IMG/VR virus record: IMGVR_UViG_3300034012_000681
Coordinates: 1 to 36,962 of that record
Origin: a virus
Reading direction: 5' to 3' (one strand)
DNA length: 36,962 bases
Shown here: in pieces, positions 1 to 36,962 of the stretch
Position numbering within the stretch: position 1 is the first letter of the stretch
How the letters are laid out: the number at the start of each line of letters is the position of its first letter
Notes under the pieces: model-generated
Seen by the model: only the letters and a program-made list of their open reading frames with translations
Told to the model about the DNA's origin: nothing
Databases searched by the model: none
Made by a program: the position numbers and the translations under genes

Positions 1-114
1 GTCATCATCAAAACCGATCCCGGCGTTTACGACGAAACGGCTGCGCCGGTACTGCTGTTGTTGCGTCAACGCCTGTCTAGTTCATGGCGTAACGAGCCAG
101 TGGGGGTGAAATAA
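1..114 (+). CDS. 3' part of small 59-aa protein (truncated by window start)
   Basis: The first base falls inside a codon run that matches the last 37 codons of the complete 59-aa gene at 36467-36646, with the same stop TAA. The stop overlaps the ATG of the downstream nuclease gene by one base (TAATG), so the two are probably translationally coupled. The residues visible here are acidic to neutral, with a leucine-rich helix (VLLLLRQRL). No family is recognised. It is the first gene of the rightward early operon once the sequence is joined end to end. Confidence 0.75.
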   Translation, partial: VIIKTDPGVYDETAAPVLLLLRQRLSSSWRNEPVGVK

Positions 115-430
115 TGAGTCACTCTAACATCGTCGGCGGCAGTACCGCCAAGCGCGTCATCAACTGCCCGGCGTCGGTCAAGCTGGTGCAACAGATGCCA
201 CCGCGTCCGTCTTCTGAGCACGCCGACCGTGGTACGCTCCTGCACAATGTGATTGCTGAATTACTGGAGTTCGACAAACCGCCCGCGCAGTGCCTGGGCG
301 CCAAGTACAACGATCAGGTTCTCACGCAGGAGCTAATCGATGAGAAAATTATTCCCGCTCTCGCGGCCCTCGATGTCATTGATCCGGGCAAGCGAATGGA
401 GTACATGGTGGAGACGCGTGTGGGCTTTGG
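1..430. repeat. Left copy of terminal repeat (diverged from right copy)
   Basis: Positions 1-430 correspond to 36533-36962. The first 127 bases are identical. From position 128, inside the DUF2800 gene, I count roughly 53 differences by eye over about 300 bases, interrupted by an identical block of about 48 bases near positions 327-374. A true terminal repeat of one molecule would be identical, so the ends more likely come from co-occurring strain variants closing the same circle. A real tandem paralogue is the alternative. Confidence 0.9.
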
Positions 431-1235
431 TGATTTTCTCCCTGGCGTCTTTGGCAGCACTGACTTACTTGGGCGTCAGGACTCACGCGCCATCGTTCTT
501 GATTGGAAATTTGGCGATGGTGTACTTGTGGATGCTGTGGAAAACGATCAGCTCATGTTTTACGCTGCCGCTGCCATGCGAACCGAAGCGTCGAAGTGGG
601 TTTTCGAGGGCGCCGATGAGATTGAACTCATCATCGTACAGCCGCCAGAAATCCGGCGCTGGACTACTACTAAGGCACGGATTCTTTCTTTTGAACAAGA
701 GCTCGCAAAAGCGGTAAAGCGTGCGCAACAAGACGGCGCGCCGATGCAGACGGGTGACCATTGCCGTTGGTGCGCAGCGAAACCGATCTGCCCACAGATG
801 AACGGCGCAGTTGACCGCGCAGTGCATCAGCAGATTGTCAATCTCGATAAAGAACAGCTCGGCGCGTATCTTGAGAAGGCCGATATGTTGGAAGATTGGA
901 TCAAAGACCTGCGGGCGCTGGCGTTTCAAGTGTTAGAATCAGGCGCAGAAGTGCCAGGCTACAAGTTGGTCGCTAAACGCGGCACGCGACAGTGGGCGTC
1001 TGAAGCCGCGATTGAAGCGTGGGCAGATGTGAATGGCATCACCGATGCGTATGAGACAAAAATAAAGTCGCCTGCGCAGATGGAAAAAGTGCTGAAGAAG
1101 CACGACAAAGAATTACCCAGCGATCTCGTCATCACGGTATCGTCAGGTAGTACGTTGGCACCGGCGTCAGACCCGAGGCCAGCGGTGTTACAAATCGGGA
1201 AGCAGTTGACTGCTGCCCTTTCTAAACTCCAATAA
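114..1235 (+). CDS. DUF2800-type RecB/Cas4-like nuclease
   Basis: This 373-aa protein has the layout of the phage DUF2800 family, a PD-(D/E)XK nuclease fold related to RecB and Cas4. Visible elements are a first cysteine in VINCP (C18), His44, Asp117 in GSTDLLG, the D-x-K core in VLDWKFG (D130, K132), and a C-terminal cysteine cluster HCRWC...ICP (C217, C220, C226). One plus three cysteines is the pattern that binds a 4Fe-4S cluster in AddB and Cas4. The expected role is DNA end resection or recombination during replication. The start is supported by a GGGGGTGA-type ribosome site and one-base coupling to the upstream gene. A diverged allele of the same gene begins at 36646. Confidence 0.85.
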   Translation: MSHSNIVGGSTAKRVINCPASVKLVQQMPPRPSSEHADRGTLLHNVIAELLEFDKPPAQCLGAKYNDQVLTQELIDEKIIPALAALDVIDPGKRMEYMVETRVGFGDFLPGVFGSTDLLGRQDSRAIVLDWKFGDGVLVDAVENDQLMFYAAAAMRTEASKWVFEGADEIELIIVQPPEIRRWTTTKARILSFEQELAKAVKRAQQDGAPMQTGDHCRWCAAKPICPQMNGAVDRAVHQQIVNLDKEQLGAYLEKADMLEDWIKDLRALAFQVLESGAEVPGYKLVAKRGTRQWASEAAIEAWADVNGITDAYETKIKSPAQMEKVLKKHDKELPSDLVITVSSGSTLAPASDPRPAVLQIGKQLTAALSKLQ

Positions 1236-1246
1236 AGGAAACTATC

Positions 1247-1867
1247 ATGGCCTTTGAATTAGCAAACCTCCCTCCTGTATCTTCCCTGTCAGTTGCTCTG
1301 CGTCAGCTCGAGAAAGATGTCGGCCCTGCCGGCAGCGTGATCTTGAAGATGGACAAGCGCGGTGACTGGGTCTTCGGCGCAGACCAAACCGAAGTGGACG
1401 AAGGCACCCTCTGGGCTGTCAATCCGTTCTCGTTCGTCCACGGCTATATTGCGTGGGGCGACGGTGAAGTGTTGGGTGAGAAGATGGTATCGGTATCGCA
1501 TCCGCTGCCAGAGATGGAAGCCGCACCCGCAGGCGCCAAGCGCGGTTGGGAGACGCAGGTCGGCATGTCGTTGAAGTGCATTAGTGGACCCGATAACGGT
1601 CTTGAAGTGCGCTACAGTGTCACGTCAGTCGGCGGCAAGCGTGCCGTGCAAGGTTTGGCCGTTGCGATCGCGCAGCAAGTTGAGAACGATCAAAGCAAGC
1701 CAGTACCTGTCGTCACGCTAAAGCGCGATCACTACACGCACAAGAGCTACGGGAAAATCTATACCCCGGTGTTCGAAGTGCAAGAGTGGATGAGCATGGA
1801 CGGTGGCAAGGCCGAAGGTGATGAACCTAAAGCTGACGCTGCACCAGCACGTCGTCGTCGCGGTTAA
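1247..1867 (+). CDS. Putative ssDNA-binding protein partner of DUF2800
   Basis: This 206-aa protein follows the nuclease by 11 bases, with AAAGGA upstream of its ATG. In many phages the gene next to DUF2800 is DUF2815, a single-stranded DNA-binding-like protein, and this gene sits in that place. The sequence is compatible with a beta-rich OB-type body (repeated short hydrophobic/Gly stretches, GKIYTPVFEVQEW near residues 170-185). It ends in an acidic then strongly basic tail (EGDEPKADAAPARRRRG), not the purely acidic tail usual for SSB. The assignment rests mainly on neighbourhood; the family itself is not firmly recognised. Confidence 0.55.
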   Translation: MAFELANLPPVSSLSVALRQLEKDVGPAGSVILKMDKRGDWVFGADQTEVDEGTLWAVNPFSFVHGYIAWGDGEVLGEKMVSVSHPLPEMEAAPAGAKRGWETQVGMSLKCISGPDNGLEVRYSVTSVGGKRAVQGLAVAIAQQVENDQSKPVPVVTLKRDHYTHKSYGKIYTPVFEVQEWMSMDGGKAEGDEPKADAAPARRRRG

Positions 1868-2041
1868 GTTTTACGGGCCGAAAGCGGATACTGAAGAGCG
1901 CCAGATCGCACCACTGGCACAGAGAAAGCTTCAGGCGCAGCGAGTAGGCCCACCCTTCTATGGCTCCGGTCATTTTGGTGTCGTGCGTCCTTGGTCGGAT
2001 CAGTGTGACACTTCCTGGGTGACCGGAGCCACCCCTACACT
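1868..2041 (+). ncRNA. Structured intergenic RNA candidate, two hairpins
   Basis: This gap between two co-directional genes holds two foldable units. The first is a 77-nt irregular hairpin of three nested stems: GGGCC (1875-1879) with GGCCC (1947-1951), CTGAAG (1891-1896) with CTTCAG (1929-1934), and GCCAG (1900-1904) with CTGGC (1914-1918). The second is a perfect 12-bp stem, TGGCTCCGGTCA (1961-1972) with TGACCGGAGCCA (2020-2031), closing a 47-nt loop and ending 10 bases before the methyltransferase start. There is no T-run, so it is not a standard terminator. It could be a leader that controls the methyltransferase, a processed small RNA, or a recognition site in the DNA itself. Confidence 0.4.
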
Positions 2042-2797
2042 ATGAAAATTCTTGATCTATTTTCCGGCATCGGCGGCTTCTCGCTCGGTCTTGAGCGCGC
2101 AGGTATGCAGACGATTGCATTTTGCGAAGTCGACCCCGTATGCCGACAAGTACTCAAAAAGCACTGGCCGAACGTGCCGATTTTTGAGGATGTTAAAACA
2201 CTGACCGCCAAGGACATCCATGACACAGTCGACGTCATCTGTGGGGGATTCCCCTGCCAAGACATCAGCGTTGCAGGACACGGCGCCGGACTTGCTGGCG
2301 AACGATCCGGCCTCTGGTACGAATACCACCGCCTCATCGAAGAAATCCGCCCGCGCTACATCATCATCGAAAACGTCGCAGCCCTTCGCACTCGCGGATT
2401 GGACGAAGTTCTCCGGTGCCTCGATGCGCTCGGGTACGATGCGGAATGGCACTGTATTCCCGCTTCCGCCGTTGGCGCCCCTCACCAAAGAGATAGGGTC
2501 TGGGTTATCGCCTACCGGCAGAGCATGGCCGACGCCGAGCAGCCGCGACCACAAGGGCGGCTATCTTGGTGGGCGGATCAGGAACGGCAAGGTGAGCTGG
2601 GACACCTTGGACGTTGCCGTACAGTGGACGGACAACCAATCGAAAACCAATGGAATACTGAACCCGACGTGGGTCGAGTGGCTCATGGGGTTTCCGGTCG
2701 GACACACCGACTTAAACAGCTAGGCAACGCAGTCGTTCCTCAAATTCCTGAACTGATTGGCCGCGCCATTCTTACTTATGAAAATTCTCTGGATTGA
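2042..2797 (+). CDS. C5 cytosine DNA methyltransferase, compact
   Basis: This 251-aa protein carries the C5-methyltransferase motifs in canonical order: motif I DLFSGIGGF (residues 5-13, SAM binding), motif IV GGFPCQ with catalytic Cys72, motif VI ENV (110-112), motif VIII QRDRVW (149-154), and motif X QLGNAVVPQ (226-234). It transfers a methyl group from SAM to C5 of cytosine, probably to protect phage DNA from host restriction or as an orphan marker. It is shorter than most family members because the region between motifs VIII and IX (about residues 158-210), which normally holds the target recognition domain, is only about 50 residues. That same stretch of DNA is read in the +1 frame as another protein-like sequence (2220-2723). 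The 3' end overlaps the polymerase start by 20 bases. Confidence 0.92.
   Translation: MKILDLFSGIGGFSLGLERAGMQTIAFCEVDPVCRQVLKKHWPNVPIFEDVKTLTAKDIHDTVDVICGGFPCQDISVAGHGAGLAGERSGLWYEYHRLIEEIRPRYIIIENVAALRTRGLDEVLRCLDALGYDAEWHCIPASAVGAPHQRDRVWVIAYRQSMADAEQPRPQGRLSWWADQERQGELGHLGRCRTVDGQPIENQWNTEPDVGRVAHGVSGRTHRLKQLGNAVVPQIPELIGRAILTYENSLD
2220..2723 (+). CDS. Overprinted 167-aa ORF inside the methyltransferase gene (+1 frame)
   Basis: A 167-codon open frame lies entirely within the methyltransferase gene, one base ahead of its frame. Its ATG has a well-placed AAGGA (2210-2214) with a 5-nt spacer. The product has motifs I recall from phage and bacterial proteins associated with cytosine methylases: DSPAKTSAL near the N-terminus, SSKTSQ, MRSGTMRNGTVFP, PPLAPLT, and LNPTWVEWLMGFPVGHTDL near the C-terminus. 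The methyltransferase frame across the same bases is also intact and motif-complete, so both frames appear to be under constraint. It may be a separate small protein or a domain joined to the methylase by frameshifting. The function is unknown; family recognition is from memory, not from a search. Confidence 0.6.
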   Translation: MTQSTSSVGDSPAKTSALQDTAPDLLANDPASGTNTTASSKKSARATSSSKTSQPFALADWTKFSGASMRSGTMRNGTVFPLPPLAPLTKEIGSGLSPTGRAWPTPSSRDHKGGYLGGRIRNGKVSWDTLDVAVQWTDNQSKTNGILNPTWVEWLMGFPVGHTDLNS

Positions 2798-4745
2798 CTT
2801 CGAGACACGCAGCCGCTGCGACCTGTCCTCGCGTGGAGTCTATAACTATGCACAAGACGGCACCACGGATGTGCTATGCATGTCCTACGCGTTTGATGAC
2901 GATCCCGTTGTCACCTGGACTCCCGACATGCCGTTTCCCAATGCGGTACGCCAGCACACCGGGCAAATCCGGGCGCACAATGCTGCCTTCGAGCGGCTCA
3001 TATTCTGGTACGTCCTACAGTGTGACTTTCAACTCGAGCAGTTCTACTGCACCGCTACTCAAGCGCGTGCTAACTGCCTACCGGGCAGCCTTGAAGACGT
3101 CGGACGCGCCATCAGCAGCAACATGCGCAAAGACCACCGAGGTAGCCAACTTATCCGCGCGCTTTCCATTCCACGTGCCGATGGTACTTTCAATGATTCG
3201 CCCGAATTAATGGCCGAGATGATTCGCTATTGCGAGCAGGATGTCCGCTCCATGCGCGAGATCAGCAAGGCCATGCGCCAGCTCACCGATGAAGAGCTGC
3301 TCGACTACCACGTCAACGAGCGCATTAACGACCGCGGCGTCTTGCTCGACCTGCCGCTCGCCCAGGCTGCGATCAAGTACGCCGCGACCGAGATGGAAGA
3401 GATCGAGAACCTGGTGCAAGATATAACTAAGGGTGATATCTCTTCAGTCCGTAGTCCGCGCATGAAGGCGTGGGTGATGGAGCGCGTCGGCGAGCAGGCG
3501 TTAAAGCTGATGGAGGTCTACAAAGACGGCGAAAAGAAGTACAGTATTGATAAGACGGTACGCGCCAACTTGCTCATCTTAGCCAAGGAGAATGCTGATG
3601 AAATTCCGGCCCATGTTGCGGACGTCATTCAATGCGCGGATGACCTCTGGGCGTCGTCGGTTGCGAAGTTCAGCCGCCTTGGCGAGCTGGCTGACGAAGT
3701 TGATCACCGAGTACGAGGTGCATTTGTCTTCGCCGGAGGATCTGCCACCGGGCGTGCGTCAAGCTATGGGGCGCAGGTTCACAACTTCACCCGAAAGTGC
3801 GCAGCAGAACCCGATGACGTTAGGCACGCTATGGTCCGTGGCCACAGCGTCGTCCCAAGATTTGGAATTCGCGTTACGGATGTTCTCAAGGGAATGCTCC
3901 GGCCCGCACTGATTCCTGCGCCTGGTAAACAGTTCGTTGTCGCCGACTGGTCGGCGGTCGAGGCCCGTGTCACTGCGTGGGCGTCCGCCGATTCGCAGGC
4001 CGAAGAGGTGCTAGATACCTTCCGCGCAGGCAAAGATATTTACATCCGCGAGGCCGCCGGTATTTACCGGGTGCCGTACGAAGAGATCGCCGAAGAGTAC
4101 GAGCAGACCGGCGAGTCCGATCGGCGCCAGATCGGCAAGGTCGCCATTCTTTCACTCGGTTTCGGCGGCTCGATCGGCGCCTTTTCTGCGATGGGGCGCG
4201 TCTACAAGGTCTATATGCCCGAGTCGGACGCGCGGCGGATTGTGGATGCGTGGCGCCGTGCGAACGCGTGGGCGGTGCGTTACTGGGCGAAGCTCGAAGA
4301 CGCTTACACACGCGCGCTACGTAACCCAGGGCGCGAGTTCTCAGCCGGGCGTGTGACGTACCTCTACGACGGTCAGCATCTCTGGTACGCGCTGCCCTCG
4401 GGGCGAATCCTGTGTTACCCATTCGCTAAGTTCGAGGGCGACGAGATCACCTATATCAAGGCGGCATGGAAACCGGCGGCCGACGCCAAAGAATGGCCGA
4501 GAGCGCGCTTGTGGAAGGGGTTGGCCTGTGAGAATATTACTCAGGCAATCGCACACGACTTGCTACGGCATTCTTTACGCCAATTAGATGACGTCGTGCT
4601 GCATGTGCATGATGAGATCGTTCTGGAGACGGCAGACCCTGAAGCACCCAATACCCTAAAGCAAGTGATGTGTACGCCGCCTGACTGGGCGGCAGGACTA
4701 CCTTTAAACGCTGGTGTCAAAACAATGACCCGGTACGGCAAATAA
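2778..4745 (+). CDS. DNA polymerase, family A, with 3'-5' exonuclease
   Basis: With the ATG at 2778 the product is 655 aa and begins MKILWIDFETRS, which places exonuclease motif I (D-x-E) at residues 7-9. A TTG 21 bases upstream is possible but less likely. Exo II (HNAAFERL) is near residue 68 and Exo III (YCEQDVRSM) near 150. Polymerase motif A (VADWSAVEAR) is near 389, motif B (RRQIGKVAILSLGFGG) near 448, and motif C (LHVHDEIVLE) near 606 with the catalytic HDE. No 5'-3' nuclease domain is present, as is usual in phages. It replicates the phage genome together with the primase-helicase downstream. The start lies inside the methyltransferase 3' end, suggesting coupled translation, and a hairpin terminator follows 5 bases after the stop. 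Confidence 0.95.
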   Translation: MKILWIDFETRSRCDLSSRGVYNYAQDGTTDVLCMSYAFDDDPVVTWTPDMPFPNAVRQHTGQIRAHNAAFERLIFWYVLQCDFQLEQFYCTATQARANCLPGSLEDVGRAISSNMRKDHRGSQLIRALSIPRADGTFNDSPELMAEMIRYCEQDVRSMREISKAMRQLTDEELLDYHVNERINDRGVLLDLPLAQAAIKYAATEMEEIENLVQDITKGDISSVRSPRMKAWVMERVGEQALKLMEVYKDGEKKYSIDKTVRANLLILAKENADEIPAHVADVIQCADDLWASSVAKFSRLGELADEVDHRVRGAFVFAGGSATGRASSYGAQVHNFTRKCAAEPDDVRHAMVRGHSVVPRFGIRVTDVLKGMLRPALIPAPGKQFVVADWSAVEARVTAWASADSQAEEVLDTFRAGKDIYIREAAGIYRVPYEEIAEEYEQTGESDRRQIGKVAILSLGFGGSIGAFSAMGRVYKVYMPESDARRIVDAWRRANAWAVRYWAKLEDAYTRALRNPGREFSAGRVTYLYDGQHLWYALPSGRILCYPFAKFEGDEITYIKAAWKPAADAKEWPRARLWKGLACENITQAIAHDLLRHSLRQLDDVVLHVHDEIVLETADPEAPNTLKQVMCTPPDWAAGLPLNAGVKTMTRYGK

Positions 4746-4750
4746 AAAAA

Positions 4751-4772
4751 GCCGCCTGGCAGGGCGGCTTTA
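4751..4772 (+). terminator. Rho-independent terminator or attenuator after polymerase
   Basis: A 6-bp all-GC stem, GCCGCC (4751-4756) and GGCGGC (4763-4768), with a 6-nt loop, is preceded by seven A and followed by TTTAA. The short T-run suggests partial termination, which would lower expression of the primase-helicase relative to the polymerase. Confidence 0.7.
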
Positions 4773-4791
4773 ACTACTACGGGAGAAGCAT

Positions 4792-7095
4792 TTGGAGTTC
4801 TTAGAGTATCTCACAAAACTCGCGCCTGAAGGCGAAACCCTATTAATCGTTCGGCAAAAGCCGAAACTCAAAGACGGACAGGTTGAACTGCACGCCGACG
4901 GGGCGGTTAAAGCCGTCTGGCCGGCGTTCTATCCTGATCACCGCCGCCGTGATGGCGAGGCGTGGTACGGCAACACCGCGTCGTTTATCGTCGATCGGTT
5001 CACCGACGGCAAACCTAGCGCCAGCGCCGCGAATTGCGAGTACGTCTTGGTAATGGTGTTAGATGACGTCGGCGACCCGGCCAAGGCACCTGAGACGCCG
5101 CCGTTAGCGCCCACCTGGATCATGGAGACGTCGCCGGGATCGTTTCAGTGGGGCTACGCGTTCTCGGAGCAGCCGACCAAAGCCGACTATGCAGCGGCCA
5201 TTAAAGCGATCGCAGCGGCTGGCTACAGCGACCCCGGCGCTTGCAACCCGGTGCGCAACTTTCGCCTGCCGGGCTCAGTTAACCTGAAACCCGGCCGCAA
5301 TAGCTTTGCCGCGCAGTTGACCGAGTTTCACCCCGAGCGCGAATACACGTTAGACGAAATCTGCACGGCGTTGAACGTCACGCCGGTGCCGGTCGAGTCG
5401 ATCGGCGTTAATCCGATCAAACTGGCGGATGACGGTGGCGACGACGTCTTCGGGTGGCTGGGTGAGCATGGTCTGGTGCTCACCAAACCCAACCGCGAGG
5501 GATGGGCAGGCGTCGTCTGCCCGAATAAGGATCAGCACACGGACGGCAACCCGGAAGGGCGCTATAACCCGTCCTCGAGGGCGTATTGCTGCCTGCATTC
5601 GCACTGCATTGACTTGGGTTCTACGGACTTTTTGGCATGGGTGGCTGCCAATGGCGGCCCTGAACGCTCGCCTGGGCTACGCGAGGAACTGATCGTCGGC
5701 ACAATGAACATGGCATTGGCCAAACTCGAACCGACGGACGAGTTCCCGGACGTGGCGGCCGAGGTGGTCGAGGCCGTCGAGCGCCGGCAATTGGCGCGTG
5801 TTGAGCGCGAGGGTTGGTATGAGCGCTTTGCGTACATTGTTGAGGATGAAGCGTACTTCGACCTGGTCGACCGCCGCGAGGTGACGCGCAGCGCCTTCAA
5901 TGCCCTTTTCCGCCACATTAGCTGCCTGTCGATCCATAACGGCCGCCGAATCGAGGCGTCCGTCTGTTTCGACGAGAACCGGGACGCGAAAGGCGCGATG
6001 GCTTTGACCGGCATCACCTACGCGGCCGGCGATGGCGTGGTAGTGCGCCGTGATGGCGTCGAGTACGGCAACCGTTGGCGCGACGCGCGGCCGGTACCGG
6101 TGCCCGGCGACGCGTCCCCGTGGCTCGAGCATGTCGAGCGCATGGTGCCGAACTCGGACGAGCGCGAGCATTTGTTGAACGTCCTCGCTTACAAAACCCA
6201 AAACCCGAGCGTGAAAATCAATCACGCCGTCCTAGTCGGCGGTTTACCCGGAAGCGGCAAGGACACCATGATGGCGCCGTTTTTCTGGGCGATTGGCGGC
6301 GACACTAAACAAAACTGCAGCTTGGTGCGCAACGAGGAACTCACGTCGCAATGGGGCTATGCGCTCGAGTGCGAAGTGATGGAAATCGCCGAGCTGCGCC
6401 AGAGTGAAGCGCGTGACCGACGCGCGCTTGAGAATAGCCTGAAACCGATCATTGCAGCGCCGCCGGACTTTTTACAGATCAACCGTAAGGGTTTGCACCC
6501 TTACATGGCGCCTAACCGCGTCCTAGTGGTGGCATTCTCAAACGAAAGGGCGGCGATTTCGATCCCAACTAACGATCGGCGATGGTTCTGCCTATGGTCG
6601 GACGCCGGCCGGTTACCCGAAACTGACGCGCGGCGCTTGTGGACTTGGTATAAACACAAGGGTGGCTTTGCGGCCGTCGCGTCTTATTTACACAATCGCG
6701 ACGTGTCAATGTTTAACCCAGGCGCCGCGCCGCCGATGACAGAAGCAAAAGCGATTATGATCGACCATGGTAGGTCGACGGCCGAATCGTACTTGGTCGA
6801 ACTCATTACCGGCCGTGTGGGTGAATTCGCGGCCGGCGTTGTTGCGTCTCCGTTTTTCTCGCTTTGTGACCGCTTGGCCGGATCCGCACCGGCCGGTGTG
6901 AAAATCCCACCTATGGCGCTTTTGCACGCGTTAACTGAAGCGGGATGGGTGGACCTTGGCCGCGTACATTCGCGGGACTTCAATACGAAAAAACAACTAT
7001 TCTGCGCGCCAGACATGGCCGACATGTCGCGTACTGAGCTCAGGCGCTTGGCCGAGCAACCGCCGACACCGGCGGCCGTGCGCTTGGTGAAATAA
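4792..7095 (+). CDS. Primase-helicase (AEP-like N-terminus, SF3/DUF5906-type helicase)
   Basis: This 767-aa protein starts at a TTG with GGGAGA upstream; no in-frame ATG fits the hydrophobic N-terminus better. The N-terminal third looks like an archaeo-eukaryotic-type primase: an acidic VLDDVGD near residue 90, SPGSFQWGYAF near 112-122, and NPVRNFRLPGSVNLKPG near 152-168. A cysteine/histidine cluster (CPNKDQH near 243, YCCLHSHC near 264) may bind zinc. The C-terminal half has a Walker A GLPGSGKDT (near 484-492) and an NDRRW motif near 593, as in DUF5906/D5-like superfamily 3 helicases. The likely role is priming and unwinding at the phage fork. A hairpin that ends the opposing operon lies just after its stop. 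Confidence 0.88.
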   Translation: MEFLEYLTKLAPEGETLLIVRQKPKLKDGQVELHADGAVKAVWPAFYPDHRRRDGEAWYGNTASFIVDRFTDGKPSASAANCEYVLVMVLDDVGDPAKAPETPPLAPTWIMETSPGSFQWGYAFSEQPTKADYAAAIKAIAAAGYSDPGACNPVRNFRLPGSVNLKPGRNSFAAQLTEFHPEREYTLDEICTALNVTPVPVESIGVNPIKLADDGGDDVFGWLGEHGLVLTKPNREGWAGVVCPNKDQHTDGNPEGRYNPSSRAYCCLHSHCIDLGSTDFLAWVAANGGPERSPGLREELIVGTMNMALAKLEPTDEFPDVAAEVVEAVERRQLARVEREGWYERFAYIVEDEAYFDLVDRREVTRSAFNALFRHISCLSIHNGRRIEASVCFDENRDAKGAMALTGITYAAGDGVVVRRDGVEYGNRWRDARPVPVPGDASPWLEHVERMVPNSDEREHLLNVLAYKTQNPSVKINHAVLVGGLPGSGKDTMMAPFFWAIGGDTKQNCSLVRNEELTSQWGYALECEVMEIAELRQSEARDRRALENSLKPIIAAPPDFLQINRKGLHPYMAPNRVLVVAFSNERAAISIPTNDRRWFCLWSDAGRLPETDARRLWTWYKHKGGFAAVASYLHNRDVSMFNPGAAPPMTEAKAIMIDHGRSTAESYLVELITGRVGEFAAGVVASPFFSLCDRLAGSAPAGVKIPPMALLHALTEAGWVDLGRVHSRDFNTKKQLFCAPDMADMSRTELRRLAEQPPTPAAVRLVK

Positions 7096-7131
7096 AAAAC
7101 CCCGATACTGCACCTGAAAACAGTATCGGGG
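7091..7131 (-). terminator. Terminator of leftward small-gene operon
   Basis: A perfect 11-bp inverted repeat, CCCCGATACTG (7100-7110) and CAGTATCGGGG (7121-7131), has a 10-nt loop. Read on the minus strand it is followed immediately by TTTTTT (7099-7094), a textbook intrinsic terminator for the genes coming from 8833. On the plus strand no T-run follows, so rightward stopping would be weaker. It sits exactly at the convergent junction of two operons. Confidence 0.88.
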
Positions 7132-7215
7132 CAAAAGGCCGCGCCACATGGCGCCGCCAAGGGGAGATGACGCGCCTACAGTCTACGCAAAATTATCATC
7201 ACGGCGGCAAAAAGT

Positions 7216-7497
7216 TTAATCAAAAGCATGGCGTCCGCCTCCCGATAGATAATCGGCCGCTTCCGTTTCTAGTCGGTTGACGGTTGATTCCTTCAAATAG
7301 CACGCGATATCGGCCGGACTGTCGCCTACGTGGGCGTGTACTAGCCATGCGGTAGCGTTGACGCCTACAGAGGCGTCCGCCGGTTCGTAATCAACCCATA
7401 CGCGGAACATAACGTCATCTAGCAGTATCTCGACGCGCTCCAAATAATGCGGATAGGAGCGCCGAGCGCCTACTACAGCGGCGGTATCAGTCATCAT
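7216..7497 (-). CDS. Small protein of unknown function (93 aa), last gene of leftward operon
   Basis: The ATG overlaps the TAA of the upstream gene by one base (TAATG), so translation is probably coupled; a second ATG follows immediately. The product has a central beta-type stretch (VEILLDDVMFRVWVDYEP) and a C-terminal helix (STVNRLETEAADYL), resembling small phage proteins whose N-terminus describes a short domain around V-x-VDY. I cannot name a family. It is the promoter-distal gene of a six-gene cluster and is followed by about 85 bases and a strong terminator. Confidence 0.7.
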   Translation of the reverse strand: MMTDTAAVVGARRSYPHYLERVEILLDDVMFRVWVDYEPADASVGVNATAWLVHAHVGDSPADIACYLKESTVNRLETEAADYLSGGGRHAFD

Positions 7498-7763
7498 TAA
7501 AAAACCTCGCATAGTGGGATTGTCGAATCGTACTGAGCGGTATTGCCGAAATTGAGGTTGTCATACTTGACGCGCGTCAAATTGTTCAATTCGTCGAATT
7601 GCCGGACATATTCGGCCGTGGTGAGGTCTGCGCGGTGCGGAAACTTGCGGATGTCCTTCGGTTTCTTTGGCTTGTACGGTTTGCGCGCAAGCTTGGCTAA
7701 TTCGATCGGATCCCGATCAAATTTCACTTTGTAGGTAGTGCCATCAATGTTTATCGTTTGCAT
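7497..7763 (-). CDS. Small basic protein of unknown function (88 aa)
   Basis: A longer open frame extends upstream to about 7922, but the ATG at 7763 has GGAGG eight bases upstream and lies just after the stop of the preceding gene, so it is chosen. The product begins MQTINIDGTTYKVKFD, a short beta-hairpin-like N-terminus. It continues with a lysine/proline-rich basic stretch (residues 27-40, KPYKPKKPKDIRKFP) and a TAEYVRQFDELNN helix. The basic stretch could touch nucleic acid, but no domain is recognised. Confidence 0.7.
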   Translation of the reverse strand: MQTINIDGTTYKVKFDRDPIELAKLARKPYKPKKPKDIRKFPHRADLTTAEYVRQFDELNNLTRVKYDNLNFGNTAQYDSTIPLCEVF

Positions 7764-7777
7764 AATTAAGCCTCCGT

Positions 7778-8197
7778 TTAGTAATCTTGCAACAGTTCGC
7801 GTATCTGGCGGACTGTTTCCGGTGAAAAATGCTTGCGCAGCGCAACGCCTATTTCTAAACAAGCTTTGTAGGTGTTTAGCGCCTTGATCGAATCGTCCGA
7901 GTAGCCAAAGGTTGCGCACCAATCATGAAAATTTTCATCTGCTGCGCTTGCGTCCATGGTTAGCGAGTGCAACACGTCCGCAATTTTGGGTTTTCTAGCT
8001 ATATCAGAGCCAAATTTCACCTTTTTGCGGTGACCTAAGCCGGTGAAATAGTCTGTAGACCAATAACCGGCTTTGCTAGAGATAGATACGCGCCACTGAT
8101 CGCACGGCCAATCGTCGCGCCTAGTCTCGCAGACATAATCAATTTGTATAGGTAAAGTTTCCAGCGATTCAATAGTGTCAAAAGTAGTGTTAAGCAT
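7778..8197 (-). CDS. Conserved-looking phage protein, unknown function (139 aa)
   Basis: The frame is open to an ATG at 8242, but the ATG at 8197 leaves a more natural start (MLNTTFDTIESLETL) and less overlap with the upstream gene. Neither has a strong ribosome site, so the N-terminus is uncertain by 15 residues. Stretches such as YWSTDYFTGLGHR, DWCATFGYSDDSIKALNTY and a C-terminal RQIRELLQDY remind me of a recurrent small phage protein family without known function. The C-terminal two thirds are probably helical. Confidence 0.72.
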   Translation of the reverse strand: MLNTTFDTIESLETLPIQIDYVCETRRDDWPCDQWRVSISSKAGYWSTDYFTGLGHRKKVKFGSDIARKPKIADVLHSLTMDASAADENFHDWCATFGYSDDSIKALNTYKACLEIGVALRKHFSPETVRQIRELLQDY

Positions 8198-8222
8198 GGT
8201 CGGATCACTTTCAAGAAAAGGA

Positions 8223-8438
8223 TTAAGCAACGCGCAGGACATAGTGCGCCTGCGTAGGACCTGATATGTCGGTAGATTCGCCGATCAACAGATCGGTGAC
8301 ATAGGCTATGTCGTCGGCCGAGTAGCCATTGTCGCTATTGAAAAAGTCCACGCCGTGGATTTCCGTGACGAATTCATCGGTGGACACGTTCCACACGCAA
8401 ACAAATTGTTCGTGGCCATACATTTGATTTTTTTCCAT
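8223..8438 (-). CDS. Small acidic protein of unknown function (71 aa)
   Basis: The ATG at 8438 is preceded by GGGGA at a good distance. The product begins MEKNQMYGHEQFVCVWNV and is acidic, with alternating beta-type segments and a DNGYSADDIAYVTDL core. It overlaps the frame of the next gene if that one starts at 8242, which is one reason to prefer the later start there. Small acidic early proteins often inhibit host enzymes, but nothing here proves that. Confidence 0.72.
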   Translation of the reverse strand: MEKNQMYGHEQFVCVWNVSTDEFVTEIHGVDFFNSDNGYSADDIAYVTDLLIGESTDISGPTQAHYVLRVA

Positions 8439-8450
8439 AATGTTCCCCTT

Positions 8451-8729
8451 TTAGAATGTTTCAACAAAGTCGACGATATCTTGCCAATTGTCGGACGTTA
8501 CATATGCCACTTGGTCACCGTCCTTGACGCGCTCGGCCGTAAATCGTGCGTGTCCGGAATACTCACGTTCGCTCGGATTCGCGAAATCTACCCATAGGCA
8601 AAGAAAATCACTCGCGCCGATGTCCTTGGTGAAATGCGGACATACGTCATTGTGATAAGAATTGTCTTCAAAGCCAGCCGGAATAGTCACGTCAAGAACA
8701 AAGTCGGGAAATTCAGTTTTGTAGGTCAT
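8451..8729 (-). CDS. Small acidic protein of unknown function (92 aa)
   Basis: The frame is open further upstream, but the ATG at 8729 has AAAGGG at ideal spacing and follows the stop of the 30-aa membrane protein gene by a few bases. The product begins MTYKTEFPDFVLDVTIP and contains SYHNDVCPHF and LWVDFANPSEREY, a pattern I associate with a recurring phage family of unknown role. Its VDFA-type segment resembles the WVDYEP segment of the last gene in this operon, which may indicate distant relatedness. Acidic overall. Confidence 0.75.
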   Translation of the reverse strand: MTYKTEFPDFVLDVTIPAGFEDNSYHNDVCPHFTKDIGASDFLCLWVDFANPSEREYSGHARFTAERVKDGDQVAYVTSDNWQDIVDFVETF

Positions 8730-8740
8730 GACTAACCCTT

Positions 8741-8833
8741 TCAGAATGACAGCAAAAAGTAAAAGAATGCCCACATAATCAGCGCGCCGAGAGCGCCGCC
8801 GATCATCTCTAAGAGTGTTGGTTTCGTGTTCAT
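8741..8833 (-). CDS. Very small single-pass membrane protein (30 aa)
   Basis: This 31-codon gene lies between the promoter region and the 92-aa gene. Its ATG has a GGGG ribosome site (plus-strand CCCC at 8841-8844). The product begins MNTKPTLLEMIGG and continues as one hydrophobic helix (LGALIMWAFFYFLLSF) to the C-terminus. It is the first gene of the leftward operon. Tiny membrane proteins at this place can be superinfection or lysis modulators; that is a guess. Its placement, ribosome site and clean transmembrane pattern argue that it is real. Confidence 0.65.
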   Translation of the reverse strand: MNTKPTLLEMIGGALGALIMWAFFYFLLSF

Positions 8834-8880
8834 TTGATAACCCCTTCGTTTTGTTTTGTAAAAGATTGTGCTGCAGAAGC

Positions 8881-8908
8881 AAAATAGCACACTTTTAGAG
8901 AATGTAAA
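8881..8908 (-). promoter_or_regulatory. Leftward promoter for the 8833-7216 operon
   Basis: On the minus strand TTTACA (plus 8903-8908) and TATTTT (plus 8881-8886) are separated by 16 bases, with TG one base ahead of the -10 (extended -10). The predicted start is about 40 bases upstream of the first ATG at 8833. Confidence 0.6.
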
Positions 8909-8922
8909 AGAATTTTTTACAT
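8902..8922. promoter_or_regulatory. Operator-like palindrome over the -35 box
   Basis: A perfect 8-bp inverted repeat, ATGTAAAA (8902-8909) and TTTTACAT (8915-8922), with a 5-bp centre, contains the -35 box of the leftward promoter. A partial copy (TGTAAAAGA) lies at 8858-8866, between the promoter and the first gene. A dimeric regulator bound here would block or modulate RNA polymerase. Confidence 0.55.
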
Positions 8923-9001
8923 CCCAAGTGAATAACCCTTAAAAGTGTAAGGGCTTTAGCGGTTTTATGGGTCTAAAACGCGTTTTGTGGGTTGTGGGAT
9001 G

Positions 9002-9038
9002 ACCCACGGAAAAGCGTTGATACGCTTAGGTTTTGGGG
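9002..9038. repeat. Direct repeat, copy 1
   Basis: The 24 bases at 9002-9025 (starting ACCCACGGAAAAGCG) recur exactly at 9069-9092. After three mismatched bases, GGTTTTGGGG also recurs (9029-9038 and 9096-9105). The period is 67 bp, and GTGGGTC words lie between the copies. Confidence 0.85.
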
Positions 9039-9068
9039 TTTTGTGGGTCTTTTGTGGGTCATGGCGCA

Positions 9069-9105
9069 ACCCACGGAAAAGCGTTGATACGCCACGGTTT
9101 TGGGG
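9069..9105. repeat. Direct repeat, copy 2
   Basis: This is the second copy of the 37-bp imperfect repeat described at 9002-9038, with three consecutive differences (9093-9095). It is preceded by GTGGGTCATGG, so that copy 2 forms a GTGGGT/ACCCAC inverted pair with its upstream flank. Confidence 0.85.
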
Positions 9106-9261
9106 CATTTTATAGGGTTGTGGGTCATTCTTTTTTCAAGTTGTCGGAAATTACACAGAATTGTGAAATAATGGCCGCGCCAAGATTTGACAGTTGGAGA
9201 GGCAGCGATTAAAAACACATGACCCACATTGCCCACATGACCCACATCGTTTTTTGACAAC

Positions 9262-9471
9262 ATGCCAAAACCACCCACATTGACGCCCAAAAGATTCGAC
9301 AGAAGATTGACGTTAGAGCAACTAAATATTTTAGCGGCCGCCGGATCCGGAAACATCACAAAAGGTCTTGATGTCGTTTTGAGCTGCTACCAAGTACTGT
9401 ATAACGCCGGCGTCAAAAGTGATGACAAGTTATTAATATTACTTTCAGATATACGGAAATCCGATAAGTGA
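9262..9471 (+). CDS. Small protein, possible DNA-binding regulator (69 aa)
   Basis: The product begins MPKPPTLTPKRFDRRLTLEQLNIL and contains SGNITKGLDVVLSCYQVLY, a pattern reminiscent of short ribbon-helix-helix or helix-turn-helix proteins whose core reads GNxSxGI(R). It is the first rightward gene after the control region. Its start has no clear Shine-Dalgarno sequence, and the GTGGGTC-type words run into its first codons, so it may autoregulate. The reading frame is free of stops and the amino acid composition is natural. Its identity as a regulator is inference. Confidence 0.55.
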   Translation: MPKPPTLTPKRFDRRLTLEQLNILAAAGSGNITKGLDVVLSCYQVLYNAGVKSDDKLLILLSDIRKSDK

Positions 9472-9814
9472 GGGTTTTTTATATATAGGCGCTTGACCGT
9501 ACAGGTACCTGCGAAATGGTGCCCCACGCTTTCACCTATCACTAAAAACTATCAACCCTGGCCAGGTGATAGCCAGGTTCTATCCCCAATAGTCTGCGTC
9601 AATGGCCTGCGCATCATGTCCGCATAACGAGCATTATGTAAAACGCGCTCGGCTGTCGGCCGGTAGGCATTGGCTATCGACCGCTTGCTTTTGTGACAAC
9701 TTTGATGGGGGGGGAGGGGTCGGTCTGTCAGATTAAAATTTGCGGGTACCTCCAACCCACAAAAAAAAGCAAACCGGCTACAATGCTCGAAGCTTTCCAA
9801 CTGGAGAAAAAGCG
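9472..9814. promoter_or_regulatory. Noncoding region upstream of terminase, late promoter or packaging site
   Basis: About 340 bases without a convincing gene. Visible elements are a T-run directly after the small gene (9474-9480), a perfect palindrome CAGGTACCTG (9502-9511), a hairpin AACCCTGGC/GCCAGGTT (9554-9578), a G-run of eight then A then four G (9707-9719), and a second GGTACC (9744-9749). A -10-like TACAAT (9779-9784) lacks a good -35. Regions just ahead of the small terminase gene often hold the pac or cos site, and the late promoter should be here too. Confidence 0.5.
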
Positions 9815-10147
9815 ATGGCAACGGAATACAAAGCACCGCGCAAACTGCCGATGACTGAGAGTCAGAAGATCAAGGAGTTGCGCCGGATGATGATCGAGGG
9901 GCGCGGCAAGGCGGTCGTGCAAAAGATCATCGACATTGCGTTAGAGGACGGCCACCCAGGCCAGATGGCGGCGCTAAAGATGTGCGTCGACCGCACGCTC
10001 CCGGTCAGTATGTTTGAGAAGACCAACGGCCAGCGCAGCGCAGTCACCATCAACATCACAGGCATGGACGGCACGCCACTTCAGATCGGCGCATCCAGCA
10101 CCCCCGAACCGCTGACGCTGGAGATGGAGACACCGAACAATGGCTGA
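9815..10147 (+). CDS. terS: Small terminase subunit (TerS), putative
   Basis: The frame is open from about 9740, but the ATG at 9815 with GGAG ten bases upstream is the plausible start, giving 110 aa. The N-terminal half is basic and helical (SQKIKELRRMMIEGRG), followed by VVQKIIDIALEDGHPGQMAALKMCVDRTLP, a helix-rich block seen in small terminase-like and DUF5681-like phage proteins just upstream of terL. It would bind the packaging site and regulate the large subunit. Its last 8 bases overlap the terL start. The function is inferred from position, size and this block. Confidence 0.72.
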   Translation: MATEYKAPRKLPMTESQKIKELRRMMIEGRGKAVVQKIIDIALEDGHPGQMAALKMCVDRTLPVSMFEKTNGQRSAVTINITGMDGTPLQIGASSTPEPLTLEMETPNNG

Positions 10148-11399
10148 CTTGAACTTTCAACTGCTGCCGTGGCAGCAGACGGTTTTCTCCGATCCGACGC
10201 GCTTCAAAGTCGTCGCGGCCGGACGCCGGTGCGGTAAATCGAGACTGGCGGCGACCACCTTGCTAATCGAGGGACTGCGCTGCCCGCCCGGCTCTGCCGT
10301 GCTGTATGTCGCGCCCACCCAGGGCCAAGCGCGGCAGATTATCTGGAACGTGTTGCTCGATCTAGGGCGCGACGTGATCGCCAACAGTCACATCAACAAC
10401 CAGGACATCACGCTGATCAACGGGGCGACGATCTATGTCAGAGGCGCCGACCGGCCCGACACCCTGCGCGGGGTGAGCTTGACCTACGCCGTGCTGGATG
10501 AAGTGGCCGACATTAAGCCCGAGGCGTGGGAGCAGGTCATTCGAGCGTCGTTGTCGGACAAGAAGGGGCGTGGGTTGTTCATCGGCACGCCCAAGGGCAG
10601 GAACTGGTTCCACGACTTGTACAAGTTGGGGCAGACGCAAGACGATGACGACTGGAAGAGCTGGCACTTCACCACCAAGGACAACCCGCTAATCGACCCG
10701 ACTGAGATCGAGTCGGCGAAGAAGACGCTGTCGACGTTTGCATTTAAGCAAGAATACATGGCGAGCTTCGACAACGCCGGGGCGGACGTGTTCAAGGAAG
10801 ACTGGATCAAGTACAGCGACGAGCCGCAGTACGGCAGTTACTACGTGGCGGTCGATCTGGCGGGGTTTGAAGAGGTGGCCAAGCAGGCGGCGAACTCCAA
10901 GAAGCGCTTAGACGAGTCGGCGATTGCGATTGTAAAGGTGACCGAGGACGGCACGTGGTGGGTGAAGGACATCTGGCACGGGCGGTGGGACATCCGGGAG
11001 ACGGCGGCGAAGATCCTGATGGCCATGCGCGATTACCGGCCGATGTCGGTGGGGATCGAGCGGGGGGCACTAAAGAACGCGGTTTTGCCGTATTTGAGTG
11101 ACTTAATGCGTAAGAATAATGTATATTCGCACATAGTTGACCTGACGCACGGCAACCGAAAAAAGGCCGACCGGATAATCTGGGGACTCCAAGGTCGTTT
11201 CGAGCATGGACGCATCGTGCTAAACGAAGACGGCGATTGGGAAACATTCCTCGACCAACTGCTGTTGTTTCCTGCGCAGGGCGTGCATGATGACCTGCCC
11301 GATGCATTGTCCTACATAGACCAGTTGGCCGTAACCTCTTACTTTGCGGACGACGCGGATGATGATTGGGAACCAATCGACGTGATCGCTGGAGTGTGA
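10140..11399 (+). CDS. terL: Large terminase subunit (ATPase and nuclease)
   Basis: This 419-aa protein has the full packaging-motor layout. Walker A is AAGRRCGKSR near residues 26-35, Walker B with catalytic Glu is YAVLDEVAD near 116-124, and the coupling motif FIGTPKG is near 146. The C-terminal RNase H-like nuclease shows acidic residues in VAVDLAG (near 236), SVGIERGALKNAV (near 303) and VHDDLPDALSYI (near 382-393). It cuts the concatemer and pumps DNA into the prohead through the portal encoded next. The start overlaps terS by 8 bases, and GGAG lies 9 bases upstream. The portal gene follows one base after the stop. Confidence 0.95.
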   Translation: MADLNFQLLPWQQTVFSDPTRFKVVAAGRRCGKSRLAATTLLIEGLRCPPGSAVLYVAPTQGQARQIIWNVLLDLGRDVIANSHINNQDITLINGATIYVRGADRPDTLRGVSLTYAVLDEVADIKPEAWEQVIRASLSDKKGRGLFIGTPKGRNWFHDLYKLGQTQDDDDWKSWHFTTKDNPLIDPTEIESAKKTLSTFAFKQEYMASFDNAGADVFKEDWIKYSDEPQYGSYYVAVDLAGFEEVAKQAANSKKRLDESAIAIVKVTEDGTWWVKDIWHGRWDIRETAAKILMAMRDYRPMSVGIERGALKNAVLPYLSDLMRKNNVYSHIVDLTHGNRKKADRIIWGLQGRFEHGRIVLNEDGDWETFLDQLLLFPAQGVHDDLPDALSYIDQLAVTSYFADDADDDWEPIDVIAGV

Positions 11400-11400
11400 G

Positions 11401-13449
11401 ATGGACCAAAACGACTTTGATCAGCCAGACGAGGCCGATAAAGAGTTAGTTTCTTTCGTGACTGATCATTGTGATCGGTGGCGTACCTACCGAGACATCA
11501 ATTTCCTGCCAAGCTGGGAAGAGTACGAACGTATCTTCCGTGGCGAGTGGGCAATCGAAGACAAGACCCGCGAATCTGAACGCTCCCGCCTGGTCACGCC
11601 GATGACGCAGCAGGCGGTGGAGACGCGCCACGCCGAGATCATGGAGGCGATTTTTGGCTCGGGCGAGTACTTCGACATCGAAGACGACTTGAAGGACATC
11701 GACGGCAGCCCACTGGACGTGGAGATGCTAAAGCGCCAGTTGATGGAGGACTTCAAGAAGGACAAGATCAGAAAATCTATCGATCACATCGAGTTGTTAG
11801 CCGAAATCTATGGCACCGGTATTGGTGAGATCGTGGTCAGCATGGAGAAGGAGTACATGCCGGCTACGCAACCGATCCCTGGCCAGATGGGGCAGGCGGC
11901 CATTGGCGTGATCGAGAAGCCGCGGGTGTCGGTCAAGTTGGTGCCGGTGAACCCGAAGAACTTCCTATTTGACCCGAACGGCACGTCGGTCGACGACTGC
12001 ATGGGCGTGGCGATTGAGAAGTACGTATCGATCCACAAGGTGGTGCGCAACATCGAGCGCGGCATCTATCGCAAAGTCAACATCACCCCGACGTACGAAG
12101 ACACTGATCTGGAGCCGACACAAGAGGTCAGCGCCTACGAAGATGAGAAGGTCAAGCTTCTGACCTACTACGGTCTGGTGCCTAAAGAGTACATCGCCAA
12201 GTTGAACGAAAGCGACGAGGAGATGGTCGATCTGTTCCCGGAAGATTCAGCGGCCGAGGACTACAGCGACATGGTCGAGGCGATCGTTGTGATTGCCAAC
12301 GACGGGATGCTCTTGAAGGCCGAAGAGAATCCGTACATGATGAAGGATCGTCCGGTGCTGTCGTACCAGGACGACACGGTGCCCAACCGCTTGCTAGGGC
12401 GGGGGACGGTGGAGAAGGCGTACAACATGCAGAAAGCGATCGACGCAGAAGTGCGCTCGCATTTGGATGGACTGGCGCTGACATCGGCGCCGATGATGGC
12501 AATGGACGCGACGCGTCTGCCACGTGGGGCGAAGTTTGAAGTGCGTCCGGGCAAGGCGATTCTAACCAACGGCAACCCGAACGAGATTCTGTTTCCGTTC
12601 AAGTTTGGTCAGACGTCGAACGACAACTTGGCCACCGCCCAGCGGTTTGAGACGATGCTGTTGCAGGCAACCGGCACGTTGGACAGTCAAGGGATGGTCA
12701 GCCAAGTCTCGCGTGACGGTGGCAACGCCGGCATGTCGATGGCAGTCGCCTCGATCATTAAGAAGTACAAGCGCACGCTGGTGAACTTCCAAGAAGACTT
12801 TTTGATGCCATTCATCAAGAAGTCGGCGTTTAGGTACATGCAGTTCGACCCCGAGCGGTATCCGTCGGTGGATATGAACTTCATCCCAACTGCGACACTG
12901 GGCATCATCGCTCGCGAGTACGAGCAGGCGCAGTTCATTGCGCTGTTGCAGACCTTGGGGCCAGACACACCGGTGCTGCCGTTGATTCTGAAGGGCATTG
13001 TGGCCAACAGCTCGCTGTCTAACCGCATGGAGCTGATGGAGTCGCTGACACAGATGGCGCAGCCGAACCCAGAACAGCAGCAAATGGCGCAGATGCAGCA
13101 GCAGTTGGCTATGCAAGCAGCGCAGGCGCAGATCGCGGTCAATCAGACGCAGGCCGAGCAGAACCGTGCAGAGGCCACGAAGACGCTGATCGAGGCGCGG
13201 TTGAAGCCGGTCGAGACGGAAGCGAAGATCATGGCGGCCAATACGCAGAATTTGCCGAACAATGATGAGCTGGCGTCCAAAGAGTTCGACAAGCGGGTCA
13301 AGATTGCTGAATTGATGTTGAAAGAAGCCGACATCAAGAACAAATCAAAGATTGTTGAGATGCAGATGGCGGATAAACAGAACAAGATCAGCGGCATGGA
13401 AGAAGACTTCCTTGAAGAACTGACCAAGGAGCTGTCGAATGGACGTTGA
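11401..13449 (+). CDS. Portal protein (podovirus type)
   Basis: This 682-aa protein follows terL directly and precedes the scaffold/coat region, the standard portal place. Its acidic N-terminus, a WxxYxxIFRGEWAIEDK segment and a YGTGIGEIVV stretch resemble P22-like and marine podovirus portals. The C-terminal 130 residues are a glutamine/alanine-rich, probably coiled-coil region (residues about 555-680), comparable in kind to the long barrel helix of large podovirus portals. It forms the dodecameric ring at the vertex. The start has GGAG at 6 bases. The 3' end overlaps the next gene by 11 bases, so their dosage is probably linked. Confidence 0.88.
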   Translation: MDQNDFDQPDEADKELVSFVTDHCDRWRTYRDINFLPSWEEYERIFRGEWAIEDKTRESERSRLVTPMTQQAVETRHAEIMEAIFGSGEYFDIEDDLKDIDGSPLDVEMLKRQLMEDFKKDKIRKSIDHIELLAEIYGTGIGEIVVSMEKEYMPATQPIPGQMGQAAIGVIEKPRVSVKLVPVNPKNFLFDPNGTSVDDCMGVAIEKYVSIHKVVRNIERGIYRKVNITPTYEDTDLEPTQEVSAYEDEKVKLLTYYGLVPKEYIAKLNESDEEMVDLFPEDSAAEDYSDMVEAIVVIANDGMLLKAEENPYMMKDRPVLSYQDDTVPNRLLGRGTVEKAYNMQKAIDAEVRSHLDGLALTSAPMMAMDATRLPRGAKFEVRPGKAILTNGNPNEILFPFKFGQTSNDNLATAQRFETMLLQATGTLDSQGMVSQVSRDGGNAGMSMAVASIIKKYKRTLVNFQEDFLMPFIKKSAFRYMQFDPERYPSVDMNFIPTATLGIIAREYEQAQFIALLQTLGPDTPVLPLILKGIVANSSLSNRMELMESLTQMAQPNPEQQQMAQMQQQLAMQAAQAQIAVNQTQAEQNRAEATKTLIEARLKPVETEAKIMAANTQNLPNNDELASKEFDKRVKIAELMLKEADIKNKSKIVEMQMADKQNKISGMEEDFLEELTKELSNGR

Positions 13450-16252
13450 AAGCCTCGCTAAACAGTTAATTCTGCAAAACATGACGCCAGAGCAGCAAAA
13501 TGCTGTTCTGGAGTCGGTTCGTGCGTCACTTTTAGAGGCTAGAAGCAACCAAAAACGTCGTGTCAGTGAAAACGTCGGCATGGTGGTCGACGCCTTGAAG
13601 AAGATCGAGGAGGACATTCGTGCCAAATACGACGATCTAGGTCAGAAAATCACGGATCGGGTCAACTCGGTACGTGATGGTGTCGATGGTATCGACGGCC
13701 GCGACGGTAAAGACGGTAAAGATGGCCGCCCAGGCCGGGACGGCGCTACGGGACCGATGGGTCCAGCCGGTAAAGACGGCGTTAATGGTGTCGATGGTGA
13801 AGATGGTGTGTCGGTTACGGACGCCAAGATTGATTTTGACGGCTCACTCGTCATTACGCTGTCGAATGGCCGTGAGATTAACGTCGGTGAAGTCGTTGCA
13901 CCTGATCTAGCCGAGCGGATCAAGGTCATCACTAACGGTGGCGGCACGTCGCAGACGGTGTTGGATGCATTGGCCAGTCTGCAAGCGCAGATTGATGCAT
14001 TGGTAGTGCTTGACTATCAAGGTACATGGAACGCTTCTACCAATACACCAACCCTAGCGTCTGGTGTCGGCACTTCGGGTTACTACTACATTGTGTCAGT
14101 CGCTGGATCAACTACTCTTGACGGCATTAGCGATTGGCAGCCGGGCGATTGGTTGATTTTTAATGGTACTGTCTGGCAAAAGATTGATCAGAGCTGGGCG
14201 ACAGCAGGCGCGAACAACAACATCACCTCAATGACGGGGATCACCGGCGGTATTTCGTCGCCGGATTTCATTCAGTTTGACACTGGTGCAACAGTCACAA
14301 ACGCAGCCGGTCGGCTGTACTGGGATGCTACTCAGCAGACTATGACAGTCGGCTTAAACGCCAATATCGCTGCCGATATAGGTCAGACCTTGTACGCCTA
14401 CGCGACGAACGCGGAATCGGTGACGATTACTAAGGGTCAGCCGGTCTATATGTTCGCCGCGCAAGGCGATCGGGTGTCGGTCAAGCTTGCGTACAACACA
14501 GGCGACGCGACATCGGCAAAGACTTTGGGCGTTTGCGCTGAAGATATTGGTGCCAATCAGGCCGGCATGATTCTGTGCCAAGGTGTGCAGGATGGTTTGA
14601 ATCTTGGTGCATACACCGCAGGCGATACGTTGTATCTAGGCGCGACTGCTGGCACACTGACTAGTACAAAGCCATACGCACCAAATCATTTGGTCTATAT
14701 CGGTGTGGTCGAGCGCGCGAATGCCGGCAACGGTCGTCTGTACGTGCGCGTACAGAACGGTTATGAACTGGACGAGCTGCATAACGTCTCAGCGCAGAAC
14801 CCATCAAACGGTCAGGTGTTGATCTATAACGCGTCGACCAGTCTGTGGGAAAAAAACACACTGACTGACGGCACGGGCATTACGATCACTGAGGGCGCTG
14901 GATCAATTACGGTTACTAATGCGGGCGTATTAAGCGCCATAGCTGGCACCGGTATTTCTGTGTCTGGTGCAACGGGTAATGTGACGATTACCAATAGCGC
15001 GCCAGACCAGACAGTGTCGTTGAGTGCAGGCACTGGCATAAGTACTAGCGGTACTTACCCTAACTTTACGATTACTAATAGCGCCCCGGATCAAACGGTA
15101 TCGTTGACTGGTGCGGGTACGACTAGCATTTCAGGCACCTACCCAAGTTTTACGATTACCTCAAACGATCAGTACGTTGGTACTGTCACTAGCGTTGGCG
15201 GCACAGGCACAGTTAATGGCATTACATTGACCGGCGCAGTAACGTCCAGCGGCAGCCTTACTCTCGGCGGTACATTATCTGGCGTTAGTCTAAGCACGCA
15301 GGTAACAGGCACATTACCGATCGCTAACGGCGGTACAGGCGAGACATCTAGACAAGCGGCGATGGACGCTTTGGCCGGCGCTGTCACGTCTGGACAGTAT
15401 TTGCGCGGTGACGGAACTGACGTAGTGATGTCCGCTATACAAGCTGGGGACGTTCCCACATTAAATCAAAATACTACAGGTAGCGCAGCAACATTAACTA
15501 CCGCCAGAACTATACAAACAGACCTTGCCAGCACTTCATCGGCGTCGTTTAATGGTTCCTCAAACATTACGCCGGGAGTAACCGGTACATTAAGCGTAGC
15601 TAATGGTGGTACCGGGCAAACATCTTACACAGACGGTCAACTTTTAATCGGAAACTCAACAGGCAATACGCTTGTTAAGAGTACGTTGACTGCTGGATCA
15701 GGCATCAGCATAACGAACGGCGCGGGTTCGATTACGATCGCGGCGTCTGGTGGTGGCGGATCGGGCACTGTGACAAGTGTATCCGCTGGTGCTGGTATGA
15801 GCTTTACTACCATCACAACTAGCGGTTCTGTTGCGATGGGTACGCCTAGCACTATCACTAACACATCGACAAATACCGCGTCAGGAACATCTCATAACCA
15901 TGCCTTAACGGGTGAGCTTGTAGAGACAACTTCTGGAAGCCCACTTTACTACGGCGCAAGAGCTTGGGTGAATTTTAACGGTACTGGAACGGTTTCAATT
16001 CGTGATAGCGTGAACGTATCGAGTATTTCAGATAATGGCACTGGAACTTATACGGTTAATTTTTCTACTGCTATGCCTGATGCGAATTATTCAATGGTTG
16101 CCACAACAAATCGGACTAGCGCGGTAAACGGCACAGTCTTTAATCAGGATTCTGGTACAGCACCAACAACCTCGGCTGTTCGTATTATTACTTTTAGAGT
16201 AGGTACAGGAGCTGTTGATACTGAGAATAACTATGTTGCTGTCTTTCGCTGA
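13439..16252 (+). CDS. Collagen-like tail fibre/appendage protein (937 aa)
   Basis: Residues 1-75 are helical and coiled-coil-like. Residues near 79-123 hold about 15 uninterrupted Gly-X-Y triplets (GRDGKDGKDGRPGRDG and so on), a collagen-type triple helix. Then comes a YQGTWNASTNTP domain with DWQPGDWLIFNGTVWQKID, typical of fibre modules. A long beta-repeat region follows, with GTG-rich units, paired NSAPDQTVSL repeats, and TGTLPIANGGTGETS and TGTLSVANGGTGQTS motifs. The C-terminus (YVAVFR) looks like a receptor-facing domain. It probably trimerises and binds the host surface. Its site between portal and scaffold, away from the second fibre-like gene at 22664, is notable. AAGGAG precedes its ATG. 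Confidence 0.88.
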   Translation: MDVESLAKQLILQNMTPEQQNAVLESVRASLLEARSNQKRRVSENVGMVVDALKKIEEDIRAKYDDLGQKITDRVNSVRDGVDGIDGRDGKDGKDGRPGRDGATGPMGPAGKDGVNGVDGEDGVSVTDAKIDFDGSLVITLSNGREINVGEVVAPDLAERIKVITNGGGTSQTVLDALASLQAQIDALVVLDYQGTWNASTNTPTLASGVGTSGYYYIVSVAGSTTLDGISDWQPGDWLIFNGTVWQKIDQSWATAGANNNITSMTGITGGISSPDFIQFDTGATVTNAAGRLYWDATQQTMTVGLNANIAADIGQTLYAYATNAESVTITKGQPVYMFAAQGDRVSVKLAYNTGDATSAKTLGVCAEDIGANQAGMILCQGVQDGLNLGAYTAGDTLYLGATAGTLTSTKPYAPNHLVYIGVVERANAGNGRLYVRVQNGYELDELHNVSAQNPSNGQVLIYNASTSLWEKNTLTDGTGITITEGAGSITVTNAGVLSAIAGTGISVSGATGNVTITNSAPDQTVSLSAGTGISTSGTYPNFTITNSAPDQTVSLTGAGTTSISGTYPSFTITSNDQYVGTVTSVGGTGTVNGITLTGAVTSSGSLTLGGTLSGVSLSTQVTGTLPIANGGTGETSRQAAMDALAGAVTSGQYLRGDGTDVVMSAIQAGDVPTLNQNTTGSAATLTTARTIQTDLASTSSASFNGSSNITPGVTGTLSVANGGTGQTSYTDGQLLIGNSTGNTLVKSTLTAGSGISITNGAGSITIAASGGGGSGTVTSVSAGAGMSFTTITTSGSVAMGTPSTITNTSTNTASGTSHNHALTGELVETTSGSPLYYGARAWVNFNGTGTVSIRDSVNVSSISDNGTGTYTVNFSTAMPDANYSMVATTNRTSAVNGTVFNQDSGTAPTTSAVRIITFRVGTGAVDTENNYVAVFR

Positions 16253-16265
16253 AATGGTGTAGATA

Positions 16266-16520
16266 ATGAACCAAAGAATAATTTACGCAAACGACGAAGG
16301 TGGTGTGGTGGTCATAGCACCTGCGCCAGAGTGCTTAAAAGAACATACGATAGAAGAAATAGCCGCTAAGGATGTTCCTGCTGGAAAGCCATTTAAGATT
16401 GTTGCAATGGATGATATTCCAACCGATAGAACTTTTCGTAATGCGTGGGAAGCGGTCATTGATGAGCCGGATGGAGTGGGTGCTGAAAGCAACGAGTTTC
16501 CTGCGAGGGAGGAAGTATGA
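16266..16520 (+). CDS. Small conserved phage protein after fibre gene (84 aa)
   Basis: The product starts MNQRIIYANDEGGVVVIAPAPECL, contains EIAAKDVPAGKPFKIVAMDDIPTDRTFRNAWE, and ends acidic. The IPTDRTFRNAWE block is one I recognise from small proteins encoded just after tail fibre genes in many phages, with unknown role. They may be chaperones or fibre-associated. It lies 13 bases after the fibre stop, has no strong ribosome site, and overlaps the next start (ATGA-type). Base composition is AT-richer than the coat region, like the 3' half of the fibre gene, suggesting that fibre and followers were acquired together. Confidence 0.75.
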   Translation: MNQRIIYANDEGGVVVIAPAPECLKEHTIEEIAAKDVPAGKPFKIVAMDDIPTDRTFRNAWEAVIDEPDGVGAESNEFPAREEV

Positions 16521-16750
16521 TTGTCGTAAATATCGATAAGGCTAAAACAATAGCCCATGATATACGTCGTGCTGCCCGTGCGGAAGAATTTAAACCGTAT
16601 GATGAAGTCATCATGAAGCAGATTCCTGGGGTAGATGCTCAGGCCGCAGAAACAGCACGACAAACTATCCGAGAAAAATATGCGGCCATACAAGCCGATA
16701 TTGACGCCGCCGCTACACCGGGCGAAATTAAACAAGCATTAGGTATCTGA
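16517..16750 (+). CDS. Small helical phage protein (77 aa)
   Basis: GGAGG precedes the ATG, which overlaps the previous stop. The product begins MIVVNIDKAKTIAHDIRRAARAEEFKPYDEVI and continues as charged helices. The partner order fibre, DIPTDRTFR protein, DKAKxIxHDxRR protein is recurrent in phages, which supports a shared role at the tail fibre. No enzymatic motif is visible. Confidence 0.75.
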   Translation: MIVVNIDKAKTIAHDIRRAARAEEFKPYDEVIMKQIPGVDAQAAETARQTIREKYAAIQADIDAAATPGEIKQALGI

Positions 16751-16989
16751 TGACGCCAGAGCTGCAAAAATACTATGAAGACAGGTTTTCCATGATGGCC
16801 ACACCAGGCTGGGCGGATCTGTTGGAAGATATTGACAAGATAATATTGACGTTGCAGGATATTTCTACCATTGATGGCGAGAAAGACTTACAATTTAAGA
16901 AAGGCGAATTGTCTATCCTGACTTGGCTGAGAAACCTTAAATCGGTCAGCGAACAAGCTTATGAGGACTTAAATGCGCAGGATGTATGA
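16750..16989 (+). CDS. Small helical phage protein (79 aa)
   Basis: The ATG touches the previous stop. The product (MTPELQKYYEDRFSMMATPGWADLLEDIDKI...) is acidic and probably all-helical. The MMATPGWADLLEDI segment resembles small phage proteins encoded between portal and scaffold genes, with no assigned function. Its end overlaps the next gene by 17 bases. Confidence 0.75.
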   Translation: MTPELQKYYEDRFSMMATPGWADLLEDIDKIILTLQDISTIDGEKDLQFKKGELSILTWLRNLKSVSEQAYEDLNAQDV

Positions 16990-17200
16990 ATTTCTCTGCG
17001 AAAGCGGCGAATTAATTGAAAGATTGGCAACTTTTGAGCAACAAGTAGTGAGTTGCAAGTGTGGCAAGTCAGCCCGCCGCACGATTTCTGCTCCGCACTT
17101 TAACCTTGAAGGGTGGTCTGGTCATTTTCCGACGGCGTATCATCAATTTGACCGGAAACATCGTGAAAAGTTAGAATCGGAGCGCAAAGCGAACGGATAA
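16973..17200 (+). CDS. FmdB-like zinc-ribbon small protein (75 aa)
   Basis: The N-terminus MRRMYEFLCESGELIERL followed by VVSCKCGKSARRTISAP matches the FmdB-type zinc ribbon as seen in phages. The second CxC(G) knuckle is intact, but the first knuckle shows only one cysteine (C8), so the metal site may be incomplete. GAGGA lies 6 bases before the chosen ATG. Such proteins are common near scaffold genes, and their role is unknown. The C-terminus is basic (FDRKHREKLESERKANG). Confidence 0.75.
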   Translation: MRRMYEFLCESGELIERLATFEQQVVSCKCGKSARRTISAPHFNLEGWSGHFPTAYHQFDRKHREKLESERKANG

Positions 17201-17264
17201 GCATTTTTGCCCCGTTCATGTTTAATCCTGGGAACCAAAAGATGGCAGGAAAAGGAACCACGAC

Positions 17265-18023
17265 ATGTTGATTGACAATGAACCCGAGATGCCTAGCGAG
17301 TTAGAGGCAGAGGAAGCGAAACTACCCGACGCAATAGCGGAGTCTAAGCCGGAATTACCGGATCGGTACCGAAATAAGTCGCTTGAGGACATCGTAAAGA
17401 TGCACCAAGAGGCCGAAAAGGTGATCGGAAGACAGGCGCAAGAAGTCGGGGAAGTGCGGAAACTGGCCGACGAGCTGATCAAGCAAAACCTTGGGGCACG
17501 GCAAACGACTGTTGAAAAAGAAGAGCCGGAAGTAGACTTCTTTGAAGACCCTAAAACGGCAATTCACAAAACGATCGAGACGCACCCGGATGTTCTGGCC
17601 GCTCGCGAAGCAAGCGCCCAGTTCAAACTGTTGCAAACGAAGCAAAAGCTGACGCAAGCGCATCCTGACTATGAGCAGTTGATCAATAGTGAGGACTTTG
17701 TGAACTGGGTGAAATCTTCCCCAGTGCGCATCGAGCTGTTTGCCAAAGCCGACGCCAAGGCAGATTTCGATTCGGCGAATGAATTGTTTAGTACCTACAA
17801 AGAACTGCGCAATATTCGTGGTGAGCAGGTTAAGCAGCAGGCAACTGCCGCGCGCCAGCAGACCATGAAGGCAGCGCAAGTGGATAGTGGGGGTACAGGG
17901 GAGAGTTCAAAGCGGGTTTACCGACGTGCTGACCTTATTCGGCTGAAAATGACCGACCCAGCCCGGTATGACGCACTGTCTGAGGAAATCATGGCGGCGT
18001 ATCAAGAGGGGCGGGTCAAATAA
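17265..18023 (+). CDS. Capsid scaffolding protein
   Basis: This 252-aa protein is highly charged and mostly helical, with an acidic N-terminus (EPEMPSELEAEEAKLPDA), a long helical centre and a basic C-terminal segment (SKRVYRRADLIRLKMTD) that could bind coat protein. It lies directly before the major capsid gene, the classical scaffold position. The ATG has AAGGAA eight bases upstream. It would be an internal assembly core that leaves the prohead before or during DNA entry. Confidence 0.82.
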   Translation: MLIDNEPEMPSELEAEEAKLPDAIAESKPELPDRYRNKSLEDIVKMHQEAEKVIGRQAQEVGEVRKLADELIKQNLGARQTTVEKEEPEVDFFEDPKTAIHKTIETHPDVLAAREASAQFKLLQTKQKLTQAHPDYEQLINSEDFVNWVKSSPVRIELFAKADAKADFDSANELFSTYKELRNIRGEQVKQQATAARQQTMKAAQVDSGGTGESSKRVYRRADLIRLKMTDPARYDALSEEIMAAYQEGRVK

Positions 18024-18048
18024 ACTTTTGACTTTTTAGGAGCTAGAC

Positions 18049-19023
18049 ATGGCTAATACAGCTTTTTCCCCAGCAAATAGCGTTACCCCAACAACAGCAG
18101 CAACATTCATCCCAGAAATTTGGAGTGATGAAATTGTTGCCGCCTATAAGAAGAACCTCGTTCTGGCCAACCTGGTCATGAAGATGAACTTCCGCGGCAA
18201 AAAGGGTGACATCGTCCACATCCCAGCACCAACCCGTGGCTCTGCATCGGCCAAAGTATCGACCGACGCGGTGACCCTGATCGCTGCAACCGAGTCCGAA
18301 GTCCAGGTATCGATCAACAAGCACTACGAGTACAGCCGCTTGATCGAAGACATCGTCGAAGCCCAAGCCCTCAACTCGCTGCGTCAGTTCTACACTGCCG
18401 ACGCTGGTTACGCGCTGGCTCGCCAGGTCGACACCGATCTGGTTCGTCTCGGCCGTGCTTTCAACGGTGCAACCGTTGGTACTGACGACTACGCAACTAG
18501 CAACACCACGACCAAAGCCTTCATCGGCTCGGACGGCACCACCGCGTACAACAGCACCAGCACAAACGCTGCTGCCCTGACCGATGCTGCTATCCGTCGC
18601 ACCATTCAGCGTTTGGATGACAACGATACCCCGATGGACGGTCGTTTCTTCATCATCCCACCATCGTCGCGTAACACCTTGATGGGTCTGGCTCGCTACA
18701 CTGAACAGGCATTTGTCGGTGACGGCAATGCCATCCGCAACGGTGAGATCGGCAACCTGTACGGCATCCCAGTGTTCGTCACCTCCAACGCCGACTTCGG
18801 TGCTGGTAGCTCGGGCGCTGACCGTATCTGCCTGATGGGCCACCGCGACTCGATGGTGCTGGTTGAGCAAATGGCGATCCGTTCGCAGACTCAGTACAAG
18901 CAGGAATATCTCGGTACCCTGTTTACTGCTGATACCCTGTACGGCGTAAAAGCTATGCGTACTGCGGCTACTACTGGCGCTGCTCTCTCGTCCTCGGCAT
19001 TCGCTCTGGCTGTTCCAGCCTAA
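18049..19023 (+). CDS. Major capsid protein
   Basis: This 324-aa protein begins MANTAFSPANSVTPTTAATFIPEIWSDEI, a start typical of HK97-fold podovirus coat proteins, with the N-arm leading into VLANLVMKMNFRGKKGDIVHIPAP. The codon usage is strikingly uniform and C-ending, as expected of the most expressed gene. A good ribosome site (AGGAG) lies upstream, and a hairpin follows within 10 bases of the stop. The order scaffold, coat, decoration-like protein supports the call. Confidence 0.93.
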   Translation: MANTAFSPANSVTPTTAATFIPEIWSDEIVAAYKKNLVLANLVMKMNFRGKKGDIVHIPAPTRGSASAKVSTDAVTLIAATESEVQVSINKHYEYSRLIEDIVEAQALNSLRQFYTADAGYALARQVDTDLVRLGRAFNGATVGTDDYATSNTTTKAFIGSDGTTAYNSTSTNAAALTDAAIRRTIQRLDDNDTPMDGRFFIIPPSSRNTLMGLARYTEQAFVGDGNAIRNGEIGNLYGIPVFVTSNADFGAGSSGADRICLMGHRDSMVLVEQMAIRSQTQYKQEYLGTLFTADTLYGVKAMRTAATTGAALSSSAFALAVPA

Positions 19024-19030
19024 TTGAACG

Positions 19031-19056
19031 CCCCCGGTGAAAGCCGGGGGTCTTTA
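19031..19056 (+). terminator. Hairpin after capsid gene (terminator or stability element)
   Basis: CCCCCGG (19031-19037) pairs with CCGGGGG (19044-19050); the loop ends as a GAAA tetraloop if the T-G pair closes. TCTTTAA follows. The T-run is short, so partial termination or 3'-end protection of coat mRNA is likelier than a full stop. Confidence 0.7.
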
Positions 19057-19075
19057 ACCTAATTAGGAGAACATC

Positions 19076-19402
19076 ATGGCAAATGCTACTTCCGTGACCG
19101 TCCGTGCTGGCAATGACCAGTTTCGCGGTCTTTACACTAATACTTTTCTTGTCCGCGCTACGCTAGACGCCGATACTTTGGCTGACGGCGCAGGCGACAC
19201 CGATACCGTAGCTGTCCCAGGCGTTGCCTTGGGCGACATGGTGCTGTCGGCTTCGTTGGCTGTTGATGTGGCGGGTCTGATTGTGACCGCCTACGTCAGT
19301 GCGGCTAACGTGGTCAGTATCCGTTTTCAAAACGAAACAGGCGCTGAAGTCAATTTGGCCTCCGCTACACTTCGTTTGGTCGTCGTTCGTTCGTTGGCGT
19401 AA
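19076..19402 (+). CDS. Capsid decoration/stabilisation-type protein, putative (108 aa)
   Basis: This small protein, lacking Cys and Trp, is rich in Val, Ala and Thr. It looks like an all-beta fold: DTVAVPGVALGDMVLSASLAVDVAGLIVTAYVSAANVVSIRFQNETG is arranged as alternating strands. Strong TTAGGAGAACATC leads into its ATG, and a hairpin separates it from the coat gene. This suggests independent, high expression. Size, position and composition fit a head decoration protein, but I do not recognise a named family. Confidence 0.65.
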   Translation: MANATSVTVRAGNDQFRGLYTNTFLVRATLDADTLADGAGDTDTVAVPGVALGDMVLSASLAVDVAGLIVTAYVSAANVVSIRFQNETGAEVNLASATLRLVVVRSLA

Positions 19403-19406
19403 TACC

Positions 19407-19424
19407 CGGGGGCTTCGGCCCCCG
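19407..19424 (+). terminator. UUCG-capped hairpin after decoration gene
   Basis: CGGGGGC (19407-19413) and GCCCCCG (19418-19424) close a TTCG tetraloop, an exceptionally stable RNA hairpin 4 bases after the stop. No T-run follows, so it probably blocks exonucleases and does not terminate transcription. Confidence 0.65.
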
Positions 19425-19444
19425 AACTCACCTCTGGAGGCAAC

Positions 19445-19651
19445 ATGGCCGCGACATTCCGCTGTTTGCAAAGCGGGCAAACTGTTACGTTTACGCTCCA
19501 GCACGATATAGACAGCATGAAAGGCCACGCTGGATACGTCCGCGTTGATGAGGACGCCCCCGTGGAGGATGAAACCAGACAGCTTGCTATGACGCCGCCC
19601 GAATACGCGCGCCGTCCCGGCCGGCCAAGGAAAGATCATGTCAGAAATTGA
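19445..19651 (+). CDS. Small conserved phage protein (68 aa)
   Basis: CTGGAGG lies just ahead of the ATG. The product starts MAATFRCLQSGQTVTFTLQHDIDSMKGHAGYVRV and ends in a basic RRPGRPRKDH motif that resembles an AT-hook. The FRCLxSGxTVTFxxxxDIxSMKGHxGY block is a pattern I know from small proteins next to capsid genes. Function unknown. It overlaps the following gene by 14 bases. Confidence 0.75.
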   Translation: MAATFRCLQSGQTVTFTLQHDIDSMKGHAGYVRVDEDAPVEDETRQLAMTPPEYARRPGRPRKDHVRN

Positions 19652-19847
19652 CCCGAGAGAGTTCGGCAAGTTAGAGGCGCAGGTAGAGGCGTTGCAAACC
19701 GAAGTCCACGCCATGCGGAGCGACATTAAGCAGTTGCTGGAGATGGCCAACAAATCTAAAGGTGGATTTTGGGTCGGCATGTCGATCGCGTCCGCCTTGG
19801 GTGGTGTGGTTACCTTCGTTGCAGATCGTTTATTTTTTAAAGGGTGA
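19638..19847 (+). CDS. Small coiled-coil membrane protein (69 aa)
   Basis: An N-terminal coiled coil (FGKLEAQVEALQTEVHAMRSDIKQLLEMANKSKG) leads into one transmembrane helix (GFWVGMSIASALGGVVTFVADRLFF). This layout recurs in phages as DUF1515-like or holin-associated proteins. AAGGAAAG sits before its ATG inside the previous gene. It could be a second holin or antiholin, far from the lysis cassette at 29.7-31.6 kb, or a virion-associated protein. Confidence 0.72.
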   Translation: MSEIDPREFGKLEAQVEALQTEVHAMRSDIKQLLEMANKSKGGFWVGMSIASALGGVVTFVADRLFFKG

Positions 19848-19851
19848 CATC

Positions 19852-20016
19852 ATGCCAATGGTCGACGGAAAGAAGTACCCATACACGAAAAAAGGCAAGC
19901 AGGAAGCTGCTTCGGCCAAGATCAGCAAGTTGCGCAAGGAAGGCTACCCGCAGAAGCAAGCGGTTGCGATCGGTTTGAGCATGGCCGGCATGGCTAAGAA
20001 AAAGGCCAAGAAATGA
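19852..20016 (+). CDS. Small very basic protein (54 aa)
   Basis: The ATG at 19852 has AAGGG seven bases upstream and follows the previous stop. The product MPMVDGKKYPYTKKGKQEAAS... ends in a lysine tail (MAKKKAKK) and has a KEGYPQKQAVAIGLSMA helix. It is the first of three short basic proteins in a row that overlap by ATGA. They might bind DNA in the capsid or at the neck; this is inference from charge and position only. Confidence 0.8.
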   Translation: MPMVDGKKYPYTKKGKQEAASAKISKLRKEGYPQKQAVAIGLSMAGMAKKKAKK

Positions 20017-20165
20017 AACCCGGCCTGTACGCCAATATCAACGCCAAGCGTAAGCGCATCGCGGCGGGCTCCGGTGAGAAGATGAGAAAGCCAGGCGCCA
20101 AAGGCGCGCCGACTGCCGCTGCGTTTAAGGAGTCTGCTAAAACGGCTAAACCGAGGAAAAAATGA
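20013..20165 (+). CDS. Small very basic protein (50 aa)
   Basis: The ATG overlaps the previous stop (ATGA), and the stop overlaps the next start in the same way. The product MKPGLYANINAKRKRIAAGSGEK... is rich in Lys, Arg and Ala and matches a recurrent phage small protein pattern (MKPGLYANIxxKRxRI). It is short and easily missed in routine calling. Function unknown. Confidence 0.78.
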   Translation: MKPGLYANINAKRKRIAAGSGEKMRKPGAKGAPTAAAFKESAKTAKPRKK

Positions 20166-20464
20166 AGACACCCGCGTGGCAGAGAAAAGCCGGTCAAAAC
20201 CCAAAGGGCGGCTTGAATGCCACGGGTCGGGCGTCTTATAATGCAGAAACAGGGGGATCCCTGAAAGCGCCGGTGAAAACTGGCGATAACCCGAGACGAG
20301 CTTCTTTTCTCGCCAGGATGGGCAACATGCCCGGCGCCGAGCGTAAAGATGGCAAGCCGACAAGGCTGTTGTTATCTTTAAATGCATGGGGCGCATCATC
20401 CAAGGCGGACGCAAAGGCAAAAGCTAAAGCTATTTCCGCAAGGAATAAGGCGAAAAGCAAATGA
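20162..20464 (+). CDS. DUF6321-like basic protein (100 aa)
   Basis: The product has PAWQRKAGQNPKGGLNATGRASYN, a GGSLKAPVKTGDNPRRASFLARMGNMPG core and a PTRLLLSLNAWGASSKADA tail. I associate this combination with the phage DUF6321 family, whose role is unknown. It is strongly basic. It is coupled by ATGA on both sides, so it is co-translated with the adaptor that follows. Confidence 0.82.
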   Translation: MKTPAWQRKAGQNPKGGLNATGRASYNAETGGSLKAPVKTGDNPRRASFLARMGNMPGAERKDGKPTRLLLSLNAWGASSKADAKAKAKAISARNKAKSK

Positions 20465-21111
20465 CCTACTTAGAACTCGTCAACGATGTGCTAATCCGCC
20501 TGCGCGAGCAGACGGTATCAACTGTCGGTCTGACTACCTACTCATCACTAATTGGTAAGTTCGTCAACGACTCCAAGCGGCAGATCGAAGACGCTTACGA
20601 TTGGAACGCGCTAGGGACGGAAATCACGGTCACCACTTCCGCAAGTGTTTACGAGTATTCGCTGACCGGCGCTGGCCAGAAGTTCCGCGTTAGCAGCGAA
20701 CCATTGAACACGACCTCCAACGTCGTCATGAGTAATATCACGGTGGGCGACATGCGGCGCAAGCAGAACCTCCAACCGTTTGTAAACGCCGTGCCTACTG
20801 AGTATTGCTTTGAGGGTGTCGACGGCAGCGGCAACGCTAAAGTGCAACTATGGGGTCGGCCTGACGGTGTGTACACCATCAAGTTTTTTCTAACTGTGCC
20901 GCAAGCAGTATTGGCGTCGGACTCGACGATGGTGCTGGTGCCGGACGTGCTGGTGACGCAGAACGCTTACGCCAGAGCGTTGGTTGAGCGCGGTGAAGAC
21001 GGTGGTCTAAATTCCTCAGAAGCATATGCGCTCTACAGAAGTATGCTTTCTGATTATATAGCTTTGGAGGCGACTCGCTTTCCTGAGATGCAGGAGTTTG
21101 TGCCGACATGA
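20461..21111 (+). CDS. Head-tail adaptor, P22 gp4-like
   Basis: This 216-aa protein begins MTYLELVNDVLIRLREQTVSTV and has VNDSKRQIEDAYDWNAL, the hallmark start of gp4-type adaptor proteins that bind below the portal and close the packaged head. Its C-terminal part carries the ALVERGEDGG...YALYRSMLSDYIALE helices. In P22, gp4 also cuts peptidoglycan; no such activity can be read here. The order with the following gp10-like gene is as in P22-type necks. Confidence 0.82.
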   Translation: MTYLELVNDVLIRLREQTVSTVGLTTYSSLIGKFVNDSKRQIEDAYDWNALGTEITVTTSASVYEYSLTGAGQKFRVSSEPLNTTSNVVMSNITVGDMRRKQNLQPFVNAVPTEYCFEGVDGSGNAKVQLWGRPDGVYTIKFFLTVPQAVLASDSTMVLVPDVLVTQNAYARALVERGEDGGLNSSEAYALYRSMLSDYIALEATRFPEMQEFVPT

Positions 21112-22667
21112 GCCAGGCGCTACAAGTCAATACGATTTCTGCACCAGGCTTTTTTGGCCTGAACACTCAAGATTCGCCGATGGATTTGGCGGCGGGTTTT
21201 GCGCTGCAAGCCACCAATTGCGTTATCGATCAGTACGGCCGCATCGGCGCTCGCAAAGGCTGGTCGAAAGTTAATTCGTCGTCTGGCAACTTAGGGGCGA
21301 ATAATGTCGGCGTGATCCACGAATTGGTCGGCGCGGATGGGGCGTATACGATTCTGTTTGCCGGCAACAATAAGTTATTCAAGCTCGATGGTAGCAACGC
21401 CGTCGTCGAGTTAACTTATGGTGGTGGCGGCACAGCACCGACGATCACGGCCAACAACTGGCAATGCGCGTCGCTAAACGGCATAACGTACTTTTTTCAG
21501 ACCGGCCACGATCCGTTAATTTACGATCCTGCGGTAAGCACCACAACCTATCGCCGTGTTTCTGAAAAGACAGGTTACGCTGCTACGGTACCTTCTGCGG
21601 ATTGCGTTATCTCAGCTTACGGTCGTCTTTGGGCGGCTAATACGGCAGGCAATAAACAGACGCTGTATTTTTCCGACTTAATTGCAGGCCACGTCTGGTC
21701 AACCGGCACAGCGGGGTCGCTTAATGTCAATACCGTATGGCCAAATGGGCCAGATGAGATTGTTGCGTTAGCTGCGCATAACGGATTCTTGTTCATTTTT
21801 GGTAAGCGACAAATTCTGGTTTACCAGGGCGCAACAGCCCCATCAACAATGTCGCTCTATGACACGGTAGGGGGTATCGGCTGCATTGCCCGCGACTCAG
21901 TACAGAATACCAACACGGACGTTGTGTTTTTGTCGAACAGCGGTGTACGGTCGGTGTTACGCACGATTCAAGAAAAGTCTGCGCCGTTTCGTGACTTAAG
22001 CAAAAATGTTCGTAATGATCTTGTGCAAATGGCAGCGGGCGAAACCCCAGCTAGCATTAAAGCGGTTTATTCAGAGATAAATGCGTTTTACTTGATTACG
22101 TTTCCTACAGCTAATTTTGTCTATGTTTTCGATACGCGCGGCGTTTTAGAAGATGGATCATCTAGGGTAACGACTTGGCGCGACATTGCACCTACAGCTT
22201 TATTGTCACGGCGCAACGGCGATTTGCTAATAGGCAAGAATGGGTACATAGGTAAATACAACGGATATTTAGATGATACAGACACTTATCGTTTGTACTA
22301 CTACACCAATCAAGCGGATTTGGGTGATCAAGCCGTCACATCTATATTAAAACGGATCGGCGTTGTAGTTGTTGGCGGAACTAACCAACCTCTCACTATA
22401 AAATGGTCATTTGATTTTAGTGAAAATTTTTACTCTCAAAACGTACAGATACCGACGCAAACTATATCCGAGTACGGCATTGCTGAGTACGGCGCGAATG
22501 GTGTTCCGGTAGCACAGTACGCTGGCGGTATCGCCCTGCAAACACTTTACGCGCAAGGTTCTGGGTCAGGACGTATTGTGCAGACAGGTTATGAAGCAGA
22601 AATTAACGCTTCCGAGTTGTCTATACAAAAGATTGAAATTCTCACTAAGAATGGGCGAGTAACATGA
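21108..22667 (+). CDS. Neck/tail stabilisation protein, P22 gp10-like
   Basis: This 519-aa protein starts near FFGLNTQDSPMDLAAGFALQATNCVIDQYGRIGARKGW. This is a typical beginning of gp10-like DNA-stabilisation proteins, which form the tail hub below gp4. The middle contains beta-propeller-like repeats with short hydrophobic strands (YFFQTGHDPLIYDP, LWAANTAGNKQTLYFSD, FLFIFGKRQILVYQG). It overlaps its neighbours by ATGA on both sides. The codon composition becomes AT-richer in the last third, similar to the tail gene that follows. Confidence 0.78.
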   Translation: MSQALQVNTISAPGFFGLNTQDSPMDLAAGFALQATNCVIDQYGRIGARKGWSKVNSSSGNLGANNVGVIHELVGADGAYTILFAGNNKLFKLDGSNAVVELTYGGGGTAPTITANNWQCASLNGITYFFQTGHDPLIYDPAVSTTTYRRVSEKTGYAATVPSADCVISAYGRLWAANTAGNKQTLYFSDLIAGHVWSTGTAGSLNVNTVWPNGPDEIVALAAHNGFLFIFGKRQILVYQGATAPSTMSLYDTVGGIGCIARDSVQNTNTDVVFLSNSGVRSVLRTIQEKSAPFRDLSKNVRNDLVQMAAGETPASIKAVYSEINAFYLITFPTANFVYVFDTRGVLEDGSSRVTTWRDIAPTALLSRRNGDLLIGKNGYIGKYNGYLDDTDTYRLYYYTNQADLGDQAVTSILKRIGVVVVGGTNQPLTIKWSFDFSENFYSQNVQIPTQTISEYGIAEYGANGVPVAQYAGGIALQTLYAQGSGSGRIVQTGYEAEINASELSIQKIEILTKNGRVT

Positions 22668-23596
22668 GTAACTATGTAAAAAGTACAGACTTCGCGTCAA
22701 AAGATTCTTTGGCGTCTGGCAACGCTGCCAAGATTGTCAAAGGTACTGAGATTGATACGGAGTTCAATAATATTGCTACTGCGGTAGCTACTAAAGCCGA
22801 CCTTGCATCGCCTACATTTACCGGCACCGTTACTGCTGGCACGGCAATCATAGCGACAGCAACAATTAGCGGCGGGTCTATTACCGGCATAACAGACTTA
22901 ACAGTTGCAGATGGTGGCACCGGCGCGTCTACTGCGGCTAACGCCCGGGTCAACCTTGGTACTGTTGCCGATACAGCCTCTAACGGTATTGCCGTAAGAA
23001 CAGCAGCCAACACGCTAACGCCTAGGGCTATTACTGCTGGGACTGGTATTACCGTAACTGATGGTGACGGCGTATCTGGAAACCCAACGATTACTAATTC
23101 AGGTGTTACTAGTGTCAATGGTAATACTGGTGCTGTAACTACACCGGTACGCGGTACAGAAGTATTTGCTTCAGGAACAGAAGTAAACTTTACTAGCATT
23201 CCTTCGACAGTAAGCCGAATTACTATACTGTTTAGCGAGGTAAGCACAAGTGGAACCAGCCGTATTCAGGTTCAACTTGGCGATAGTGGCGGTATTGAAA
23301 CTACTGGATACTCTGGGGCAGTAGGTAATAGGGGTGGTGAAAACTTTAATTCTGCGGGTTTTCAGGTTACAAGAGGGCAACTATCTGGTTTAACTGGATC
23401 GGGGTTAATGACTATTTGCTTACTTGGAAGTAATACTTTTGTGTGTGGTGGCACATGGGCATCATCATCATCAGATTCACCAAACTTTTTTTCCGGATCA
23501 AAAACCTTATCCGACACGCTTACCCAGCTAAGAATTACGACAGTTAACGGTACAGACCTGTTTGACGCTGGCACAATCAACATACTTTATGACTAA
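22664..23596 (+). CDS. Tail fibre/appendage protein (310 aa)
   Basis: The N-terminal 50 residues (YVKSTDFASKDSLASGNAAKIVKGTEIDTEFNNI, split here only by my reading) match the common virion-attachment start of phage tail fibres. Residues 50-155 are beta repeats including LTVADGGTGAST, the same GGTG motif as in the large fibre at 13439. The C-terminal 150 residues begin at EVFASGTEVNFTSIPS and form a separate receptor-type beta domain ending in FDAGTINILYD. It probably sits on the tail hub. Two fibre-like genes in separate places suggest two adsorption structures or a fibre built from two parts. Confidence 0.78.
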   Translation: MSNYVKSTDFASKDSLASGNAAKIVKGTEIDTEFNNIATAVATKADLASPTFTGTVTAGTAIIATATISGGSITGITDLTVADGGTGASTAANARVNLGTVADTASNGIAVRTAANTLTPRAITAGTGITVTDGDGVSGNPTITNSGVTSVNGNTGAVTTPVRGTEVFASGTEVNFTSIPSTVSRITILFSEVSTSGTSRIQVQLGDSGGIETTGYSGAVGNRGGENFNSAGFQVTRGQLSGLTGSGLMTICLLGSNTFVCGGTWASSSSDSPNFFSGSKTLSDTLTQLRITTVNGTDLFDAGTINILYD

Positions 23597-23598
23597 CC

Positions 23599-23667
23599 AT
23601 GGAAAACCTACTTTCACAATTTGCCGTAAATATTGGTGGAAAGCATTTATCGTGGGTAAATAGTTAA
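23599..23667 (+). CDS. Possible 22-aa ORF or gene remnant
   Basis: MENLLSQFAVNIGGKHLSWVNS is encoded between the tail gene and the cupin gene. There is no ribosome site, and the length is near chance. It might be the degraded start of a lost gene. Only weak support. Confidence 0.15.
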   Translation: MENLLSQFAVNIGGKHLSWVNS

Positions 23668-23670
23668 GCT

Positions 23671-23991
23671 ATGTCAGTAGATATTTTACTCAACGGAATA
23701 ACACACCATTTTTCCGATGGGTTGTACGCCAAAGAGATTCATGTTGGCGCAGGGCAGGCGATATTGAAGCATACGCATGATTTTAGCCACTTGTCGATTC
23801 TGGCTAAGGGTAAGGTGGCGGTACTGGTAGGCGACGATATTCAAATTGTGAGCGCGCCTGCCTGTCTTGAGATTAAAGCGGGCATCACGCACGGCGTGAA
23901 GGCGATTGAAGATTGTGTTTGGTTTTGTATCCACGCAACGGATGAAAAAGACCCGGCGAACGTGGATAACGTGTTGATTAAAGGAGAATGA
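23671..23991 (+). CDS. Cupin-fold protein (106 aa)
   Basis: The sequence has the cupin pattern: a first metal-site motif with KHTHDFSHLSILAKGKVAVLVGDD (split histidines and a glycine turn) and a second with IKAGITHGVKAIEDCVWFCIHAT. The expected fold is a single small beta barrel that may bind a metal or a sugar. Similar cupins turn up beside tail genes in podoviruses, and the function is not established. It lies between the second fibre gene and the ejection proteins, where sugar modification or binding would make sense. Confidence 0.78.
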   Translation: MSVDILLNGITHHFSDGLYAKEIHVGAGQAILKHTHDFSHLSILAKGKVAVLVGDDIQIVSAPACLEIKAGITHGVKAIEDCVWFCIHATDEKDPANVDNVLIKGE

Positions 23992-23992
23992 C

Positions 23993-25090
23993 ATGCCTGT
24001 TACCGCCGCGCTTATATCGGCAGGGGGTGGACTACTTGGTAGCGCCATGCAATCAAGATCCGCTCGGAAAGCCGCGCAGGCTTCTGCCGACGCGCAAATT
24101 CAAGCCGCGCGGATTGCTGCTGAAGAAGCGCGGTTTCGGCCGGTAGGCATCACAACGCGATTCGGCCAAAGCCAGTTCACCACTGGCCGCGACGGCCGTG
24201 TATCGGGCGCATCCTATACGCTGGCACCTGAACTCCGCGCTTATCAAAATGAACTGCTGGGTATGGCTGGCGGCACCGGGCTTGATTATCTAGCTCAAGC
24301 GCCAGGACTGTATGCCCCGATGACTGACGCTGCTAGTCGGCTATTCGGTTTGGGTGAGCGTTATTTGGCCGAGTCGCCAGCCGACGTAGCACAACGCTAT
24401 ATGACCTCGCAGCTCGACATCTTGGCGCCGCAACGTGAGCGTCAGTTGGCCGCATTGCGTAATCAAGAATTCCAAACAGGCCGCACTGGTTTAGCCGTCG
24501 GCGCGACTGGTTTTCGCCCAGGCGGCGGTGTAGGGCTTTCAGCAACGAATCCAGAGATGGAGGCGTACTACAACGCGATCGCACAGCAAGATGCAGAGCT
24601 GGCCGCTAGAGCGCAGACAGAAGGGCAGCGTCAGTTGGCCTTTGGCACTACGCTGTTCGGCACCGGTGCTGATTTGCTGGGCGGCTACCAGCGCGGTCTG
24701 GTCGGCTCACTTGCACCGTTCCAAAGCTACCTCGGCGCAGCAGGTGATATCGAGGCGTTAGGGCGTCAGCCACTCGAGATCGGCGCGTCGTTAGGTGGTG
24801 GTAGCGCAGCGGCAGCACAGGCGCTGTTAACTGGCGGCACGAACGCGGCGCAAACGATGCAGGCAGCGAATGCGTTGAACCCGACTGCATCGTTCTTGCA
24901 AGGATTGGGCACTAATCAACAATTGACTTCAGGGGTAGGAAACTACTTGACGAACTTGTTTAGCGGCGCAGGTAGCCCAGCGTATAACCGTACACAGCTA
25001 AGAAGTGAAAATGTGCCGGGCGGTTTTCCTACTACCTACTTTGATTCAGCTAACCGTAACCCGCAAAATCAAGGCTACGGGTACTACTAA
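23993..25090 (+). CDS. Ejection/internal virion protein, small (365 aa)
   Basis: AAAGGAG precedes the ATG. The product begins MPVTAALISAGGGLLGSAMQSRSARKAAQASADAQ, a glycine-rich hydrophobic segment followed by a helix rich in Ala, Arg and Gln. This is characteristic of the smallest internal core or ejection protein of podoviruses (T7 gp14/P22 gp7 in role). It continues with Ala/Gly/Gln-rich segments and ends in Gly/Tyr/Asn residues (NPQNQGYGYY). It would enter the host envelope at infection to form a DNA channel. Homology is inferred from composition, position and the N-terminus. Confidence 0.7.
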   Translation: MPVTAALISAGGGLLGSAMQSRSARKAAQASADAQIQAARIAAEEARFRPVGITTRFGQSQFTTGRDGRVSGASYTLAPELRAYQNELLGMAGGTGLDYLAQAPGLYAPMTDAASRLFGLGERYLAESPADVAQRYMTSQLDILAPQRERQLAALRNQEFQTGRTGLAVGATGFRPGGGVGLSATNPEMEAYYNAIAQQDAELAARAQTEGQRQLAFGTTLFGTGADLLGGYQRGLVGSLAPFQSYLGAAGDIEALGRQPLEIGASLGGGSAAAAQALLTGGTNAAQTMQAANALNPTASFLQGLGTNQQLTSGVGNYLTNLFSGAGSPAYNRTQLRSENVPGGFPTTYFDSANRNPQNQGYGYY

Positions 25091-25117
25091 GAACGCAGTG
25101 ACGAATTAGGAGCCATC

Positions 25118-26698
25118 ATGGCAAGCGAAATTTTAGGTCTATTCACCTCGCCTGAGATGTACCAACAGCAGCAAGACCTGATGATGCAACGTCAGGCTGC
25201 GGAGCTCGCACAGCTTGATCCGTATCAGAGCATCCGCTTCAGCGCGATCCGTGCGGGTCAGCAGTTCGGCCGCGGTTTGGCTGGTCTGCTGGGCGCGGAA
25301 GACCCACAGTTGCGCATGATCAGCGCGCGCCAGTCGGTGCTGGGTGGGCTTGACCTATCAAGCCCAGAAGCTATTTTTTCTGCTGCGCGGCAACTATCCG
25401 GTATGCGTGATCCACAAGGTGCGTTGGCATTAGCGGAGTATGGTCGTAAAGTGCAGGGTGACAAAGCCTTGGCTGAACAGCGTACGCGTGAAAGAACGTC
25501 GCCCGCACTGCTGGCGGCTGCGCGCATCCGAGAGTTAGAATCAGGAAAACAAAAACTCATAGCCGAAGGTGCTTCTGCGGACAGCCCTGAACTTAAACTT
25601 ATTGACACGGAAATAAGTGACTTGCGGCGTGGCGGCAGAGCTGACGGAGGAGGTACAAACGAGCAAAAGAATGCCTTTGCTTTAGCCTCTCTAAAAGGTG
25701 AACCTGGTTCAGAAGCGTTTAATACTGAATATGCAAAACAGCTCCCGCTAATGCTAGGAAAAGGCGGAGCTAAAGACGCCGATAAACAGCTAGTTTTAGC
25801 TGACGCTATAGTTGATTTAGAAAAACAAATACGCAATGCGCCTGACCCTAACTCCCCAGACGTAACGGACTTGAAGACCAAACTCGAAATACTGCGCGGT
25901 GGGCTAAGGAAAGATAAGCCAAATCTCACCGTTGTTGGTGAGGTAAAAACAGGGCCGGATAAAGGTAAAGCTGTATTTGTGGATGAAATGAAAGACGAAC
26001 AGTTTGTGTACGACGTTAAAGACGGTAAACAAGTCCGCAAACCGTTTGTTGGAGATGTTGATCGGATTACAACTCAAGTTACAGCGACTGCTACTTCTTC
26101 ACTTCCTTCTGGGCCAAAACAAGTAGTTGAAGGGTTAGCTAAATTAGACGTTGAAGAGATAGCTATAGCTAGAGCAAACAAACGCAATGCTGTGGCAAGT
26201 AACACCGCACTTGCGCGGCTTGCTGATCTTGATAGTCGAGGTTTAATAGGTGGATCTTTTGCCGCAAACCGTGTAGGCGCGGCTAACTTTTTAAACTCGT
26301 TAGGTTTAATTAGTAAAAGTGATGCTGACACGCTGTCTAGATCAGAGCAGTTTCAAAAATCAGCTTCGGATCTTATTTTACAAAGTATGGGCGGGAAGTT
26401 GGGCGGAGGCATATCTAATGTCGACCTAGAATTTGTTAAGGGTGTTGTTCCTCGCTTAGAAAACAGCGCTTCTGCTAGACGTGAGCTAATAGATTATTTA
26501 AGAGATAGAAATAGCGCGATAATTAAAGAAGCTGACTCCGCAGAAAATTATTTGCGTAAGAATCAGTCGCTTTCAGGCTATACGCCTACATACACCGGCA
26601 TATTTACTGGCCCCAGCAGCGTTGGTGGGACATTAACTAATATGACTGATGCCCAGTTAAAAGCTGAACGCGCTAGGCTGACCGGAGGTAAAAAATAA
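25118..26698 (+). CDS. Ejection/internal virion protein (526 aa), mosaic composition
   Basis: TAGGAGCCATC precedes the ATG. Residues 1-135 are Gln/Ala/Leu-rich helices (MYQQQQDLMMQRQAAELAQL), compatible with an internal virion protein. From about 25530 the codon use changes to AT-rich codons (TTA, AGA, GCT, AAA) until the stop, and the next gene returns to GC-rich codons. The C-terminal part contains a helical domain (VDLEFVKGVVPRLENSASARRELIDYLRDR). Members of this role often gain lysozyme domains, but none is visible. Location between two other ejection-type proteins supports the role. Confidence 0.65.
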   Translation: MASEILGLFTSPEMYQQQQDLMMQRQAAELAQLDPYQSIRFSAIRAGQQFGRGLAGLLGAEDPQLRMISARQSVLGGLDLSSPEAIFSAARQLSGMRDPQGALALAEYGRKVQGDKALAEQRTRERTSPALLAAARIRELESGKQKLIAEGASADSPELKLIDTEISDLRRGGRADGGGTNEQKNAFALASLKGEPGSEAFNTEYAKQLPLMLGKGGAKDADKQLVLADAIVDLEKQIRNAPDPNSPDVTDLKTKLEILRGGLRKDKPNLTVVGEVKTGPDKGKAVFVDEMKDEQFVYDVKDGKQVRKPFVGDVDRITTQVTATATSSLPSGPKQVVEGLAKLDVEEIAIARANKRNAVASNTALARLADLDSRGLIGGSFAANRVGAANFLNSLGLISKSDADTLSRSEQFQKSASDLILQSMGGKLGGGISNVDLEFVKGVVPRLENSASARRELIDYLRDRNSAIIKEADSAENYLRKNQSLSGYTPTYTGIFTGPSSVGGTLTNMTDAQLKAERARLTGGKK

Positions 26699-28824
26699 TG
26701 GCACAGACACCTACACTGGAGGAAGTTGAAGCCGAAATGCGCCGGCGCGGTCTATTGACCGTAAGCGGCTCAGTGATGGACGAGCCAGGAACGACGCTTA
26801 AAGAGTTTCAGAATTTTGGTGAGTCGTTATTTAAAGGTGGCGCTAAAGGCGTTGTCGACATCCTTGGTGGTTGGGGAAATCTGTACGATTACCTTAAGAA
26901 AAGTAACGATCCTAATGCGTTCTCTTCTGCAGGTATGGTGCGCGGCATACGTAATTTGACCGGCATAGATTTGCTTTCGATACCCGGTTACAAAGGCGCG
27001 TATGAGTTTTCATCCGCCGGCACGCCAGCAGCCGCGCTAACGGCAGTTGGTGTTCCCGGCTTGTTTGGCCGCACTAAGATGGGTGTTGCAGGCGAATATG
27101 GTGTTGGTGGCACAACAGGTCTTTTCGCCGGCACGGTAGCGCCAGAAAGTCCTGCCGCACAACTTGCTTTGGGTATGTCGCCTTACGCTGCAAAGGCTAG
27201 TTACCTAGGCGCGCAGCGCGCATTGACACAACCACGCGTTACGATGCCATCAGTAGCAGAGACAAGTGAGCTGCTTAGTGTTGGCCGACTGACGCCAGGC
27301 GAAGCGGCGCTAGACCGCCAGCAGTTAGCCATTGAAGCGAGAACCGAGTCGTCAACGCGTAGCGGACAAGCGCCCATTGCGTTTCGTCAAGGGCAAGCCA
27401 TCGACGTCGAAGGGTTTCTTGATCGGCTATTTCAACGCTCTGCTGGCGCGCCAGTCACGCTTCAGCGGGCAGAAGCCGCGACTCAAGCAGTCTATGATGC
27501 GTTTCAGAATTACGGCAAGGCGCTGTCGTCCAAATTACGCGGCGACGCTAAGAAAGACTTCAACGCGGCCAAGTCAGCCGGCGGCATGATCGACACTTCA
27601 CCAGTCGTCGATAAAGTCCGCCAGCAACTCGCGACTATTGCGCCAGAAGAACCTGGCTTTGCCCAGCTAAAATCGTCGTTAGAGCGTATCCTGACTGAGT
27701 ACGTTGAGCCGGGCAAACCTGCGACGACTACAACATCAACTGTGCTTGGCCCAGGCGGTACACCGGCGAGTACGATCGTAACGCCCGCGACACCGGATGT
27801 CATTCGATCGATTGATATCAAACGACTGCAAGATAACTTGGCTATATGGGGCGACGCCGCCTATTCGGGTAAGGCCACGATTGGCGGCAGCAATATCTTT
27901 GAAGGCGTAGCGCCAGGCAAAGCTAAAGGCATTGCCATGAACGTATTGCGTGGGTTCAAGGAATCCTTAGACGCGGCCATTCAAAATAAGGTACCCGGCG
28001 CGGACAAACTGCTTCAGGCGCGCGACAACTTTGCGGCCAACCTCCGTCGCATTGAAGAGTTCTCTGACCGACCACTTACAAAAGCTTTTGATAAGGCTAA
28101 CGTAACGGAATTGGTGCCAGAACAAGTTTTGGCTAGGCTGAAAAAATTGCCGGAATCGCAGCAGAACTTCTTAGTTCAAGTTATGTCGGCGCATCCTAAC
28201 CCGCAAGTAACGTCGGTGTTGGACACGGTACGTCGCAGTGCTTTAGATGACGTACTGACACAAGGCCGCGCTAGTGGGTCGGCGCTTGACCCGGCGGTAA
28301 GTATCGACAATATGCTGAAAGCCTTACAGAAAAAGGGTGACTTAGCGGCGCTGTTCCCTAACGCGGCTGATTTAAAAGAAGCCCAGTTAGCTGTGAAATA
28401 CATGCAGCGCGTGTTGTCCAGACAAACCGCAGCGGGCACCGCAGGCCCGTCTGCCGGCACGGTCTATAGCGTATCACGCGGCGCCGGCGCCACTGCTACG
28501 CAAAGTCTGTTGCTTAAAGAAGCTGGTGCTTTGGTTGACGCACTAATTGCCAGCCCAGAAGCATTCTCTCGAGTATTGTTCGAGGGCAACAACCGTAAAC
28601 TGTTGCTAGATTTGGCTAAAGGAAAAACCAAGGGTGAGAAAGCCTACAACGCAATACAGACGCTTGGTAAAGGAGTGGCGATTACTGGCGCGCGCGGTGG
28701 TCCAATGGTGGATGTAATGCAGCCTAATCTGCCGGCTGAAGTAGCGGCGCCTGAAGCGGCCCCTGAACCGTCTTTGTTGGATATTGAAGAAGAGATGCGT
28801 CGTCGCGGTATTTCTATGGAGTAA
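26698..28824 (+). CDS. Ejection/internal virion protein, large (708 aa)
   Basis: The product starts MAQTPTLEEVEAEMRRRGLL and ends SLLDIEEEMRRRGISME, so the same short helix motif marks both ends. Residues about 40-190 are Gly/Ala-rich with hydrophobic stretches, and the rest is helical with Ala/Gln/Lys. It lies in the position of the large ejection protein. The start codon overlaps the previous stop (TAATG). The stop is in frame with the next gene, with only one AAA codon between stop and the apparent ATT start, so readthrough would give a fusion. Confidence 0.7.
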   Translation: MAQTPTLEEVEAEMRRRGLLTVSGSVMDEPGTTLKEFQNFGESLFKGGAKGVVDILGGWGNLYDYLKKSNDPNAFSSAGMVRGIRNLTGIDLLSIPGYKGAYEFSSAGTPAAALTAVGVPGLFGRTKMGVAGEYGVGGTTGLFAGTVAPESPAAQLALGMSPYAAKASYLGAQRALTQPRVTMPSVAETSELLSVGRLTPGEAALDRQQLAIEARTESSTRSGQAPIAFRQGQAIDVEGFLDRLFQRSAGAPVTLQRAEAATQAVYDAFQNYGKALSSKLRGDAKKDFNAAKSAGGMIDTSPVVDKVRQQLATIAPEEPGFAQLKSSLERILTEYVEPGKPATTTTSTVLGPGGTPASTIVTPATPDVIRSIDIKRLQDNLAIWGDAAYSGKATIGGSNIFEGVAPGKAKGIAMNVLRGFKESLDAAIQNKVPGADKLLQARDNFAANLRRIEEFSDRPLTKAFDKANVTELVPEQVLARLKKLPESQQNFLVQVMSAHPNPQVTSVLDTVRRSALDDVLTQGRASGSALDPAVSIDNMLKALQKKGDLAALFPNAADLKEAQLAVKYMQRVLSRQTAAGTAGPSAGTVYSVSRGAGATATQSLLLKEAGALVDALIASPEAFSRVLFEGNNRKLLLDLAKGKTKGEKAYNAIQTLGKGVAITGARGGPMVDVMQPNLPAEVAAPEAAPEPSLLDIEEEMRRRGISME

Positions 28825-28827
28825 AAA

Positions 28828-29523
28828 ATTGACCCACTAACCCTTCTTGCCGCTGCAAACGCCGCAGTCGCCGCGGTTAAGAAGGGCTGCCAGCTTTACA
28901 AGGACATCAAGGGCGCCAGCGGCGAGGTGTCAGAAGTACTGAAGGATTTGCGTGCGCAGTTCGATAAAGTAACGGGTGGCAATCCAACCGTCGAGCAGAA
29001 GCAGAAGTACAACGCCGAGGTGCAGCGCGTCCAGGAGATCGCCAAGGCCGACCCGAACGACGTGTACACCGAGATCGGTGACCAGTTGGGCGCGTTGATG
29101 GACAGTTATGACGCACTAAGCAAGGCGCTGTTGGCCGAGCAGATGGAGAGCAAAAAGGTCTACAAGGGTGAGGAAAGCGTTGGGCGCCGGGCGCTGCGCC
29201 GTATCATCATCACGACACGATTAGACGCCATGCTGGCTGAGATACGCGAAACGATGGTGTTCCGAGCGCCGCCAGAATTGGGGTCACTTTGGAGCAAGTT
29301 TGAGGAGATGTGGAAGACCATCGTGGCCGAGCAAGATCAGGCGCACGCAGAAGAGCTTAAACTGATTCAAATGGCGAGATGGCGACGCAAAAGAAAACTA
29401 GCGGAACTAAGGGCCAAAATAATATGGATTTCGGCAGTCGTTTTCGTAGTGCTGTGGGGAGTGGGTCTAATGTGGCTAACGACAAGAAGCGCGATGATGA
29501 AGACGTCCCTTGGTCACTACTAA
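28828..29523 (+). CDS. Coiled-coil protein with C-terminal membrane helix; apparent ATT start (231 aa)
   Basis: The frame has no ATG, GTG or TTG between the upstream stop (28822-28824) and a GTG at 28927. The codons before that GTG nevertheless encode a clean N-terminus, DPLTLLAAANAAVAAVKKG, of the form I expect for homologues beginning MDPLT. An ATT at 28828 takes the place of ATG, with GGAG (28818-28821) six bases upstream. I therefore start the gene at ATT. Residues 30-195 are charged helices; the C-terminus is basic (RWRRKRKLAELRAK) followed by a transmembrane helix (WISAVVFVVLWGVGLMWL). It may act at the membrane with the next gene, which overlaps it by 145 bases. Confidence 0.7.
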   Translation: MDPLTLLAAANAAVAAVKKGCQLYKDIKGASGEVSEVLKDLRAQFDKVTGGNPTVEQKQKYNAEVQRVQEIAKADPNDVYTEIGDQLGALMDSYDALSKALLAEQMESKKVYKGEESVGRRALRRIIITTRLDAMLAEIRETMVFRAPPELGSLWSKFEEMWKTIVAEQDQAHAEELKLIQMARWRRKRKLAELRAKIIWISAVVFVVLWGVGLMWLTTRSAMMKTSLGHY

Positions 29524-29684
29524 TCACCGTCATGGCAGTGCTACTGACTTTCTTTATCGTCATGCCCGTGTTGGCGTTCATGTACTACGACATGTATGTC
29601 GCAACGCAGGCGGCGGTGGCTGAAGTCAGGAAGATGAAAGAATTGCGACGTGAAATACTGGAAGAAAGGTTATACGGCAAATGA
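29379..29684 (+). CDS. Small membrane protein overlapping upstream gene (101 aa)
   Basis: The product has a disordered basic/acidic N-terminus (MATQKKTSGTKGQNN..., KKRDDEDVPW), one transmembrane helix (LLITVMAVLLTFFIVMPVLAFMYY) and a charged C-terminal helix (EVRKMKELRREILEERLYGK). The DVPWSLLITV...MPVLAFMYYDM stretch recurs in podoviruses ahead of the endolysin. Its first 145 bases are read in another frame as the end of the upstream membrane protein. GGCGAG precedes the ATG. It could be a holin-like or pinholin component. Confidence 0.75.
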   Translation: MATQKKTSGTKGQNNMDFGSRFRSAVGSGSNVANDKKRDDEDVPWSLLITVMAVLLTFFIVMPVLAFMYYDMYVATQAAVAEVRKMKELRREILEERLYGK

Positions 29685-30301
29685 TTACCGAAGCCCAGCT
29701 ACGTCAGATCATTCCACAGAATAAGTACGTCGAGTACTGGCACCGCGCGCTTGCGCAACTCTTTCCCGATTACGACATTAACACCCCGAAGCGCATGGCG
29801 GCGTTTTTAGCCCAGTGTGCGCATGAGTCGGGTGGCTTTTCCAGCATCGTCGAAAACCTTAACTACAAACCCCAGGCGCTGCGGCGTTTGTTTCCTAAAT
29901 ATTTTTCTGACGATGTCACAGCTAATCAGTATTGCGCGCGGCCTAACAAACAAGAGGCCATTGCAAATCTTATCTATGCTAACCGTATGGGCAACGGCAA
30001 TGAGTCTAGTGGGGACGGCTATCGTTTTCGCGGCCGTGGGCTTATTCAGCTTACTGGACGATCAAACTATCAGGCTTTTGCTGACTCCCTGGAGATGAGC
30101 ATCGACGACGTGCCAGAGTACTTGGGCACGTTCGAAGGCGCAGCGCAGAGCGCCTGCTGGTTCTGGGAGACGAACAACCTGAACAAGTTTGCGGACGCCG
30201 GCGATATTCTTGGCATGACCAAGCGCATCAACGGCGGCACGATTGGTCTTGAAGACAGGAAAAAACACTATGATCATGCGCTTCATATTTTTGGCGCTTA
30301 G
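29681..30301 (+). CDS. Endolysin, GH19 chitinase/muramidase-type
   Basis: This 206-aa protein has the GH19 fold motifs: MAAFLAQCAHESGGF with catalytic Glu49 and GDGYRFRGRGLIQLTGRSNY (111-130), followed by WFWETNNLNKFAD. It cleaves glycan strands in peptidoglycan. There is no signal peptide, so it needs a holin for access. The ATG overlaps the previous stop, and its own end overlaps the lipoprotein gene by 32 bases. Confidence 0.92.
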   Translation: MITEAQLRQIIPQNKYVEYWHRALAQLFPDYDINTPKRMAAFLAQCAHESGGFSSIVENLNYKPQALRRLFPKYFSDDVTANQYCARPNKQEAIANLIYANRMGNGNESSGDGYRFRGRGLIQLTGRSNYQAFADSLEMSIDDVPEYLGTFEGAAQSACWFWETNNLNKFADAGDILGMTKRINGGTIGLEDRKKHYDHALHIFGA

Positions 30302-30476
30302 TCTGATCGGCGTCGTCTGGCTAGTCGGCTGCGAAGACCGCTTCCGTTATCCTTGTATGGATAACAAAAACTGGAGCAAGCCCGAGTGCCAACGCCCAAC
30401 TTGCGCTTTGACTGGCACCTGCCCCGATCAGTTGCTGCCCGCGTCTGACTTTAAGCCGGAGGAACAGAAACCATGA
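30270..30476 (+). CDS. Small lipoprotein of lysis region (68 aa)
   Basis: The start is at 30270 (AGGA nine bases upstream), inside the end of the endolysin gene. A hydrophobic signal (MRFIFLALSLIGVVWLVGC) ends in the lipobox LVGC, predicting lipidation. The mature part is short with four cysteines (YPCMDNKNW, KPECQRPTCALTGTCPDQ). That cysteine-rich form differs from the proline-rich Rz1 encoded later, so it is probably not the outer spanin. Stop overlaps the holin start. Confidence 0.75.
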   Translation: MIMRFIFLALSLIGVVWLVGCEDRFRYPCMDNKNWSKPECQRPTCALTGTCPDQLLPASDFKPEEQKP

Positions 30477-30907
30477 AGTGGACTCCTGACCATATTGATT
30501 CGATCATCAAGCTAATCATCGGCGCGACGTTTTGCGTCGTGCTGCTGTTGATGTCGAGCTTGGCCATGTATTCGGTCGTGTTCGTGACGCAGCCGATGGT
30601 GGGCATTGCGCCAGCGGACAAGCAGTTCTTTATGTTGCTCTCCGATATGTCGAAATACATATTGGGCGCTCTGGCAACGCTCTTGGCCATCAAAGGAAAA
30701 GATGGCGTCGCCAAATTGATCGACCCGCCACCTGGCGTATCCAAGGCCAGCGATTGGACGGATCCGACGCCGCCTAAGTCACCGCCACCGTCACCGACTC
30801 ATGCGCCGGTGCAGCGCGTTGAGCCGCAACTCGCCTCGGCGCCTGTCGTCGCCGGTTTCGGCGGCAAGGCAGCGCCGCCCCCAGCACCTCAACCTGAGAT
30901 TGAATAG
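30473..30907 (+). CDS. Holin-type membrane protein with proline-rich tail (144 aa)
   Basis: MKWTPDHIDSIIKLIIGATFCVVLLLMSSLAMYSVVF gives a first transmembrane helix; a second follows in MSKYILGALATLLAIKGK. The cytoplasmic tail is Pro-rich (TPPKSPPPSPTHAPV). Two membrane segments between endolysin and spanins fit a class II holin. The KWTPxHIxxIIKLxIGATFCVVL start is one I know from other podoviruses. Confidence 0.78.
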   Translation: MKWTPDHIDSIIKLIIGATFCVVLLLMSSLAMYSVVFVTQPMVGIAPADKQFFMLLSDMSKYILGALATLLAIKGKDGVAKLIDPPPGVSKASDWTDPTPPKSPPPSPTHAPVQRVEPQLASAPVVAGFGGKAAPPPAPQPEIE

Positions 30908-30916
30908 GAGATCGTC

Positions 30917-31084
30917 ATGAAGAAACTCGTTGCACTTATTGCGTTTGTGCCGATGGTGGCGTTTGCCGGCGGTGAGATGAAGAAAGTCTGCCGCACCGAG
31001 AAGGTCAAGGGTAAGGACACGGAAGTCTGCAAGACGATCAAGGTCCATAAAAAGCTCGAAGGTACTAAGGTACCGCCGAAATGA
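30917..31084 (+). CDS. Small exported basic protein (55 aa)
   Basis: GGAG lies before the ATG. A clear signal peptide (MKKLVALIAFVPMVAFAGG) precedes a short Lys-rich mature region with two cysteines (KKVCRTEKV, TEVCKTIKV), suggesting a disulphide-linked periplasmic peptide. Its stop overlaps the start of Rz. Function unknown. The gene is short enough to be missed in routine calling. Confidence 0.75.
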   Translation: MKKLVALIAFVPMVAFAGGEMKKVCRTEKVKGKDTEVCKTIKVHKKLEGTKVPPK

Positions 31085-31575
31085 ACCCCTATTTTATTGC
31101 TGGCGCCGTTATCGCAGTAGTCGTTGCGGGCGGTGCTGGCTACGTCAAAGGGACGTCGCACGGCAAGATGGTCGTGCAGGCCGAGTGGGACGCCGAGCGC
31201 ATCAAGCAGCAGGCAGAACACGCGAAGGCGTTACAGGCGTCGATTGAAAAACAACAGGCGATCCAGGCGGACGCTGATCACTTGAGACAGGAGAAGGATC
31301 GTGAAACGCGTGATTTGCTTGCTAGGAATACCGCTCTTAACAACAGCCTGCGCAACCGCGCCGAGCGCCCCACCACCGAAGCCGGTGCCGTGCCCGGTGC
31401 CACCGGTACTGGATCAGGCGGTTGTACCCCAAGAGAGCTTTACCGACAGGATAGCGAAGTGGTTGTTGGACTCGCCAGAGAAGCCGACGAAGTCCGGCTC
31501 GCCCTCAAGCAGTGCTACGCCCAGTACGAAGCCGTCCGGCTCAAACTAGGCGGCGGCGCAGTTGCTGGCAGATGA
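31081..31575 (+). CDS. Rz: Inner-membrane spanin subunit (Rz-like)
   Basis: The product has an N-terminal membrane anchor (YFIAGAVIAVVVAGGAGYVKG), then a long coiled coil (AEWDAERIKQQAEHAKALQASIEKQQ...) and a periplasmic tail. It holds a complete nested Rz1 in the +1 frame, as in lambda-type pairs. With Rz1 it fuses inner and outer membrane in the last step of lysis. Its 3' end overlaps a gene on the opposite strand by 35 bases. Confidence 0.88.
   Translation: MNPYFIAGAVIAVVVAGGAGYVKGTSHGKMVVQAEWDAERIKQQAEHAKALQASIEKQQAIQADADHLRQEKDRETRDLLARNTALNNSLRNRAERPTTEAGAVPGATGTGSGGCTPRELYRQDSEVVVGLAREADEVRLALKQCYAQYEAVRLKLGGGAVAGR
31301..31549 (+). CDS. Rz1: Outer-membrane spanin lipoprotein (Rz1-like), nested in Rz
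   Basis: It starts at GTG with AGGAGAAGGA upstream, in the +1 frame inside Rz. The signal MKRVICLLGIPLLTTAC ends in the lipobox LTTAC. The mature protein is Pro-rich (APSAPPPKPVPCPVPPV), exactly as Rz1 proteins are, and 82 aa in total. It would sit in the outer membrane and bind Rz. Confidence 0.88.
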   Translation: MKRVICLLGIPLLTTACATAPSAPPPKPVPCPVPPVLDQAVVPQESFTDRIAKWLLDSPEKPTKSGSPSSSATPSTKPSGSN

Positions 31576-31720
31576 CGCGGTCGCGCGTCGTCATGATGAC
31601 GGTATCGCGCGACCCGCACTCTACGGGTGACGGCCCCTTGGGTTCAGGTAAACCAATGGCCAGAAAAGCGAACGTCGCCAACGCGATCGCCGCGTAGTAC
31701 ACCACCACAAGGTCTTTCAT
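31541..31720 (-). CDS. Small membrane protein, last gene of leftward operon (59 aa)
   Basis: The ATG overlaps the preceding stop (ATGA) on the minus strand. The product has one membrane helix (VVVYYAAIALATFAFLAIGL) and a basic C-terminal part (TTRDRVICQQLRRRL). Its last 35 bases are antisense to the ends of Rz and Rz1, so at 31541-31549 three frames on two strands code at once. Clear composition, a natural transmembrane segment and coupling argue that it is real, although it is short. Confidence 0.68.
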   Translation of the reverse strand: MKDLVVVYYAAIALATFAFLAIGLPEPKGPSPVECGSRDTVIMTTRDRVICQQLRRRLV

Positions 31721-31932
31721 ATCCGCAGCAGTCTCCCGAAGAACTTGGTGAGGGACGACTCTTTATAGGGTTTCGTCCCCAGCACCACGTCCTGCATAAA
31801 CCGCTCTTCAGGCGTCGACGCGCGCTGGAATAGTGGCGGATCGTAGAACACGCCAATCCTGACCTTGCCGGTGTCATACGGCGCAGGCTTTACCACAGTG
31901 TTGTCTTGAACGAATCTTCCTTTATGTAACAT
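31717..31932 (-). CDS. Small protein, unknown function (71 aa)
   Basis: The frame is open to 31971, but the ATG at 31932 with AGGAG eight bases upstream is the evident start. The product begins MLHKGRFVQDNTVVKPAPYDTGKVRIGVFYDPP and ends SLTKFFGRLLRI, basic at the end. It contains a PEERFMQDVVLG helix. No family recognised. It is coupled to the next gene by ATGA. Confidence 0.72.
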   Translation of the reverse strand: MLHKGRFVQDNTVVKPAPYDTGKVRIGVFYDPPLFQRASTPEERFMQDVVLGTKPYKESSLTKFFGRLLRI

Positions 31933-32167
31933 CGGTTTTTCTCCTATCTTCATTTGCCCGGCGAACGTCAACCTCTTTCTTTTTTATTAACGCTGCCTCC
32001 TCTTTAGTATAAACCGGCTCCGCGCCGTTGGCCGTTGCTTTCAGCCACACCTCGGCGCTGTAGGCATTACTCTTGCATGAATCACACTTGCGTTGCCGCC
32101 GGATGCCGCCTGGCTGTTGGGTGGTGTTGACTACATGGGTCTTGCTGCCGCAGTTTTGGCACTTCAC
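31922..32167 (-). CDS. NrdR-like zinc-ribbon protein (81 aa)
   Basis: It starts at GTG (GTGA overlap with the upstream stop; GGGGG upstream). The N-terminus MKCQNCGSKTHVVNTTQQPGG...RRQRKCDSCKS has two CxxC knuckles in the spacing of the NrdR zinc ribbon. The ATP-cone domain of NrdR is absent; instead there is a charged tail (KKEVDVRRANEDRRKTDVT). It could bind DNA as a small regulator. Similar single-ribbon proteins are common in phages. Confidence 0.78.
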   Translation of the reverse strand: MKCQNCGSKTHVVNTTQQPGGIRRQRKCDSCKSNAYSAEVWLKATANGAEPVYTKEEAALIKKKEVDVRRANEDRRKTDVT

Positions 32168-32394
32168 ATCGCCCCCTCAACGTAATTCCATTGCAGACCC
32201 ATCATGGCGCCCATCATTTCAAGCCGCGTGGTTTTTTTAGTTGACGCAGAAAAGCCGTATAACGTATGGTCGTCGCCTATCCCGACGGCCACAAACGCCT
32301 TAATGCTGCCGTCAGCAATCTGTTTGCGTAAATCATCCAACACCTCAAGCGCCTCTTCGGTGTTAACTTGGTTTGGAAACTCGACAATTTTCAT
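32164..32394 (-). CDS. Small protein, unknown function (76 aa)
   Basis: MKIVEFPNQVNTEEALEVLDDLRKQIADGSIKAFVAVGI has a helix followed by a strand, then GDDHTLYGFSASTKKTTRLEMMGAMMGLQ. The pattern IxAFVAVGI...DxHxxxGFSAS is one I have seen repeatedly in phage early regions, role unknown. It is linked to both neighbours by ATGA/GTGA overlaps. Confidence 0.75.
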   Translation of the reverse strand: MKIVEFPNQVNTEEALEVLDDLRKQIADGSIKAFVAVGIGDDHTLYGFSASTKKTTRLEMMGAMMGLQWNYVEGAM

Positions 32395-32585
32395 GGACGT
32401 ACCGCCTTTGCCATGATCTCTAGCCGTTCACGGGCGTCACGCAGCGCGCAGTACCGCTGATGCAGGCGCTGCAGATGGGAGCTGCGGCGCTCATGCAACG
32501 TCTCGTGCGTCAGTAAGGCGAACACCTCATCCTCTGACAATGACGGCAACTGGTCATTCAGTGCGCGCCAGCTTTGCTTTTTCAT
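32391..32585 (-). CDS. Small helical protein (64 aa)
   Basis: AAGGA lies 6 bases before the ATG. MKKQSWRALNDQLPSLSEDEVFALLTHE leads into LQRLHQRYCALRDARERLEI, a charged helix. This is a recurrent small phage protein pattern without known role. It may interact with DNA or form an oligomer through its helices. Coupled to its downstream gene by ATGA. Confidence 0.75.
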   Translation of the reverse strand: MKKQSWRALNDQLPSLSEDEVFALLTHETLHERRSSHLQRLHQRYCALRDARERLEIMAKAVRP

Positions 32586-32727
32586 CTTGTATCCTTTGTT
32601 CTATGTCATTAACCTGCTGCAGTGCCCGCTCAAACGCTTTGGCCATCTGGTTTAGTTCCTTCTGGCGTATGCGCTCCTCGGTCTGCGCGGCCTTTAGTTT
32701 GGCCTTCCAGTAGTCAATTCTTTTCAC
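32554..32727 (-). CDS. Small coiled-coil protein (57 aa)
   Basis: A GTG at 32727 with GGAGG ten bases upstream is preferred to the ATG at 32748, which lacks a ribosome site. The product is a continuous charged coiled coil (KAKLKAAQTEERIRQKELNQ..., VNDIEQRIQDEKAKL). The role is unknown. It overlaps both neighbours. Confidence 0.65.
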   Translation of the reverse strand: MKRIDYWKAKLKAAQTEERIRQKELNQMAKAFERALQQVNDIEQRIQDEKAKLARTE

Positions 32728-32860
32728 GTTGTTCGGCCTCCAGTTCACGCAGATCGTTGGCGACGTCTGAGACGCCGTGCCAGTCGGATCGGGCGATCAT
32801 GACGTGCAGATAGTCGATCAGAATTTCGCGCTGCGTTTCGTATTTGGTGAAGTCAGTCAT
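32714..32860 (-). CDS. Very small protein (48 aa)
   Basis: AAGGAGG sits seven bases before the ATG, the best ribosome site in this operon. The product MTDFTKYETQREILIDYLHVMIARSDWHGVSDVANDLRELEAEQREKN is given here only in outline: a helical hairpin around the segment SDWHGVSDVANDLRE, which recurs in phages. Short and easily missed. ATGA overlap with the upstream gene. Confidence 0.78.
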   Translation of the reverse strand: MTDFTKYETQREILIDYLHVMIARSDWHGVSDVANDLRELEAEQREKN

Positions 32861-33135
32861 TTTGTTGCCTCCTTGGGTTTGTTAAATCGAGAGATCGGGA
32901 TAATACGCTTGCTGCCGTCCAACATTTCAATGTGCGCAAAGCCCTGCGACGCGGCCCAGCAGCCATAGTACGCACGGTTTAGCCCGTCGATGTCAAAGGC
33001 CATCTTCATGCCGTGGCACCAGCTAGGACGGTCTTGGGTCAACACTGTCTGCACACTGATGTCGTTCGTGTACGTCAGGTAGTCGGGCGCGGCGGCCATT
33101 GCGGGCGCTGCCAATAATAAAAGTAGGTATCTCAT
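32857..33135 (-). CDS. Exported small protein (92 aa)
   Basis: A signal peptide (MRYLLLLLAAPAMAAAP) is followed by a mature domain of about 75 aa with two cysteines (SWCHGMKMAFD, YYGCWAAS) that may form a disulphide. An exported protein in an early operon could act on the envelope, for example to block superinfection, but that is speculative. ATGA overlap with the upstream gene, whose LKEKN codons contain the ribosome site. Confidence 0.75.
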   Translation of the reverse strand: MRYLLLLLAAPAMAAAPDYLTYTNDISVQTVLTQDRPSWCHGMKMAFDIDGLNRAYYGCWAASQGFAHIEMLDGSKRIIPISRFNKPKEATK

Positions 33136-33350
33136 GTGTTCTTCTCTTTCAACTTAGCTTCGATGGCGCGGGCAAAATAAACATCAGTCAAGTCCCCATC
33201 ATCGCCATACGCTTGCCTGTACTCCTCCAGAATTTCTTCATTAGTCAGCCCTTGCCATTCTTTCTTCTTGTGATACTGCTCACGGTAAAACTTCAATGCG
33301 GAACTCTGGTCACTAAAAACCAAGTCGCCGTCAATCACGTAGTTATCCAC
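33132..33350 (-). CDS. Small protein with WQGLT...AIEAKLKEKN module (72 aa)
   Basis: It starts at GTG; AAGGAG, contained in the KEKN codons of the upstream gene, is correctly spaced. An N-terminal MDNYVIDGDLVFSDQSSALKFY segment precedes a C-terminal module EWQGLTNEEILEEYRQAY...FARAIEAKLKEKN. The same module ends the 135-aa protein upstream. Function unknown; the module is frequent at the C-terminus of assorted phage proteins. Confidence 0.75.
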   Translation of the reverse strand: MDNYVIDGDLVFSDQSSALKFYREQYHKKKEWQGLTNEEILEEYRQAYGDDGDLTDVYFARAIEAKLKEKNT

Positions 33351-33750
33351 TGTTCTTCTCCTTTAGCTTGGCTTCGATGGCATCTGCAAATAATTTACGT
33401 TGACCCGGCCCAAACTGTTTCATAATTTCTAGTTGTTCCTCATCCGTCAGCCCCTGCCATTCGCGCTGTGATGGGGCGGTGTAGAGTGGTATGCAGTCCG
33501 TTTTGTCGCTTACTAAAACTGGGCGCTGCTTAACAACCAAATCGCCACAATCAATCAATGGAGTGCCATCAAGTTCTGTCAACATCCACGCCACCGGCTT
33601 CGGTTCAGGCTGCGCAAGTCTGGCGCGGAGGGTTTCGATTGCTTCGTCAAATATCCGTAAACCTTTGCGTTCTGCGCGTGTGTAGGTCTGCATTGCTTCC
33701 ATTGCATCCAGCACCTGCTGCGCTTCCTCGCGTGTTAGTGTGATTGTCAT
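33343..33750 (-). CDS. Protein with repeated C-terminal module (135 aa)
   Basis: The ATG at 33750 (GAGG upstream) is chosen over an upstream one at 33792. The protein starts MTITLTREEAQQVLDAMEAMQTY, then has a middle with PKPVAWMLTELDGTP and LVSDKTDCIPLYTAP, and ends with REWQGLTDEEQ...FADAIEAKLKEKNSG. The AWM...VPLYTAP-type middle plus WQGLT end is a known phage domain arrangement of unknown role. The seven-residue start MTITLTR is also shared with the 47-aa protein at 33955. Confidence 0.75.
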   Translation of the reverse strand: MTITLTREEAQQVLDAMEAMQTYTRAERKGLRIFDEAIETLRARLAQPEPKPVAWMLTELDGTPLIDCGDLVVKQRPVLVSDKTDCIPLYTAPSQREWQGLTDEEQLEIMKQFGPGQRKLFADAIEAKLKEKNSG

Positions 33751-33757
33751 AGCTGCC

Positions 33758-33958
33758 TCACAGATCAGGGTCAATCCAAAAACCAGCGCCAAAGATCAGC
33801 GGGATGGGGTCATAGTCTTCGCCTTCGGCCTCTCGAATTTCTTTTTGCAAGTTGGTGCATTTCTCATGCAAATCGATCACTAAGGCGTAAACTTTTTGCC
33901 CTTCTTCTTGGTATCGGTTGTGCAATTTCTTTAACTCGTTAATTTCTTTTGGTGTCAT
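33758..33958 (-). CDS. Small coiled-coil protein (66 aa)
   Basis: AGGAG lies 8 bases before the ATG, and the start overlaps the upstream stop. MTPKEINELKKLHNRYQEEGQKVYALVIDLHEKCTNLQKEI is a helix; the C-terminus (YDPIPLIFGAGFWIDPDL) is hydrophobic and acidic. No family recognised. Confidence 0.72.
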   Translation of the reverse strand: MTPKEINELKKLHNRYQEEGQKVYALVIDLHEKCTNLQKEIREAEGEDYDPIPLIFGAGFWIDPDL

Positions 33959-34098
33959 TGCGGGTTCTCCTCATCTCCAAAGTCCATGTCAACAGGGTGC
34001 GGCACATCGTCATGCACGACCACGCCATCTTCTTCAGGCAGGAACCTGCCACATACAACGCAGTAGTAACCTTCCGCGCGGGTTAGTGTGATGGTCAT
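33955..34098 (-). CDS. Very small CxxC protein (47 aa)
   Basis: The ATG at 34098 has GGGGG seven bases upstream. MTITLTRAEGYYCVVCGRFLPEEDGVVVHDDV contains one CxxC knuckle and two histidines later (VVVHDDVPHPVD), possibly a small metal site. The MTITLTR start repeats that of the gene at 33343-33750. Very acidic C-terminus. Easily missed because of length. Confidence 0.7.
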   Translation of the reverse strand: MTITLTRAEGYYCVVCGRFLPEEDGVVVHDDVPHPVDMDFGDEENPQ

Positions 34099-34199
34099 AG
34101 TTTCCCCCTGAATATGAAGGCCAAGATAAGAACAACAATGATAAAGAAGGCAATCTCTGCTAACGGTTTCATCAACCAAAATATAAAGGCATCAATCAT
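34095..34199 (-). CDS. Very small membrane protein (34 aa)
   Basis: AGGAG lies seven bases before the ATG, and both ends overlap neighbours by ATGA. The product MIDAFIFWLMKPLAEIAFF continues as a hydrophobic helix (IIVVLILAFIF) and ends RGKL. It is a single-pass membrane miniprotein comparable in form to the 30-aa protein at 8741-8833. Function unknown. Confidence 0.7.
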   Translation of the reverse strand: MIDAFIFWLMKPLAEIAFFIIVVLILAFIFRGKL

Positions 34200-34468
34200 T
34201 GTTGTTCTCCTGTAGCATAAGCATAAGCGGCTGCTGCAATTTTTCTTGCGCCTTTAGGATTGTCATGTGCAATGCAAAGCCCTATTTTTTCCAACGCCTC
34301 CACCAACTCAGCATTCACCTCATGCAAGCGGCGTAGTTCGGTCGCTGCATCGTGCATATTGTTTGCGCTTGGCTCCCAGCCCATACCTTCAGCGCCAAGG
34401 TTTAAACCTTGAGCATCCGCTTCCAATCTATCAGCCAGCCGCAGGGCTTCGGGTTGTTTGTCAGTCAT
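34196..34468 (-). CDS. Conserved-type small phage protein (90 aa)
   Basis: GGAGG lies seven bases before the ATG, inside the end of the helicase gene. MTDKQPEALRLADRLEAD...ATELRRLHEVNAELVEALEKIG is a pattern very common in phages of betaproteobacteria (from memory) and helps the host guess. It is helical and acidic, function unknown. Confidence 0.82.
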   Translation of the reverse strand: MTDKQPEALRLADRLEADAQGLNLGAEGMGWEPSANNMHDAATELRRLHEVNAELVEALEKIGLCIAHDNPKGARKIAAAAYAYATGEQQ

Positions 34469-35802
34469 TTCAATGCCTCCATTGCTATGTCGGAAATTGC
34501 TCGTTTGTCGTGCAGGGCTGCCCAGATCTTTTCGTCAACTGTCTTGTCGGCGAGTAGGATATAAACCCAGACGTCGTGCAGCTGCCCGGAACGGTGCAGC
34601 CGTCCGATGGTTTGCTCGTACAGCTCAAGGCTCCACGGTAGAGATATAAAAGCCATAACGCATCCTCCGTGCTGTAGGTTAAGCCCGTGTCCTGCGCTTT
34701 TTGGATGGACGGCCAGCAGTTCGATATGTCCAGCGTTCCAGCGTTCAATTGCTTTCTCATCGTCGAGCGTCTGCGCTTTCGGATAGCGACGACGAATCTC
34801 CGCCAGCTCCTCTTGAAACTGGTAAACCAAGATCGTATTGGCATGCTGATTCTCCTCGAGTAACTCATCCAATCGCTCAAACTTGTGACTGCTAAACCAG
34901 ATCGACTGCTTGGTCGTCGCAAACTGCCCAGGCACGGCGGTGGCCGTCCGCTGGCTGTCGTACACAAACCCGCTGGCCATCTGTTGCAACTTTGATGTAA
35001 CAGCCGCCGCGTTGGCGGCCAGCACCTCGGCGGTCGGGAACTGTACCGCAAAGTCGCGTTTCATCTTCTCGTAAGGCTGCCGATCATCCAGCTGGCAGCG
35101 CAACTCGACGACGTGGCAAGGCGGCAACTTGTCGCGGTACTCACCTGGCTCCAGCACATACGTCGCCGGCTTGATCTTCTCCATGATCTGCAGCAGGGCG
35201 CCAGGGCGCGGCATCCACTCGCCAAAGTCGCGGTTCATGCAGACAAAATACTGTTGCAAGAAGGCGCCCTTGGCACGGCCTAAGAGCTTCTCATCGACGA
35301 TCTTGCACTGCCCGAAGACGTCCTCGAGCCCGTTGCTGGTGAACGATCCGGTCAAGCCCCAGCGTATCTTGAACTGGTCGATGATCTTGTGTAGCGCCTT
35401 AAACCGAGCGCCGGATGGGTTCTTGAGCTTAGTCAGCTCGTCAAACACGATGGCATCGAAGTCAGACAAGTCCTGTTCGGTCAACCAGCCAATGTTGTCG
35501 TAGTTAGTGACCACTATCGGCAAAAACGACTCCAGTGCTGCACTTCGTTCCTTGGGCGTGCCTACTGCCACGCGGCAATCTAAGTCAGGCGCCCACTTCG
35601 GCGCCTCGATTGGCCAGACGTCGGTGCAGACGCGCTTGGGCGCCAGCACCAAGAAGCGTCCCACATGGCCATCCATGATCATCGCCTGCATGGCGGCGAG
35701 CGTAATCGCGGTCTTGCCTGCACCCACCGGCGCCAAGATCATCGCGCGGTCACGCTCATACAGAAAGTCAGCCGCTTCGTCCTGGTAAGGGCGTAACTTC
35801 AC
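34465..35802 (-). CDS. SNF2/SF2-type DNA helicase
   Basis: A GTG at 35802 with AGAGG upstream gives 445 aa and begins MKLRPYQDEAADFL, the usual Q-motif-like start of phage SNF2-type helicases. Walker A is APVGAGKT (24-31), motif II reads VFDELTKLKN near residue 116, motif III is LTGSFTSN, and motif VI is QTIGRLHRSGQ near 400. The DELT in place of DEAH is normal in phage members. It is a DNA translocase or helicase working with the VRR-NUC nuclease two genes upstream in replication, recombination or host takeover. Its end overlaps the next gene by ATGA. Confidence 0.9.
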   Translation of the reverse strand: MKLRPYQDEAADFLYERDRAMILAPVGAGKTAITLAAMQAMIMDGHVGRFLVLAPKRVCTDVWPIEAPKWAPDLDCRVAVGTPKERSAALESFLPIVVTNYDNIGWLTEQDLSDFDAIVFDELTKLKNPSGARFKALHKIIDQFKIRWGLTGSFTSNGLEDVFGQCKIVDEKLLGRAKGAFLQQYFVCMNRDFGEWMPRPGALLQIMEKIKPATYVLEPGEYRDKLPPCHVVELRCQLDDRQPYEKMKRDFAVQFPTAEVLAANAAAVTSKLQQMASGFVYDSQRTATAVPGQFATTKQSIWFSSHKFERLDELLEENQHANTILVYQFQEELAEIRRRYPKAQTLDDEKAIERWNAGHIELLAVHPKSAGHGLNLQHGGCVMAFISLPWSLELYEQTIGRLHRSGQLHDVWVYILLADKTVDEKIWAALHDKRAISDIAMEALK

Positions 35803-36125
35803 GGCGCACCTCTCTCGCGGATAGCTGCGGCACAACTTACCCAAGACGCATCGATTCGTTCGCCTTCAGCCTCACACACCTTCGCACACATTTCGCGTTC
35901 GTCTTCCCTAGCCCTTCTCACCGCAACACAAGCAGGGCGATCACAATGTGGGTGGCAGGAATGGATGCTGTCCCATTTAATTCGTTCACGCTCCGCTGCT
36001 GCGACTAAAGCTGCAAAGCGTTCTAAGTGGTCAGCATCCATCACCACGCCCAACGCCATAGTGCCGTGAAATAGCCCGTTGTCGTAGATAATTCGATTAA
36101 TCTCATCTCGGCTTAACCCACTCAT
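35799..36125 (-). CDS. Small Cys/His-containing phage protein (108 aa)
   Basis: GGGAG lies eight bases before the ATG. The product MSGLSRDEINRIIYDNGL... contains HLERFAALVAAAERERIKW, a segment seen in many phage proteins, then CHPHCDRPAC (possible metal site) and CAKVCEAEGERID...AAAIRERG. Role unknown. It lies between nuclease and helicase, so it may be an accessory to them. Confidence 0.75.
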   Translation of the reverse strand: MSGLSRDEINRIIYDNGLFHGTMALGVVMDADHLERFAALVAAAERERIKWDSIHSCHPHCDRPACVAVRRAREDEREMCAKVCEAEGERIDASWVSCAAAIRERGAP

Positions 36126-36375
36126 CTATCTGCTCCCTCGTCCATAAGCACGCGTAGTTCTGCTGCAGCGCAGTAACGTCAGCGGCAAATCGTTTTTGTA
36201 ACGGTGACAGTCGGCCACCTTTCGTTTTCAACTCCACAAACCACGTGGTGCCATCAGGCATACACGCTAAGCGGTCACTAACCCCGCGTTGTGTGGGAGA
36301 CTTGAACTTGTACGCCTTGCCGCCAGCCCGCTCGACAGCCCACACAAAGTAGTTCTCAATTTCTTTTTCAAGCAT
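36103..36375 (-). CDS. VRR-NUC domain nuclease (90 aa)
   Basis: The ATG at 36375 gives a protein with the VRR-NUC core: GVSDRLACMPDG (catalytic Asp34), WFVELKTKGGRLSPLQ (Glu48, Lys50, Gln60). These minimal PD-(D/E)XK nucleases cut branched or flap DNA, such as Holliday junction-like structures. It is the first gene of the leftward operon, with no Shine-Dalgarno sequence; the predicted transcript starts at or next to its ATG, so it may be translated from a leaderless mRNA. Confidence 0.9.
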   Translation of the reverse strand: MLEKEIENYFVWAVERAGGKAYKFKSPTQRGVSDRLACMPDGTTWFVELKTKGGRLSPLQKRFAADVTALQQNYACLWTREQIDEWVKPR

Positions 36376-36381
36376 GGCCGA

Positions 36382-36411
36382 AATATAACACCCTAAAAAA
36401 GTATTTGACAA
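36382..36411 (-). promoter_or_regulatory. Leftward early promoter (nuclease-helicase operon)
   Basis: On the minus strand TTGTCA (plus 36406-36411), an 18-bp spacer, and TATATT (plus 36382-36387) with an upstream TG (extended -10). Six bases separate the -10 from the ATG at 36375, so the start of transcription falls on the start codon. Confidence 0.75.
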
Positions 36412-36426
36412 GGATTATTTTAGGGT
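36390..36426. promoter_or_regulatory. Symmetric operator framing the divergent promoter
   Basis: ACCCTAAAA (36390-36398) and TTTTAGGGT (36418-36426) form a perfect 9-bp inverted repeat with a 19-bp centre. The midpoint, 36408, is also the midpoint of the overlapping -35 boxes. A dimer contacting both arms would control both operons equally. Confidence 0.65.
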
Positions 36427-36433
36427 CTACAGT
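36405..36433 (+). promoter_or_regulatory. Rightward early promoter (replication operon)
   Basis: Consensus -35 TTGACA (36405-36410), 17-bp spacer, -10 TACAGT (36428-36433). It precedes the 59-aa gene and, by joining the ends, the DUF2800-to-primase operon. Its -35 overlaps that of the leftward promoter by five bases. Confidence 0.75.
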
Positions 36434-36466
36434 CGAGGCTCAATCACTACACGGGAGTACAGTCAA

Positions 36467-36646
36467 ATGAATGTAGAAGACATTTTTGATGCAGACGGCA
36501 CAGCCCTGCAAGCAGCATTAGACCTAATCGAGGTCATCATCAAAACCGATCCCGGCGTTTACGACGAAACGGCTGCGCCGGTACTGCTGTTGTTGCGTCA
36601 ACGCCTGTCTAGTTCATGGCGTAACGAGCCAGTGGGGGTGAAATAA
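36467..36646 (+). CDS. Small protein, first gene of rightward operon (59 aa)
   Basis: GGGAG lies nine bases before the ATG. The product MNVEDIFDADGTALQAALDLIEVIIK... ends in RNEPVGVK; it is acidic at the start and helical through a leucine-rich segment. The last 37 codons are identical to those at 1-114. The stop overlaps the start of the nuclease gene by one base. No family is recognised. As the first early gene it might be a regulator, but there is no clear DNA-binding motif. Confidence 0.75.
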   Translation: MNVEDIFDADGTALQAALDLIEVIIKTDPGVYDETAAPVLLLLRQRLSSSWRNEPVGVK

Positions 36647-36962
36647 TGAGTCACTCTAATATCGTCGGCGGTTCCACCGCCAAGCGCGTCATCAACTGCC
36701 CGGCGTCGGTCGCCTTGTGCGCCAAGATGCCGCCCAAACCCTCTAACGAACACGCCGACCGCGGCACGCTGCTGCACAATGTGATCGCCGAGTTGCTGGA
36801 GTTCGACAAGAAGCCCGAGCAGTGCATCGGTGCCGCATACAAGGATCAGGTACTCACACAGGAGCTAATCGATGAGAAAATTATTCCCGCTCTCGCGGCC
36901 CTCGATGAAATTGATCCGGACAAGCGAATGGAGTACATGGTTGAGACTCGCGTTGGCTTTGG
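36533..36962. repeat. Right copy of terminal repeat (diverged)
   Basis: Counterpart of positions 1-430, offset 36532. Identity is complete over 36533-36659 and about 83 percent by hand count over the remainder of the nuclease gene, with a fully conserved block of about 48 bases near 36859-36906. If the ends are joined, the unit length is about 36,532 bases. Confidence 0.9.
36646..36962 (+). CDS. DUF2800-like nuclease, 5' part, variant allele (truncated by window end)
   Basis: The first 105 codons of a second version of the gene at 114-1235. Differences cluster around residues 23-35 (VALCAKMPPKPSNEH against VKLVQQMPPRPSSEH) and 55-66. The start, the first cysteine (VINCP, C18) and the HNVIAELLEFD segment are kept. 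Many differences are synonymous, so both alleles are probably functional. Either a strain variant at the assembly junction or a tandem paralogue. Confidence 0.75.
   Translation, partial: MSHSNIVGGSTAKRVINCPASVALCAKMPPKPSNEHADRGTLLHNVIAELLEFDKKPEQCIGAAYKDQVLTQELIDEKIIPALAALDEIDPDKRMEYMVETRVGF

Follow-up and report, generated by a model that had tools for sequence, protein, structure and literature searches.

Back-to-back sigma70-like promoters with a common -35 region and a probably leaderless nuclease mRNA in an uncultured phage

Introduction

PRM and PR of phage lambda are divergent early promoters. The cI mRNA of lambda is leaderless (PMC11514452), and leaderless transcripts are also described for the C genes of restriction-modification systems, where they begin at the AUG or a few nucleotides before it (PMC4824078). 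In pLS20, the divergent promoters Pc and Pr overlap and the polymerase itself acts as the switch (PMC4207663). Our literature searches on promoter occlusion in phage and on divergent phage promoters with a leaderless transcript found nothing.

We analyzed the IMG/VR record IMGVR_UViG_3300034012_000681, from an uncultured phage, over its 36,962 nt (hereafter the window). Between two of its operons lies a locus that resembles Pc/Pr (PMC4207663) in having two overlapping divergent promoters of the vegetative sigma type, an extended -10, and A/T tracts located 5' of a -35. The overlap in pLS20 is probably that of a -35 on a -10, whereas here it is that of a -35 on a -35. Moreover, control in pLS20 involves operators, looping, and the regulator RcoLS20, whereas here we found neither a regulator among the ORFs scanned nor a conserved operator. 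As for PRM and PR, one leaderless and one leadered transcript are predicted from the sequence to arise from divergent early promoters. In contrast to lambda, the leaderless gene encodes a nuclease and not a repressor, the -35 boxes overlap, and there are no CI-like operators. The predicted transcript start, at the AUG or just before it, is like that of the C genes (PMC4824078), but C proteins are HTH regulators and the product here is a VRR-NUC endonuclease. The genes for a DNA polymerase, a VRR-NUC endonuclease, and a DEAD/DEAH helicase are clustered as in Burkholderia phage BcepC6B and Bordetella phage BPP-1, although in BcepC6B the replication genes are all on one strand, without the divergent split seen here. 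Both parts of the arrangement have precedents (Pc/Pr of pLS20 and cI of lambda), and this locus combines them in a phage replication module.

Results

The locus and its host

The minus side starts with the gene of a VRR-NUC-type endonuclease of 90 aa (36103..36375, minus strand), which matches the endonuclease family phrog_93 (3.9e-25) and is annotated as VRR-NUC in relatives. It is followed at its 3' side by an SNF2/DEAD helicase gene (34465..35844, minus strand). The plus operon of this phage starts with a 59-aa ORF (36467..36646, plus strand), followed by a gene for a DUF2800 nuclease-like protein (36646..36960, plus strand) and then by the genes of a methylase, a family A DNA polymerase, and a primase. 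The DUF2800 gene is truncated by the end of the window, but the ends of the contig overlap and a full copy is found at 114-1235. The content of the slot occupied by the 59-aa ORF differs among relatives: counted from a fixed point, the distance to the DUF2800 start is around 30-37 nt in half of them and 559-1019 nt in four, while most of the remaining ones have one small ORF and a distance of around 200-250 nt.

The two ends of the window (1-430 and 36533-36962) repeat each other, with 377 of the 430 positions identical overall: around 127 identical bases are followed by many mismatches. This probably reflects a circular or permuted genome in a mixed-strain assembly, in which case the last 300 bases may be those of another strain. 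The presence of Rz-like spanin genes, together with nuclease relatives that are mostly found in betaproteobacterial MAGs, suggests that the host is probably a betaproteobacterium. A search for near-identical sequences among cultured or annotated phages gave no match. The nearest annotated relative, MW202483, has 61-62% protein identity, and its minus -10 could not be placed.

Two predicted promoters on a common -35 block

The plus -35 box of the replication operon, TTGACA (36405..36410, plus strand), and the minus -35 box of the nuclease-helicase operon, TTGTCA (36406..36411, minus strand), have five bases in common and form a joint block TTGACAA (36405-36411) centred on 36408. The plus -10 box TACAGT (36428..36433, plus strand) follows a spacer of 17 bp and gives a predicted start around 36440. 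The minus -10 box TATATT (36382..36387, minus strand) follows a spacer of 18 bp, is preceded by an extended -10 TGn (36390-36388, minus strand), and gives a predicted start around 36375. Both opposite promoters have a -35/-10 spacing within 16-18 bp, and their polymerase sites overlap.

The initial annotation had placed the -35 boxes at these same, correct coordinates, and had described a mirror-symmetric promoter that admits a single polymerase at a time and acts as a compact switch that one dimer could control. The two promoters do have a common centre, but the symmetry is inexact by one base (spacers of 17 vs 18). Double occupancy is implausible given this geometry, and mutual exclusion would be the expected outcome. 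The overlapping -35 boxes do belong to a compact divergent promoter that separates the DUF2800/DNA polymerase/primase operon from the nuclease-SNF2 helicase operon, but control by a dimer was not borne out by the relatives (see below). The same annotation had also reported a perfect 9-bp inverted repeat, which is indeed present and also centred on 36408. Its left arm is ACCCTAAAA (36390..36398, plus strand) and its right arm, in plus-strand letters, is TTTTAGGGT (36418..36426, minus strand).

When sigma70-like sites were ranked across the whole 37-kb window, the minus promoter came first and the plus promoter third. The matrices are approximations for Escherichia coli and may not fit a host that is probably a betaproteobacterium. 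Shuffled windows attain maximum scores similar to that of the real one and contain equally high-scoring single promoters. Hence, rank alone is weak evidence, the case for either promoter does not stand on its score, and it is conservation that carries the argument.

The promoter pair is conserved in relatives

We collected relatives in two ways. A search with the nuclease protein, where the promoter was not used as a criterion, provided 80 viral loci, and a search with the pattern of the core provided 73 stretches. Since the first three T of the right arm are part of the latter pattern, only the outer parts of the arms are informative in that set. The overlapping -35 boxes, the A/T flanks, and both -10 boxes recur in relatives retrieved by the nuclease protein alone, and the divergent pair is kept across dozens of relatives despite a divergence of their coding DNA to 74-80%. 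The overlap of the -35 boxes is therefore conserved, which the initial annotation had proposed to check. The plus -35 is invariant in 23 distinct relatives of the TTGACAA type, and the plus -10 is found as TACAGT, CATAGT, or TATTCT. In the intergenic DNA, a constant block (AAAAAGT-N-TTTGACAAG-N-ATTATTT) and constant -10 regions are separated by two short variable stretches, which correspond to the outer half of each arm. Among 43 loci of the TTGACAA type, the mean pairwise identity is 1.00 in the -35 core (which defines the group) and 0.91 and 0.88 in its A/T flanks, for 0.65 at third codon positions. More divergent relatives have the same architecture in different letters (TTGCACAA). At the other extreme, the entire 49-bp promoter is identical in four phages whose nuclease DNA is merely 74-78% identical (77-82% in a second alignment). 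Judged by these relatives, the pair of divergent promoters is a genuine biological feature, presumably with activity in both directions, and the conservation pattern indicates that the pair, and not the arms, is the non-random feature.

The region is shorter in around 30 of the 80 relatives (e.g., TTTAGCACAGTTTTATTTTCTGTGCTATAG), where the extended -10 boxes are around 20 nt apart and there are no overlapping -35 boxes. Occupancy by two polymerases still looks impossible there, and competition between them would have another geometry. In L047, L058, and similar loci, the region upstream of the nuclease has a second type of promoter, in which TAGCACA...TGTGCTA symmetry surrounds two extended -10 boxes, whose spacing is sharply reduced in L058.

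Since TTGACAA is self-complementary around its central base, a second -35 comes for free, and one could argue that there is a single functional promoter and that the other merely results from the palindromic -35. We regard this as extremely unlikely: both -10 boxes hold their position while their sequence changes, the minus one keeps a distance of 6-7 nt to the ATG, and the adjacent gene on each side needs a promoter.

A/T tracts within the spacers

The proximal UP subsite, at -46 to -38 of rrnB P1, has the consensus AAAAAARNR (quoted in PMC2801614). One base 5' of the plus -35, and within the minus spacer, the tract AAAAAAGTA (36395..36403, plus strand) matches this consensus at 9 of 9 positions, in the order AAAAAAGTA-T-TTGACA. 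One base 5' of the minus -35, and within the plus spacer, AAAATAATC (36413..36421, minus strand) matches it at 7 of 9, in the order AAAATAATC-C-TTGTCA. When 28 distinct sequences are aligned on their centre, agreement with the consensus is highest at the expected offset, with 8.29/9 on the plus strand and 6.89/9 on the minus strand. The tracts are likely alpha-CTD contacts, i.e., putative UP elements, each lying inside the spacer of the partner promoter. This position would explain both the conserved block and the variable stretches that start just outside it. Part of the match is due to generic A/T richness, and A/T-rich spacers can act without alpha-CTD binding.

The inner block AAAAAGTaTTTGACAAGgATTATTT is more conserved than the -35 hexamers alone require, and a host or phage regulator could bind it, rather than the arms, and switch the operons. 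The initial annotation recognized no repressor in the genome. This broadly holds for HTH proteins, since no HTH-family repressor was matched in the scanned subset of the phage ORFs, but the phage does encode an 81-aa protein with an NrdR-type N-terminal zinc ribbon (31922-32167, minus strand; PF22811, 9.6e-7, above the curated cut-off). The protein is around 71-79% identical in many relatives and is a candidate small DNA-binding protein. Yet, the conserved flanks can be explained by proximal UP elements with no need for a regulator, the window has no second copy of the block, and its other TTGACAA/TTGTCAA sites lack the flanks. We thus consider a regulator of the inner block unlikely.

The inverted repeat is not conserved

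The inverted repeat had been proposed as the operator of one dimeric repressor governing both promoters. Its perfect 9-bp arms are centred exactly on the common -35, their exact spacing gave no chance match in 100 shuffles, and four other contigs have identical arms. Perfect 9-bp inverted repeats are otherwise ordinary in the window (11 for 6.9 +/- 2.5 expected). Over 74 contigs, window included, we found 6 variants of the left arm and 14 of the right one in 23 combinations, and both perfect arms together in only 5 (the window and the four others). ACCCTAAAA is paired with TTTTAGGGT in 5 of 18 cases, for 22 of 56 among the other left arms. In other words, the right arm is absent from 13 of the 18 carriers of the left one, and the left arm from 22 of the 27 carriers of the right one, which amounts to free assortment (Fisher P = 0.88). 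The mean complementarity of the arms (5.65/9) is even below that obtained by random re-pairing (5.95). The outer arms have mean pairwise identities of 0.59 and 0.63 in the 43 TTGACAA-type loci, close to the value for third codon positions. In the relatives with the most similar nucleases (96-98% aa), AGGGT is replaced by CGGGG or CGGGA. Finally, half-site matches in the rest of the window do not exceed the range seen in shuffles, with no enrichment that would point to a second arm-like operator.

Lack of conservation of the arms in relatives was the outcome that the initial annotation had named as refuting its proposal, and it is what we observe: the arms vary, without covarying, while the promoter and the coding regions are kept. 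Given that both arms are rarely together, assort freely, and vary in their outer halves like third codon positions, an operator made of these arms is very unlikely and would have to exist in just a few genomes. We have rejected it in favour of a perfect palindrome that is probably coincidental, one of several combinations of arms. The identity of the 49-bp promoter in diverged phages and the variation of the arms suggest that left and right halves appear to be swapped as short modules around a common core.

We also looked for the arm pattern in viral contigs, allowing gaps of 10-30. This gave 49 stretches, most of them unrelated repeats with other spacing, which rules out the motif as a general phage operator. 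Inverted repeats of ACCCTAAAA/TTTTAGGGT with a span of 28-31 bp occur in unrelated viral contigs (L155, L162, L168, L171, and others), where some form families with conserved flanks.

A probably leaderless nuclease mRNA

The minus -10 lies 6-7 nt before the ATG of the nuclease in 25 of the 32 distinct 30-nt upstream sequences, and this distance holds for five different hexamers (TATATT, TAAACT, TATACT, TATTAT, and TATGAT). None of these 25 sequences has a Shine-Dalgarno-like motif, whereas all 37 distinct plus leaders have one, which in the window is GGGAG (36453..36457, plus strand) before the first plus gene. With the -10 at 36387-36382, the predicted minus start, around 36375, is the A of the ATG. 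An earlier start of the nuclease is excluded by in-frame stops just upstream of the ATG in several relatives. Taken together, the position of the -10 and the lack of a Shine-Dalgarno indicate that the nuclease mRNA is probably leaderless, a feature that the initial annotation had missed.

The exceptions include L025, which also has TATGCT at 6 nt from the ATG, and in L017, L039, and L079 the promoter is not directly upstream of the nuclease. In L017 (2829-3020), a gene of around 63 aa is inserted between the two; this gene has a leader that includes a strong Shine-Dalgarno, AAGGAGG, and at its 3' end it overlaps the ATG of the nuclease.

Discussion

The explanation that we find best overall, and probable, is that of two competing back-to-back sigma70 promoters with embedded UP tracts, a leaderless nuclease, and no arm-bound dimer. 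Two host sigma70 promoters with five -35 bases in common would thus form a compact bidirectional early promoter, where the alpha-CTD contact of each sits in the spacer of the other. One bound polymerase would occlude the other promoter, and the output would therefore be split by intrinsic promoter strength and not by a dimer on the inverted repeat. The minus transcript would start at the nuclease AUG, or within one base of it, and undergo leaderless translation, while the plus transcript would have a leader of around 27 nt with a Shine-Dalgarno.

The comparison of relatives shows how a symmetric promoter that is functional can be told apart from a chance palindrome, and points to a group of phages that apparently express a nuclease gene from a leaderless mRNA, a feature conserved among them. 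The 23 arm haplotypes around one core also provide a small natural library of promoter variants for polymerase competition at back-to-back promoters. More tentatively, the locus might be a regulator-free bidirectional switch, with coinciding -35 boxes, embedded UP elements, and one side feeding a leaderless nuclease mRNA. If this were true, polymerase competition would determine the balance between the two early operons, perhaps together with changes in ribosome state late in infection that favour leaderless translation, and the outer segments of the spacers would be free to vary and recombine.
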